Assembly: GCA_013152085.1 (NCBI GenBank)
Contig: JAADHC010000048.1
Coordinates: 21,790-85,789, forward strand
DNA length: 64,000 bases
Source: Chlorobiota bacterium
GTDB taxonomy: Bacteria > Bacteroidota > Bacteroidia > Bacteroidales > VadinHA17
Reading direction: 5' to 3'
Below are positions 1-64,000 of this stretch, piece by piece (positions within the stretch are counted from its first letter, which is position 1; every line of letters begins with the position of its first letter). The position numbers and the translations under genes were made by a program. The notes beneath the pieces were generated by a model. It saw only the letters and a program-made list of their open reading frames with translations, did no database searches and was not told the DNA's origin.

Positions 1-27
1 CCGAAATTTCTTTATTACACCTCACCC

Positions 28-99
28 AAAACTTTCTGTGAAAGTTTTGACCTCTCCTCAAGGAGAGGTACAAGTAGTACCCCGAGGCCAGTCTCGGGG
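28..99. repeat. Cluster of consecutive perfect inverted repeats downstream of the lyase gene
   Basis: AAAACTTTC-TGT-GAAAGTTTT (28-48), CCTCTCC-TCAA-GGAGAGG (51-68), GGTAC-AAGTA-GTACC (67-81), CCCCGAG-GCCAGT-CTCGGGG (80-99). Confidence 0.8.
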
Positions 100-117
100 A
101 ATTCTTAAGATTAAAGG

Positions 118-1635
118 TCAGTGCAACGGCCCGACTTCTTTTTCCACCTCGGTGAGGATCTCACAGGAAGTAACGACATCCTTGATCTTGTTATGATCCA
201 CATATAAAGGCCGGTCTTCGTCCAGGAAATCAATATAATCCCGTATAACCTGATGCGCCCTGGACACACCTTTACCGAAAGTATAATCCCTGAAATCAAG
301 TGCCTGGGCTGCCGCCATAAACTCAATTCCGAGGATAGCCCGGGCATTGTCCAGTATCTGTTCATTTTTCAGTGCCGTGTTCATACCCATGGAAACAAAG
401 TCTTCCTGGTCGGCCGCCGCAGGTATAGACTGAATACAGGCAGGAGCAGAAAGCATCTTTTGTTCAACAATTTGCATATCAGCAGTATACTGGCTAAGCA
501 TCATCCCCGAAAACATACCCGCTCCTTTGGTCAGGAAAGGGGGAAGTCCTTCACTCAGGGCAGGATTCATCAGCCGGTTCAGTCTGCGTTCCGAAATCAC
601 GCTAACCATAGTAACCGCTGTTCCTGCCATATCCATAGGCAAAGATACGGGAGATCCCTGAAAGTTAGCCCCGGTAAGCTGAAGATCATCCTCCGGGAAA
701 AATACGGGATTGTCACCAACACCGTTCAATTCGATTTCCACCTGCGAACGTGCAAAATCAAGGGCATCGAGTGCAGTTCCCAGCACCTGTGGAGTAGAAC
801 GCATGGAGTAAGCATCCTGCACACGATGGGGAATCTTTCCGCCTGACAGGTCACCACCATCGATGAGTTTACGAATGGCACGGGCAATGCGTATGGCTCC
901 CTGAAATCCCCGTACTTCCAGCAGACGGGGATCATAAGGTTTCATATTTGCTTTCAGTGCTTCGAGAGACATTGCCGCGGCAATCTCGGCTTGTTTAAGC
1001 CAGCGGAAAGCATCATAAAGGAAAAGTGCACTCATTCCGGTAAGGAAATTGGAACCGTTGATTGCAGCCAGTCCATCCCTGGCTTCCAGTCCCGGCACCG
1101 TGATTCCGGCCTGTTCCATAGCCTTTTTCCCTTCTGTCAACTGACCCTTATACCATGCCTTTCCTTCGCCCAGCAACAACAGGGCAATTTGTGACATCGG
1201 GGCAAGATCTCCTGACGCACCAACGGATCCTTTACGACATACAAAAGGGGTTACTCCTTTATTCAGCATCTCTGCATACGTCAGGGGAATCTCCGGGCGA
1301 CAGGCAGAATGACCCTTCGAGAGTACATTGATACGACTCAGCATAGCTGCTCTTACCTGTTCGACAGGAGCCGCCTCTCCCATCCCCGCAGCATGATTGT
1401 ACACCAGGTACCGTTGAAACTTTCTTATCTGTGCATCGGATAGTGCAACCTCCGAAAACTCTCCTATCCCAGTATTCACGCCATACATCACCTCCCTCTT
1501 TTCCAATTTCCTTTCGAGCATTGCCCGGCATGCACGGATCCTTTCTATAGCTTTAGGATGAATAACCACGGATTCTTTTCCTCGGGCAACCTTGGTAACC
1601 TTATCAATGGTTAAGTCACTTCCCGTCAAAATCAT
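118..1635 (-). CDS. Aromatic amino acid lyase, HAL/PAL family (histidine ammonia-lyase-like)
   Basis: MIO-forming ASG in GSVGASGDLAPMSQ; YGVNTGIGEF; QEDFVSMG motif; 505 aa. Confidence 0.88.
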   Translation of the reverse strand: MILTGSDLTIDKVTKVARGKESVVIHPKAIERIRACRAMLERKLEKREVMYGVNTGIGEFSEVALSDAQIRKFQRYLVYNHAAGMGEAAPVEQVRAAMLSRINVLSKGHSACRPEIPLTYAEMLNKGVTPFVCRKGSVGASGDLAPMSQIALLLLGEGKAWYKGQLTEGKKAMEQAGITVPGLEARDGLAAINGSNFLTGMSALFLYDAFRWLKQAEIAAAMSLEALKANMKPYDPRLLEVRGFQGAIRIARAIRKLIDGGDLSGGKIPHRVQDAYSMRSTPQVLGTALDALDFARSQVEIELNGVGDNPVFFPEDDLQLTGANFQGSPVSLPMDMAGTAVTMVSVISERRLNRLMNPALSEGLPPFLTKGAGMFSGMMLSQYTADMQIVEQKMLSAPACIQSIPAAADQEDFVSMGMNTALKNEQILDNARAILGIEFMAAAQALDFRDYTFGKGVSRAHQVIRDYIDFLDEDRPLYVDHNKIKDVVTSCEILTEVEKEVGPLH

Positions 1636-1759
1636 AATTACTGTTTTTTAATGATCATAATTTTTTTATCCAATCAAAGTTAATTATCGGGAGGAAATGA
1701 TATGCAACGGATCGTGTGTTTTGAAACATGCAGCAACAATGTTCAATAGCACGAGAATA

Positions 1760-3253
1760 TTACCGGTCAAAACTCCGCAGGAATTCAACGGAGCGATCAA
1801 TATATGGATACAGGGGTTGATCTTCAGTGAGAAAAGGTACCTGCCGGCGATAAGCCGACACAAATTTTTCAAGGTAAGGCGAGGTTTTTCGGGGGCGTCT
1901 GAATTCCAGCGCCTGGGCAGCATTCATTAATTCTATGGCCAGGATCTTTTCGATATTGGTTACCACCTCATAGGCTTTGATGGCTGCTGTAGCCCCCATA
2001 CTCACATGATCTTCCTGGCCCTGAGAGGTTTCTATCGAATCGACACTGGCCGGTGTAGAAAGCTGTTTGTTCAGGCTTACCATGGCGGCGGCAGTATATT
2101 GGGGGATCATAAAACCGGAGTTGAGTCCCGGTTCCGAAACGAGGAAAGAAGGAAGACCGCGTTTCCCGGAAAGCAACTGATAGACTCTTCTTTCAGAGAT
2201 ATTTCCCAGTTCGGCCATGGCTATAGTCAGGTTGTCCAGGGCAAGGGACAGTGGCTGCCCGTGGAAATTTCCGGCAGAAATGATCAGGTCCTCATCGGGG
2301 AAAATGGTAGGATTGTCCGTTACCGAGTTAATTTCATTCTCGAAAACATAGGCTACATAATGAATGGCATCTTTAGATGCCCCGTGAACCTGCGGGATAC
2401 ACCTGAAGGAGTATGGATCCTGGATTGCTTTTCCCGGCCGGTCAATCAGGTCACTCCCCTGCAGAATTTCCCTGACCCTGGAAGCGGTCTGCTTTTGTCC
2501 TTTGTATGGCCGGATCTGCTGTATCAGGGGATGAAAGGGAGAGATATTTCCGTCAAAGGCATCGAGTGAGAGGGACGCAATAATATCCGCCTGGTCGGAA
2601 AGACGGAAAACGGTATGCAGGAGATGCACACCATAGGCACTCATAAACTGTGTTCCGTTAAGCAGGGCAAGACCTTCCTTGCTTTTCAGGTGTAACGGTT
2701 CCCATCCAAGTTTCCGGCATATTTCCGCTCCGGTTATCTTTTTTCCTTCGACCATCACTTCGCCCAGGCCAATCAACGGCAGACTCAAATGAGCCAGCGG
2801 AGCGAGGTCGCCGGAAGCACCGAGTGACCCATACCTGTATACCACAGGCAATACATCGTGATTAAACAGGTCTACCAGCCGTTGAACCGTTTTGGTCTGA
2901 ACTCCGGACATCCCGTAAGAAAGTGCCTGTATTTTCAAAAGCAACATAATACGGACAATATCGGCCGGAACCTCCCCGCCTGTTCCACAGGCATGCGACT
3001 TCACCAGGTTGGACTGAAGTATCTCCAGTTGGTCATCAGGAATAATTTTATCGAAGAGCGCACCAAAGCCGGTGTTGATTCCATACAAGGGGGTTTTGGT
3101 TTCCCGGATCTTCCGGTCCAGATAATTCCTGCAGGTAGTGATCTTTTCCAATGCATCCCTTCCCAGCACCAGTTTCTTCTTATGGCGCAGGATGGTATGA
3201 ATATCCGTAAGGGTTATTTTGTCAGAGGAAATAACATGAGTGTTTTCATCCAT
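1760..3253 (-). CDS. hutH: Histidine ammonia-lyase family protein
   Basis: GSLGASGDLAPLAHLSLPLIG, YGINTGFG, VKSHACGTG, QEDHVSMG motifs; 497 aa. Confidence 0.85.
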   Translation of the reverse strand: MDENTHVISSDKITLTDIHTILRHKKKLVLGRDALEKITTCRNYLDRKIRETKTPLYGINTGFGALFDKIIPDDQLEILQSNLVKSHACGTGGEVPADIVRIMLLLKIQALSYGMSGVQTKTVQRLVDLFNHDVLPVVYRYGSLGASGDLAPLAHLSLPLIGLGEVMVEGKKITGAEICRKLGWEPLHLKSKEGLALLNGTQFMSAYGVHLLHTVFRLSDQADIIASLSLDAFDGNISPFHPLIQQIRPYKGQKQTASRVREILQGSDLIDRPGKAIQDPYSFRCIPQVHGASKDAIHYVAYVFENEINSVTDNPTIFPDEDLIISAGNFHGQPLSLALDNLTIAMAELGNISERRVYQLLSGKRGLPSFLVSEPGLNSGFMIPQYTAAAMVSLNKQLSTPASVDSIETSQGQEDHVSMGATAAIKAYEVVTNIEKILAIELMNAAQALEFRRPRKTSPYLEKFVSAYRRQVPFLTEDQPLYPYIDRSVEFLRSFDR

Positions 3254-3275
3254 CCCTGGTTATCTTAATACGTTA

Positions 3276-4646
3276 TTATTTCTTGATCAAAGAATCGGCA
3301 ACTTCTTCAAACGTAACCCGGATTTGCCTGCCTGTTTCCATATTTTTCAGACTGACAACCCCCTGGCTCATCTCTTCCTCTCCTGTCAGAATAACAAAAG
3401 GGATATTTTTCTGATTGGCATATTGCATTTGTTTTTTAATTTTTGCCTGATCGGGATAAACCTCGGCGGCAACATTGTGATCACGCAGTTTCCGCACCAG
3501 CGGTAATATGTACGACAACTCCTTTTCTCCGAAATTCAGGAACAGTACCTGTGTTGAGCTGTCCTGCAAAGGAGGAAACTTTCCGGTCTGTGCAAGGACA
3601 TCATAAATACGGTCGGCACCAAACGAGACCCCCACCCCCGATACATCCGGCAGTCCGAAAATTCCCGTAAGGTCATCATACCTTCCCCCGCCACAGATAC
3701 TGCCTCCGTCCCATCCGGCAGCCACTACTTCAAAGATGGTTCCCGTATAGTAATCCAATCCTCTTGCCAGTGTAAAATCAAACTCACAACTTTTATCCAC
3801 GCCGGTTTCTGCGGCATAGGTAAGTATTTTCGCCATTTCGTCAAGACCTGTTTGTTCCTGACCCGTATTTCCCAGTTTTTCGCTCAGGAAGCTGATTTTT
3901 TCATTGTTGCTTCCGGAAAAGGAGAGAAACGATTCCATTTTCCGGACAGCCGGTTCATCAAAACCTCTCTCCCTGAGTTCCGCCAGCACTTTTTCATCCC
4001 CGATTTTATTTCTTTTATCCAATGCCTGCGTCAGCCCGGTAAGTTTATCCGGTACTCCCATGTATTCTGCAATTCCCGCAAGTATTTTACGGTGATTCAG
4101 CTTTATCACCACTTTTATCCCCAATAACCGGAATACCTCCTCCATGATCATCAGCAACTCCGCTTCATTCAACAGTGACCTGCTGCCGATTACATCGACG
4201 TCACACTGGTAAAATTCACGGTACCTGCCCTTTTGTGGGCGGTCGGCCCGCCAGACAGGTTGGATCTGGTATCTTTTAAAAGGGAAAGACAATTTATTTC
4301 TATGCCGGACAACAAAACGGGCAAAAGGGACGGTAAGATCATAGCGTAGTCCCTTTTCACAGATACGGCCGGCAAGCTTTGACGGAGTAAGGCTAAGGCG
4401 TTCTTCCTCCGTTACCCCGGTAAGGAAATTTCCCGAATCAAGAATTTTAAAAATCAGGCGGTCGCCTTCGTCACCGTATTTTCCAAGGAGGGTAGTAAGA
4501 TTTTCCATGGCCGGTGTTTCAATCGGGAGATAACCGTATCTTGTAAAAACATTTTCAATAACAGAGAAGATGTATTTTCTCCGGATGGCTTCGACCGGGG
4601 TAAAATCCCTGGTACCTTTAGGAATAGAAGGATTCAGTACTGACAT
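3276..4646 (-). CDS. hisS: Histidyl-tRNA synthetase
   Basis: KGTRDFTPVEAIRRKYIF, YDLTVPFARFV, ARGLDYYTGTIFEV, GGGRYDDL motifs; start reassigned to MSVLNPSIPKGTRD within the longer ORF 3276..4724. Confidence 0.95.
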   Translation of the reverse strand: MSVLNPSIPKGTRDFTPVEAIRRKYIFSVIENVFTRYGYLPIETPAMENLTTLLGKYGDEGDRLIFKILDSGNFLTGVTEEERLSLTPSKLAGRICEKGLRYDLTVPFARFVVRHRNKLSFPFKRYQIQPVWRADRPQKGRYREFYQCDVDVIGSRSLLNEAELLMIMEEVFRLLGIKVVIKLNHRKILAGIAEYMGVPDKLTGLTQALDKRNKIGDEKVLAELRERGFDEPAVRKMESFLSFSGSNNEKISFLSEKLGNTGQEQTGLDEMAKILTYAAETGVDKSCEFDFTLARGLDYYTGTIFEVVAAGWDGGSICGGGRYDDLTGIFGLPDVSGVGVSFGADRIYDVLAQTGKFPPLQDSSTQVLFLNFGEKELSYILPLVRKLRDHNVAAEVYPDQAKIKKQMQYANQKNIPFVILTGEEEMSQGVVSLKNMETGRQIRVTFEEVADSLIKK

Positions 4647-4739
4647 CGTATTGCGGTTAGCATGGTTACTGCAAAGATAGGAAAGAAATTCACCCTCCGC
4701 AGGGAATATCCGCCGAGGCAACATTATGCAGAACCCGGA

Positions 4740-5585
4740 TTAATATTTTCCGAGGCGTTTGAAGTCCGAAAGCAGCATTCCGTCAGGACGTTTTGCCGAC
4801 AGGAGGTGAAAATCAAAGAAATAAATTTTCCCGTTGGTTCCCATCAGGATTTTATACACCCTGCCACTTTTTGCCGTTCCTTCGGGCCCGACCTTAAAAA
4901 GAAAGATAAACGGTTCGGGAGGATTTGCAATAGCTTCTACCAGTTCGTCACGGGAGACCACTTTAACCGGATGCTTATAAAGTTGTTCTATTTTTTTCTC
5001 AGAATCAACTTCTTTGGTCAAATCCTCACGGGCAAGCCATAGAGGATAATTCCTGACATGCGGGATATTCTTGTTATAGTAACGAAGATTCCTAAGAGGT
5101 TTTGGATTTGACAACGAAGACATTAGCTTCACATGCTCCTGCATAAACTTCAGGATCAGGGGCAACATGACGGGGTAACAGGGATCTTCAACTTTTGTAT
5201 AGTTGAGGGGGAAGGAACAAAACTCCGGCATTTTCGACATATTGTTCACATTGTCACCCAGGAGAAGATTTAAAAAGTCATAATGGATGTTGGCCTTGTC
5301 GTTTTCAAATCCCGTTTCGGTAAGGATAATAAATGAATAAGCGGCATCCGACTTCTTCTCCTTAAAAGTATCGTAATCGATAAATTCATAGGGCGTTATC
5401 GTCCAGTTTTGTTCCATGGCTTTTTTGATCAGCGCATTGAATGTAGAGAACATCCCCTCCTCGAGGACAACAAGGGTCTTTGAGTTCATAAATTTTTCTA
5501 TCTGCCCCGGTGTGGGAAAAGGAGCCTGGGCCGAAACAATCACAGAAAAAAGCAATACGTAAATCAACAGAAAGGTCTTTTTCAT
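4740..5585 (-). CDS. Secreted hypothetical protein (signal peptide)
   Basis: 281-aa ORF with N-terminal signal MKKTFLLIYVLLFSVIVSAQA; no recognised domain. Confidence 0.75.
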   Translation of the reverse strand: MKKTFLLIYVLLFSVIVSAQAPFPTPGQIEKFMNSKTLVVLEEGMFSTFNALIKKAMEQNWTITPYEFIDYDTFKEKKSDAAYSFIILTETGFENDKANIHYDFLNLLLGDNVNNMSKMPEFCSFPLNYTKVEDPCYPVMLPLILKFMQEHVKLMSSLSNPKPLRNLRYYNKNIPHVRNYPLWLAREDLTKEVDSEKKIEQLYKHPVKVVSRDELVEAIANPPEPFIFLFKVGPEGTAKSGRVYKILMGTNGKIYFFDFHLLSAKRPDGMLLSDFKRLGKY

Positions 5586-5631
5586 TTTTTATGATTTTGG
5601 GTTAAACCACCGGAAACTACCAACCCCCTGA

Positions 5632-6348
5632 CTACCGGTTTACCGGCAGATATACGGGATTCCGTTCATTGAATTTCCGGATATAAAGGAATTTAAGTTG
5701 TTTCTTTTTTTTGTTTCTCAATCGAACATATTCGTCATATAATTGAGGATCGCGCATCAGGGCCATCTCAATACTCTGGGTATTGTATTCCATAACCTTT
5801 CCGGTCTCAAAATCAAGAATAAACTGTCGCATCTCGGTTTTCGTATAGGTTTCGGTAGGATAATAACCCGGATAAGCCCGGTAATAATAAGGATAATTAA
5901 ACCGGTAGTAAGGATCGACATAGCGGGTATCGTAAGTAGTAATCATTCCGACGAAATGGCATATTCCGCCGACAATACTGATACGGCTAAAATTGTTATC
6001 GAGCTGAATATAGAGAATTCCGTTTTTGGCATATCCCCAGATATTTTCTTTTTTCACCTGTTTCCGCAGACCGAAATCATCAAAATAGGATATTACCTCC
6101 TGTTCGAAAACCTTATCAAAGAATTCCCTGTCGTTATAAGATACTGTCGTAAGGATACGGGCTTTAGGAACAGGATTATTGTTTTTCACCTGGTTAAAAT
6201 CGAGAAAAATACCATTCCTGAATTTAAAGTTCTGATCCAATTTTTCCTTATCAGGCTTTACGGTCTGCGGGAAAGATGTTATCCCGACGCTACTCAGCAA
6301 AAGGAGCAACAACATGCCGATTTTTCGTTTAAAACCCATTTCATACAT
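5632..6348 (-). CDS. Secreted hypothetical protein with Tyr-rich segment
   Basis: 238-aa ORF, hydrophobic N-terminus, DPYYRFNYPYYYRAYPGYYP segment. Confidence 0.7.
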   Translation of the reverse strand: MYEMGFKRKIGMLLLLLLSSVGITSFPQTVKPDKEKLDQNFKFRNGIFLDFNQVKNNNPVPKARILTTVSYNDREFFDKVFEQEVISYFDDFGLRKQVKKENIWGYAKNGILYIQLDNNFSRISIVGGICHFVGMITTYDTRYVDPYYRFNYPYYYRAYPGYYPTETYTKTEMRQFILDFETGKVMEYNTQSIEMALMRDPQLYDEYVRLRNKKKKQLKFLYIRKFNERNPVYLPVNR

Positions 6349-6484
6349 TATCTTCAGGTATTAAAAATACGCCATTCGGAAATGATACGCAACAATTCTA
6401 ATCCATATCATACAAATATCATACCTCAACAAGCGTGAAATTTCATTGATTTTTATTACATTTCACCTCCAGAAAACGAAACAC

Positions 6485-8227
6485 ATGAGCAGGAAAAAGG
6501 AGAAACAGCATCTGTTATTTAAGTTTACCGGACGAGACGGGGTTATACAGGAAGTCCGGTACAAGTCTGTCATCATTAATATTCTTACCATTTCCTATAT
6601 TCTGATTACGCTCATATCCTTTTTAATTAATATCGATCAGAAATGGTTAATATGGATTAATTCACCTGTTGTTATTGTCCTTTTGCTTTTGAATTATCTG
6701 TTATACCGAAAAAAAAAGTACATCAGGTTATATGCGTTGGGATTTCTGGGGATCGGGATACTTGATGTATTCTTTTCACTGGTTTTTGTCACTTCAAACA
6801 CTTCCTGGCCTTTGTTATGGGTACTGATCATCCCTCCACTGGCTATTTTTCTCCTCGACCTGAAGTGGGGATCCCGGTTGTCAATTGCCTTATTTCTGGC
6901 ACTTACCGGATTCCTGATTTTTTCCCCATCTTACCTGGATGCCCATTATTTTAATGAATTTTTCCTTTTTTCGTATCTGTTTACTTACCTTTTTCTTTTG
7001 GCCATTAGCAGTCTGTTTGTATTTTTTATTACAAAATCAATTCATCAGTTAAGGCAGGCAAATGAAAATATTACAAAAGCCAATGAAAACAGGGAAAAAT
7101 TTCTTGCCCATCTATCCCACCAGATCCGAACGCCGCTGAACGATATCATGGCTTTTAACGAGATGATCCAGAAACTTGAAATACCTGAAAAAAGCCGGGA
7201 ACTTTTTGAAATGATCAGGGCTTCCTCTCAAAATCTTGTTCATGCTGTCGGTTCCTTTAACCGCATCGGGAAAATTTCCGCCGGGAAGAAGAAAAAAATT
7301 TCCAAAGTCCCTTTTGATATTATCCGGCATTTAAGTCAACTGGAGAATTCTATAAACCGGCAGAATAAAGATAAAATGATCATCCGCATCCGGACAAAAG
7401 GATATCTCCCGGACCAGGTGAGCGGAGATCCGGTTATTTTAAACCAGATATTTCTGAGTCTGGTCGAAGGCATTCTGCGGAATACTACGCCACAACATCT
7501 CCTGGAGGTTCATATTGATGCTACTTTTGAAACCCATGGACGTAATGTTAATTTTACGGCCGTGACAACAAGCAATCCGCCTCTGCCATTTGTTCCGGAA
7601 AAATTCAGTCAATTACGTACTCTGGCAGGCGCAGGTGTAAATGCCATCAGTGCCAATGAGGATTTACCTTACCTGAACCTTTTATTATGCATGGATTTCT
7701 GTCATCAACTTAACGGGGAACTCGAGCTGACAGAGGATGAAGAAAACCAGCCACTTAAAATTAAGATCACCCTGCCGTTCATGTTGACTGAGACAACGAT
7801 AAGGACTCCCACTACGCTGACAGAAGAACTGACACACGAGAAAAAGACGACACTCACAGAATCCAATGTACTACTGGTTGAGGACAATCCTATCAACCAG
7901 AAAATTGTCATGGCCAGTTTAAAACCCCATGTTAAAAACATTGATCTGGCCGAAGACGGGAAACAGGCACTGGAATTTTACGGAAAGAACCGGTATGACT
8001 TTATCCTGATGGATATACAGATCCCTGTAATGGATGGCATGCTGGTAACCAAAAAAATACGGGAAATTGAAACCAGTACAAGTACCCATACACCGATCAT
8101 AGCTGTTACGGCAAATGCTATGCCCGGCGACCGGGAGACCTGCCTCTCGGCAGGCATGGACGAATATATTAGCAAACCTTTTCTGATCAACCAGCTTATA
8201 GACAAGATGAAAAGTTTACTGGACTGA
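6485..8227 (+). CDS. Membrane hybrid histidine kinase-like protein with degenerate ATPase region and C-terminal receiver
   Basis: Multiple TM segments; H-box FLAHLSHQIRTPLNDI; receiver VLLVEDNPINQKI...FILMDIQIPVMDGM...AVTANAM...SKPF; start reassigned to MSRKKEKQ within ORF 6446..8227. Confidence 0.85.
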   Translation: MSRKKEKQHLLFKFTGRDGVIQEVRYKSVIINILTISYILITLISFLINIDQKWLIWINSPVVIVLLLLNYLLYRKKKYIRLYALGFLGIGILDVFFSLVFVTSNTSWPLLWVLIIPPLAIFLLDLKWGSRLSIALFLALTGFLIFSPSYLDAHYFNEFFLFSYLFTYLFLLAISSLFVFFITKSIHQLRQANENITKANENREKFLAHLSHQIRTPLNDIMAFNEMIQKLEIPEKSRELFEMIRASSQNLVHAVGSFNRIGKISAGKKKKISKVPFDIIRHLSQLENSINRQNKDKMIIRIRTKGYLPDQVSGDPVILNQIFLSLVEGILRNTTPQHLLEVHIDATFETHGRNVNFTAVTTSNPPLPFVPEKFSQLRTLAGAGVNAISANEDLPYLNLLLCMDFCHQLNGELELTEDEENQPLKIKITLPFMLTETTIRTPTTLTEELTHEKKTTLTESNVLLVEDNPINQKIVMASLKPHVKNIDLAEDGKQALEFYGKNRYDFILMDIQIPVMDGMLVTKKIREIETSTSTHTPIIAVTANAMPGDRETCLSAGMDEYISKPFLINQLIDKMKSLLD

Positions 8228-9454
8228 ATTGTTTCCCGCCACCAGGGGTTCTACCCCGATAATCAGAATATCATCTACCTGTTCAAGATCCCCCTTCCAG
8301 GCCAGAAAAGTATCGTAAATAATCGTTTTCTGCTGATCAAGCGGCAAATGATGAATGGAAAGCAACAGGTGACGAAAGCGGCGGTACATAAACTTTTTAC
8401 CCTGCGGTCCACCGAACTGATCGGCATACCCATCAGAAAACATATATATTTTATCACCGGAGATCAGGGATAGTTTATGATTGGTAAAACGCTGGTTTTC
8501 TTCCTCTCCCAATCCTACCGAAAAACGGTCGGCTTTATATTCGATAAGGTTGTTATCCCTGATCAGGTATAAAGGATTGAATGCCCCGGCAAACTCAAGC
8601 AGCCTGTTTTCCCTGTCAAGAGCACAAAAAGCCAAATCCATTCCGTCTTTGAGCAGTATATTTTCCTCCCCTCGGGAGAAAGTGGCCGCGATACCCTGGT
8701 TAAGAATATTTAGAATCTCTGCAGGTTTATCCACCTTCTGATCATTAATGATCTTATCCAGAATCTCAAAACCGATCATAGACATAAAAGCTCCGGGTAC
8801 CCCATGGCCGGTACAGTCAGCAACCGTAAAAAATATTCTCCCTTCCCGGCCGGTAATCCAGTAAAAATCCCCACTGACCATATCTTTAGGAAGAAATAAA
8901 ATAAAAGATTCAGGCAGCAGGCGCTGGAAATAATAATCCGAAGGCAGCAATGCCTGCTGGATCTTTTGAGCATACCGTATGCTGTCGGTAAGGTTTTTAT
9001 GCGCCAGGGATAACTGATCCCTCTGGCGGCGAACTTCTTCTGCAATTTTCTCCTTTTCACGCAAGATCTGGTTTGTATGCCGGAGACTTTTTGTACGGTA
9101 CCGGATGATCAAAACAGTGAGTACCAAGATTATAAAAAGATATAACAATTGTGAAAATGGTGCTGTCCAGAAATTCCTGTTACCTGAAAACAGTGAACGA
9201 AATTTTGTGCCTGCGACGGCGGGAAAGGATTTATATCTGATCGTAACAGGAATCGGATTAAAATATCCGGCTCTACAAACCTCTTTGCAATGTCCCGAAT
9301 AAGAAACCATGAAGTGGAATCCGGACAAAGTTGCCAAATTAAAATAATGCTTTACCTGCTTAACAGGTATTTGACCAGAAACCCCGGACATGGAAACCGC
9401 CCACAGAAACAAGAGCATGATAACACTTCGCAGTTTCATCCGTAAATTTTTCAA
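8216..9454 (-). CDS. Membrane-anchored PP2C/SpoIIE-family serine phosphatase (RsbU-like)
   Basis: SIRYAQKIQQALLPS, PKDMVSGDFYWI, FFTVADCTGHGVPGAFMSMIG, MFSDGYADQFGG motifs. Confidence 0.88.
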   Translation of the reverse strand: MKNLRMKLRSVIMLLFLWAVSMSGVSGQIPVKQVKHYFNLATLSGFHFMVSYSGHCKEVCRAGYFNPIPVTIRYKSFPAVAGTKFRSLFSGNRNFWTAPFSQLLYLFIILVLTVLIIRYRTKSLRHTNQILREKEKIAEEVRRQRDQLSLAHKNLTDSIRYAQKIQQALLPSDYYFQRLLPESFILFLPKDMVSGDFYWITGREGRIFFTVADCTGHGVPGAFMSMIGFEILDKIINDQKVDKPAEILNILNQGIAATFSRGEENILLKDGMDLAFCALDRENRLLEFAGAFNPLYLIRDNNLIEYKADRFSVGLGEEENQRFTNHKLSLISGDKIYMFSDGYADQFGGPQGKKFMYRRFRHLLLSIHHLPLDQQKTIIYDTFLAWKGDLEQVDDILIIGVEPLVAGNNSVQ

Positions 9455-9553
9455 TTGGAAAAGATAATAAATTTTATCGGGTTCATATATATTATTTTAT
9501 TGCCTTTAGCCTCACCTGGTACATCATATTTTTATTTTGGACCGGGAGCATAA

Positions 9554-9580
9554 AAAAACCGCCTGTAAAAGGCGGTTTTT
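9554..9580. terminator. Rho-independent terminator, bidirectional-looking, after rplQ
   Basis: AAAAACCGCC-TGTAAAA-GGCGGTTTTT perfect stem with flanking A/T tracts. Confidence 0.88.
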
Positions 9581-9604
9581 CAAAAAAAAAAATATTTCAA
9601 GATA

Positions 9605-10219
9605 TTACACTCCCTCTTTTTTCTCCTCATCTTTTTTCACATCCTCTTCGGGAGATACTTTGGTTTCAATGTCTTTCTTCTCATCCTTCACTTCCGGTTT
9701 GTTTTCCTGTGCAGTATCTTCTGTGTCGGCAACCGGTGCCGTTGTCTTATCTTCCACTTTAGTTTCCGCAGCCGTTCCTTCAGTTTCTGTTTTCTTTTTA
9801 CCACGGCGTCCGCGACGGGTAGTTTTTGCTTTTGCCTCTGCACTTGCTGCCAGCATATTTTCATTAAAGTCTACCAGCTCAATAATACACATATCAGCAT
9901 TGTCCCCCAGCCGGTTGCCGGTTCTCAAAATACGGGTATAACCACCCGGTCGATCAGCAATTTTCGGTGAGACCTCACGGAAGAGTTCGGTTACAGCTTC
10001 TTTATCCTGCAGGTAACGAAAAACGATTCTTCTTGAATGAGTCGTATCCTCCTTGGATTTTGTCAGCAAAGGTTCTATATAAATTCTCAATGCTTTTGCT
10101 TTCGCCGTAGTTGTTCTGATACGTTTATGAATGATCAGTGAAGATGCCATATTTGTGAGCATGGCCTTACGATGCGTATTGGTCCTTCCAAGGTGATTAA
10201 ATCCTTTCCTGTGTCGCAT
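9605..10219 (-). CDS. rplQ: 50S ribosomal protein L17 with long charged C-terminal extension
   Basis: [33 protein letters not shown]-rich tail after about residue 130. Confidence 0.96.
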
Positions 10220-10233
10220 TTTATTTTCCTTTA

Positions 10234-11226
10234 TTAATCCTTATCCAATTTATATTTTGTAATTTCCATCCCAAAGTTCAATCCGAGGGAAGCAAGCAGT
10301 TCATCCAGTTCTGCAAGGGATTTTTTCCCGAAATTCCGGAATTTCAACAAATCATTCTTATTATATTTCACCAGATCTCCGAGGGTATCCACTTCTGCAG
10401 CTTTGAGACAGTTCAATGCCCTGACGGAAAGGTCCAGGTCAACCAGTTTGGTTTTCAGCAATTGGCGCATATGCAGCACTTCTTCATCAAATTCTTCATT
10501 GTTCAATGTTTCATCCTGGTCAAGTGTAATTTTCTCGTCAGAGAAGAGCATGAAATGGTAGATAAGAATCTTTGCCGCTTCCTTCAATGCTTCCTTCGGC
10601 GGAACGGATCCATCGGTATTTACTTCGATAATCAACTTCTCGTAGTCGGTTTTTTGTTCGACACGGTAATTCTCCACCTGGTATTTCACATTTTTAATCG
10701 GTGTAAAGACCGAATCGATAGCAATCAGGCCAAAAGGAGCTTCTTCCGGATGATTTTCCTCCGAGGGAACATAACCCCGGCCTTTATTAATGGTAATCTC
10801 AATATTGAGTTTCACATCGGGTTCCATACGGCAGATTACCAGGTCAGGGTTAAGAATCTGGAACCCCGACAGGTAATTTCCCAGGTCGCCGGCTTTAAAT
10901 TCGCTTTGTCCGGAAATATTTACCACCAGTTTTTCCTGGTCAACATCTTCGACAAGCTTTTTAAAGCGGATTTGTTTCATATTAAGGACTATTTCCGTAA
11001 CATCCTCGATCACACCGGGGATGGTTGAGAACTCATGTTCAACACCGTCAATTTTTATAGTAGTGATGGCATATCCCTCCAAAGAAGAGATTAATATCCG
11101 GCGCAAAGCATTCCCTATGGTAATGCCGTAACCCGGTTCGAGAGGACGGAATTCAAATTTGCCGAAGGTATCGTTGGCCTCCAGCATAATAACTTTATCC
11201 GGTTTTTGAAAAGCTAAGATTGCCAT
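10234..11226 (-). CDS. rpoA: DNA-directed RNA polymerase subunit alpha
   Basis: [31 protein letters not shown]; alpha-[21 protein letters not shown]. Confidence 0.98.
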
Positions 11227-11244
11227 GTATTTTATTATATTGGT

Positions 11245-11853
11245 TTATTTCGAGTAAAGTTCAACAATCAGGTTTTCCTTAATATTTTCCGGGATTTCTT
11301 CCCGTTGCGGAATACTCAGGAATTTACCTGTTTTCTGGCTTTCGTCCCATTCCAGCCAGGGGAATTGTGTATATCGGGCTGTTCCGAGCGATTGGGTAAT
11401 GGCTTCGAGTGATTTGGATCTTTCCCTCACGCCTATACGATCGCCTGGCCGAAGGGTATATGATGGAACATTCACGATCTCATCATTCACGGTAATATGC
11501 CGATGAGAAACAAGTTGTCTTGCAGCGGCTCTGGTAGGGGCAACACCGAGGCGATACACAACATTATCCAGCCGGGATTCCAGCAGTTGCAGCAACACTT
11601 CACCGGTAACCCCTTTACTCCGGGAGGCTTTCTTAAACAAATTTGAAAACTGTTTTTCCAGTACGCCATAAATGTATTTGGCTTTCTGCTTTTCTTTCAA
11701 TTGCAAACCGTATTCAGAAGTTTTTCTTCTTCTTCGATTCTGACCATGATGTCCGGGGGGATAATTCTTTTTCTCAAAAGTTTTATCCGGTCCGTAAATA
11801 GGGTCTCCGAATTTTCTTGAGATTTTCGTTTTTGGTCCAATATATCTAGCCAT
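11245..11853 (-). CDS. rpsD: 30S ribosomal protein S4
   Basis: [50 protein letters not shown]. Confidence 0.98.
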
Positions 11854-11885
11854 TTCTGTTAATTTTTCTCAGTCAGTAAGTAAAA

Positions 11886-12275
11886 TCAAACCCTTCTTCT
11901 CTTTGGCGGGCGGCAGCCATTATGCGGCAGGGGTGTTACATCAACAATTTCCATCACTTCGATGCCGGTGCTGTGGATAGTTCTGATTGCCGATTCCCGT
12001 CCTGAGCCGGGTCCTTTCACAAATACTTTCACTTTACGCAATCCGAGGTCATAAGCCACTTTTGCACTATCCTGGGCAGCTACCTGTGCTGCATACGGGG
12101 TATTCTTCTTTGATCCTTTAAAGCCCATCTTTCCTGCCGAAGACCAACTGATAACCTGTCCGGCATTATTGGTCAGGGTAACAATAATATTATTGAAGGA
12201 GGCATGTATGTGAGCCTGTCCGACAGCCTCAACTTTAACGACTCTTTTCTTCGATGATCTGGTTTTCTTTGCCAT
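11886..12275 (-). CDS. rpsK: 30S ribosomal protein S11
   Basis: [43 protein letters not shown]. Confidence 0.98.
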
Positions 12276-12285
12276 TTCTTACCGG

Positions 12286-12663
12286 TTATTTGGTTGCTTT
12301 CTTTTTATTCGCGATGGTCTTTTTCCGTCCTTTTCGTGTCCGTGCATTTGTACGGGTTCGCTGTCCGCGAACAGGCATTCCTGTACGGTGACGGATGCCC
12401 CGGTATGCACCAATGTCCATCAGTCGTTTAATGTTTAACTGCACTTCAGACCGCAGTTCTCCCTCGAGCTTATACTCCTCATTGAGGATTTTCCTGAGTT
12501 TGGTAATGTGCTCATCCGTCCAGTCTTTCACTTTGATCTCACGGCTGATCCCGGCCTTATCAAGGATTTTCCGGGCCGTACTGCGACCAATCCCGTAAAT
12601 ATAGGTCAGACCGATCTCTCCGCGTTTGTTTTTAGGTAAATCTACACCTACTAATCGTGCCAT
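12286..12663 (-). CDS. rpsM: 30S ribosomal protein S13
   Basis: [44 protein letters not shown]. Confidence 0.98.
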
Positions 12664-12688
12664 ATACTTAAATATTTAATCTCGTTAG

Positions 12689-12805
12689 TTATCCCTGGCG
12701 CTGCTTATAGCGAGGATTTTTTTTGTTAATCACATATAAACGTCCCTTCCGGCGTACAATCTTACAGTCGGGTGTGCGTTTCTTTAATGATGCGCGTACC
12801 TTCAT
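12689..12805 (-). CDS. rpmJ: 50S ribosomal protein L36 (zinc-free form)
   Basis: Translated manually (absent from the ORF track): [38 protein letters not shown], 38 aa, between infA and rpsM. Confidence 0.95.
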
Positions 12806-12917
12806 GGTCTATTATTTACTGTTATTAATTTATATTCTATTTTAATATTTCTCTATTACAAAACCATATTAAATATGGTTTTTGATCAAAACCTCTTCCT
12901 GTTACGGACCTTCCGTC

Positions 12918-13136
12918 TTATTTATACCGGAAAGTAATCCTCCCTTTGGTCAGGTCGTAGGGGGACATTTCCACTTTCACTTTATCCCCCGGCAATATCT
13001 TGATGTAATGCATTCGCATTTTCCCTGAGATATGTGCCGTAATCACATGACCATTTTCCAGTTCCACCCGGAACATTGCATTGGACAAGGCTTCAATTAT
13101 GGTTCCATCCTGTTCTATAGATGGTTGTTTCGCCAT
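12918..13136 (-). CDS. infA: Translation initiation factor IF-1
   Basis: [72 protein letters not shown]; start reassigned within ORF 12918..13172. Confidence 0.97.
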
Positions 13137-13146
13137 AATGTGTTTT

Positions 13147-13926
13147 TTATATTGGTTTAATAATTTCGTCAATATATTTAAACGTGGTCAACACTTCCGC
13201 TCCTTCTATCCGGACAACAACAGCATATTCGAAATGTGCCGAAGGTTTCCCGTCCACCGTCTGGATCGTCCATCCGTCCGACTTTTGATATATATCTTTT
13301 TTCCCCATATTGATCATTGGTTCGACACAAACGACCAATCCTGCCTTTAACTTAGGGCCTTTGCCACGTTTTCCGTAGTTGGGCACCTCGGGTGCTTCAT
13401 GGAGATTTCTGCCCAGCCCGTGTCCTACCAGTTCTCTAACCACTGAGAATCCGTTTGATTCGGCATGATACTGGACGGCAGAACCAATGTCGCCAACCCT
13501 GTTTCCAGGGCGGATTTGCTTTACACCAAGTTCCAGGCATTCCCTGGTCACATGGAGCAGCTTCCGGGTATCTTTTTCAATATTGCCAACGGCAAAAGTA
13601 AAAGCCGAATCGCCATAAAATCCATCTTTCAGCACCCCGCAATCGACCGAAATAATATCCCCTTCCTTCAGTTGATAATCCGAAGGAATTCCATGCACTA
13701 CCTGACTGTTGACTGATGTGCAAAGCGTATTGGGAAACCCGTTATATCCTTTAAATCCCGGTTTTGCACCGTGATCCAGGATAAACTGTTCGGCGATCTG
13801 GTCCAGAAACCGGGTAGTAACCCCCGGTTTGATTTCTTTTCCCACTTCTGCCAGCGTCCGTGAAACCAATAAATTATTTTCACGGAGAACAGCAATCTCC
13901 TCGTCGGTTTTTAATACGATCATCAA
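13147..13926 (-). CDS. map: Type I methionine aminopeptidase
   Basis: [62 protein letters not shown]. Confidence 0.97.
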
Positions 13927-13935
13927 AGAACGTTA

Positions 13936-15270
13936 TTATATGGCAGCCGCCCCACCGGCTCTGCCTTTTATTCTGCCGGTCTTCATCAGACCATCATAGT
14001 GTCGCATTAACAGATGACTTTCAATCTGTTGTAAAGTATCCAAAACCACACCTACCAGGATTAACAATGACGTTCCTCCATAAAAATGAGCAAACTGGTT
14101 GGAAACACCAATGTTCACAGCCAACGTAGGCAACAACGCCACAATGGCCAGGAATATGGATCCGGGCAGCGTAATCCGGGACATAATCGAATCGAGAAAT
14201 TCAGCCGTTTTCCTGCCGGGTTTAACTCCGGGGATAAAACCACCGTTTTTTTTCAGGTCTTCAGCCATTTGCTGAGGATTTATCGTAATGGCCGTATAAA
14301 AATAGGTAAACACAATAATCAGGAAGGCCATTACCATGTTATACCAGAACCCGTAAATATTCGAAAAAGCCGTGGCGAAACCTCCAAGTTTATCAGATGA
14401 ATACCCGATAAATACAATCGGAAGCATCATAATCGCCTGGGCAAAAATGATCGGCATTACCCCGGCAGCATTCACTTTCAGCGGGATATATTGTCGTACT
14501 CCTCCGTATTGTTTATTGCCAATAATACGCTTGGCATATTGCACGGGGACCCTCCTTGTCCCCTGCACAAGCAATATTGTCCCGATAATAACCACAAACC
14601 ATAAGACAATCTCAATCAGAAAGGCGATCAGTCCTCCGGAACCATTCAATCTTGCGCCGAATTCTGCTACGGTGGCAAAAGGTAACCGGGCAATAATTCC
14701 GATCATAATAATCAATGAGATACCATTCCCGATGCCTTTGTCGGTAATCCGCTCACCCATCCACATCACAAACATGGTTCCGGTAGTAAGGATAATTACC
14801 GAAGAGATCGTGAAAAATGTTCCTTTCAGCACGAAGGCAGAATCAGGCAATCTTGCATGCAGGTTCATCAGATAACTGGGTGCCTGAAGCAGAAGAATAG
14901 CAACGGTAAGATATCTGGTGATCTGGTTAATTTTTCTCCGTCCGCTTTCTCCTTCTTTCTGCAGGCGCTGGAAATACGGGATGGCAATCCCAAGCAACTG
15001 CACCACAATGGATGCAGAGATATAAGGCATGATTCCGAGTGCAAATATCGAGGCCTGGGAAAACGCACCTCCGGAAAACATATCCAGCAGGCTCATGATC
15101 CCTGTTGAAGTCTGCTGTTTCAGGCCGGCAAGCTGAGAGGGGTCAACACCCGGCAGGGTGATATATTTCCCAAGCCGGTATATCAGCAGAATGCCCAGTG
15201 TGTAAAGAATCCTGTTGCGCAGATCTTCGATCTTGAAAATATTCTTTATGGTCTCGATAAAAGCTTTCAT
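13936..15270 (-). CDS. secY: Preprotein translocase subunit SecY
   Basis: RNRILYTLGILLIYRLGKYITLPGVD; TDKGIGNGISLIIMIGI; multiple TM segments. Confidence 0.98.
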   Translation of the reverse strand: MKAFIETIKNIFKIEDLRNRILYTLGILLIYRLGKYITLPGVDPSQLAGLKQQTSTGIMSLLDMFSGGAFSQASIFALGIMPYISASIVVQLLGIAIPYFQRLQKEGESGRRKINQITRYLTVAILLLQAPSYLMNLHARLPDSAFVLKGTFFTISSVIILTTGTMFVMWMGERITDKGIGNGISLIIMIGIIARLPFATVAEFGARLNGSGGLIAFLIEIVLWFVVIIGTILLVQGTRRVPVQYAKRIIGNKQYGGVRQYIPLKVNAAGVMPIIFAQAIMMLPIVFIGYSSDKLGGFATAFSNIYGFWYNMVMAFLIIVFTYFYTAITINPQQMAEDLKKNGGFIPGVKPGRKTAEFLDSIMSRITLPGSIFLAIVALLPTLAVNIGVSNQFAHFYGGTSLLILVGVVLDTLQQIESHLLMRHYDGLMKTGRIKGRAGGAAAI

Positions 15271-15274
15271 TCCG

Positions 15275-15721
15275 TTAAAGTTTTGTAACCGTCCCCTTTA
15301 CAGATTCAATGGCTTTGGCAGCTGCCTGTGAAAAAGCATGTGCCGTCACGTCGAGTTTTTTTGTCAGTTTTCCGTTTCCAAGAATTTTCACCAGGGCATT
15401 TTTAGAAATCAGACCGGCCTTAATCAGTGTCTCAGGATCGATTTTCCCCAGGTTTCTTTTTTCAGCCAATGCCTGAAGGGTGCTCAGATTAATCGCTTTG
15501 TATTCCTTCCGGTTAATATTCTTAAAACCATGTTTCGGGATACGGCGCTGCAGGGGCATTTGTCCACCTTCGAAACCAATTTTTTTTGAATATCCCGAGC
15601 GGGATTTCTGGCCTTTATGCCCACGGGTAGACGTTCCGCCTTTACCCGAGCCCTGTCCTCTGGCTATTCTTGTCCGGTTTTTAACCGATCCCCTGGCGGG
15701 TTTTAAATTACTAAGATCCAT
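15275..15721 (-). CDS. rplO: 50S ribosomal protein L15
   Basis: RIARGQGSGKGGTSTRGHKGQKSRSG; FEGGQMPLQRRIPKHGF. Confidence 0.98.
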   Translation of the reverse strand: MDLSNLKPARGSVKNRTRIARGQGSGKGGTSTRGHKGQKSRSGYSKKIGFEGGQMPLQRRIPKHGFKNINRKEYKAINLSTLQALAEKRNLGKIDPETLIKAGLISKNALVKILGNGKLTKKLDVTAHAFSQAAAKAIESVKGTVTKL

Positions 15722-15732
15722 CGCTGCTGTTC

Positions 15733-15915
15733 TTATTTAATATTTTCAACTTTTACTAAATGTCTTACTTTTTTTACCATACCAAGAATCTGGTGTGTAG
15801 CTTCCACCTCGACGGCAGCATTAACCTTACGCAAACCCAGCGCCTGTAAGGTACGTTTTTGCCGCTGTGTGCTGCCTATTTTGCTACGAATTTGTTGAAT
15901 TCTGATCTTTCCCAT
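15733..15915 (-). CDS. rpmD: 50S ribosomal protein L30
   Basis: IRIQQIRSKIGSTQRQKRTLQALGLRKVN. Confidence 0.96.
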   Translation of the reverse strand: MGKIRIQQIRSKIGSTQRQKRTLQALGLRKVNAAVEVEATHQILGMVKKVRHLVKVENIK

Positions 15916-15926
15916 CGATTTATTGC

Positions 15927-16442
15927 TTAACCATTAAATACTTTATTCAGATCTATACCCCTGTGTTCGGCAACCGTATAAGCATCACGCATTTCGAGAA
16001 GTGCCCGGAAAGTTGCCTTTACCAGGTTATGAGGGTTGGAAGATCCTTTTGACTTGGCCAGGACATCTTTCACACCGACACTTTCCAGCACAGCACGCAT
16101 AGCACCTCCGGCTTTAACACCTGTACCTTCAGAGGCAGGTTTGAGGAAAACCCTTGCCCCGCCATATTTGGCCAGTTGCTCATGAGGTATGGTTCCTTTA
16201 ATCAATGGCACCTTAATCAGGTTTTTCTTAGCATCCTCGATCCCCTTGGCAATGGCAGTGGTAACTTCACCTGCCTTACCCAGTCCGTATCCTGCAATAC
16301 CATCTTCGTTTCCAACGACAACAATCGCAGAAAAACTAAAGGTACGGCCACCCTTGGTCACTTTTGTAACACGCTGGATACTGACCAACCGGTCTTTCAG
16401 TTCCAGATCACTGGTTTTTACTTTTCTTATCCCGTCTGACAT
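15927..16442 (-). CDS. rpsE: 30S ribosomal protein S5
   Basis: [43 protein letters not shown]. Confidence 0.98.
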
Positions 16443-16445
16443 AAG

Positions 16446-16805
16446 CTAAAAATTTAAACCTCCCTTACGGGCGGCATCTGCTAATTCTTTTACACGTCCG
16501 TGATATAAATATCCTCCACGGTCAAAAGTTACATTTTCAATACCTTTTTCCTTTAACCGTTTTGCAATCAATTCGCCAACCTGCCGGGCCTGCTCCTTTT
16601 TGGAGATTTTCCCCTTTCCGGAAATCTCTTTCTCGCGTGAAGAGGCACTGGCAAGCGTTTTACCGTTCAGGTCGTCAATGGCCTGCACATAGATCTGCCG
16701 GTTACTCCGGTAAACAGCAAGTCTCGGTTTTTCAGGGTGACCGTTTACGATCTTTCTGATCCGTTGTCTTATGCGTTTTCTACGCTCAATTCTTGTTAAC
16801 GCCAT
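16446..16805 (-). CDS. rplR: 50S ribosomal protein L18
   Basis: [42 protein letters not shown]. Confidence 0.97.
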
Positions 16806-16830
16806 TTTCTCAATCGTTTATCATCAAAAA

Positions 16831-17382
16831 CTAAACACTGGCTGCTTTACCTGCTTTTCTTCGTATCTGTTCACCAACAAAGCGGATTCCTTTACCTTTA
16901 TAAGGTTCGGGTTTACGTAGCGACCTGATTTTTGCCGCTACATGACCAAGAAGCTGTTTATCATGGCTTTTCAGGGTCACGATGGGATTGCTCCGTCTTT
17001 CGGTCTTGGTCTCAACCTTAATTTCCTGCGGAAGTTCAAATACAATATCATGTGAATATCCCAGGTTCATTTCAAGTTGCTGTCCTTTTGATTCTGCACG
17101 AAAACCGACACCTACAAGCTCGAGTTGTATTTCAAACCCCCTGGAAACACCCTCTACCATATTATTGATCAAAGAGCGGTACAGGCCATGCATGGCTTTG
17201 TGCCTTTTCTGATCGGTAGGCCGGGATACAATCACCTGGCCATCCTTGATTCCGACCGTAATGTCAGGGTCGATATCCTGAGATAACTCACCCAGGGGCC
17301 CTTTCACAAAAACGGTATGATCCTTAACCTCGATTGTTACACCCTGCGGTAGTGGGATAGGTAATTTTCCTATTCTTGACAT
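16831..17382 (-). CDS. rplF: 50S ribosomal protein L6
   Basis: MSRIGKLPIPLPQGV; PEPYKGKGIRFVGEQIRRKAGK. Confidence 0.98.
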   Translation of the reverse strand: MSRIGKLPIPLPQGVTIEVKDHTVFVKGPLGELSQDIDPDITVGIKDGQVIVSRPTDQKRHKAMHGLYRSLINNMVEGVSRGFEIQLELVGVGFRAESKGQQLEMNLGYSHDIVFELPQEIKVETKTERRSNPIVTLKSHDKQLLGHVAAKIRSLRKPEPYKGKGIRFVGEQIRRKAGKAASV

Positions 17383-17394
17383 CGCTAAAATTCT

Positions 17395-17790
17395 TTAATA
17401 TACATAACATAAAACTTCTCCGCCAACGCCCATTTTCCTGGCCTCTTTATCGGTCATCACTCCTTTTGAAGTAGAGAGGATGGCAACTCCCAGGCCATTA
17501 AGAACACGGGGCAGGCTGTTTGAGTCGACATACTTTCGTAATCCGGGACGGCTGATCCGTTTCAGGGATTTGATAGCCGGTATTTGTGTCTTCGGATGGT
17601 ATTTCAGCGCAATTTTTATAGTACCCTGAATCCCGTCATCCAGGAATTTATAATTCAGGATATAACCCTTGTCGTAAAGGATTCTGGTCAGGCTTTTTTT
17701 CAGGTTTGATGCCGGAATTTCGACCACCCTGTGCCTGGCTAATGAAGCATTTCTTATTCGGGTCAGATAATCTGCAATCGGATCGGTCAT
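17395..17790 (-). CDS. rpsH: 30S ribosomal protein S8
   Basis: [46 protein letters not shown]. Confidence 0.98.
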
Positions 17791-17813
17791 TTTCGCTAAT
17801 AATTTTTAATTTT

Positions 17814-18083
17814 CTACCAACTGGCTTTTTTCACACCGGGGATCATTCCTTTGGATGCCATTTCCCGGAAAGTAATACGGCTCAGGCCAAACTGGCGCAT
17901 ATACCCTTTAGGTCTTCCCGTAAGGGTGCAACGGTTGTGCAACCGGACAGGAGCAGAATTCCTCGGCAAACGGCTCAGGCCGATATAATCACCTTCGGCT
18001 TTCAGCTTAGCTCTTTTTTCGGCATAACGTTCTACCAGTTTCCGACGTTTTACCTCCCTGGCTTTCATTGATTCTTTTGCCAT
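17814..18083 (-). CDS. rpsN: 30S ribosomal protein S14 (zinc-free form)
   Basis: [56 protein letters not shown]. Confidence 0.98.
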
Positions 18084-18089
18084 AAGTAA

Positions 18090-18644
18090 TTATCTTTTAA
18101 TATTTTTAAATGGTATTCCAAACTCACGAAGCAGGGCATAACCTTCTTCATCCGTTTTTGCCGAAGTCACAAAAGTTATTTCCAGTCCCTGGATCCTGTT
18201 GACTTTGTCAATGTCAATTTCAGGAAAGATAATCTGTTCTTTAATCCCGATGGTATAATTTCCAAAGCCATCGAGATTAACCGGTGTGCCACGGAAATCG
18301 CGGATCCTCGGTAGTGCAACACTAATCAGGCGCTCAAGAAATTCGTACATTTTATCACGCCGCAGTGTAACCCGTACACCGATAGGCATTTTTTTCCGCA
18401 GCTTAAAGTTCGAGATATCTTTCTTGGCAACCGTCTGTACTGCTTTTTGACCCGCAATGATTGAAACTTCCTCTACACCGGTTTCAATCATCTTACGGTC
18501 GGCCGTTGCCTGTCCGATCCCCTGATTGATAATGATTTTCAGCAACCTCGGCACCTGCATCGGTGTGGTATAACCAAATTCTTTCATCAAAGCGGGAACA
18601 ATCTCGTTCCGGAATTTTGTTTTCAGGCTGGGTATATATTCCAT
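18090..18644 (-). CDS. rplE: 50S ribosomal protein L5
   Basis: MQVPRLLKIIINQGIG; GVRVTLRRDKMYEFLERLISVALPRIRDFRG. Confidence 0.98.
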   Translation of the reverse strand: MEYIPSLKTKFRNEIVPALMKEFGYTTPMQVPRLLKIIINQGIGQATADRKMIETGVEEVSIIAGQKAVQTVAKKDISNFKLRKKMPIGVRVTLRRDKMYEFLERLISVALPRIRDFRGTPVNLDGFGNYTIGIKEQIIFPEIDIDKVNRIQGLEITFVTSAKTDEEGYALLREFGIPFKNIKR

Positions 18645-18973
18645 TATTTTATCTCCTCCCCTGATTTTTTAGCATAGCGTACCAGTTTATTGTCATCATT
18701 TAATCTGCGGCCGATCCGGGTAGGTTTCCCCGAGGAAGGGTCAACAAGCATCAGGTTGGAAATATGGACGGGGGCTTCCATTTTGATAATTCCTCCCTGG
18801 GGATATTTGCTGTTGGGTTTGGTATGCCGCGACACCATGTTTACCCCTTCGACTATGGCTTTATATTGATTTACCAATACCTCAAGCACTTTCCCCTGCT
18901 GTCCTTTATATTCTCCGGAGTTAATATAAACCAGATCGCCTTTTTTGATATGTAATTTATTTGCCATGATCAA
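18644..18973 (-). CDS. rplX: 50S ribosomal protein L24
   Basis: [28 protein letters not shown] motif; KPTRIGRRL. Confidence 0.97.
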
Positions 18974-18987
18974 TATCTTTTCATAGA

Positions 18988-19353
18988 TTACAACACTTCA
19001 GGTGCCAGTGAGATAATTTTCATGTATCCGTCACGTAATTCACGGGCAACAGGACCGAAAATACGTGTGCCACGTAATTCATCCACATTGTTCAGGAGGA
19101 CAACGGCATTATCATCAAAGCGGATATAAGAGCCATCTTTCCTCCGTACTTCTTTGCGGGTACGAACGATAACAGCTTTACTTATCATGCCTTTTTTGGT
19201 TTCACTTCCCGGTATGGCACTCTTTACGGTAACGATAATTTTGTCACCGAGAGAGGCATATCTTTTCCCGGTACCTCCCAAAACACGGATGCACAATACT
19301 TCTTTGGCACCACTGTTATCAGCTACAGCTAAACGACTTTCCTGTTGTATCAT
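18988..19353 (-). CDS. rplN: 50S ribosomal protein L14
   Basis: [40 protein letters not shown]. Confidence 0.98.
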
Positions 19354-19355
19354 GA

Positions 19356-19613
19356 CTATTTAACTCTTTCAATAATTTCGATCAATCTCCAGCTCTTATT
19401 CTTACTTAACGGACGGGTTTCCATAATTTTTACGGTATCGCCTATATTGCAATTATTCTCTTCATCGTGGGCCATAAATTTCTTTGTTTTGTTTACAAAC
19501 TTCCCGTAAACAGGATGCTTGATCTTACGTTTCACAGCTACCACAATGGTCTTGTCCATTTTATTGCTGACAACGATTCCTGTTCGTTCTTTTCTAAGAT
19601 TTCTACTTTCCAT
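19356..19613 (-). CDS. rpsQ: 30S ribosomal protein S17
   Basis: [32 protein letters not shown]. Confidence 0.97.
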
Positions 19614-19619
19614 TTCCTG

Positions 19620-19826
19620 CTATTTTTTTTGCGTTTCAGCCAACTGCCTTTGGTGAAGCTCTGTTCTTAACCGGGCAACATTTCTTCTGATTTCTTTGAT
19701 TTTCAAAGGGTTATCCAGAGGCGAGATAGCATGGTTGAGCCGGAGTTTTAACAGATAAGCCTCCTCATTTTCAATGCGCTCTTCAAGTTCTTTGACAGTC
19801 AACCCGCGTATTTCATCATTTTTCAT
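19620..19826 (-). CDS. rpmC: 50S ribosomal protein L29
   Basis: ELEERIENEEAYLLKLRLNHAISPLDNPLKIKEIRRNVARLRTEL. Confidence 0.96.
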   Translation of the reverse strand: MKNDEIRGLTVKELEERIENEEAYLLKLRLNHAISPLDNPLKIKEIRRNVARLRTELHQRQLAETQKK

Positions 19827-19855
19827 TTTTTTCTCTTTTTTTCAGATGATCAGAA

Positions 19856-20281
19856 CTACGATTCATGTGCATAATCATGCCTGACAATAAATTTAGTTTT
19901 AATCGGCAATTTCTGTGCAGCAAGACGGAGTGCTTCCTTGGCAATTGGGTAAGGAACACCTTCGGCTTCAAGGATAATTCGTCCCGGAGTAACCGGTGCA
20001 ACAAAAGCTTCGGGAGCGCCTTTTCCTTTACCCATACGTACCTCTGCAGGTTTTTTTGATATCGGTTTATCCGGAAATATACGTATCCATATCTGCCCTT
20101 CACGTTTCATATAACGTGTAACAGCCTGACGGGCAGCTTCGATCTGACGGCCGGTTATCCAGGCTTGTTCAAGGGCTTTGATACCAAAAGACCCGAAAGC
20201 CAGCTGATTCCCGCGCTGGGCATTCCCTTTCATTCTACCCTTCTGTCTTCTTCTGTATTTTGTTTTCTTCGGTTGTAACAT
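19856..20281 (-). CDS. rplP: 50S ribosomal protein L16
   Basis: [45 protein letters not shown]. Confidence 0.98.
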
Positions 20282-20314
20282 GGTCTTTTTCTTTTTTCAG
20301 GATATAAAAACCGG

Positions 20315-21013
20315 TTAACGATTACGTTTTCCCAATCTTCTGGGCTTATTGCTTTTTTTCACACCAATATTGGGTGACAAATCCCGTTTCCCAAAAACTT
20401 CACCATTGCATATCCATACCTTTACACCAATCGTCCCAACTTTTGTATGTGCTTCGACCAGTGCATAATCAATATCGGCACGAAGGGTATGCAAAGGGAT
20501 TCTTCCTTCTTTATACATTTCGGTACGGGCCATTTCTGCACCACCCAGACGTCCGGAAATTAAAACCTTGATTCCTTCAGCGCCCATACGCATCGTCGAA
20601 GCAATGGCCATTTTGATGGCACGCCGATAGGAAATCTTTCCTTCAATCTGACGAGCGATATTACTGGCAACGATAGCCGCATCCAACTCGGGGCGTTTAA
20701 CCTCATAAATATTAATCTGGACTTCTTTATTCGTAATTTTTTTCAATTCCTCTTTCAGTTTGTCCACTTCCTGGCCGCCTTTTCCGATTATGATTCCGGG
20801 ACGGGCTGTGTTTACCGTTACCGTAATCAGTTTCAGCGTCCGTTCTATAATAATTTTAGAAACGGAAGCTTTTGCCAGACGGGTGTTCAGGTAATTACGT
20901 ATTTTTTCATCCTCAAGGATTTTCTCGGCATATTTTTTCCCGCCATACCAGTTGGAATCCCATCCACGAATAATACCCAGGCGATTTGCTATCGGATTAA
21001 CTTTTTGTCCCAT
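20315..21013 (-). CDS. rpsC: 30S ribosomal protein S3
   Basis: [47 protein letters not shown] motif. Confidence 0.98.
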
Positions 21014-21448
21014 CTATTCGTTATTTGATGTGTTTTCATTTTCTGCTTCCTGCAAAACGAGGCTGTCGAGGATCATGGTCACATGATTTGATCTTTTCCG
21101 TATCCGGTGAGCCCTCCCCTGTGGAGCGGGTTGCAGGCGTTTCAGCGTACGTCCCTGATCGACAAAAATCTCTTTAACCACAAGATTACTGTCTTCGATA
21201 CGTGCACCCTCATTTTTAGCCTGCCAGTTGGCGATGGCAGAAAGCAGCAGCTTTTCGACATCCTTACTGACCACCTTCGGGCAGAACTTCAGTAAATCCA
21301 AAGCCCTGTTTACATCCAGTCCGCGTATCATATCTGCAACCAGCCGCATTTTCCTCGGTGAAGTAGGATGATTTCTAAGCACGGCCACATACTGGTTTTG
21401 TCTGGCCTCTTTTATTTCGTTTGCACGGTTTCGTTTTCTTGCACCCAT
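21014..21448 (-). CDS. rplV: 50S ribosomal protein L22
   Basis: [46 protein letters not shown]. Confidence 0.97.
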
Positions 21449-21467
21449 AATTCAAGTATTTAATTAA

Positions 21468-21734
21468 TTACCTGGCTTTCCCTCCGTGCCCTCTCCAGAT
21501 ACGTGTAGGGGCAAACTCACCAAGCTTGTGACCTACCATATTTTCAGTGATGTACACCGGAATAAATTTATTTCCGTTATGTACGGCGATGGTATGTCCC
21601 ACAAAATCGGGAGAGATCATGGAACGACGTGACCAGGTTTTTATCACCGACTTTTTCCCTGAATCATTCATTTCCAGGATTCGTTTCTCCAGTTTATAGT
21701 CAATAAATGGACCTTTTTTCAGTGAACGACTCAT
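21468..21734 (-). CDS. rpsS: 30S ribosomal protein S19
   Basis: [34 protein letters not shown]. Confidence 0.98.
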
Positions 21735-21740
21735 AATATC

Positions 21741-22571
21741 TTATCGTTTATTCTTACGTTTTTCCACAATTAACTTATTGGAAGGTTTGTTTTTAGCACG
21801 GGTGATATACCCTTTTGCGGGCAATCCCTTTCTCGAGCGGGGATGACCACCGGATGCTCTTCCTTCGCCGCCACCCATAGGATGGTCTACGGGGTTCATG
21901 GCTACACCACGTACACGGGGTCTGCGACCCAGCCATCTCGACCGGCCTGCTTTTCCTGAACGTACAAGGCCATGGTCAGAGTTAGAGACACTACCTATCG
22001 TTGCCTTGCAGGTTACCAGAACCATTCTGGATTCACCGGAAGGTAATTTGACGATGGCATATTTTCCATCCCGACTGGTAAGTTGTGCATAGGTGCCGGC
22101 GCTGCGTGCCATAGCCGCCCCCTTACCGGGTTTCATCTCAATATTATGGATTACTGTCCCCAGGGGAATATCAGAAAGATACAGGGCATTGCCGATTTCG
22201 GGAGCAATCCCTTTTCCAGACATGACCTTCTGACCCACTTTAAGACCATTGGGTGCCAGGATATATCTTTTTTCACCATCCTGATAGGATACCAACGCAA
22301 TTCTTGCCGACCGGTTAGGATCGTATTCTATGGATTTTACCATAGCTTCCATACCGTCTTTATCACGACGAAAATCAATGATACGGTATCTTCGCTTATG
22401 GCCGCCTCCCATATAACGCATCGTCATTTTTCCGGCGTTGTTCCTGCCACCCGATTTTTTTATGGGTGCCAGCAGGGATTTTTCCGGAGCGGTGGCCGTA
22501 ATATCGTCAAAAGTTCCGGCAACCTTATGTCTCTGCCCTGGTGTTACGGGTTTTAATTTTCGAACTGCCAT
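21741..22571 (-). CDS. rplB: 50S ribosomal protein L2
   Basis: [51 protein letters not shown]. Confidence 0.98.
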
Positions 22572-22580
22572 GATTATTTC

Positions 22581-22871
22581 TTAAATATTGCTGTAAAAAT
22601 CAATGGTTTCACCTTCTGCCAGCGTTACAATGGCTTTTTTATAGGTACTTGTTTTCCCATGCAGAATACCGCTACGTGTGTACCTTGATCTTTCTTTTCC
22701 GCTATAACGCATCGTATTTACACGCTCGACCGTTACACCGTAAAGCTCTTCAACAGCTTTCTTTATCTGGATTTTGTTGGCTTTACGATCAACAATAAAT
22801 CCATAAGCGTTAAGCTTTTCGGAAAGATCGGTCATCTTCTCAGTAACTACCGGTTTAATCAGAATATTCAT
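22581..22871 (-). CDS. rplW: 50S ribosomal protein L23
   Basis: ILIKPVVTEKMTDLSEKLNAYGFIVDRKANKIQIKKAVEELYGV. Confidence 0.97.
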   Translation of the reverse strand: MNILIKPVVTEKMTDLSEKLNAYGFIVDRKANKIQIKKAVEELYGVTVERVNTMRYSGKERSRYTRSGILHGKTSTYKKAIVTLAEGETIDFYSNI

Positions 22872-22886
22872 TTCTTTTTTTTTCTG

Positions 22887-23513
22887 TTAAGAAAAATTTT
22901 TATTCAAAAAGTCAACCGTCCCCTCAAACAGGATCAGCTTTGACGCATGAGTTATGTCATATGTTGTTAGCTGTGAGGCCATTACAACATCAACACGTTG
23001 TAAATTTCGCGAGGACAAATATAGGGTTTTATTTCTTTCGGGAATCACGATCAGAGATTTTTTCTCAGCGATCTCCAAATTGTGGATGACCTGAGCGACC
23101 TCGCGGGTTTTGGGAGTCTCCAGGCTAAAGTCTTCGAGAACCAGAATTTGCTTATTGCGGGCCTTATACGAAAGAGCCGAAAGGCGGGCAAGATGTCTGA
23201 CCTTTTTATTGAGTTTAAGGTCATAACTTCTGGGTCTTGGACCAAAAACCCGGCCGCCACCACGGAAAATCGGATTAGAGATCATCCCGGCACGTGCCGT
23301 ACCGGTACCTTTCTGCCGTTTAATCTTACGGGTACTTCCCACCACGTCACTACGTTCCTTCGTTTTATGTGTACCCTGCCTCGAGGCAGCCATATATCGC
23401 TTTACCTCAAGGTAAATGGCATGGTCATTGGGATCAATATTAAAAACCTCATCATTGAGCTTTACCTTGCGACCGGTTTCTTTACCTTCCTTATTAAATA
23501 CTTTCAATTCCAT
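22887..23513 (-). CDS. rplD: 50S ribosomal protein L4
   Basis: SRQGTHKTKERSDVVGSTRKIKRQKGTGTARAG; GGGRVFGPRPRSYDLKLNKK. Confidence 0.97.
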   Translation of the reverse strand: MELKVFNKEGKETGRKVKLNDEVFNIDPNDHAIYLEVKRYMAASRQGTHKTKERSDVVGSTRKIKRQKGTGTARAGMISNPIFRGGGRVFGPRPRSYDLKLNKKVRHLARLSALSYKARNKQILVLEDFSLETPKTREVAQVIHNLEIAEKKSLIVIPERNKTLYLSSRNLQRVDVVMASQLTTYDITHASKLILFEGTVDFLNKNFS

Positions 23514-24136
23514 TACTTCGTAATAATTAAGTATGAACCAATGGCTCCGGGGACAGACCCTTTTACCAGAAGCAGATTTTTTTCAGGAACTATTTTCATA
23601 ATGCGCAGGGATATGGCCATAACCTTTTTCCCACCATAACGACCTGCCATTTTCATACCTTTAAAGACACGTGAGGGATATGACGATCCGCCCAGTGATC
23701 CCGGTGCGCGCATCCTGTTGTGCTGTCCATGTGTTTTATCGCCTACGCCTCTGAAACCATGGCGTTTTACTACACCCTGGAATCCTTTTCCCTTACTGAT
23801 TCCTCTGACATCAAGCCAGGTGTCATCATTGAAAAGGTCAACGGTAAGCGTTTGCCCCAGTTTGATATCATCACCAAACCCGGTAAACTCGGCCAGTTTC
23901 CGTTTGGGGGTGGTTCCGGCTTTTTTAAAGTGACCCATCATCGGGTTTGGGGTACGTTTTTCTTTTTTATCATCAAAACCAAGCTGTACGGAATCATAAC
24001 CGTCATGCTCTTTGGTTTTAATCTGCGTTACCACACAGGGTCCCGCTTCAATCACCGTTACGGGAATATTTTTACCGTCTTCATCGAAGACGGAAGTCAT
24101 CCCAACTTTTTTACCAATTAATCCTTGCATGATCAA
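23513..24136 (-). CDS. rplC: 50S ribosomal protein L3
   Basis: [73 protein letters not shown]. Confidence 0.97.
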
Positions 24137-24150
24137 TTATTTCAATGTTC

Positions 24151-24456
24151 TCAGACCTTAATTTCCACTTCTACACCACTGGGTAATTCAAGCTTCATCA
24201 ACGCGTCAATGGTTTTGGGCGTAGAGCTGTAAATATCCAATAGCCTTTTGTATGATGCCAGCTCAAACTGTTCTCTGGATTTTTTGTTCACAAAAGGCGA
24301 ACGCAAAACCGTAAAGATCCGTTTATGGGTCGGTAACGGGATCGGACCGCTTACCACAGCACCGGTAGATTTGACCGTTTTAACAATCTTTTCGGCAGAT
24401 TTATCCACCAGATTGTGATCATACGATTTAAGCTTTATCCGAATTTTCTGACTCAT
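24151..24456 (-). CDS. rpsJ: 30S ribosomal protein S10
   Basis: [52 protein letters not shown]. Confidence 0.98.
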
Positions 24457-24476
24457 TCTTTTGGTATTAATATATT

Positions 24477-26582
24477 TTAAACATGTATTATTCCTTTGGC
24501 ATTTTCGATAATCTTTTCTGCCATTTCAGGCGGTACCGGTTCATAATGTGAGAACTCGGTAGTGGAGGTTGCTCTGCCGGAAGTAAGGGTACGTAAAACC
24601 GTCACATAACCAAAATTCTCGGCCAGAGGTACTTTAGCCTTTATCACACGGGCACCTGCTTTGGATTCCATCCCGTCAATTCTGCCCCTGCGTCGGTTAA
24701 AGTCAGAAATAACATCTCCCATATATTCTTCGGGTGTAACGACCTCCGATGCCATAATCGGTTCCAGAATGATTGGTTTGGCCTTTGTCGTTGCATTCCG
24801 GAAAGCACGTTGTGCAACCATCTGGAAGGAAAGCGCATCGGAATCCACCGGATGGAATGAACCGTCTTTCAGTACAACTTTAAGGCTGTCCAACGGGAAT
24901 CCTGCCAACGGTCCGTTTTGCATGGACATGGTAAATCCTTTTTCTAAGGCGGGAATATATTCTTTCGGGACATTTCCTCCCCTGATTTCATCAATAAACT
25001 GTAATCCTGTTGTCCCTTCATCAGCCGGGCCGATCTCAACAAGGATATCTGCAAATTTTCCACGGCCGCCGGTTTGTTTTTTAAAAACTTCGCGGTGCAG
25101 AACAGATATAGTGAGGGCTTCCTTATAAGCAACTTGTGGCTGACCCTGGTTACATTCCACGCCAAACTCACGTTTCAGCCGGTCAACCAGAATCTCCAGG
25201 TGTAGTTCCCCCATACCACTGATAATCGTCTGCCCCGAATCAGGATCAATTTTCACACGGAATGTTGGATCTTCTTCGGCCAGTTTCCCCAGTGCATTCC
25301 CGAGTTTATCTATGTCGGATTGTGTTTTGGGTTCAATAGCAACGCCGATAACCGGTTCCGGAAATGTCATGGATTCAAGCGAAATGGGCCTGTTAATATC
25401 CGAAACCGTATCCCCGGTTTTGATCTCTTTAAGGCCAACAGCGCCACAAATGTCACCTGCTTCAATAACTTCTTTGGGATTTTGCTTGTTGGCATGCATC
25501 TGATACAACCTGTTAATACGGTCTTTTTTACCCGTACGCGGATTGAGCACCATCATCCCCGGTTTCAGACGTCCGGAATATACCCGCAGATAGACCAGCC
25601 TTCCCACAAAAGGATCGGTAGCAATTTTAAATGCCAGGGCAGCCAGTGGTACATCTGCATCAGGTTCACGAACGATCCGGTCGTTCGTTTTCGGATGAAT
25701 CCCCGTGACGGATCCCTTATCGATGGGGCTTGGCAGGTAAGCAATGATAGCATCGAGAAGCCGTTGAATACCCTTATTTTTAAATGCACTGCCACACAAC
25801 ACCGGGACGATGGTACCGTTGAGTGTTGCCGTACGGATCACCGCTTCCATTTCTTCTGCCGAAATGGAATCAGGATCTTCAAAATATCTTTCCAGCAGGG
25901 CATCGTCATGCTCGGCAACCGCTTCTACCAGTTTTTCCCTCCACTCAGCCACTTCATCGGCCATATCATCGGGAATATGTTCGAGCGAATACCTGACACC
26001 CAGGGTTTCATCATCGTGCCAGACAACAGCTTTATTCAACATCAGGTCAATCACACCCTGGAAAGATTCTTCCGAACCAATCGGAAGCTGAACCGGGATA
26101 GGGTTGGCTTTCAGTTTTTCACGGATTTGGTCAACCACACCAAAATAATCGGCCCCGACGCGATCCATTTTATTCACAAAAGCAATCCGGGGAACGTTGT
26201 ATTTATTGGCCTGCCGCCAGACTGTTTCGGATTGGGGTTCGACACCGCTGACCGCACAAAAGACTGCCACGGCACCATCCAGAACACGCAGGGATCGTTC
26301 TACCTCAACGGTAAAATCAACATGTCCGGGAGTATCGATTATGTTAATTTTATAATCGTTATTTTTATATTTCCAGAAGGTTGTAGTAGCCGCAGAGGTA
26401 ATGGTAATACCCCGTTCCTGTTCCTGAACCATCCAGTCCATTTGTGCAGCCCCGTCATGCACCTCACCCATACGATGCGTGATTCCCGTATAAAACAGGA
26501 TCCGCTCGGTAGCCGTTGTCTTACCGGCATCGATATGGGCCATGATCCCAATATTTCTTGTATGTTCCAGATGTTCAGCCAT
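24477..26582 (-). CDS. fusA: Elongation factor G (canonical)
   Basis: [50 protein letters not shown]. Confidence 0.98.
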
Positions 26583-26590
26583 TATACTTT

Positions 26591-27067
26591 TTAAAACCGG
26601 AAATGGGCAAAAGCCTTATTGGCTTCCGCCATCCGGTGCATATCTTCTTTACGTTTAAAGGCAGCTCCTTCCTGGCTATAAGCGGCAACAATCTCGGCGG
26701 CCAGCTTATCACTCATATTTTTACCACTTCTTTTACGGGCAAACAGGATAAGGTTTTTCATGCTTAAAGAGATTTTCCTGTCAGGTCTCACCTCCATAGG
26801 CACCTGAAAGGTGGCTCCCCCCACACGACGGCTTTTAACTTCAACCTGTGGGGTAATGTTTTCAAGTGCTTTTTTCCAGATATCCAGTGCCGATTCCTCG
26901 CTGTCTTTCATCCTTGTTTCCACGATCTCAAGGGCATCATAAAACACATTAAACGCAAGGTTCTTTTTCCCCTTGCGCATCAGGTTATTTACAAAACGGG
27001 TAACCATCGGATCCCCGAACTTCGGATCCGGTAATATCTTTCTTTTTTTGGGTTTTGTCTTTCTCAT
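26591..27067 (-). CDS. rpsG: 30S ribosomal protein S7
   Basis: [44 protein letters not shown]. Confidence 0.98.
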
Positions 27068-27087
27068 GAGTAAAACAATTCAAAATA

Positions 27088-27462
27088 TTATTGTTTCGGC
27101 CTTTTGGTTCCGTATTTTGATCTGCGTTGCGTACGTCCTTCTACCCCGGAAGTATCCAGAGCTCCACGGATCAGGTGATATCGTACCCCGGGTAAATCTT
27201 TCACCCTGCCGCCACGGATCAATACGATCGAGTGTTCCTGCAGATTATGACCTTCGCCCGGAATGTAAGCATTCACTTCCTTACCATTGGTCAGACGAAC
27301 CCTGGCCACCTTCCGCATGGCAGAATTCGGTTTCTTGGGCGTAGTGGTATAAACCCTTACACACACGCCACGCCGCTGTGGGCAGGAGTCAAGCGCAGGT
27401 GCTTTGCTCTTTTCAACGATCTTTTTACGACCTTTCCTTACAAGCTGCTGTATTGTAGGCAT
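27088..27462 (-). CDS. rpsL: 30S ribosomal protein S12
   Basis: [49 protein letters not shown]. Confidence 0.98.
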
Positions 27463-27504
27463 AAAACTTCAATTATGTTATTATTTTTTTACAAAATTGG
27501 GTTG

Positions 27505-27534
27505 CAAAGGTATTCTTTTTTTTTAAAAAACAAT
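27505..27534 (-). promoter_or_regulatory. Putative Bacteroidota-type promoter for the ribosomal supercluster
   Basis: Minus strand ATTG-N18-TACCTTTG (match to TTTG / TAnnTTTG), about 43 nt upstream of rpsL. Confidence 0.65.
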
Positions 27535-27786
27535 AGAGAAAAAGAGTAAAATTTTTCCGGTATTTGATCTGTTACCCCTTTATATATTAAGATAGTAGAA
27601 CCAAAGACCAAAACAATACCTTATTATAACAGGGAGCATTTTAATGGAAGATTTTAAACCCGTCACATCTATTCACCCGACAGTTATGTTGTCACCCGAC
27701 GCTTCCTACAGAATATTTCAACGAGAATGTAATCCGGAAACGGGATTCCCATATCGGAAATCCATTTCGGGAATTCTATCCGGGGA

Positions 27787-27817
27787 GTTGATTGAAAACA
27801 AAAAATTATTACTTTTG
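27787..27817 (+). promoter_or_regulatory. Putative Bacteroidota-type promoter for fusA2
   Basis: GTTG-N19-TACTTTTG about 58 nt upstream of the fusA2 ATG. Confidence 0.5.
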
Positions 27818-27874
27818 GTGCGCTAAAATCGAGGGAGACACACAAGGTTCAATTATAGATAATTACAAAAGAAT

Positions 27875-30031
27875 ATGAAAACTTATCAAACCAAAGAAAT
27901 CAGAAACATTTCATTGTTAGGCAATGCCGGAGCGGGGAAAACAACCCTTGCAGAAGCCATGCTGTTCAATGGCGGAGTTATTGAGCGCAGAGGTAGTATA
28001 GATCAGAAAAATACGGTTTCCGATTATAATCCGGTAGAACATGAACAGGGAAATTCGGTTTTTTCCTCGGTATTGTATGCTGAATTTAATCAACACAAGA
28101 TCAACATCATTGATAACCCGGGGTTGGATGATTTTTCGGGACAGGCCGTTGCCTCACTCAACCCTGCCGATACGGGATTGATCGTACTTAATGCCCAGAA
28201 TGGTGTCGAAGTAGGTGCCGAAATTCATTTCAGGCACGCTCAAGCCGCCAATATTCCGGTATTTTTTGTCATCAACGGCCTTGATCACGAAAAGACCAAT
28301 TTTGAGAAAACCATTGAAACCATCCGTGAGAAGTTTGGTAATGCTGCTGTAATTGTACAATTTCCTGTAAATGAAGGAGACTTGTTCGACTCGGTGATTG
28401 ATGTATTGATGATGAAGATGTACCGTTATGGAAAAGATGGGGACAAAACCGAAATAGCTGATATCCCTGAGGAGTTTAAAGAACGTGCCGATGAACTCCA
28501 TAACGAGTTGGTCGAAAAAGCCGCCGAGAACGATGAAGCACTAATGGAACTTTTCTTTGAAAAAGACTCGCTCGATGAAGATGAGATGCGCAAGGGTATT
28601 AAAGAAGGCTTGCTTCAAAGAAGCCTTTTTCCTATATTCTGTACTTCAGCCAAGAAAAATGTTGGGATTGGACGATTGATGGAATTCATCACCAATGTTG
28701 CCCCGTCACCGGACGAAATGCCGGCACCTGTAAACAGCAAAGACGAGGAAGTAAAATGTGATCCGGCAGGGCCTGTCTCTCTCTTTGTTTTTAAAACATC
28801 TATTGAAGAACATGTGGGTGAAGTGAATTTTTTCAAGGTGCTTTCCGGAGAAGTTAAGGAAGGCATGGACCTGATCAACACAAACACTTCTGCCAAAGAA
28901 CGTGTATCCCAGCTTTTTGTCACTGCCGGAAAGAAAAAAGATAAAGTATCTTCTATGGTTGCCGGGGATATCGGGGCAACGGTAAAACTAAAAAGTACCA
29001 AAACCAATCACACCTTGAATGCTCCGGGTCAGGACTGGACGATGTCTCCCATAAGCTTTCCGGAACCAAGGCACAGGACAGCGATCAAAGCTAAAAATGA
29101 AGGTGATGATGAGAAACTGGGTGAAGTTTTACAACGGTTTCATGATGAAGATCCTACCATACAGATTGAATATTCAAAAGAACTCAAACAGATTCTCATT
29201 CACGGTTTAGGCGAACATCACCTGAACATTTTAAAATGGCATCTTGATAACATTTTCAAGATTGATGTTGAATTTATCACCCCTAAGATCCCTTACCGTG
29301 AAACCATTACCAGAGTAGCTCAGGCTACCTATCGCCACAAGAAACAATCAGGAGGGGCAGGTCAGTTTGGCGAAGTGCATCTGGTTATCGAACCTTATAA
29401 AGCAGGCGCACCTGATCCTGCCGTATATAAAGTAAACGGAAAAGAGATAAAGGTTTCTGTTCGCGACAAACAGGAACAGGATTTGCCCTGGGGCGGGAAG
29501 CTTATATTCTACAATTGTATTGTCGGCGGTTCTATCGATGCCCGTTTCCTGCCGGCCATCCTGAAAGGGATTATGGAAAAGATGGAAGAGGGCCCCCTGA
29601 CCGGTTCGTATGCCCGTGACATCCGTGTTGCAGTGTATGACGGTAAAATGCATCCCGTTGATTCCAATGAAATTTCATTCAAACTTGCCGGCCGGAATGC
29701 TTTCAGCATGGCATTTAAAAATGCCGGTCCGAAAATCATGGAACCCATTTATGAAGTGAATGTATGGGTGCCTGCAGACAGGATGGGTGATGTGATGAGC
29801 GACCTTCAGGGACGCCGCGCAATTGTTATGGGGATGAGCAGTGAAAAGGGCTTTGAGAAAATCTCTGCCAAAGTGCCGTTGGCAGAAATGAATAAATATT
29901 CCACTTCACTCAGTTCACTTACCGGCGGTCGTGCTATGTATACGATGAAGTTTTCGGAATATGCACAGGTGCCGGGAGAAATCCAGGAGGAGCTGCTTAA
30001 AGCATACGCAGCCGAACAGGAGGGAGAATAA
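27875..30031 (+). CDS. fusA2: EF-G paralog (EF-G2 type) with altered GTPase motifs
   Basis: Collinear with EF-G over full length, but P-loop GNAGAGKTT, switch II DNPGLDDF, NGLD in place of NKMD, no RGITI. Confidence 0.88.
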   Translation: MKTYQTKEIRNISLLGNAGAGKTTLAEAMLFNGGVIERRGSIDQKNTVSDYNPVEHEQGNSVFSSVLYAEFNQHKINIIDNPGLDDFSGQAVASLNPADTGLIVLNAQNGVEVGAEIHFRHAQAANIPVFFVINGLDHEKTNFEKTIETIREKFGNAAVIVQFPVNEGDLFDSVIDVLMMKMYRYGKDGDKTEIADIPEEFKERADELHNELVEKAAENDEALMELFFEKDSLDEDEMRKGIKEGLLQRSLFPIFCTSAKKNVGIGRLMEFITNVAPSPDEMPAPVNSKDEEVKCDPAGPVSLFVFKTSIEEHVGEVNFFKVLSGEVKEGMDLINTNTSAKERVSQLFVTAGKKKDKVSSMVAGDIGATVKLKSTKTNHTLNAPGQDWTMSPISFPEPRHRTAIKAKNEGDDEKLGEVLQRFHDEDPTIQIEYSKELKQILIHGLGEHHLNILKWHLDNIFKIDVEFITPKIPYRETITRVAQATYRHKKQSGGAGQFGEVHLVIEPYKAGAPDPAVYKVNGKEIKVSVRDKQEQDLPWGGKLIFYNCIVGGSIDARFLPAILKGIMEKMEEGPLTGSYARDIRVAVYDGKMHPVDSNEISFKLAGRNAFSMAFKNAGPKIMEPIYEVNVWVPADRMGDVMSDLQGRRAIVMGMSSEKGFEKISAKVPLAEMNKYSTSLSSLTGGRAMYTMKFSEYAQVPGEIQEELLKAYAAEQEGE

Positions 30032-30060
30032 TAGGAAAAATAATATGGATCATCCGGAAA

Positions 30061-30087
30061 AGCTGTCTGAAAGGACAGCTTTTTTTT
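30061..30087. terminator. Rho-independent terminator between fusA2 and the CHU_C gene
   Basis: AGCTGTC-TGAAAG-GACAGCT followed by TTTTTTT. Confidence 0.85.
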
Positions 30088-31363
30088 ATTCTCTGAAAAG
30101 ATAGACAAATCCACGGTATTCTTTACCCTCATACACAACATCATCCCATCCTACCGCACGGATAAGATAAAAATAAAGTCCCGGACTGGCTTTGCCATTA
30201 CCATTCACACGGCCGTCCCATCCCTGCCACTGCTGTAAAGCCTCACCCCGGCCACTGAATTCATACACTTTCTGACCGTTCCGGCTGAAAACCTGCATAT
30301 ACACGAACCGGAGGGATTTGGACGAAATCCTGAAATAATCATTATACCCATCCCCGTTGGGACTGAATACATTCGGTATGGCAATCTCGGAAGGATCAAC
30401 GGTTATTGACTCATACACCATACTGTCCACACAACCTTCTTCACTCCAGGCAGTCAGTACGGGTTTGTACTCGCCGGGAATATAATAGGTATGCGGTTCC
30501 GGAATTTCCATGATAGAAGTTGTATCGTCCCCAAACTTCCATTCAAAGGCAACACCATTGATGGATTTGTTGGTAAAGTCTACTTCGAGGGGAGCTTCTC
30601 CCTGATTGGGCTGCGGTTCAAAATCAGCTTTGACATGGATCGTTTTATAAAAGAATTCAGCATGATTTTCACAGAAAAAACTGTCCCGGACATCTAAACG
30701 ATACCACGTATCCTCATAAGGAGGAGCATACGTGATCGGATTTATTTCCAGTGTCGGAAAGGGGATGTCCGAATCCGGGTCGGAGGACCACGCAAACTTA
30801 ATTCCGTTTGTCAGGGATAAGGGCTGCTGATCACCGGGATCATAATAAGTATAGGGGGCTGAGAGGGTGTCACCCTGAAGTGCCACATAATCACAGGTAA
30901 AATTCTTTAATGATGCCTGCACGAAAGGGGTATCCACAAATACCCAGGCATAGAAAAAAGTATCCAGTACCGACGCATCGGTAACGTGAACCCGGTAACC
31001 TCCGCTTGCCAGGGAGTCAACCCGTGATGAGGAGACTCCCGACATGGTCAGAAATGCAGGATCATAATTGTCTGTCACCGGATTATATTTTTGCCAGGAA
31101 AAATCCCACCCCGGAGAACCTCCGGGCGGATAGGCGGTTATGCTGCCCGTTACCTGCTCTCCCTGATCATCAGGGCTGCAATATATATATATAGTGTCGG
31201 TACGTTCGAAACCACTGGTGTATTGTGTGGGAACCTGCAAAGAAGCACCATGCACCACCAACTGGCTGTAAACTCCTGATGAAAAGAGTGCAGATGCAGC
31301 AATGATCAACAGGATCATCAGCCATTTCCTTCTGCGAAGCTTCAGTAAGTTTTGCATCATCAT
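30086..31363 (-). CDS. PKD-domain protein with CHU_C (type B T9SS sorting) C-terminal domain
   Basis: FEWKFGDDT...HTYYIPGEYKPVLTAWSEEGC (PKD); IPNVFSPNGDGYNDYFRI...GLYFYLIRAVG...GFVYLFR (CHU_C). Confidence 0.88.
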   Translation of the reverse strand: MMMQNLLKLRRRKWLMILLIIAASALFSSGVYSQLVVHGASLQVPTQYTSGFERTDTIYIYCSPDDQGEQVTGSITAYPPGGSPGWDFSWQKYNPVTDNYDPAFLTMSGVSSSRVDSLASGGYRVHVTDASVLDTFFYAWVFVDTPFVQASLKNFTCDYVALQGDTLSAPYTYYDPGDQQPLSLTNGIKFAWSSDPDSDIPFPTLEINPITYAPPYEDTWYRLDVRDSFFCENHAEFFYKTIHVKADFEPQPNQGEAPLEVDFTNKSINGVAFEWKFGDDTTSIMEIPEPHTYYIPGEYKPVLTAWSEEGCVDSMVYESITVDPSEIAIPNVFSPNGDGYNDYFRISSKSLRFVYMQVFSRNGQKVYEFSGRGEALQQWQGWDGRVNGNGKASPGLYFYLIRAVGWDDVVYEGKEYRGFVYLFRE

Positions 31364-31622
31364 TATTCAACACCCTGTTTATCAACACAAATCACAACGA
31401 TAACCTATGATTTTCAGTGTCGTTGGTTTACAGGAAATAGTTCAGCAAAGATTGTAATTAATTAAGAAACGAAAATAAGATAATTTATTTTATCGTTCTT
31501 ACTTGTCCGGAAAAGTATATGAACCCGGCCTTCCGGAGATTGTGGATAAAAAAGGGGTTCGGATTTTTCCGGACTGCCTGTATTATCATAAACAATCCGT
31601 ATTTTTGACCCGAAAAAACGGG

Positions 31623-33944
31623 ATGGTGGATATTTTTACAGAACTGAATAAAACCCAGCTTGAAGCCGTACAACACACTGAAGGCCCCTCACTGATCATT
31701 GCCGGAGCAGGATCGGGGAAGACCCGTGTTCTCACCTACCGGATTTCCTGGCTTTTGTCGAACGGCGTTCCCGCTTCCTCGGTTCTGGCCCTAACTTTTA
31801 CCAACAAAGCAGCCCGGGAAATGAAAGAACGGATCCAGAACCTTGTCGGGGATGACCGTGCCCGGTATCTCTGGATGGGAACATTTCATTCCATGTTTGC
31901 CAGAATCCTGCGTAACGAAGGGCATCTTTTGGGATACCCTTCCAGTTTCACCATTTACGATACTACCGATTCCAAAAACCTGGTAAAAACCATCATCCGG
32001 GAAATGCAGCTTGATGAGAAGATGTATAAACCCGGTGAAGTTTTCCACCGTATTTCCACGGCTAAGAATGCCCTGATCACTCCCCAGGCATATGGCGGGA
32101 TCACCGAACTGATATCTTTCGACCAATCGACCAGGAGAGAAAAAATCATAGATATTTACAAGAAATATGCCTCCCGTTGTCTCAAGGCCGGTGCCATGGA
32201 TTTTGATGACCTGCTGCTGAACACCAATATACTTTTTCGTGATTTTCCGGACATACTCGATAAATATCAGCAAAAATTCCATTTTATTCTTGTGGATGAA
32301 TACCAGGATACCAACCTTGCCCAGTATATGATCCTCAAGAAACTCTCCGAAAACCACCGGAACATTTGTGTCGTGGGAGACGATGCACAGAGTATTTATG
32401 CTTTTCGCGGTGCCCGTATTGAGAATATTCTCAACTTCAGGAACGACTACCCCGAAGCGAGGGTGTATAAACTGGAGCGGAATTACCGTTCCACACAAAA
32501 TATTGTAGAGGCAGCAAACAGCCTGATTGAGAAGAACTCCGAAAAACTGTCGAAAAAAGTTTTTTCCAAAAACGATCTTGGTGAAAAAATCAGGGTGGTT
32601 CATGCAGCTACCGATACCGAAGAAGGATTCCTTGTTGCCAATGCCATTTTTGACGAACATCTGCAGGAACAGGTTCACTACCGGGAGTTTGCCATTCTTT
32701 ATCGCACCAATGCCCAGTCGAGGATTTTTGAAGAAGCCCTGAGAAAAAGGAATATCCCTTATAAAGTTTATGGAAGTGTCTCTTTTTACCAGCGAAAAGA
32801 GATTAAAGACGTACTGGCCTACCTGCGTCTGATTGTGAATCCACGGGATGACGAATCGCTGAAACGGATCATTAATTTCCCGGCAAGGGGTATCGGTAAA
32901 ACCACCCTCGACAAGCTGGAGGCCGCAGCACTGCAAAGCGGGAAGAATCTGTGGTATGTTATCACCCATCCCGGTGAGTTTGACCTGAGGATCAACAGTG
33001 GGCTGCAAAAACGGATTTCAGGATTTGTACAACTGATCTCCGGGAGTATGGATAAACGAAATCAAATGGATGCCTACGAGCTGGCCTACGAAGTAACCAA
33101 AAAGGCCGGTATTCTGAATTTGATGCAACAAAGTTCAGCCCCCGAAGAGATAAGCCGGTATGAAAACATTCAGGAACTGCTCAACGGGATCAGTGAATTT
33201 ATTGCCGAGCCCGAACAGGAAGGCAGGTTTGTCTCACTAGATGAATATCTCCAGAATGTAAGTTTACTTACCGATCTGGATACCGATACGGAGGAGTCCG
33301 ATGATTCGGTAAAAATCATGACCGCACATTCGGCCAAAGGCCTGGAATTCAGTCATGTGTTTATTGCCGGGGTGGAAGAAAACCTTTTTCCTTCGCAACT
33401 CTCCAACTCCACGCAACGTGAACTGGAAGAAGAGCGCCGGCTTTTTTATGTGGCACTTACCAGGGCAAAGAAAAGAGTAACCATTTCATGGGCACGCAGC
33501 CGTTTTCGCTGGGGAAGCACGATATCCTGCAACCCCAGCCGTTTTATCGATGAGATAAACCCGGAATTTCTGGACCTCCCCTCCGGACAAATTACTCCCC
33601 GGAATGGCGCCTTTGATACCATTCCAAATCCGGAATACACAACTTCTTCCGGCAGTCAAAAAACAACAGTAAATTTCAGGCCCCGGCAAAGATCAAGGTT
33701 TAGGCCTGTAAACGACCATCGCCCGGCACCAAACCCGCACACAGATTTCAAGTCCGATGATCCGGCTGAAATTTTTCCGGGACAGCGGGTCGAACATGCT
33801 CTTTTTGGAGAAGGGAAAGTGCTGCATGTCGAGGGAAATTTACAGGACCGGAAAGCAACCGTGTTTTTCAAAGATCACGGACAAAAACAACTGCTCCTTA
33901 AATTTGCCCGTCTGAAAATCATCCGTCAGCATGATAAAGAATAA
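31623..33944 (+). CDS. ATP-dependent DNA helicase, UvrD/PcrA family
   Basis: LNKTQLEAVQHTEGPSLIIAGAGSGKTRVLTYR; LVDEYQDTNLAQYMILK; VGDDAQSIYAFRGA; TAHSAKGLEFSHVFI; start reassigned within ORF 31503..33944. Confidence 0.95.
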   Translation: MVDIFTELNKTQLEAVQHTEGPSLIIAGAGSGKTRVLTYRISWLLSNGVPASSVLALTFTNKAAREMKERIQNLVGDDRARYLWMGTFHSMFARILRNEGHLLGYPSSFTIYDTTDSKNLVKTIIREMQLDEKMYKPGEVFHRISTAKNALITPQAYGGITELISFDQSTRREKIIDIYKKYASRCLKAGAMDFDDLLLNTNILFRDFPDILDKYQQKFHFILVDEYQDTNLAQYMILKKLSENHRNICVVGDDAQSIYAFRGARIENILNFRNDYPEARVYKLERNYRSTQNIVEAANSLIEKNSEKLSKKVFSKNDLGEKIRVVHAATDTEEGFLVANAIFDEHLQEQVHYREFAILYRTNAQSRIFEEALRKRNIPYKVYGSVSFYQRKEIKDVLAYLRLIVNPRDDESLKRIINFPARGIGKTTLDKLEAAALQSGKNLWYVITHPGEFDLRINSGLQKRISGFVQLISGSMDKRNQMDAYELAYEVTKKAGILNLMQQSSAPEEISRYENIQELLNGISEFIAEPEQEGRFVSLDEYLQNVSLLTDLDTDTEESDDSVKIMTAHSAKGLEFSHVFIAGVEENLFPSQLSNSTQRELEEERRLFYVALTRAKKRVTISWARSRFRWGSTISCNPSRFIDEINPEFLDLPSGQITPRNGAFDTIPNPEYTTSSGSQKTTVNFRPRQRSRFRPVNDHRPAPNPHTDFKSDDPAEIFPGQRVEHALFGEGKVLHVEGNLQDRKATVFFKDHGQKQLLLKFARLKIIRQHDKE

Positions 33945-33953
33945 CAGTTCATT

Positions 33954-33984
33954 TTTGTATTTTTATCAAGATTATGTAGCTTTG
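33954..33984 (+). promoter_or_regulatory. Putative Bacteroidota-type promoter upstream of DUF4290-murA
   Basis: TTTG-N19-TAGCTTTG, exact match to TTTG-N19-TAnnTTTG. Confidence 0.7.
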
Positions 33985-34101
33985 CCGTGAATTCCGCTCC
34001 GGATAAGTTAATAATAGCTGAAAAAACGCATCGAATAATCATCGGAAAGACAATATTCTCTGATTTTTCTTTCCTATAAATAAATTTAAAAAAAAAAGAT
34101 C

Positions 34102-34707
34102 ATGGGTAAAAGAAAACCCCGTTATAATTACAATACAACACGCGAACCGTTAAAACTCCCGGAATATGGAAGACATATCCATGAGATGGTACAACATCTG
34201 AAAACCATTCCGGAACGTGACACCCGCAATAAGGCCGCGCAAACCCTTATCGCGATCATGCAAAACATGACTCCTCACCGGGACATGAACGGGGATTTCA
34301 AGCATAAGCTCTGGGATCATCTGACCATCATGGCAGATTATGATCTTGACATTGACGCCCCTTATGAACTGCCTACCCAGGATAAAATGGCTGAAAAGCC
34401 TCGAAAGGTTCCCTATGCTTCAGAGCAGATACGTTTTAAACATTACGGCCATCTGACCGAAGAATTGATTTCCACGGCATCCGGCATGCCGGAAGGGGAA
34501 GAGAAAAGCCTGCTCATCAAAATGATTGCCAACCACATGAAACGGCAATATCTTAAATGGAACCGCCAGCAGGTTACTGATGAAGTTATTTTCAATGATA
34601 TGATTACGCTTGCCGGCGGGAAGCTTAAGATCCCTGACGAACTTATTCTAAAAGAAAACAAGGATCTTCTCGGTAAGAAGAAAAAGAAAAATTTCAGAAA
34701 AAAATAA
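34102..34707 (+). CDS. DUF4290-family protein
   Basis: YNYNTTREPLKLPEYGRHIHEMVQHLKTIPERDTRNKAAQTLI; located directly upstream of murA. Confidence 0.8.
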   Translation: MGKRKPRYNYNTTREPLKLPEYGRHIHEMVQHLKTIPERDTRNKAAQTLIAIMQNMTPHRDMNGDFKHKLWDHLTIMADYDLDIDAPYELPTQDKMAEKPRKVPYASEQIRFKHYGHLTEELISTASGMPEGEEKSLLIKMIANHMKRQYLKWNRQQVTDEVIFNDMITLAGGKLKIPDELILKENKDLLGKKKKKNFRKK

Positions 34708-34722
34708 ATCGTATTTTTCCCC

Positions 34723-36030
34723 ATGGGCACTTTTACCATCACCGGCCGGAAAAAGATTCACGGTGATATTGTCCCCCAGGGGGCAAAAAATGAAGCACTC
34801 CAGGTAATTGCAGCAACCCTGCTCACAAGTGATGAGGTTCTTATCCGTAACATTCCCGACATCCGCGATGTCCGGAAGATGATCGACATTGTTAAGCTTC
34901 TTGGTGCTGAAGTTAAACACGTAAGCAATCATACCTGGCGGTTCAAAGCAGAAAATATTGATATCCGCCAACTCGAAAGTAAAGCTTTTTATGAAGCCGC
35001 AGAGGCATTGCGTGGTTCCGTTATGATCACCGGACCGTTACTTGCCCGTTTCGGTTACGGGTTGATTCCCAAACCGGGAGGTGATAAAATCGGCCGTCGA
35101 CGCCTGGATACGCACCTGAACGGTCTTGCCTGTCTTGGGGCATCCTTCCGGTATGATCAGGCAATCAATGCTTATGCGGTAACTGCAAAATCACTCCGGG
35201 GTACAGACATGCTTCTCGAGGAAGCTTCCGTAACCGGAACGGCAAATATCCTTATGGCAGCTGTAATGGCCGGGGGAAAAACCACTATTTTTAATGCGGC
35301 ATGTGAACCATATATACAGCAACTTTGCCGGATGCTGATTGCCATGGGTGCCAGAATAAGCGGGATTGGCTCCAACAGGCTTACGATTGAAGGCGTAACA
35401 CATCTTACCGGCTGTACCCATACCGTTCTGCCCGATATGATCGAAGTCGGCAGTTTTATCGGGATGGCTGTAATGACTGCTTCACAAATACGTATCCGCA
35501 ACGTCTCTTACGAAAACCTGGGTCTGATCCCCGGGGCATTCCACCGTCTCGGAATCCGGATCGAAAAAGAAAATGATGATATTATTGTACCCCGGCAGGA
35601 TCATTATGAGATCGAATCTTTTATAGACGGTTCGATTATGACCATTTCTGACGGAATATGGCCGGCTCTCACACCTGACCTGCTGAGCGTTTTTCTGGTG
35701 ATCGCTACCCAGGCTCGCGGTAGTGTATTGATCCACCAGAAAATGTTTGAAAGCCGCCTTTTTTTTGTAGACCGTCTCATTGAAATGGGGGCCCAGATCA
35801 TCCTCTGTGATCCACACAGGGCGACGGTTATCGGCCTTGATCACAAAGTATGCCTGAGAGCTACTACTATGACATCGCCGGATATCCGTGCCGGAGTGGC
35901 CCTGCTTATTGCTGCGATGTCGGCCGAAGGTGTGTCCGTTATTCACAATATCGAACAAATCGACCGGGGTTATGAACAGATCGATAAACGCCTGAATGCC
36001 CTGGGAGCTGAAATTATCCGGAAAGATTAA
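34723..36030 (+). CDS. murA: UDP-N-acetylglucosamine 1-carboxyvinyltransferase
   Basis: GAKNEAL; PKPGGDKIGRRRLDTHLNGL active-site loop; EPSP-synthase-like fold over 435 aa. Confidence 0.95.
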   Translation: MGTFTITGRKKIHGDIVPQGAKNEALQVIAATLLTSDEVLIRNIPDIRDVRKMIDIVKLLGAEVKHVSNHTWRFKAENIDIRQLESKAFYEAAEALRGSVMITGPLLARFGYGLIPKPGGDKIGRRRLDTHLNGLACLGASFRYDQAINAYAVTAKSLRGTDMLLEEASVTGTANILMAAVMAGGKTTIFNAACEPYIQQLCRMLIAMGARISGIGSNRLTIEGVTHLTGCTHTVLPDMIEVGSFIGMAVMTASQIRIRNVSYENLGLIPGAFHRLGIRIEKENDDIIVPRQDHYEIESFIDGSIMTISDGIWPALTPDLLSVFLVIATQARGSVLIHQKMFESRLFFVDRLIEMGAQIILCDPHRATVIGLDHKVCLRATTMTSPDIRAGVALLIAAMSAEGVSVIHNIEQIDRGYEQIDKRLNALGAEIIRKD

Positions 36031-36063
36031 TTCAGATCATTTTTAACAATTTTTCTGTTTTTT

Positions 36064-36210
36064 CATTACAACCACGATATTACCGGTAATAATATTTCCC
36101 CTGGCAGTTTGAAAGGGAAATTGGTCCTGATTTATGGGAATGGGGTAATTATCGGTAGAAACCTGCGTGGCCCAAACCTCGAAAACACACTGAAAAAATT
36201 CCTGAAATAA
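36064..36210 (+). pseudogene. Possible remnant of a thioredoxin/TlpA-like gene with an internal deletion
   Basis: Open frame without ATG: HYNHDITGNNISPGSLKGKLVLIYGNGVIIGRNLRGPNLENTLKKFLK*; resembles the N-terminal strand and C-terminal helix of TlpA-like domains joined without the CxxC core. Confidence 0.4.
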
Positions 36211-36216
36211 AAAAGG

Positions 36217-36283
36217 TGCTCAGAAAATACCTTTCCTCCCGGCATACCGGGAGGAAATACGAAGTTTTCTGATTTCATGAGCA
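36217..36283. repeat. Nested inverted repeats (structured intergenic element)
   Basis: Perfect 11-bp hairpin TTTCCTCCCGG-CATA-CCGGGAGGAAA (36232-36257), flanked by TCAGAAAA/TTTTCTGA and TGCTCA/TGAGCA. Confidence 0.75.
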
Positions 36284-36434
36284 ACACGCTTCCAAACTTA
36301 TTCTTGACAAACCAGGGTGATTATGCTCTATACCTGGAAAGGCATGTCATTTTGTCCTATCATCCAGAATGGCAGAAAATTTGCTGATGCGTCTTGACTT
36401 TTTTTATTAGGTTCGCAACGGTAAATATTAATAC

Positions 36435-37052
36435 ATGGCAAAAAAAGAAACTACAGGCAAAAAAACAGCTAAGGAAGAGTATCGGCAAATGCATGACAAC
36501 GGTAAAAGCTCCACAACTTCTACCGGTCAAAAAGATACAGGCAGTCGCAAAGCCCGGGAAGCAGCCTCAAAGGAGAAAAAACCGGAGAAAAAAAGCAGCA
36601 GCAGGAAAACGCATTCTTATAAGGAAGAATATGAGGCTATGCATGACAAATACCTGAGGCTTTCTGCCGAATTTGATAATTATCGCAAACGTACCCTCAA
36701 GGAAAAAGCCGACCTGACAAAATTTGCAGGAGAAGGATTGTTGACCTCCCTGCTGCCTGTAATAGATGATTTTGACCGGGCCATACAGCTCATGCCGGAG
36801 GATGATTCCTGTCGGGCCATGAAAGAAGGGACATTGCTTATATACAACAAGTTTAAGGAATACTTACGCCAGAATGGTGTGGAGGAAATTGAGGCTTTAC
36901 ATAAAGATTTTGACACCGATGTACATGAAGCGGTTACCAAAATCCCTGCTCCGGAAAAAAAACTCAAAGGAAAAGTGGTGGATGTGATTCAAAAAGGATA
37001 CTTCCTGAACGGGAAAGTGCTTCGTTATGCCAAAGTGGTTATTGGAGAATGA
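36435..37052 (+). CDS. grpE: Nucleotide exchange factor GrpE
   Basis: YLRLSAEFDNYRKRTLKEKADL; LLPVIDDFDRAIQ; VVDVIQKGYFLNGKVLRYAKVVI. Confidence 0.93.
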   Translation: MAKKETTGKKTAKEEYRQMHDNGKSSTTSTGQKDTGSRKAREAASKEKKPEKKSSSRKTHSYKEEYEAMHDKYLRLSAEFDNYRKRTLKEKADLTKFAGEGLLTSLLPVIDDFDRAIQLMPEDDSCRAMKEGTLLIYNKFKEYLRQNGVEEIEALHKDFDTDVHEAVTKIPAPEKKLKGKVVDVIQKGYFLNGKVLRYAKVVIGE

Positions 37053-37090
37053 ACCTTATGATGCTTGTCCCGTTAATGTAACTGACAAAA

Positions 37091-38239
37091 ATGGCAAAAA
37101 GAGATTATTACGAAATATTAGGGGTTTCAAAGGATGCTTCGCAGGACGAAATTAAGAAAGCCTACCGGAAAATGGCTTTGAAGTATCATCCTGACAAAAA
37201 TCCCGGAAACAAACAGGCAGAAGAAAATTTTAAAGAAGCCGCCGAGGCTTACGAGGTTCTCAGCAATCCGGAGAAAAGGGCACGTTACGACCAGTTTGGT
37301 CATGCAGGTCTTGGAAATATGGGTAGTGGTTTCAGTGGTGCCGGGATGACAATAGAAGATATTTTTGAACATTTCGGAGATATTTTCGGCGGATTCGGAT
37401 TTGGAGGTTTTGGCTCACAAAGCCGCCGTTCCTCCCGTAGTCACAACAAAGGCAGCAATATTCGTATCAAGGTAAAACTCACCTTGTCCGAGATTACCCA
37501 CGGTGCTGAAAAGAAAGTGAAAGTTCAAAAATATGTAGCTTGTAAAACATGTAACGGTACCGGAGCAGCCGATGCCACCAGTTTCACTACCTGTCCTACT
37601 TGTGGGGGTGCAGGTCAGGTTACACGCATTTCGCAAACATTTCTTGGCCAGATGCAGTCAACTTCCATCTGTCCAACCTGCCATGGTGAAGGCCGTATTA
37701 TACAGAAAAAATGTCCCGAATGCCATGGCGAGGGTATTGTTCGCGGTGAAGAGGTTATCAAAATAAATATACCTGCCGGCGTTGAAAATGGGATGCAACT
37801 TTCTTTAAGTGGTAAAGGAAATGCCGCCAGACGGGGCGGAATTAACGGCGACCTGATCGTGGTGATCGAGGAAGAACCTCATCCCGACCTGATGCGTGAG
37901 GGTAAAAACCTGATCTATGCACTGTATCTTACCATTGCCGAAGCTGCCCTGGGGGCACAGGTTGAAATCCCTACAGTTGATTCCCGCGCAAAAATAAAGA
38001 TAGATCCCGGCACTCAACCTGGAAAAATACTGAGACTCAGAGGCAAAGGCTTGCCCGACATTCATGGCTACGGACGCGGAGACCTGCTCGTTTATGTGAA
38101 TGTCTGGATCCCGAAAATCCTGACACGCGAAGAGAAACGTACGCTGGAGAAATTGAACGAATCTCCCGGTTTTCAGCCTGCACCTGAAAAATCAGATAAA
38201 AAATTCTTTGAACGGTTGCGTCATTTCTTCGAACAATAA
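37091..38239 (+). CDS. dnaJ: Chaperone DnaJ
   Basis: [37 protein letters not shown]; four CxxCxGxG-type zinc motifs. Confidence 0.97.
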
Positions 38240-38352
38240 GCTTCCCGACATTTAATGGCTACGCATTAATTTTACAGATTTATAAAAATCCGGAGTTCAT
38301 TTGCTCCCGATTAATAATAGTGTGCTGCTCCTGATATACCTGCTGTCCGGAT

Positions 38353-38652
38353 TCATTCGTTATCTGAGATAATAATCTTTTGGCGCCGGAACAGATAAAC
38401 AATTACAGTCAGGAAAGGCAGAATAAACATGGACATAACCCAGAAAATCTTATTGTGAATATTCCGTTTCAATAACTCACTTAATATTATGATCCAGGGA
38501 GCAATAAAAAGGGCATTCCCTGCTATCATTACATATAAAAACAGATCCCGGGTTGAAGTTCCTACCCATATACCAGTAACCAAAAGGATGATACCGGCAA
38601 CAGCAAATACCCAGAGTATCGCCAGGTTGATTGTGATCACTTTTTTCTGCAT
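38353..38652 (-). CDS. Small membrane protein, possibly PLDc_N-like
   Basis: About 99 aa, TM segments, FWVMSMFILPFLTVIVYLFRRQK C-terminus; start reassigned to MQKKVITI. Confidence 0.55.
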   Translation of the reverse strand: MQKKVITINLAILWVFAVAGIILLVTGIWVGTSTRDLFLYVMIAGNALFIAPWIIILSELLKRNIHNKIFWVMSMFILPFLTVIVYLFRRQKIIISDNE

Positions 38653-38928
38653 AAAAGATGATTTACCAAAGATTTTTCTGTAAACAAAAATAATCATAAA
38701 AGCTAAAAATTACCAGGACTGCTGACTGGACAAAAGCTGCCATATTGATATTTATATATATAAATACATAATTCATACATAAATCTATAATGTTTCCAAG
38801 CAATATCCACACTTTATATTTAACTCCTCCGGCTGATTCATCCGGAAGAAACAACATCCGATTGCAAAAATCAATTTAAAGCTACCCGCTTTTTTTTATC
38901 TTTACCGGCGATAAAAAATATCACCCTA

Positions 38929-39873
38929 ATGACTTTTTTTAAAGCAACGGATATCGTCAAGGAGTATGCGGGGCACAGGGCGCTGGATAAGGTTACTGTC
39001 GAAGTTCCCGAAAACAGCATTTATGGTTTACTCGGCCCCAACGGGGCGGGAAAAACGACGCTTATACGCATCATTAATCAAATCACCGCACCCGACTCAG
39101 GTAAGGTTATTTTTCATAACAGGGAAATGAAACCCGATGACATTTTCGACATCGGTTATCTCCCTGAGGAACGTGGATTGTACAAGAAAATGAAAGTTGG
39201 CGAACAAGCACTTTATCTTGCTCAGCTAAAAGGACTCTCGCGTCAGGAAGCTGCAAAAAGGCTGAAGGAATGGTTTGAGAAATTTGAGATGGGGGCATGG
39301 TGGAACAAGAAAGTTGAGGAACTTTCCAAGGGAATGCAACAGAAAGTTCAGTTTATTGTCACGATTATCCATAAACCCGGTTTGTTAATCTTTGATGAAC
39401 CTTTTACAGGATTCGACCCGATCAACACCCGTCAATTAAAAGAGGAAATCCTGCAATTGAAAAAAGAAGGGGCTACCATCATTTTCTCTACACATGATAT
39501 GCCTTCGGTAGAGGAACTTTGCGACCACATTACCCTCATTAACCGCTCCCGGACCATCCTGCAGGGAGCTACCGAAGAGATCCGCCACGAATACGGTGGC
39601 CATGAATATGAAATCCGTTTTACCGGCAAGGTAAACCTGCTTACCGCCACACTGAACACTGATTACAAGATCCTCGACCATCACCGGGAAAACGGGCACA
39701 GTTTGATTCGCCTGAGTTTGCGTGAAGATGCCTCTCCTAACGATATGCTGGCTTCGTTCCTGAAATCAGGACGTATTGTTTCTTTCCGTGAACTGGTCCC
39801 CAGTATGAATGATGTCTTTATTCAGGCCGTAGAAAAAGAAAATGAACAAGATACCACTCATAAAACACCTTAA
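38929..39873 (+). CDS. ABC transporter ATP-binding protein (NatA-like)
   Basis: Walker A GPNGAGKTT; LSKGMQQKVQF signature; Walker B LLIFDEP. Confidence 0.93.
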   Translation: MTFFKATDIVKEYAGHRALDKVTVEVPENSIYGLLGPNGAGKTTLIRIINQITAPDSGKVIFHNREMKPDDIFDIGYLPEERGLYKKMKVGEQALYLAQLKGLSRQEAAKRLKEWFEKFEMGAWWNKKVEELSKGMQQKVQFIVTIIHKPGLLIFDEPFTGFDPINTRQLKEEILQLKKEGATIIFSTHDMPSVEELCDHITLINRSRTILQGATEEIRHEYGGHEYEIRFTGKVNLLTATLNTDYKILDHHRENGHSLIRLSLREDASPNDMLASFLKSGRIVSFRELVPSMNDVFIQAVEKENEQDTTHKTP

Positions 39874-39901
39874 CGAGAACCCTTTCTGAAAACGGGAAAT
39901 T

Positions 39902-41242
39902 ATGAACAAAATCAAACTGATCATACAGCGTGAATATCTTACCCGGGTTAAGAAAAAATCGTTCCTGATCATGACACTCCTGGCACCGGTTCTGATGGCC
40001 GGGATGATCCTGGTCCCGGCTCTTATCATGACTTCTCAGGGGAAAGAAGTAAAAAGAATTGCCGTGATCGAAAACGGATCTCATCTTTTTGAAGGAAAAT
40101 TTCATTCAACCGAATATCTTAAATTTGATTATCTGAAGGATGTCCGGCTGGAAGATCTGAAACAAAACTTCGGGGATTTAGGTTATTATGCCATTCTCTA
40201 TATCTCTCCCAAAGTAGGTTATATGCCCGATGCTGTCAGGCTGATATCCCACAAGCAACCATCTCTTGAAGTTACCGAATACATCTCCACCTCAATCGAA
40301 AAGGTTATTGAACGTGAGAAATTACTGACATTTAATATTACTAACCTGGACAAGATTTTAAAGACCGTAGAAACGAAAATCCGCCTCCAGACCGTACTGA
40401 TCAACGATGCCGGAGAGGAAAAGGAAACAAGTACGGGCGTCGCCATGGCTATTGCCTATATCAGCGGGTTGTTGGTTTATATGCTCACGTTTATTTTTGG
40501 TGCTCAGGTAATGCGCGGGGTCATTGAAGAAAAGACCAACCGGATCGTCGAGGTGCTGATTTCATCAGTAAAACCATTTCAACTGATGATGGGCAAAATC
40601 ATTGGCATAGCCATGGTGGGGCTCACTCAGTTTTTTCTGTGGATTATTTTAACCCTGGTCATTATTGCCTCTGTTCAGGGCATAGTGTTTCACAATAACC
40701 AAAATTTACAGGAAAAGGTTCAACATTCGACCGAACTCCTTTCTGCACCAACAGGAGAGGCTGCCAGTGTTCAATTTAACGAAGCGGAAAAGATATTTCA
40801 GGCCCTGGGGGCTGTAAACTGGGGGCTGGTTCTCGGAGCATTCGTCATTTATTTTCTGGGAGGATATCTTCTCTATGCCTCGTTGTTTGCTGCCGTGGGT
40901 TCTGCGGTTGACAATGAAACCGACACGCAACAATTTATGATACCTATAACCATTCCATTACTGCTGGCACTATTTATTGCAATGGGCGCTTTTCAGAATC
41001 CTGACAGTCAGCTTGCTTTCTGGTGCTCATTCATTCCTTTCACCTCTCCGATCGTTATGATGGCCCGCATTCCTTTCGGCATTCATGCATGGGAACTTAT
41101 CGTATCGGTAAGCTTGCTTATCTTGACATTTATCGGAACCACCTGGGTGGCAGCAAAAATCTACCGTACCGGTATACTTATGTATGGGAAAAAACCCACT
41201 TATAAGGAAATGTGGAAGTGGCTCCGTTTCAAACACTACTGA
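39902..41242 (+). CDS. ABC-2 type transporter permease (NatB-like)
   Basis: REYLTRVKKKSFLIMTLLAPVL; EEKTNRIVEVLISSVKPFQLMMGKIIGI; multiple TM segments. Confidence 0.9.
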   Translation: MNKIKLIIQREYLTRVKKKSFLIMTLLAPVLMAGMILVPALIMTSQGKEVKRIAVIENGSHLFEGKFHSTEYLKFDYLKDVRLEDLKQNFGDLGYYAILYISPKVGYMPDAVRLISHKQPSLEVTEYISTSIEKVIEREKLLTFNITNLDKILKTVETKIRLQTVLINDAGEEKETSTGVAMAIAYISGLLVYMLTFIFGAQVMRGVIEEKTNRIVEVLISSVKPFQLMMGKIIGIAMVGLTQFFLWIILTLVIIASVQGIVFHNNQNLQEKVQHSTELLSAPTGEAASVQFNEAEKIFQALGAVNWGLVLGAFVIYFLGGYLLYASLFAAVGSAVDNETDTQQFMIPITIPLLLALFIAMGAFQNPDSQLAFWCSFIPFTSPIVMMARIPFGIHAWELIVSVSLLILTFIGTTWVAAKIYRTGILMYGKKPTYKEMWKWLRFKHY

Positions 41243-41248
41243 TTCCTG

Positions 41249-42172
41249 ATGACCATCGCTATCATTGACCTGGGTACCAATACCTTTAATCTGCTTGTAG
41301 CCCGCACACACCGTCAGGATTTCACGAGCCTGTATAACGAAAAACAACCGGTCAAGTTGGGGTCGGGCGGAATCCACCGGGGGATGATTACTCCCGATGC
41401 ATTTAACCGGGCCGTGAAGGCCATGACACATTACCGTAAGATTCTGGAAAAGTGGAAACCTGATGAAATCCGGGCATATGGAACATCCGCGCTGCGTTCG
41501 GCCCGGAACGGTTCTGACCTGATTAAAAATATCTTCGAGAAAACCGGTATCCGGGTTAAGGTTATCAGCGGGAAAGAGGAGGCCGGTTTTGTTTTCAGGG
41601 GAATCTCCGCTGCCATATCTCTTGATGAACCTTACCTGGTGATGGATATCGGCGGGGGAAGTGTCGAATTTATTCTTGCCAACAAAAAAGAAAAATGGTG
41701 GGAGCAGAGTTTTCCTTTGGGTATTGCCCGTCTTCTTGCCCGGTTTCACCCTTCGGATCCGGTTTCAGACCTTGATATTAAGAATATTGAGGAGTACCTT
41801 GGAGAACAACTTGAACCGCTGATCGTCAGGATAAGAGAAACTTCTCCGCAATGGCTGGTCGGAGCCTCAGGAACTTTTGATACACTTTATTCCATAGCTG
41901 TTTCCGCAGGAACTATTAATGAAGAACCCGGCAAAACAGTTCATGCCATCCCTGCTACGGTATTCCGGCAACTTTATGACAAACTGATTGCCTCCTCCTA
42001 CGCCGTACGTCGTTCTATGCCCGGATTGGTCTGGTACCGCGCCGATATGATCGTGGTTGCGGCCATTTTTGTTAATTTTGTCCTCTCCGGGCTGGACGCC
42101 GACAAAATCATTCAGACCTCATATGCCCTGAAAGAAGGCGCTGTCCTGCACCGGATGGAACAAATGCAATGA
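41249..42172 (+). CDS. Ppx/GppA family phosphatase
   Basis: AIIDLGTNTFNLLVA; YGTSALRSARNG; ISGKEEAGFVFRGI; VMDIGGGSVEFIL. Confidence 0.92.
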   Translation: MTIAIIDLGTNTFNLLVARTHRQDFTSLYNEKQPVKLGSGGIHRGMITPDAFNRAVKAMTHYRKILEKWKPDEIRAYGTSALRSARNGSDLIKNIFEKTGIRVKVISGKEEAGFVFRGISAAISLDEPYLVMDIGGGSVEFILANKKEKWWEQSFPLGIARLLARFHPSDPVSDLDIKNIEEYLGEQLEPLIVRIRETSPQWLVGASGTFDTLYSIAVSAGTINEEPGKTVHAIPATVFRQLYDKLIASSYAVRRSMPGLVWYRADMIVVAAIFVNFVLSGLDADKIIQTSYALKEGAVLHRMEQMQ

Positions 42173-42191
42173 AAAAACAGGAAACAATATT

Positions 42192-43358
42192 ATGGCTACG
42201 ATCCTTGTAATTGATGACGAAAAAAGCATACGCAATACACTGAAAGAAGTACTTGAATACGAAAAGTTCCAGGTTGACCTTGCCTGCGATGGCAAACAGG
42301 CACTGGAACTTTGTAAGGAGAACACTTACGATGCCGTATTGTGTGATATTAAGATGCCTGAAATGGATGGTATGGAAGTTCTGGAAAAATTGTGCGAAAC
42401 AACTCCTGATACTCCGGTTATTATGATATCGGGCCATGGAACCATTGATACTGCCGTTGAAGCCATTAAAAAAGGAGCCTTTGATTATATTGAAAAACCT
42501 CCCGATATGAACCGGCTGCTGGTAACCATCCGGAATGCACTGGACAAATCGAACCTGATTACCGAAACGAAAGTACTCCGCAGGAAGGTTAAAAAGATGT
42601 ACGAAATGGTAGGTGAATCACCGGTCCTCAACAAGGTGCGGGAGATGATAGACAGGGTAGCCCCGACCGATGCACGGGTTTTGATCACCGGGGCAAACGG
42701 TACCGGAAAAGAACTTGTTGCCCGGCAACTGTACGAAAAAAGCCAGCGTGCCCACATGCCTTTTGTTGAAGTGAACTGTGCTGCCATCCCCTCCGAACTG
42801 ATCGAAAGCGAACTGTTCGGGCATGAAAAAGGTTCGTTCACCTCGGCTTACAAGCAGCGAAAGGGGAAATTTGAACAGGCCCAGGGTGGTACCCTGTTTT
42901 TGGATGAAATCGGTGATATGAGTCTGTCCGCCCAGTCCAAGGTTTTACGTGCGCTTCAGGAAAACAAAATCTCTCGAGTGGGCAGTGACAAGGATATCGC
43001 CGTTGACGTACGTATCATTGCTGCTACCAATAAGGACCTGTCCGAAGAGATTAAAAAGAATACTTTCAGGGAAGATCTGTACCACCGCATCAGTGTCATT
43101 ATTATTCATGTTCCGTCACTGAACGAACGGATCGAAGATATTCCGCTACTGGGAAAGCACTTCTCCGAACAGATTTGCGGGGAATATGGAATGCCGGTAA
43201 AGAAATTTACCGATGGTGCCATCAAAGAGTTGCAAAAACTTAACTGGACGGGAAACATACGTGAATTCCGAAATGTGGTTGAGCGGCTCATCATCCTCTG
43301 CGGAAAAGAGATCAACGCTGATGATGTTAAGGCCTATGCCCACCCGATGTTCACGTAA
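42192..43358 (+). CDS. NtrC-like response regulator: receiver plus sigma-54-type AAA+ domain, no C-terminal HTH
   Basis: ILVIDDEKSIRNTL...VLCDIKMPEMDGM...IEKPP; ITGANGTGKELVARQL; ELFGHEKGSFTSAYKQRKGKFEQAQGGTLFLDEIGDM; ends shortly after the AAA+ domain. Confidence 0.9.
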   Translation: MATILVIDDEKSIRNTLKEVLEYEKFQVDLACDGKQALELCKENTYDAVLCDIKMPEMDGMEVLEKLCETTPDTPVIMISGHGTIDTAVEAIKKGAFDYIEKPPDMNRLLVTIRNALDKSNLITETKVLRRKVKKMYEMVGESPVLNKVREMIDRVAPTDARVLITGANGTGKELVARQLYEKSQRAHMPFVEVNCAAIPSELIESELFGHEKGSFTSAYKQRKGKFEQAQGGTLFLDEIGDMSLSAQSKVLRALQENKISRVGSDKDIAVDVRIIAATNKDLSEEIKKNTFREDLYHRISVIIIHVPSLNERIEDIPLLGKHFSEQICGEYGMPVKKFTDGAIKELQKLNWTGNIREFRNVVERLIILCGKEINADDVKAYAHPMFT

Positions 43359-43475
43359 TATAATCCGGTTTCCGCATCATTTTGCAGTTCGTTGAGTCCC
43401 CTGTTCCAAAGTATTTTCTTTTTCCCGGCATCCCGGAAAAACAAAATGGTTAATTTTACCGGTAATTTAATCATC

Positions 43476-44690
43476 ATGGAAAAAGCAATAACCCTCCCTG
43501 TAACAGATGACATAACCTGGATCGGTATTCCCGACCCTAACCTCGTTACGTTTGATGTTGTCATGGAAACCAAGTACGGTACTACGTATAATTCCTATTT
43601 TGTTAATGCAGACAAGAAAACCATTATTGAAACGGCAAAGGAAAACTTCAGGGAAATATACCTGGAAAAGGTGAGGCAGGTTACCAACCCCGGTGAAATC
43701 AAATATATCATTCTCAATCACACGGAACCGGATCATTCGGGAAGCCTGAAATATCTTCTGGAAATCGCTCCACAGGCTACTGTTGTCGGGACAGGAAATG
43801 CACTTCGCTATCTGGAAGATATTATCGGAATGCCTTTCCGGTCAATGAAGGTCAAAGACGGTGACACGCTCGACCTGGGAAATAAGACCCTCAGGTTTAT
43901 CGGAGCCCCCAATCTTCACTGGCCGGATACGATGTATACCTGGATTGAAGAAGACCGGGTATTGTTTACCTGCGATTCCTTTGGCGCCCATTATTGTGAT
44001 GAAAGGATGTTCGATGACCTGGTAGACAATTTTGATGAAGCTTTTACCTATTATTTTGATGTCATTCTGAAGCCCTACAGCAAGTTTATGCTCAAAGCCA
44101 TCGGGAAGATCGATCAACTGGATATCAGGATCATTGCTCCGGGCCACGGACCCATTTTGCGTCAGAACTGGAAAAAATATGTTGAACTTTCACGGGATTA
44201 TGCCCGGAAATACCTCGAGGTACAGGAACATTCCAGACCTGTAATCCTGATTGCCTATGTTTCAGCGTATGGTTATACGGCAGAGATGGGAAAATCCATC
44301 GCTGACGGGATTAAGGATGCCGGTCAGGCAGAGGTGCGGTTTCTTGATCTCGAGCATGTGTCCATAAGAGAAATGGAAGAGAACCTGATAAAGGCAGATG
44401 GAATTATCGTTGGCTCGCCGACGATCAACCAAAATACACTTTTACCACTTTATAAGCTGATGAGTGTTATCAATCCGTTGCGGGATAAAGGGAAACCGGC
44501 AGCCGTTTTCGGCTCGTACGGATGGAGTGGTGAAGGACCTGAAATTATTGCAGGGATGTTGAGGAGCCTGAAATTAAAGCTTGCGGACGAGGTGCAGAAA
44601 ATCAGGTTTTCACCCCACGATGCAACCCATGAAAAAACAAAGCTTTTGAAAGATTTCGGTAAAACCTTTTTTAGGCACCTGGGAAAATAA
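43476..44690 (+). CDS. FprA-type flavodiiron protein
   Basis: Metallo-beta-lactamase-like ligand motif LNHTEPDHSGSL; C-terminal flavodoxin ILIAYVSAYGYTAEMG; start reassigned within ORF 43392..44690. Confidence 0.92.
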   Translation: MEKAITLPVTDDITWIGIPDPNLVTFDVVMETKYGTTYNSYFVNADKKTIIETAKENFREIYLEKVRQVTNPGEIKYIILNHTEPDHSGSLKYLLEIAPQATVVGTGNALRYLEDIIGMPFRSMKVKDGDTLDLGNKTLRFIGAPNLHWPDTMYTWIEEDRVLFTCDSFGAHYCDERMFDDLVDNFDEAFTYYFDVILKPYSKFMLKAIGKIDQLDIRIIAPGHGPILRQNWKKYVELSRDYARKYLEVQEHSRPVILIAYVSAYGYTAEMGKSIADGIKDAGQAEVRFLDLEHVSIREMEENLIKADGIIVGSPTINQNTLLPLYKLMSVINPLRDKGKPAAVFGSYGWSGEGPEIIAGMLRSLKLKLADEVQKIRFSPHDATHEKTKLLKDFGKTFFRHLGK

Positions 44691-44691
44691 A

Positions 44692-44716
44692 AAAGCCGCC
44701 CTGCCGGGACGGCTTC
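44692..44716. terminator. Probable terminator hairpin after the flavodiiron gene
   Basis: AAAAGCCGCCCTGCCGGGACGGCTT stem-loop between convergent genes; weak U tract. Confidence 0.55.
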
Positions 44717-44735
44717 CTGATCGCGGATACCTGTA

Positions 44736-45170
44736 TCAAACAATCCTGATCTGACGTTTCCTGGTTTTCTTGATTTCCTGTTCTTTTTTCGGCAGATGAA
44801 TGGTCAGAATACCATTTTTATGTTCTGCCGAAATTTTTTCAGCATCTACTTCCTCAGGTACAACAAAAGAACGGCTGAATGAGGTATAATTAAACTCCCT
44901 GCGCATATACTTTCCGTCCTTTTCCTCACTCTTCATCTCCTTTTCAGAAGATATCGTCAGGATATCATCTTCAAGGTTGATGTCCACATCCTTTTTGTCA
45001 ATACCAGGAGCAACAAGTTCTACCTTGAATTCCTTTTCGTCTTCCAGAATGTTGACTGCAGGTACGCTGAAATGAGAAGTTGAGTCAAAAAAAGCAGGCC
45101 ACAAATCACGATTGAAAAATTCATCAACGAATGATGGCCAGGTTTCGGTTTTTCTTAATTTCGGTAACAT
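44736..45170 (-). CDS. Hsp20/alpha-crystallin family small heat shock protein
   Basis: VPAVNILEDEKEFKVELVAPGIDKKDVDINLEDDILTISSEKE; HKNGILTIHLPK. Confidence 0.94.
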   Translation of the reverse strand: MLPKLRKTETWPSFVDEFFNRDLWPAFFDSTSHFSVPAVNILEDEKEFKVELVAPGIDKKDVDINLEDDILTISSEKEMKSEEKDGKYMRREFNYTSFSRSFVVPEEVDAEKISAEHKNGILTIHLPKKEQEIKKTRKRQIRIV

Positions 45171-45253
45171 AGCTTAATCCTCCTTTCTTAAGTTTTTCTT
45201 GTTTTCTCCCTTCACCTTTCAATATGCATACCAAAAAGAAAATAGTGTCATTG

Positions 45254-45281
45254 TGGCATGTTTTTATTAAAACATATGCCA
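45254..45281. promoter_or_regulatory. Inverted repeat upstream of hsp20, candidate operator
   Basis: TGGCATGTTTT-TATT-AAAAC(AT)ATGCCA. Confidence 0.5.
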
Positions 45282-45329
45282 TGTTGTCATTCTCACCAAA
45301 AAAGAGGACTGAAAAATGTCAGACAGGGA

Positions 45330-45611
45330 TTAAAACGGAGTTAAAACCTGATAGCCTTTGGCCATAATCACGGGATCAATCGCTGAGACTGATGTTTGCA
45401 CGGAATCAAAAGTAACCGTTATCATAGAATCATTATACGAGGCGGAAACCTTTGCAATACCGGGCAGGGTCTGAATACCTCCCTTGATGATATTTTCACA
45501 ACCGGTACAGGTTATGCCTCCTGTATGAATGACTATAGTAGCCGTCAGGGTGCTGTCAAAGGCAGGTGAGGCGATCTTTTCTTCTGATGATTTTATTATT
45601 ATTCTTTGCAT
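45330..45611 (-). CDS. Heavy-metal-associated (HMA) domain protein
   Basis: VIHTGGITCTGCENIIKGGIQTLPGIAKVSASYNDSMITVTFD; GxTCxxC-type metal motif. Confidence 0.8.
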   Translation of the reverse strand: MQRIIIKSSEEKIASPAFDSTLTATIVIHTGGITCTGCENIIKGGIQTLPGIAKVSASYNDSMITVTFDSVQTSVSAIDPVIMAKGYQVLTPF

Positions 45612-45811
45612 GATTATAAGGCATAAGGCTAGAACCGTAAATGTTCACAGGATAATTCTTCTCATCTCCACGGAATGTTTGGTTGCTTTTACCCCTGCTA
45701 TATTAATGAATATTACAGGTTCGCAGGAAATCTTCTTACAAAAAGTATTTCCAAAGCCTGTAAAAAATACTAATTTAGGCGTGCCAATAGCCACAAACCC
45801 GTTCAACAGAC

Positions 45812-46918
45812 TTGAAAGACACCTGGAAATATATTCTGGCCGGTCTCGGTTTCATTCTCATAGCTTTTGTCCTATGGTACTTCAAGAGTATCATCGCTTA
45901 CATTTTGGTGGCTGCTGTACTGTCAATCACCGGACGTCCGGTAGTAGATTTTATCGCAAGGTTAAGAATACGCTCCGTAAGAATCCCGCAAAGCATAGCA
46001 GCACTTTTTGGTCTTTTGACATTATGGGCTGTTTTTGCCGCCTTTTTTATCATTTTTGTTCCGTTGATTATCGGACAGGCAGAGGAATTTTCCCGCCTTA
46101 ATGTACAAACGGTACTTGAAGGATTACAAGGTCCTTTTGATTCTATTTCAAGATGGCTTCAGGATATGCATATCCTTACTAAAAACATTTCCAGTTTCCA
46201 GGAATTCCTGGCTCAGAAACTTGTCTCTTTGCTGGATTTAAATGTAGTCTCAAATTTCGTAGGAAATCTGGCTGCTTTCCTGGGTGAAGGATTCATTGCT
46301 TTTTTTGCCATATCTTTCTTTACTTTCTTTTTCCTGAAAGACAAGCACCTTTTTGTTAACGGGGTTTTGCTTCTGTCCCCCACAAGGTATGAAGACAATG
46401 TCCGTCATTTTCTTGCATCCAGTAAAACGCTTCTTACCAGGTATTTTATAGGGATCATGCTGGAGATCACACTTCTGATTATTCTGGTTTCGGTCGGATT
46501 GATGCTGGTAGGCCTCGATCTTCAACTTGCCGTGGTTATTGCCCTGATCATCGGGTTGCTCAACGTGATCCCTTACCTGGGACCGGCTATTGGCTGGATT
46601 ACAGGATTGATACTGGCAACGGCACACTATATCCAACTTGATTTTGGGCAGGCACTTTTACCCCGGTTGATCTGGATGGTTGTTGTTTTCGCCATCGTAA
46701 AAATAATCGATGATGTTTTATTTCAACCTTTGATTTACGGAACTTCGGTAATGGCCCATCCGGTAGAGATTTTCGTTGTGATTCTTGCCGGTGCCGGAAT
46801 TGCCGGAATTACCGGGATGATTCTTGCCGTACCTGCCTATACCATTCTTCGTGTTTTCGCAAAAGAATTTTTTAACCAATATAAACTGGTCAAAAAACTT
46901 ACGGAAAAAATTGATTAA
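45812..46918 (+). CDS. AI-2E/PerM family transporter
   Basis: Eight or so TM segments; VVIALIIGLLNVIPYLGPAIGWITGLILA; VILAGAGIAGITGMILAVPAYTILRVFAKEF. Confidence 0.9.
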   Translation: MKDTWKYILAGLGFILIAFVLWYFKSIIAYILVAAVLSITGRPVVDFIARLRIRSVRIPQSIAALFGLLTLWAVFAAFFIIFVPLIIGQAEEFSRLNVQTVLEGLQGPFDSISRWLQDMHILTKNISSFQEFLAQKLVSLLDLNVVSNFVGNLAAFLGEGFIAFFAISFFTFFFLKDKHLFVNGVLLLSPTRYEDNVRHFLASSKTLLTRYFIGIMLEITLLIILVSVGLMLVGLDLQLAVVIALIIGLLNVIPYLGPAIGWITGLILATAHYIQLDFGQALLPRLIWMVVVFAIVKIIDDVLFQPLIYGTSVMAHPVEIFVVILAGAGIAGITGMILAVPAYTILRVFAKEFFNQYKLVKKLTEKID

Positions 46919-47498
46919 CCTCAAGCACATAAAACAATATTTTCTTCTGGCTCTGATCCTTCCCTGGACAGGTGGATGGCAACTCCTGGCACAACCGGAT
47001 GCTTTTTTTACGGCAGATACCAACCGTGTGAATTCTCTCGAAGTAATTTTCCAAAGTAACTATACGGAAGCGGATACCCTGACCTATTCCTTTCAGTGGA
47101 ACTTTGGAGACGGAGAAACCGGTGTGCTTCCCGTTGCAACACATCTTTACTCAAAGGCCGGAGTATATTTAGTCACTCTTATCGTGTCTGATCTTACTGA
47201 TTCCGATACATTTTCATTACGTATCACTGTCAGGGACGAGCTATTCGTTCCCAATGTTTTTACACCAAACGAAGATGGATTAAATGACTTTTTTGTCGTC
47301 CGAACAGATGGGATCAAAGTCTATTCACTCACTATTTTTACCCGGAGTGGTGTACGCCTGACCACCATTACGGGGACAACGCTGGCGTGGGATGGCAAAA
47401 CCACCTCGGGCAAAAAGGCCGCCCCCGGGGTTTATTATTATATCCTCTCAGACGATTTGGGTGTTCTGCGAAAAGGATTCTTACACCTCTTTTACTGA
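46911..47498 (+). CDS. PKD plus CHU_C (type B T9SS sorting) protein
   Basis: FQWNFGDGETG...HLYSKAGVYLVTLIVSD; VPNVFTPNEDGLNDFFVV...GVYYYILSDDLGVLRKGFLHLFY; TTG start at 46911 gives a clean signal peptide (ORF track starts at 46824). Confidence 0.83.
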   Translation: MINLKHIKQYFLLALILPWTGGWQLLAQPDAFFTADTNRVNSLEVIFQSNYTEADTLTYSFQWNFGDGETGVLPVATHLYSKAGVYLVTLIVSDLTDSDTFSLRITVRDELFVPNVFTPNEDGLNDFFVVRTDGIKVYSLTIFTRSGVRLTTITGTTLAWDGKTTSGKKAAPGVYYYILSDDLGVLRKGFLHLFY

Positions 47499-47550
47499 CA
47501 CAGAATCCTATTTATTTTAATTTTAGAACAAAATTAAAACAATCCTGTGT
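47498..47550. terminator. Long A/T-rich hairpin after the CHU_C gene, possible terminator or processing site
   Basis: ACACAG ... TTTTAATTTT-AGAAC-AAAATTAAAA ... CTGTGT. Confidence 0.5.
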
Positions 47551-47703
47551 TTCAGTTGTATAACTTTATTTCTGAAAAATTATCAAGTCGCGGTTATTTT
47601 TTTCTCTTTGTATAGGGTTTAATTTTAAAAGAGAAAAATATTTAATAAGTTACATTATTTGATTTTTTAATATATTTGAAAAACAAGATAACATACTGTT
47701 TTC

Positions 47704-47916
47704 ATGTCCTGGATCAGGAAAGTTTTTTTGTTTTACTATGACGGTTTCTGCAATATGACCGTAGGGAAAAGCCTTTGGGTTATTATCCTTATCAAGCTGT
47801 TCATTTTATTTGTTATTCTGAGACTTTTCTTTTTCCCTGATGTGTTAAAGAAAAATTTTGACAATGATGCCGCCCGCTCCGAATATGTTATTGATGAATT
47901 AACCAACCCAAAATAG
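47704..47916 (+). CDS. DUF4492-family small membrane protein, upstream of cydAB
   Basis: FYYDGFCNMTVGKSLWVIILIKLFILFVILRLFFFPDVL; 70 aa. Confidence 0.82.
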   Translation: MSWIRKVFLFYYDGFCNMTVGKSLWVIILIKLFILFVILRLFFFPDVLKKNFDNDAARSEYVIDELTNPK

Positions 47917-47940
47917 CTTTATTAACCTAAATAAAACACT

Positions 47941-49506
47941 ATGTTGCAAAACATCGACATGTCTCTTGTAGACTGGTCGAGGGGCCAGTTTGCCCTGACG
48001 GCCATGTACCACTGGTTGTTTGTTCCACTAACCCTTGGGCTTTCGTTTATTGTCGCGATCATGGAGTCGATCTATGTACGTACCGGAGATCCCGAATGGA
48101 AAAAAATAACGAAGTTCTGGATGACCATTTTCGGAATCAACTTTGCCATCGGGGTTGCAACGGGAATTATACTGGAATTTGAATTCGGTACCAACTGGTC
48201 AAAATATTCCTGGTTTGTAGGCGACATTTTTGGTGCCCCGCTGGCAATTGAAGGGATCATGGCTTTTTTTATGGAATCAACTTTTATCGCCATCATGTTT
48301 TTCGGTTGGAATAAAGTAAGCAGAAAATTCCACCTGGCTTCAACATGGCTCACAGCCATAGGGGCTAACCTGTCAGCCCTGTGGATACTCGTGGCCAATG
48401 CCTGGATGCAGAATCCTGTCGGGATGCATTTTAATCCGGATACAGCCCGTAACGAGATGTCCAGTTTCTGGGAGGTTTTGTTTTCGATGAGTGCCGTAAA
48501 CAAATTCCTGCATACCATTTCCGCTGCTTATATCCTGGCTGCAATTGTTGTTGTCGGTATCAGCGCCTGGTACCTGCTGCGCAACCGGCATATAGTGTTT
48601 GCCAAACGCAGCATTGTAGTCGCTTCCGTCTTTGGACTTATCGGCATCCTGAATACGATCGGTACCGGAGATAATTCGGCACGTGAAATAGCCAAAGAAC
48701 AACCTATGAAATTTGCCGCTATGGAAGCACTCTACGATGGAAAAACCCATGCGGGTCTGGTAGCTGCAGGTGCCTTGAAAGGAGAAAATAAAGAATCGGA
48801 AATCCGGCAGCGGGATTTTATTTTCAAGCTGGAAATCCCCAGTGCCCTTTCCTATATAGTACACCTTTCCCCTGAGGGTTTTGTACCCGGAATCAACGAT
48901 CTTATCTATGGAAATACACGCCGTGGAATTTTGTCTTTTGAAGAAAAAGCCGACCGTGGCCTGGTAGCCATCAATGCATTACGAGACCTTAAGAAAGCCA
49001 AAGACAACGATCCGGAAAAATATGCAGAATTGAGGGCTCAGTTTGAAAATCCGGAGTGGGTGAATACCTATTTTAAATATTTCGGTTACGGATATTTTAA
49101 AGCTCACGAACCGGCAAAAATCATTCCCAATGTTGCCATCTCCTTTTATTCGTTCCATACTATGGTGGGTCTTGGATTCTTCTTTGTCCTGTTAATGTTC
49201 TTCTCGCTCATCTGGAGCATTAATAATAAAATTACACAACGACGATGGTTTTTATATGTTTTGGTCTGGAGTATTCCGTTGGCATATTTTGCACATGAAG
49301 CAGGATGGGTACTCGCCGAAATGGGCCGCCAGCCCTGGATCATCCAGGATATCCTGCCAACCATGGCTGCCGTTACCAATCTCACCTCTGCCACTGTGCA
49401 GGTAACCTTCTGGCTCTTTACCATTGTCTTTACCGCACTTCTTATCGCCGAACTGAAAATCATATTCAAGCAAATTAATCTTGGACCTAAAGATGGAGGG
49501 CAATAA
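47941..49506 (+). CDS. cydA: Cytochrome bd ubiquinol oxidase subunit I
   Basis: VDWSRGQFALTAMYHWLFVPLTLGLSFIVAIMES; GRQPWIIQ. Confidence 0.97.
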   Translation: MLQNIDMSLVDWSRGQFALTAMYHWLFVPLTLGLSFIVAIMESIYVRTGDPEWKKITKFWMTIFGINFAIGVATGIILEFEFGTNWSKYSWFVGDIFGAPLAIEGIMAFFMESTFIAIMFFGWNKVSRKFHLASTWLTAIGANLSALWILVANAWMQNPVGMHFNPDTARNEMSSFWEVLFSMSAVNKFLHTISAAYILAAIVVVGISAWYLLRNRHIVFAKRSIVVASVFGLIGILNTIGTGDNSAREIAKEQPMKFAAMEALYDGKTHAGLVAAGALKGENKESEIRQRDFIFKLEIPSALSYIVHLSPEGFVPGINDLIYGNTRRGILSFEEKADRGLVAINALRDLKKAKDNDPEKYAELRAQFENPEWVNTYFKYFGYGYFKAHEPAKIIPNVAISFYSFHTMVGLGFFFVLLMFFSLIWSINNKITQRRWFLYVLVWSIPLAYFAHEAGWVLAEMGRQPWIIQDILPTMAAVTNLTSATVQVTFWLFTIVFTALLIAELKIIFKQINLGPKDGGQ

Positions 49507-49508
49507 TC

Positions 49509-50636
49509 ATGACTGCTGCAATATCATATTTGTTTCTTCAACATTACTGGTGGATCATCATTTCACTTCTCGGTAGTTTGTTGGTTTTCCTGCTTTTTGT
49601 ACAGGGGGGACAAACCTTCATCCTTTCACTCGGCAAAAATGATGTGGAAAAAACCATGATTGTTAATGCCTTCGGCAGAAAATGGGAATTCACTTTTACC
49701 ACGCTGGTAACTTTTGGCGGAGCATTCTTTGCCTCCTTTCCGCTTTTTTACGCAACATCGTTTGGCGGGGCATACTGGGTATGGGTTGCCATTTTGTTCA
49801 GTTTTATCATTCAGGCCGTGTCTTATGAATTCCGTAGTAAACCCGGAAATTTTCTGGGAGCAAAAACCTACGAAGTATTCCTGTTTATCAACGGATTATT
49901 AGGACCGCTGCTGTTGGGAATTGCTGTAGCTACCTTTTTTACAGGATCCGTCTTTTCACTGGATGAAATGAACCACGTAATCTGGCAGTCGCCCTGGAAA
50001 GGGCTGGAAGCGGTTACAAACCCCATGAATGTCATTCTGGGCCTGGCAATATTGTTCCTGGCACGCGTACTCGGACTGCTATATCTTCTCAATTCCATTG
50101 ATCATCAGGATCTTCTGGAAAAAGTACGGAAAAAACTGGTACTCAATACGGTTATTTTCCTTGTATTTTTCCTCACGTTTGTTGTATGGCTGCTTTTTGC
50201 GACTGGTTACGCCTATGATGATACCGGTAAAGTATTTATGGAGAAAAACAAGTACCTCCATAACCTGTTTCAAATGCCCCTGAATACCTTATTCTTCCTT
50301 TTAGGCGTTATCAGTGTTTTGTGGGGATTGTTCATTTCGTTATTCAGGAATTCGGACAAAGGGATCTGGTGGACCGGGGCCGGAACTGTTCTGACGGTTT
50401 TTGCCCTGTTTATCCTTGTCGGGTTTAACCGTACGTCTTTCTATCCATCTTCATATGACCTTTCCTCCTCTCTTACTATTGAAAATGCTTCCAGCAGTAA
50501 GTATACACTGAAAACCATGTTTTTTGTCTCTTTCATGGTTCCCTTTGTAGTATGGTATATCTGGGTTGCCTGGAAAGCCATCAATAAAAAGAAAATTACC
50601 GAAGAAGAGATGAAAGAAGAATCTCATATTTATTAA
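49509..50636 (+). CDS. cydB: Cytochrome bd ubiquinol oxidase subunit II
   Basis: FVQGGQTFILSLGKND; FSFIIQAVSYEFRSKPGN; directly downstream of cydA. Confidence 0.95.
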   Translation: MTAAISYLFLQHYWWIIISLLGSLLVFLLFVQGGQTFILSLGKNDVEKTMIVNAFGRKWEFTFTTLVTFGGAFFASFPLFYATSFGGAYWVWVAILFSFIIQAVSYEFRSKPGNFLGAKTYEVFLFINGLLGPLLLGIAVATFFTGSVFSLDEMNHVIWQSPWKGLEAVTNPMNVILGLAILFLARVLGLLYLLNSIDHQDLLEKVRKKLVLNTVIFLVFFLTFVVWLLFATGYAYDDTGKVFMEKNKYLHNLFQMPLNTLFFLLGVISVLWGLFISLFRNSDKGIWWTGAGTVLTVFALFILVGFNRTSFYPSSYDLSSSLTIENASSSKYTLKTMFFVSFMVPFVVWYIWVAWKAINKKKITEEEMKEESHIY

Positions 50637-50651
50637 TAAAAAATTAATCTT

Positions 50652-50771
50652 ATGTATCTGGGAGAATTATTTTTATATCTGACCTGGCCGGTTTTGATAC
50701 TCATAGCTTATATATCCGTCCAACTGGCCTTACACTCATTTGAGCGAAACACAAAAATAAATGATGAATAA
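50652..50771 (+). CDS. CydX-like 39-aa single-TM protein, putative cytochrome bd accessory subunit
   Basis: Manual translation MYLGELFLYLTWPVLILIAYISVQLALHSFERNTKINDE*; one TM helix plus charged tail, 15 nt after cydB; below ORF-track size cutoff. Confidence 0.65.
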   Translation: MYLGELFLYLTWPVLILIAYISVQLALHSFERNTKINDE

Positions 50772-50866
50772 ATTGCAACATCAGCAAGAAAAGAACGTCA
50801 TATAGAATTATCTTTGAATGACATTCTTTTTTTATTTCATATCATTGAATTTTAAAACAACCATTT

Positions 50867-52894
50867 ATGCGTATTTTAACCTTAGGCGTACCGAAGGTCG
50901 TCAGCGGGGTTTTTCTTTTCCTTATCGTCTCGCTGTATCTTCATGCCCAACCCGGCGGGTATTACACACCTGCCGAAACAGTCCGGATAATCAATGATCT
51001 GGCAAAGAAAAATCCTGATGTTACACGGGTAGTTACCCTGGCCACCACTCCGGGTAAAAACCCGGTGATCCTGCTGGAAATCGGGAAGGAAACAGGAAGA
51101 CAAACCCGTACTTTACCGGCTCTGCTTGTTGTCGGAAATCCCGAAGGGGATGTTCCGATTGCTACCTCCGCTGCACTTTATCTTGCCGGAAGCGTACTGA
51201 AGGATCCGGCCCGGTATGAACACCTGACCTGGTATATTATTCCCGCACTGAATCCTGATGCGGAGGCGTTTTTTACCGGTACCCCAAAATACCGTGATCA
51301 AAGAAATGCACAACCGCACAACGACGACATGGACGACCTTACCGATGAGGATGGCTGCAATGACCTGGACGGTAACGGAATCATTACCATGATGCGCGTA
51401 AAAGACCCTGAGGGGCAATGGATTGCCATAAAGGACGACCCCAGGATCATGCGCAAGGCCAATCCCTCCAAAGGTGAAAAAGGGGTTTACAAATTATACA
51501 CCGAAGGGATTGATGATGATGGTGACGGAAAATACAATGAAGACGGCCCGGGAGGCACGAATGTAGGCATAAACTTCCCGCATTTATTCAAACCTTTTAC
51601 AGCTTCCGGAGGGAGATGGCCCGGGTCGGCACCCGAATCCTTTGCCCTGCTGAAGTTTGCAGCCGGGCATCCCGAAATTGCCATGTCCATGGTTTACGGC
51701 TCATCTGACTTCTGCCTGGTACCCCCTAAAAAAGGACGTAAAGGATCGGTAGATATGAACAAAATCAAAGTACCCGAAAATATGGCCGGAATGATTGGTG
51801 CGGATCCGGACAAAACCTATTCGATGAAAGAACTTATTAAAATGGTTCAGCCTATGGCCCCTCCGGGATTTGAGATCGATGAAAGTGTTATTGCCAGTTT
51901 TCTGGGCCTTGGTGCAGTAGTTAATCCACTGGACGAAGACCTGAAATTTTATAAGGAACTTTCGGAACAATATAAAAAGTACCTGAAAGACAAAGGCATG
52001 GAAGCCGAGCGACTGGATCCGGCAGCAGCCAAAGACGGATCGGTGGAATTATGGGCTTATTATCACCTCGGCCTGCCTTCATTTTCCATGGATTTCTGGA
52101 CATTGCCCAAACCCAAAAAGGAAAAGAAAGAATCCGGCGGGTTAACCATTGACCAACTTGAAAAGATGAGCAAGGAGGATTTTCTTGCCCTGGATGAAGA
52201 AAAAATAGCCGCCTTTCTGAAAGAGAACGGAGCACCCGCACAATTTAAGGCAGCTAATGTCATCAACATGATAAAATCGGGCCAGGTCTCTCCGAAACAG
52301 ATGGCCTCGATGATGAAACAGATGCCGAAAAAAGAGAAAGAAGAAGGAGAAGCTGATCCCAAAACAAAAGCCCTGATAGCATTCAGTGACAGCAATCTGA
52401 ACGGGAATGGGTATCTGCCCTGGAAACCTTTCAAACATCCCACCCTCGGCGAGGTGGAAATCGGCGGGGCAGTCCCTTATGCGGATAACACGCCTCCTCC
52501 CGGGATGGTAGATTCCCTGTTAAAAATCCAGGTCCCCTGGATTTTTACGCTGGCAGACAAATTACCCTCTTTAAGCCTCCTTGATACTAAAGTTACACCA
52601 AAAGGGGGTGGCGTTTATGCCCTGGAGTTGTGGGTAGAAAACAAAGGTTATCTTCCTTATCCCACAGCCATGGGTAAACGTGATAAACACCCCGGACCGG
52701 TCGTGGTAACGATTGACGGAAATAACCTGACTTTTCTGGAAGGGAGAAAGAGGACACCTGTACAAACTGTCGCCGGTCTGAAAGCGGTTAAACTCAGCTG
52801 GCTTATTCAGTCGGAAAAACCAGGAACCCTGAATATTTCATTGACGTCACCCAGTGCCGGAAGTGACCGGAAACAAATAAAAATAGGAGGATAA
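50867..52894 (+). CDS. Secreted M14 carboxypeptidase-like protein, probably inactive
   Basis: Signal peptide; aligns with the downstream M14 protein but has GNPEGDV for GNIHGNE and YGSSDF for FHNNGG. Confidence 0.85.
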   Translation: MRILTLGVPKVVSGVFLFLIVSLYLHAQPGGYYTPAETVRIINDLAKKNPDVTRVVTLATTPGKNPVILLEIGKETGRQTRTLPALLVVGNPEGDVPIATSAALYLAGSVLKDPARYEHLTWYIIPALNPDAEAFFTGTPKYRDQRNAQPHNDDMDDLTDEDGCNDLDGNGIITMMRVKDPEGQWIAIKDDPRIMRKANPSKGEKGVYKLYTEGIDDDGDGKYNEDGPGGTNVGINFPHLFKPFTASGGRWPGSAPESFALLKFAAGHPEIAMSMVYGSSDFCLVPPKKGRKGSVDMNKIKVPENMAGMIGADPDKTYSMKELIKMVQPMAPPGFEIDESVIASFLGLGAVVNPLDEDLKFYKELSEQYKKYLKDKGMEAERLDPAAAKDGSVELWAYYHLGLPSFSMDFWTLPKPKKEKKESGGLTIDQLEKMSKEDFLALDEEKIAAFLKENGAPAQFKAANVINMIKSGQVSPKQMASMMKQMPKKEKEEGEADPKTKALIAFSDSNLNGNGYLPWKPFKHPTLGEVEIGGAVPYADNTPPPGMVDSLLKIQVPWIFTLADKLPSLSLLDTKVTPKGGGVYALELWVENKGYLPYPTAMGKRDKHPGPVVVTIDGNNLTFLEGRKRTPVQTVAGLKAVKLSWLIQSEKPGTLNISLTSPSAGSDRKQIKIGG

Positions 52895-52896
52895 TC

Positions 52897-54645
52897 ATGA
52901 AACGATATTATATTTTAACAGCTTTTTTGTTGTTTTTTGTTGTTGTATCCACAGGTATGGCACAGGACAGCAAAGTGACTGTTCCCCTGCGTTTTGACCA
53001 TTACTATCCTTACGAACAGGTAGTCGCAGCCCTGAAGGCCCTGAACAAAGCCTATCCTTCCCTCACCCACCTCAACCTGGTGGGCCATAGCGAAGAAAAC
53101 CGGCAAATCTGGGCCATAACCATCAATAATCCCAAAACCGGTAAAGAATCTGATAAACCCGGCGTTTATGTTGATGGTAATATTCACGGCAATGAAATTC
53201 AGGCTTCCGAGGTTTGCCTCTACTTTGTGAATTATTTACTGACCAATTACGGAAAAAATGATAAAATCACGAAGCTGGTTGATAAAAACGCCTATTATGT
53301 CATTCCTACGGTTAATGTTGACGGGCGATATCATTTCTTCCACGATGCCAATACGCCAAGTACCAACCGGGGTTTGCGGCGTCCCAAAGATGATGACCAT
53401 GATGGGCTGGTAAATGAAGACTTCCCGGACGACCTGGATGGCGACGGAAATATCTGTATCATGCGAAAACGGGATCCGAACGGAAAATATAAGACCGATC
53501 CGGAAGACGCACGCCTGATGATCCGCGTAAAACCGGGTGAAAAAGGTGAATGGACCATACTCGGACAGGAAGGCATAGATAATGACGGTGACGGCCGGAT
53601 TAACGAGGATGCAGAAGGTTATGTCGATCCGAACCGAAACTGGGGTTATAACTGGGCTCCTCCCTATGTGCAGAGTGGTGCCGGGGATTATCCTTTTTCC
53701 GGACTTGGCATCAAAGCCATTGCAAAATTTATCCTCGACCGGCCCAATATCATCATGGTATGGGCTTTCCATAATAATGGAGGTATGATTCTCCGGGGCC
53801 CCAGTACAAAGGCCGAAGGAAAACTTAATACTTCTGATATCAGCGTATATGACTACCTTGGAAAAAATGGCGAAAAGATCGTCCCCGGATACCGGTACCT
53901 TATCAGCTGGAAAGACCTCTATTCCACCTATGGGGATTTTACTGACTTTACCGATAATATTGTGGGCGCTTATTCCCTTGTCGGTGAACTCTTCAGAACG
54001 GCAGATGAAACTTATAGTAAACCGGGCAAAACTTCCGGTGGCGATGATGAAATATTTGGCGGAAGCAGTAACGAACGGTCACGTGAACGGCTCAAATTCA
54101 ATGACCATCTGGCCATGGGAGAACTTTATAAACCGTGGACGCCTTTCCATCATCCGGTATATGGCGACATAGAAATCGGCGGTTGGGTAAAAATGAGTTC
54201 ACGCCTGCCTCATCCTTTCATGCTGGAAGATCTTGTTCACCGTAATGCATCGGCTGTTATCTTTTCCGCAGAACAAACGCCTGAAATAAAAATGGAAGTT
54301 ACAGGCAAAAAGAAAACCGGAAAAAACCTTTACCAAATCAGGATCAGGCTTACAAACAGCAAGGCTATGCCTTCCATGACTTATCATAGCGTTAAAAAGA
54401 AAGCTTATCCCATGGATATGCTGAAAGTGTTGGGAACGCAGGTTAAAGTAGTAGCCGGAGGGAAGCTGGTAAATGAATATACAGGTCAGACAAACTACAA
54501 AAAATATAAACCAGAAGTGCAGTTTGTACAGGTTCCCGGATTCGGAAAAACGGATTATCAATTCCTGGTAGAAGGCAAAGGAACTGTTACAATATTGTTT
54601 GAATCACGTAAAGCAGGGAAAAAAACGGTAACCTTCAAGCTTTGA
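52897..54645 (+). CDS. Secreted M14 family zinc carboxypeptidase
   Basis: Signal peptide; VDGNIHGNEIQASE (HxxE), VDPNRNWGYNW, WAFHNNGGM, YSLVGELF motifs. Confidence 0.9.
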   Translation: MKRYYILTAFLLFFVVVSTGMAQDSKVTVPLRFDHYYPYEQVVAALKALNKAYPSLTHLNLVGHSEENRQIWAITINNPKTGKESDKPGVYVDGNIHGNEIQASEVCLYFVNYLLTNYGKNDKITKLVDKNAYYVIPTVNVDGRYHFFHDANTPSTNRGLRRPKDDDHDGLVNEDFPDDLDGDGNICIMRKRDPNGKYKTDPEDARLMIRVKPGEKGEWTILGQEGIDNDGDGRINEDAEGYVDPNRNWGYNWAPPYVQSGAGDYPFSGLGIKAIAKFILDRPNIIMVWAFHNNGGMILRGPSTKAEGKLNTSDISVYDYLGKNGEKIVPGYRYLISWKDLYSTYGDFTDFTDNIVGAYSLVGELFRTADETYSKPGKTSGGDDEIFGGSSNERSRERLKFNDHLAMGELYKPWTPFHHPVYGDIEIGGWVKMSSRLPHPFMLEDLVHRNASAVIFSAEQTPEIKMEVTGKKKTGKNLYQIRIRLTNSKAMPSMTYHSVKKKAYPMDMLKVLGTQVKVVAGGKLVNEYTGQTNYKKYKPEVQFVQVPGFGKTDYQFLVEGKGTVTILFESRKAGKKTVTFKL

Positions 54646-54697
54646 AAGACCGGGAATCAGGAAGTAAAATGGCTCCGGTCAGGCTTAAGCTGACGGA

Positions 54698-54949
54698 TCA
54701 GGCTTCACGGATCGTATATTCATAACCTTCAATGATAGGGTTGGTGAGAATTTTATGGCAAGCCTCATTAACCCTTTCTCTTGCTTTCTCCTTATCGGCT
54801 GCCTCAAGTTCCATAGTAATGTGCTTGCCGATCCGGACACTGTTAACCTCGGAAAAACCGATTTTTTTCATACTCTGCGTAACCGCTTTTCCCTGAGGAT
54901 CAAGTAAGGCTTTTAACGGCATGACATTAATTTCGGCAATAAATTTCAT
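54698..54949 (-). CDS. purS: Phosphoribosylformylglycinamidine synthase subunit PurS
   Basis: MKFIAEINVMPLKALLDPQGKAVTQSMKKIGFSEVNSVRIGKHITMELEAADKEKARERVNEACHKILTNPIIEGYEYTI; start reassigned within ORF 54698..55021. Confidence 0.88.
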   Translation of the reverse strand: MKFIAEINVMPLKALLDPQGKAVTQSMKKIGFSEVNSVRIGKHITMELEAADKEKARERVNEACHKILTNPIIEGYEYTIREA

Positions 54950-54959
54950 AACGAACGGT

Positions 54960-55703
54960 TTACGATGTTTTTCCGGAAACGATGGCTGCTCCCAGTGCCA
55001 TAAAAATATATAAAATAACAATAAGGAACAGGGCGCGGAAAGAAAATAAGATCAATAAGGCCAACGAAACAGCGAGAAAAATGTACGTCAATACATTTTC
55101 CCTGAAGTGGTAATTTTTGAATTTCAGTGAGAACATCGGCAGACGGCTGATCATCAGCCAGCCAAATAACAAGGCAAGAACGGCAAGAACGGAAGGATGC
55201 TGCAACCAGCTGACATACCCGTGAAAGTAGCCCGTTTCACGTACCAGCGGAAGCGAAATCATAAACAATGCCATAGCCGGCGTAGGTAATCCTTCAAAGA
55301 TCCGGGAACCGGATGCCCCGGTATTAAAACGGGCAAGCCGCAAACCGGCACCCGCAACTACCAGGACAGGGGTAAACAGAAAAATAATTCCCGGAAATGA
55401 CGCCGGGAAACGACCCCCGGTAGCCAGCATGATCTCATGAAAAAGGATTAAAGAAGGAACAACACCGAAACTTACCATATCCGATAGCGAATCAAGCTGT
55501 TTCCCTAATTCGGAATAAGCTTTAAGCATTCTTGCGGCAAAACCGTCGAGAAAATCAAATACGGCAGCGATCAGTACCAGGAAAACCGCTATGTTGACAT
55601 GCCCTGTAACGAGATAAAGAATGGCGGTAAATCCAAAAGCCAGGTTTAGAATCGTTAACGTATTCGGGATATGCTTCCTCATCATCAATCTTTTCAACCT
55701 CAA
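54960..55703 (-). CDS. pssA: CDP-diacylglycerol--serine O-phosphatidyltransferase
   Basis: HIPNTLTILNLAFGFTAI; DFLDGFAARMLKAYSELGKQLDSLSDMVSFGVVPSLI (CDP-alcohol phosphotransferase motif). Confidence 0.93.
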   Translation of the reverse strand: MRLKRLMMRKHIPNTLTILNLAFGFTAILYLVTGHVNIAVFLVLIAAVFDFLDGFAARMLKAYSELGKQLDSLSDMVSFGVVPSLILFHEIMLATGGRFPASFPGIIFLFTPVLVVAGAGLRLARFNTGASGSRIFEGLPTPAMALFMISLPLVRETGYFHGYVSWLQHPSVLAVLALLFGWLMISRLPMFSLKFKNYHFRENVLTYIFLAVSLALLILFSFRALFLIVILYIFMALGAAIVSGKTS

Positions 55704-55810
55704 AAGTAAAATAAAAATTGATCTTTCCCTCAGTGGAAAAAGGCTAGTCTGTTTAAATTCTTAAAGAAAGCAATAATCTCAAATGTTTACCCTATATTTT
55801 GGAACAGTGT

Positions 55811-55915
55811 TATATTAATATGTATTTTAATATATATTATTATATGTAATTCAATAAATAATTATATATATTTTATTATATATTATAATATATATTTCTA
55901 TTTGATATAAAATAT
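55811..55915. repeat. Extremely A/T-rich low-complexity intergenic segment
   Basis: Almost uninterrupted TATATTAATAT/TATATATTATTATAT sequence. Confidence 0.85.
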
Positions 55916-56023
55916 TGCTGCAGCCTGCCAGTAATAAAATTGTGCACCGGAAACCCTCAGGCACCTCTTTACTTTGTACAAATAAAGTTTTTAGTTTACT
56001 TTTGATAAAAATGTCACGGCGAA

Positions 56024-56452
56024 ATGAGAGACCTTAATCTTCGTATAGCGGTTGATTTTGACGGAACCATCGTAGAGCATAAATATCCGGAGATCGGTGA
56101 AATAAAGCTTTTTGCATTCGAAACGCTTAAGTCCCTTCAGGAGCGGGGGTGCAATCTGATCCTGTGGACATTCCGTACCGGTACGGAACTGGATGAGGCC
56201 GTAAATTTCTGCCGGGAAAACGGCATGGAATTTTACGCGGTTAACAAAAACTATCCCGAAGAGGAGTGGAACGAAACCGTGGGCCGTAAAATCGATGCGG
56301 ATATTTATATTGACGACAAAAATCTCGGGGGTTTCCCGGGATGGTCGAAAGTATGGGAAATCATCATTGGAGATGAGATAAAGATGCGTGAAGAAAAAGT
56401 TAAAAAGGACCTTCGGTTCAGACTGTTCCGACGCCGGAAATCCAAACAATAA
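56024..56452 (+). CDS. HAD-like hydrolase
   Basis: LRIAVDFDGTIVEHKYPEIG; ILWTFRTGTELDEAV; DIYIDDKNLGG. Confidence 0.8.
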   Translation: MRDLNLRIAVDFDGTIVEHKYPEIGEIKLFAFETLKSLQERGCNLILWTFRTGTELDEAVNFCRENGMEFYAVNKNYPEEEWNETVGRKIDADIYIDDKNLGGFPGWSKVWEIIIGDEIKMREEKVKKDLRFRLFRRRKSKQ

Positions 56453-56463
56453 AAGCCAAGAGG

Positions 56464-57627
56464 ATGCTGGTAAAATATCCTGAAATCCGAAAGTACAAGC
56501 ACCTGTTACGGGCTCAACGAAAAGACCAGTTACTTCGGTTGCTGGTGATCCTGATCTTTCTTCCCCTGCTGGCCTGTTGCAAACACGGGACCCCCACAGG
56601 GACAGGAAAGCAGCATGTTGCAGGAGACAAAACGCTTAAAAAACGTGTACGGATCGATATCTTTTCACCCGAAAACCGACAGAAAGTTTTTTATGGAAAG
56701 GAAGTGGCTTACAACCTTTCCGTCAGGGATACGGCCGTTGTTTCCGATTCATTACGGCTAAAACTGGATGACAGGCTCATTGCTTCAACAGCAGGAAAAT
56801 CTTTAAAGGGGACCTTCAAAGTAGCCTTTGTTGGCATGGGAACACACACGCTGCGTGCCGAACTGTTTCATAACAGACAACTTACCGGTACCAAATCCGT
56901 TCATATTGTAGTTCTGCCCGAAAAAGCTCCCGAACCATTCACCTATCGGGTTGTCAGGGTATATCCGCATGATCCCTCTGCCTACACACAGGGACTGGTA
57001 TACGAAAATGGTATTATGTATGAGAGCACAGGTCTGCGGGGCGAATCCACCTTACGAAAATGGGTTCCGGAAACGGGAAAGATCCTGGCCACCCTGAGCC
57101 TTCCGCCTGATCTTTTCGGGGAAGGTTGTACGCTGCTGGGTGATGAGATCTACCAGATCACCTGGACATCAAGGATTGGTTTTGTGTATGACAAAAATAC
57201 TTTCGAAGTTAAAAACAAACTGAAATATTCCACCCAGGGATGGGGCCTTACAACCGACGGAAAGCAATTGATCATGAGTGATGGTTCTCATTACATCTAT
57301 TACCTTGATCCGGCATATTTCAGCGTAACCCACCGTATCGAGGTATATGACAATAACGGGCCGGTTTCACAGCTTAACGAACTGGAATATATTCATGGTG
57401 AGATATGGGCCAATGTATATATGACCGATGATATTGTTCGTATCGATCCTGCTACGGGCCGGGTTGTTGCCAGGATTAACCTGAAAGGGCTGCTGCCAAA
57501 CAAAGACTACGGTTCCGAAACCGATGTTCTGAACGGGATTGCATGGGATCCGGATCACGACCGTCTCTTTCTGACGGGTAAAAAATGGCCTAAGATGTTT
57601 GAAATCCGGCCGGTACCTTTGCCGTAA
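56464..57627 (+). CDS. Glutaminyl-peptide cyclotransferase (glutamine cyclotransferase family)
   Basis: VVRVYPHDPSAYTQGLVYENGIMYESTGLRGESTLRKW; WGLTTDGKQLIMSDGS; LNELEYIHGEIWANVY; lipoprotein-like N-terminus LLACCKHG. Confidence 0.9.
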   Translation: MLVKYPEIRKYKHLLRAQRKDQLLRLLVILIFLPLLACCKHGTPTGTGKQHVAGDKTLKKRVRIDIFSPENRQKVFYGKEVAYNLSVRDTAVVSDSLRLKLDDRLIASTAGKSLKGTFKVAFVGMGTHTLRAELFHNRQLTGTKSVHIVVLPEKAPEPFTYRVVRVYPHDPSAYTQGLVYENGIMYESTGLRGESTLRKWVPETGKILATLSLPPDLFGEGCTLLGDEIYQITWTSRIGFVYDKNTFEVKNKLKYSTQGWGLTTDGKQLIMSDGSHYIYYLDPAYFSVTHRIEVYDNNGPVSQLNELEYIHGEIWANVYMTDDIVRIDPATGRVVARINLKGLLPNKDYGSETDVLNGIAWDPDHDRLFLTGKKWPKMFEIRPVPLP

Positions 57628-58585
57628 CCGGTGCGGAAACAAATTTCTTCCCTGTAATCACCTGAATTCTGCGGTGCAGGATTTCTATTTCAATGGGTGA
57701 ATGGCCCAATGATTCCCCGTCAACTTCAAGATGTATGGGAGGTTCACTGTCAATATGAATTTTCTTACCACGGAACCCGCTCACTTTCGGGTGTTCCAGA
57801 ATGGTTCCGTCGTAGAGTTTTTTCAGACTTCTCACGATTTCCATTTTCTTCATCCGGCGCACTACGGTAAGATCGAAAAATCCGTCATCCGCCAGGGCAT
57901 GCGGGGTTTGCATCATTCCGCCACCCGTAAATTTGCCAATACCGATGGAAATGGTAAAAACATCATCTATCAAAACAGCATCATCAATGCGAATCCTGGT
58001 ATGGGTATGGCTGTATGAAGCCAATGAAGTAAGAAGATTCTTGAAATATAACATGACGCCACTCTTCCCGTTCTGCTTCTGGCGGTTACATTTCCGCACT
58101 ACCACGGCATCGAATCCCATACCGGCGATATTGAGAAAATACCGTGACTTTTCCTGCGTATCCTGATAGTACCTGACAAGTCCTGCATCCTGATAGAAAG
58201 TCTTTCCCTGCCGGATGGTTTTTACCGCATCGGCATATTCGGAAGGGACACAAAACATCCTGCCCCAGTCATTGCCTGTTCCCACACTGATCATCCCCAG
58301 AACAAAATCCTGTGTGGGAATATGGTGTTTCCCGAAGATACCGTTTACAACTTCATTCATAGTACCATCCCCGCCAACGACAATAAAATGACGGGATCCC
58401 CGGCCGATGGCCTCACAGGTCAGTTCAATGGCATGTCCGGGACCTTCGGTAAATACGGATTGAAAAAATATCTCATTTTCCCTGAGCAGGGCAGAGATCT
58501 TTTCCCAGTCCTTCCGGCCTTTTTGTTTGCCAGCATTCGGGTTAACAATAACTTCCCACGGTATGTTGTTTGTCTGGATATGCAT
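57590..58585 (-). CDS. Diacylglycerol/lipid kinase family protein
   Basis: VNPNAGKQKGRKDW; FIVVGGDGTMNEVVNGIF; GMISVGTGNDWGRMF. Confidence 0.93.
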   Translation of the reverse strand: MHIQTNNIPWEVIVNPNAGKQKGRKDWEKISALLRENEIFFQSVFTEGPGHAIELTCEAIGRGSRHFIVVGGDGTMNEVVNGIFGKHHIPTQDFVLGMISVGTGNDWGRMFCVPSEYADAVKTIRQGKTFYQDAGLVRYYQDTQEKSRYFLNIAGMGFDAVVVRKCNRQKQNGKSGVMLYFKNLLTSLASYSHTHTRIRIDDAVLIDDVFTISIGIGKFTGGGMMQTPHALADDGFFDLTVVRRMKKMEIVRSLKKLYDGTILEHPKVSGFRGKKIHIDSEPPIHLEVDGESLGHSPIEIEILHRRIQVITGKKFVSAPVTAKVPAGFQTS

Positions 58586-58811
58586 TAAATCCTGTTTTTG
58601 AGAGATGAAGGGACCCTACTATCTGGAAGTCAGGTAGAATAAGGCAGTTCAGAGGTGCGCTCTTTTATTGTTCCATGCCGTAAATGTTGATAATATGTTA
58701 AAAACTGCACCCAAAATGTTTACAATTCCAATCAAAGGCAACCTGTTTACAAGTGGCTAAAGTAGTAAATTTGACCGTTAATCAAAAGCCAAACAATATC
58801 AGCGAGAACAT

Positions 58812-59612
58812 ATGGGAAAAATCATTTCATTGGCCAATCAGAAAGGTGGCGTAGGAAAAACCACATCAGCCATCAACCTGGCAGCCAGCCTGGCTGCATT
58901 AGATCACAAAGTACTGATCATGGATGCGGATCCACAGGCAAATGCCACTTCGGGACTGGGGTTTGATCTGAAAAACATCAAAACCACCATTTACGACTGC
59001 CTTATCGAGGGCACGCACCCGAAGGATATCCTGCTCAATACCGAAATTGAAGGGCTGGATGTGTTGCCGAGTACGATTGACCTGGTTGGTGCCGAAATCG
59101 AAATGTTGAATCTTCCCAACCGCGAAATGGTGATCAAGGAGGTGGCAGAAAAGGTAAGCGACAATTATGATTTTGTACTGATCGATTGTTCTCCATCGCT
59201 GGGTTTGCTTACGGTAAACGCCCTCACGGCCTCCGATTCGGTGATCATCCCCGTGCAGTGTGAATATTTTGCACTCGAAGGGCTTGGCAAATTACTCAAC
59301 ACCATCAAGATCATCCAAAGCCGGTTGAATACCGCACTGCAAATCGAAGGATTCCTGCTAACCATGTATGACTCCCGCCTCAGACTTTCAAACCAGGTCG
59401 TCGAAGAGGTAAGGAAACATTTTCAGCAAATGGTTTTTGACACCATTATACAACGAAACATCAAACTGAGCGAAGCACCCAGCTTTGGTAAGCCGGCAAT
59501 CCTGTATGATGCCGGTTCGAAAGGGGCCATGAATTATCTGAACCTGGCCCGTGAACTGCTACAAAAAAATGAAAAAACACGTGTGAAAAACGCGGAAAAA
59601 ATTATTCGGTAG
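58812..59612 (+). CDS. parA: Chromosome partitioning ATPase ParA
   Basis: ISLANQKGGVGKTTSAINLAASLA; VLIMDADPQANATSGLG; VLIDCSPSLGLLTVNAL. Confidence 0.95.
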   Translation: MGKIISLANQKGGVGKTTSAINLAASLAALDHKVLIMDADPQANATSGLGFDLKNIKTTIYDCLIEGTHPKDILLNTEIEGLDVLPSTIDLVGAEIEMLNLPNREMVIKEVAEKVSDNYDFVLIDCSPSLGLLTVNALTASDSVIIPVQCEYFALEGLGKLLNTIKIIQSRLNTALQIEGFLLTMYDSRLRLSNQVVEEVRKHFQQMVFDTIIQRNIKLSEAPSFGKPAILYDAGSKGAMNYLNLARELLQKNEKTRVKNAEKIIR

Positions 59613-59630
59613 AACTTAAAAACAATATTT

Positions 59631-60509
59631 ATGGCACGAAAAAATGCATTGGGAAGAGGATTGGGTGCCTTGATCGAAGATGTGGACAGGGATAAACTGG
59701 AGAATCTGGAGCGTATTAATGAGGTAAATATCGATAAAATAGAGGTAAATCCTTTTCAGCCCCGGTCTAAATTTGACGAAGAAGGTCTGAAAGAACTGGC
59801 ATCTTCGATCCGTGAACTCGGTATTATCCAACCGATTTCGATCAGGAAGATGGAGAACGGAAATTATCAGTTAATTACCGGTGAACGACGTTTGCGTGCC
59901 GCCACGCTGGCCGGACTGAAAACCATACCTGCCTATGTCAGGACGGCAGACGACCAGGCTATGCTGGAACTAGCCCTGGTCGAAAACATTCAGCGTGAAG
60001 ACCTGGATGCCATCGAGATTGCCATCTCATACCGCCGGTTGATTGAAGAGTGCCGGCTGACACAGGAATCCCTCAGCGACCGGGTGGGAAAAAAACGATC
60101 CACGGTAGCCAATTACCTGCGACTTCTGAAACTGCCTGCCGAGATTCAACTGGGTATCCGCGAAGGGAAAATATCCATGGGCCATGCCCGTACCCTGATC
60201 GGTATTGACGATGCGAAAAAACAGATCGATACGTATTACAAGATCATCAATGAGGAGCTTTCTGTCCGCCAGGTGGAAGAAGAGGTCAGAAGCCTGCAGA
60301 AGCAACAACTGAAAGATCCGGAGAAAAAGACTAAACAACAACAACTTACGCAGGAATACGCACAACTCAGCGAACATCTTTCCGGCTATTTTAAAACGGA
60401 TGTTTCGTTCCGGATGAATGAAAAAGGGAAAGGTAAAATTGTGATCCCTTTTAACAGCACAGAAGAGCTGGAGCGGATTATCAGCGTCCTCGATAACCTG
60501 AACCGATAA
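59631..60509 (+). CDS. parB: Chromosome partitioning protein ParB
   Basis: NPFQPRSKFDEEGLKELASSIRELGIIQPI; ITGERRLRAATLAGLKTIPAYV; ALVENIQREDLDAIE. Confidence 0.95.
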   Translation: MARKNALGRGLGALIEDVDRDKLENLERINEVNIDKIEVNPFQPRSKFDEEGLKELASSIRELGIIQPISIRKMENGNYQLITGERRLRAATLAGLKTIPAYVRTADDQAMLELALVENIQREDLDAIEIAISYRRLIEECRLTQESLSDRVGKKRSTVANYLRLLKLPAEIQLGIREGKISMGHARTLIGIDDAKKQIDTYYKIINEELSVRQVEEEVRSLQKQQLKDPEKKTKQQQLTQEYAQLSEHLSGYFKTDVSFRMNEKGKGKIVIPFNSTEELERIISVLDNLNR

Positions 60510-60561
60510 AAATCCTTATCTTTGTTCCTGTGTTGTACGAATTTAGCAGGACGATAAGGTT

Positions 60562-61206
60562 TTGAAATCTGTATTTTTTAAATATATAACTTCCATTATC
60601 ATCTCTTTTGCGGCTGCCACCTCGGGTGGGGTTATCGCACAGAAAAGTCATACCGGCACCTCAGCTAAAGACAGCACATGGTTGCCCTCACCGCGAAAGG
60701 CTGCCCTGTACGCAGCCACTTTCCCCGGGCTGGGACAGATTTACACAAAAAATTACTGGAAAGTGCCGGTCGTTTACGCCGGGTTTGTTACCGTCGGATA
60801 TTTTATCTGGTTCAATATATCGCATTACGAAACCTATAAAAATGCTTACCTGGATTTCACGGATGTGGATCCCGAAACCGCATCATATCTTACCCTGGTA
60901 GGCCCGGGGCTTGACCCGGCATCTTTTGACCATGTGTTATATCCCGAGTCACAAACCTATACGGATGCCAATCGCGACTGGTTTAAGAATCAACTGAAAA
61001 ACGGATTGGATTATTATCGTCGTTATCGTGATCTGTCAGTTATTGGAACGGCAGGCTGGTATATGATAACCATCCTCGATGCCGTGGTAGATGCACAGTT
61101 GTTTGATTATGATATTTCAGAGGACCTGGGGTTTCAGTTTCTTCCGGTAGCCCGGCCTGTTTACGGACAGGGGGTGCTGGGCGTGACATGTATCTTTCAA
61201 TTTTAA
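60562..61206 (+). CDS. DUF5683-family protein (TTG start)
   Basis: SPRKAALYAATFPGLGQIYTKNYWKVPVVYAGFVTVGYFI; typical position after parB in Bacteroidota. Confidence 0.82.
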   Translation: MKSVFFKYITSIIISFAAATSGGVIAQKSHTGTSAKDSTWLPSPRKAALYAATFPGLGQIYTKNYWKVPVVYAGFVTVGYFIWFNISHYETYKNAYLDFTDVDPETASYLTLVGPGLDPASFDHVLYPESQTYTDANRDWFKNQLKNGLDYYRRYRDLSVIGTAGWYMITILDAVVDAQLFDYDISEDLGFQFLPVARPVYGQGVLGVTCIFQF

Positions 61207-62787
61207 ATGATGAAGATGAAAAAAATTACCTTATTTTTCCTGACCCTGTGTTTCATATCAACAAGTTATGTTTGGTCTGACGAACCGGAAAAAAGTGATA
61301 CCCTGGTATCAAACCTTGGGATGCCGGCGGTTAACTTTATGGATAACCTGGACAGCCTGTTAAACCTATGGTATGTCAATCAGGCGTTATCCAAAGACAC
61401 CTCCCTGGTTTTACTGGAGTACGAAAGTGACAGCATCCGCCCTGCTTTTCCGGACAGTGTTTACATTGACAGGTTAAGCCGTGTCCCGTCCGTTGTCAAT
61501 CTCCCCTTCAACCGTATTGTCAGAAATTACATCAACGTTTATACACAGAAAAAACGTGACCGCATGGAGGTAATGCTCGGGCTTAGCGATTATTATTTCC
61601 CGATGATTGAAGATATATTTGATCGTGAAGGTCTCCCCGTGGAATTAAAGTATATGGCTGTTATTGAGTCGGCGCTGAATCCAAGGGCAGTATCGCGTGC
61701 AGGAGCTGTAGGGTTGTGGCAGTTTATGTATGGGACAGGCAAGGTGTACGGGCTTACCATCAATTCGCTGGTTGATGAACGTCGCGATCCGGTGCGTTCA
61801 ACCTATGCCGCCGCCCATTACCTGAAAGATCTTTATAATATCTATCATGACTGGATTCTCGTGATCGCAGCTTACAATTGCGGGCCCGGAAATGTTAACA
61901 AAGCCATACGCCGCTCGGGAGGGGTACGTAATTACTGGAAGATATATTACCGTCTGCCACGTGAAACCCGTGGATATGTGCCCGCATATGTGGCAGCTAC
62001 CTACACCATGAATTATTTCCAGGACCATGGTCTGAGGCCGGTACCTGTTGAAATACCCCTGGCACGCGACACCCTGATGGTAAACCGTAACCTGCATTTC
62101 CGGCAGGTTTCAGATATTTTACATATTCCTATCCAGGTTATACGTGACATGAATCCCCAGTACAGGGCAGATATCATCCCGGGCAACATGAAACCGTTTG
62201 CACTAACGCTCCCGGTTTCCTACTCCGGACAGTTCATCGACCACCAGGATTCCATTTTTTCTTACAAAGATTCGATATTTTTTAATCCTTCAAAAAAGAC
62301 CCTTGCCCCTTCGTGGACACATTATAAACCTCAACCGCCAAAAGGGAAAGCAAAGTTGTACTACACTGTTAAACCTGGTGATAATCTGGGTTTTATCGCC
62401 GAATGGTACCATGTGGGGTTGTCCAGCCTGCGTTACTGGAATAATATCCGCCACAACCTGATCCGGGTGGGACAGAAACTGGTTGTTTACGTTCCTCCCT
62501 CGAAAGCTAAGCAATACCGTAAGATCAATGCCATGACCTTTGCCGAAAAACAGCGGATGATCGGAAAAGCCATGCCCATATCTTCGCAAACCGCACAAAA
62601 TACAGCCCCGGATCGCTCTTACAATGGCAATTATGAATATTACAGGGTTCGTTCAGGGGATAGTATCTGGAAGATTGCTAAGAAGTTTCCGGATGTCTCG
62701 GAGGAAGACATTCTTCGGGTAAATAATCTTTCACGCTATGATAAAATTCACCCCGGACAACAATTGAAAATTCCCAGAAAAACATAA
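61207..62787 (+). CDS. Membrane-bound lytic murein transglycosylase (MltD-like) with two LysM motifs
   Basis: VELKYMAVIESALNPRAVSRAGAVGLWQFMYGTGKVYGL; AAYNCGPGNVNKAI; LysM YYTVKPGDNLGFIAEWY and YYRVRSGDSIWKIAKKF. Confidence 0.93.
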   Translation: MMKMKKITLFFLTLCFISTSYVWSDEPEKSDTLVSNLGMPAVNFMDNLDSLLNLWYVNQALSKDTSLVLLEYESDSIRPAFPDSVYIDRLSRVPSVVNLPFNRIVRNYINVYTQKKRDRMEVMLGLSDYYFPMIEDIFDREGLPVELKYMAVIESALNPRAVSRAGAVGLWQFMYGTGKVYGLTINSLVDERRDPVRSTYAAAHYLKDLYNIYHDWILVIAAYNCGPGNVNKAIRRSGGVRNYWKIYYRLPRETRGYVPAYVAATYTMNYFQDHGLRPVPVEIPLARDTLMVNRNLHFRQVSDILHIPIQVIRDMNPQYRADIIPGNMKPFALTLPVSYSGQFIDHQDSIFSYKDSIFFNPSKKTLAPSWTHYKPQPPKGKAKLYYTVKPGDNLGFIAEWYHVGLSSLRYWNNIRHNLIRVGQKLVVYVPPSKAKQYRKINAMTFAEKQRMIGKAMPISSQTAQNTAPDRSYNGNYEYYRVRSGDSIWKIAKKFPDVSEEDILRVNNLSRYDKIHPGQQLKIPRKT

Positions 62788-63068
62788 CCATTTTCCCGAG
62801 TCTGACATAATAGCATTTTGATATACAAAGGTTGATGTCCTATTTTTTTGTGAATTCTTTTACCAAAAGTATCTCTTATATCTTTGTTTTATTTATTCAC
62901 TGCAAAGATACCATGGCACCAGGGTATCACTAAGTTTTACCTTGTCAAAGCCCTGTTTATTAATACTTAACATATAATCTTCATGCCAAATTCAGGCTAT
63001 GTGTCTGACAGGCTGTGCAATGAATGACTTCCACGGTTTTTGTATCTTTAACCTCACCATGCCTTTCA

Positions 63069-63088
63069 GTCACCCGTAAGAGGGTGAC
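63069..63088. repeat. Hairpin upstream of the SGNH-like gene
   Basis: GTCACCC-GTAAGA-GGGTGAC, about 50 nt before the ATG. Confidence 0.6.
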
Positions 63089-63138
63089 CGCCGGTTGCAA
63101 CAAAGGAAAATATGAAACGAACATAAATTTTTAAATGT

Positions 63139-64000
63139 ATGAAACCGATTCGTATATTCCTGTTTTTATTTTTGCTCCTGCTTTTCCTGGTGGCCGGTTA
63201 TGGATTACTCCCTTCGGGACTGCCAGGCTTTGCGGGACTTTCATTCAGGAATCCGATTCGAACAGCTCTTGAACGATATTCACAGACACCTCTGCACAAA
63301 TTGCTACCCAATGCTCCCCCGGTACAGGATACCGGGAATATCATTCCTATGCTTAAACCGGTCATTTATCACCAACAGGCATTTACAGATTCACTGCTAA
63401 GCGCAATTCCACCTTTAGAATATACCGGAGCAACCGGGAAAAAATGGGAGGCACTGATCAGGTACTATCAAAACCTGAGGAAAAACGGACATTCCTCTCA
63501 TATTCTTTATTATGGCGATTCCCAGATCGAGGGAGACCGGATCACCGGTCCCGTCAGGGATTCCCTGCAGCACTGGTTCGGAGGTGGTGGGCCCGGCCTT
63601 TTTCTGCCGGTGATGACGGTTCCGGTTACCGCAACATTGCGCATTGAGGCAGACCGTGCGTGGCATCTGGAAGCATGTGACCGGAAACCCGCGGCAGAAA
63701 GAACTTTTCCCGAAACCGGGATACTCCTGGAACACGTTTACCTGTCTCCTCTAAAAAATGATGGACAAACAACGCCGGTCCGGGCTTCTTTCAAAGCAAC
63801 CTTCCAGCCGTTTGCTTCCCGGAGCGTAAAAACTCCGGACAAAATCAGGATATGGTTCCGTGGTCAGGAAGGGCCAATGGATCTCCGGATACAGTTTGAT
63901 AACATGGAAATTACCCGGAAGGAAAATGTCTCGGACTCGCTACAGGAATTTTCCGGTGTTCTTACCGGAATATCATCAGGGGTTTCCTGCACTTTTGAAG
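63139..64000 (+). CDS. SGNH/GDSL-hydrolase-like secreted or membrane-anchored protein, truncated by window end
   Basis: Manual translation MKPIRIFLFLFLLLLFLVAGYGLLPSG...HILYYGDSQIEGDRITGPVRDSLQHWFGGGGPG...; open to the window edge. Confidence 0.75.
   Translation, partial: MKPIRIFLFLFLLLLFLVAGYGLLPSGLPGFAGLSFRNPIRTALERYSQTPLHKLLPNAPPVQDTGNIIPMLKPVIYHQQAFTDSLLSAIPPLEYTGATGKKWEALIRYYQNLRKNGHSSHILYYGDSQIEGDRITGPVRDSLQHWFGGGGPGLFLPVMTVPVTATLRIEADRAWHLEACDRKPAAERTFPETGILLEHVYLSPLKNDGQTTPVRASFKATFQPFASRSVKTPDKIRIWFRGQEGPMDLRIQFDNMEITRKENVSDSLQEFSGVLTGISSGVSCTFE

Follow-up and report, generated by a model that had tools for sequence, protein, structure and literature searches.

The locus described here raises the question of whether a short open reading frame lying directly behind cydB is a gene at all and, if so, whether its product is a small subunit of the cytochrome bd quinol oxidase. 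Several single-helix subunits of bd oxidases are known; CydS of Geobacillus thermodenitrificans is found at the position of CydX and CydZ (DUF2474) is encoded after cydB, both being linked to a CydA with a short Q-loop, and CydX, CydS and CydZ are considered to be similar but not homologous. The window, that is, the whole stretch of DNA analysed, comprises 64,000 nucleotides from a bacterium of the Bacteroidales, and an initial annotation made from its letters had pointed to a 39-residue reading frame 15 nt after the cydB stop, missed by gene annotation, as an independently evolved or highly diverged CydX analogue. The small ORF is a real, coding and unannotated gene, and as judged from its sequence its product is very probably a true third subunit of the oxidase, with a single helix and of CydX/CydY type, most likely the CydY/CioY of the Bacteroidales.

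Table 1. Features of the cyd unit and its 3' flank, in positions of the window.
Feature	Position	Strand	Basis
cydW, DUF4492 small membrane protein, 70 aa	47704..47916	+	Pfam PF14899, E 6.7e-29
cydA, cytochrome bd subunit I, 521 aa, long Q-loop	47941..49506	+	Pfam PF01654, E 3.7e-166
cydB, cytochrome bd subunit II, 375 aa	49509..50636	+	Pfam PF02322, E 7.5e-68
Small subunit gene, CydX/CydY-type (probable), single helix, 39 aa	50652..50771, stop included	+	Conserved frame, purifying selection
AT-rich hairpin and T-run, candidate operon terminator	50786..50833	+	Just 3' of the small ORF

The small ORF is confirmed at the expected place (Table 1), starting with ATG in the same frame as cydB, with stop codons in between, and its product is MYLGELFLYLTWPVLILIAYISVQLALHSFERNTKINDE. 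It is the last member of the order DUF4492-cydA-cydB-small ORF, which agrees with the four-gene unit proposed initially, the first three genes being identified by Pfam matches. The hairpin behind it has a folding energy of -13.9 kcal/mol (z -4.4) and none of 200 shuffles was equally stable, while no terminator-like site was found in the gap between cydB and the small ORF by a scan whose stricter pattern also missed this hairpin; it is therefore likely that the whole cyd unit is carried on one transcript terminating 3' of the small ORF. An Rfam search of the region gave no match. The Q-loop stretch of the CydA in the window consists of 161 residues, compared with 136 in E. coli. The genome (a 99% complete assembly) has one cydA, no gene for heme-copper oxidase subunit I (COX1 family) was found in it, and cytochrome bd appears to be the sole terminal oxidase of this organism among the bd and heme-copper classes searched. 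Downstream of the cyd unit (50867-54645) two adjoining large secreted-looking proteins are encoded, which by eye resemble tandem zinc carboxypeptidases (M14-like).

The evidence that the small ORF is a gene comes from its relatives. A tblastn search of 99 relatives gave 30 loci including that of the window, and 28 of them are located 15-181 nt 3' of a cydB, the two exceptions being one at a contig end and one false match. Furthermore, a profile search of 247 Bacteroidales genomes gave 103 strong matches (E up to 5e-6), and among those with the cydB position listed 80 of 81 directly follow cydB and share its strand; the odd one belongs to a genome with three cydB matches, only some of them listed. 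The dN/dS ratio across 16 independent close pairs is 0.153, indicating purifying selection, and the homologues in the collection of named genomes start with ATG in 71 of 72 cases, automatic start-finding having failed in the other. The search downstream of cydB and the dN/dS ratio had both been suggested in the initial annotation as checks, and both speak for a frame conserved in the Bacteroidales. These observations are confirmed to be far beyond chance. No Pfam or NCBIfam match was obtained for the window protein, searches of PHROGs and of PDB sequences gave no family, and a fold search with the lone helix returned nothing. The ORF is short and without a database family, and its translation is only inferred, all of which would suit an ORF arisen by chance or a leader whose translation yields no protein product, but the frame is kept in more than 100 genomes, under the selection described above and with near-invariant motif residues; the pure-chance version is refuted, and an explanation of either kind is extremely improbable.

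The anatomy of the protein can be described from 107 distinct homologues in the numbering of the window protein. Trp12 is present in 100 and Pro13 in 101 of them, position 20 is aromatic in 100 (Tyr in 75, Trp in 25), Ala26 is found in 80, and position 31 is Glu or Asp in 96. The AlphaFold model has one helix spanning residues 3-37 (pLDDT about 95 in the core), and lysine plus arginine are more numerous on the C-terminal side of the helix in all 106 homologues scored (means, 3.55 after and 0.23 before), so that the protein is predicted by the positive-inside rule to be oriented with its N-terminus outside and its C-terminus inside; the single transmembrane helix and the charged tail read initially from the window sequence are borne out. 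The Trp-Pro pair is altered (e.g., to Trp-Leu or Leu-Pro) at nine loci belonging to relatives of Marinilabilia, Anaerophaga, Thermophagus, Geofilum and Carboxylicivirga, which form a natural variant series.

The small gene is common to most environmental Bacteroidales, and gut and oral relatives keep DUF4492-cydA-cydB without it. Among the best-matching 80 cydB loci from named genomes 72 have the gene, and one of the other eight is incomplete; the named carriers include Marinilabilia, Prolixibacter, Balneicella, Carboxylicivirga, Anaerophaga, Geofilum, Thermophagus and Labilibacter. In Parabacteroides distasonis, Bacteroides ovatus and Prevotella nigrescens, the gene after DUF4492-cydA-cydB is a convergent one, and these loci have no small ORF belonging to the family. 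Porphyromonas gingivalis, for which cydWAB but no cydX, cydY or cydZ is reported (PMC4668044), agrees with the clade found here to be without the small ORF. Outside the Bacteroidales, 297 genomes of the phylum, mostly of other orders, gave no significant profile match; the best one (E 1.5e-3) was rejected as weak and unrelated, with in-frame stops. About half of the sampled cydAB units of Bacteroidales have no small gene, so it is not always required, and those units show no consistent substitute small membrane ORF 3' of cydB, nor is the gene found elsewhere in the loci of non-carriers closely related to carriers. In a CydA+CydB tree of 144 rows, presence and absence change 11 times, versus 44.6 times when the labels are shuffled; the gene is absent from a clade of 33 rows with good support, and a clade of 106 rows mostly carries it with scattered absences. 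We read this as deep presence in the Bacteroidales with repeated loss, although the tree alone cannot separate gain from loss. Among the units otherwise without the gene, one, the second cydAB copy of its genome, has a diverged relative 18 nt downstream, MFTQILWLASLVVLMYVTYKITVVVYNRFEKKQQ, in which the Trp-Pro pair is lost.

As for the role of the protein, the gene would be the last one transcribed in the cydWAB operon, and its product would be inserted with the N-terminus outside, leaving the charged C-terminus on the cytoplasmic side. To judge from CydX (PMC6853902, PMC8951039) and CioY, the helix, with its Trp-Pro end, probably packs on CydA, presumably on helices 1 and 4-6, beside heme b558 and the long Q-loop, where it would support assembly or stability of the di-heme site; we infer that the protein is translated and binds CydA. 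When CydA was searched for positions constrained only in the presence of the small gene, the strongest were mainly in helices 1, 4, 5 and 6, and those in the membrane include Ala134, Ala34, Asn138, Phe31 and Phe226 (E. coli numbering; helices 1, 4 and 6). Ala134 is found in 85 of 85 rows with the small gene and in 16 of 48 non-redundant rows without it. It is, however, kept in most secondary losses of the gene, a phylogenetically paired test of the CydA positions was not significant, and mycobacterial CydA, which is without a small subunit, keeps both Ala134 and Asn138. As evidence of an interface the pattern is confounded by phylogeny and contradicted by the mycobacterial CydA, and it is a hint only.

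The relationship of the small protein to the known families has to be weighed against CydX and CydY. CydX has the motif YxxWxxGx15E/D and its family is essentially proteobacterial (PMC4325964), its C-terminus is cytoplasmic and its Glu25 is called a 'float' (PMC6853902). In the small family the Trp (100/107) and the Glu or Asp at W+19 (96/107) of this motif are kept, but W-3 is Tyr in only 46 of 107 (Leu in 41, Phe in 20) and the Gly at W+3 is absent, its place being taken by Leu, Phe, Met, Thr, Val or Ile; the genomic context, directly 3' of cydB with a long Q-loop CydA, is that of CydX. The CydX Pfam family PF08173 matched neither the window protein nor 29 relatives, and above its cut-off it matched in none of 119 Bacteroidales genomes, the E. 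coli control being positive; CydX sequences in turn score at most 6 bits against an HMM of the small family. A profile-profile comparison, on the other hand, aligned the small family with CydX in the W...E register with a score of 25.8 (probability 45-66%, P 5.6e-5, identity about 14%), while 90 transmembrane decoys reached 15.3 at most and 200 column-shuffled CydX profiles 22.3. The initial description as CydX-like is supported by the register, the predicted orientation, the linkage and the selection; the protein is not a member of the CydX Pfam family. A diverged CydX homologue, derived by direct descent from the proteobacterial CydX family and not from CydY, would account for this register, the predicted orientation and the P value above all decoys, but such descent is unlikely, considering the missing near-invariant Gly, the additional Pro after the Trp, the low HMM scores and the Pfam cut-off that is not passed, together with the better fit of the Trp, Pro and Tyr to CydY.

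CydY is encoded after cydB in 15 epsilon- and deltaproteobacteria having a long Q-loop CydA and no cydX, and in every such operon cydA is preceded by another small hydrophobic gene (PMC4325964). The Campylobacter version, in which a Trp, a Pro and a Tyr are strongly conserved, has been renamed CioY; the C. jejuni protein (CJsORF3) is translated, is co-immunoprecipitated with CioA in both directions and, by prediction, docks as CydX does (PMC11955535). The name CydY has also been given to a different protein, E. coli YnhF (CydH) (PMC6853902). The small ORF lies 3' of cydB in a long Q-loop operon without cydX, and it has the Trp at the helix start, the Pro and the Tyr, or Trp, at position 20 in the proportions given above, so that, compared with the published description, it is most likely the Bacteroidales form of CydY/CioY. 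This alternative was absent from the reasoning of the initial annotation, and the independent origin offered there as one possibility is not supported. A Bacteroidota-specific family of bd subunits, with an origin separate from those of both CydX and CydY and converged as a single helix on the CydX site, would be in keeping with the identity of about 14% in the profile alignment and with the view that CydX, CydS and CydZ are similar without being homologous; if it were true, the repeated absence of the gene on a cydWAB background would mean changed bd assembly, stability or dimerisation. We regard such convergence as rather improbable, as the register and charge match to CydX exceeds the decoys and shuffles and is accompanied by the CydY signature and operon context, for which shared descent is simpler, and the tree puts the gene deep within the Bacteroidales with no sign of recent birth. 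It is a still more doubtful idea that the product is a bd-linked small membrane protein of another role, that is, one blocking oxygen access at the CydH site, mediating dimerisation or acting as an assembly factor and not as a stable subunit. The absence from many lineages that keep cydWAB, where it is evidently dispensable, and the fact that E. coli CydX itself mediates dimers (PMC13189123) agree with it, but the position after cydB, the orientation and the motif match CydX/CydY and not CydH, whose gene lies apart from cydAB (PMC6853902).

The functional idea of the initial annotation, a CydX-like subunit, is well supported. Such a subunit is ordinary in kind and apparently unreported in the Bacteroidota: in the literature searched there is no carrier of a cydX-, cydY- or cydZ-like gene from this phylum, the sole bd oxidase examined for it being that of P. 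gingivalis, which has none. A conserved small subunit without a family model gives wider reach to the idea that single-helix subunits are common in bd oxidases, and the natural pairs of presence and absence on the same cydWAB background offer a way to ask what such a subunit does.

Among the known systems, CydS and CydZ share with the small protein that they are single-helix bd subunits or candidates, at the CydX position in CydS and encoded after cydB in CydZ, and they differ from it in that the window unit has a long Q-loop CydA; CydZ (PF10617, DUF2474) was ruled out by this Q-loop and by the lack of a Pfam match in the 29 members scanned. The DUF4492 gene upstream of cydA has already been described as CydW in the cydWAB of P. 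gingivalis, and both its position and its description place the window gene in that family (PMC4668044); this upstream gene is found here and in nearly all loci examined, and CydW and the small ORF product are separate proteins. The window CydW has a sub-threshold match (E 0.0011) to CydP of NCBIfam (putative small subunit of a cytochrome oxidase), and such matches recur in 6 of 26 relatives (best 5.6e-4); the small proteins encoded upstream in the two phyla may be related. With CydX/AppX (PF08173) the small family shares a length of about 37 residues, one helix, a gene after cydB, a long Q-loop CydA, the Trp, the Glu at W+19 and, by prediction, an inside C-terminus, and it is unlike them in the Pro after the Trp, in the lack of the W+3 Gly and of an above-cut-off family match, and in a C-terminal side that is basic here and acidic in CydX. 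CydY/CioY belongs to a different phylum and was compared by its published description alone, and while CioY is proven to be translated and bound to CioA, the Bacteroidales family is known from sequence; both, however, are single-helix proteins encoded directly after cydB, with a Trp at the helix start, a Pro and a Tyr, in operons whose CydA has a long Q-loop, which have no cydX and in which a small hydrophobic gene precedes cydA.
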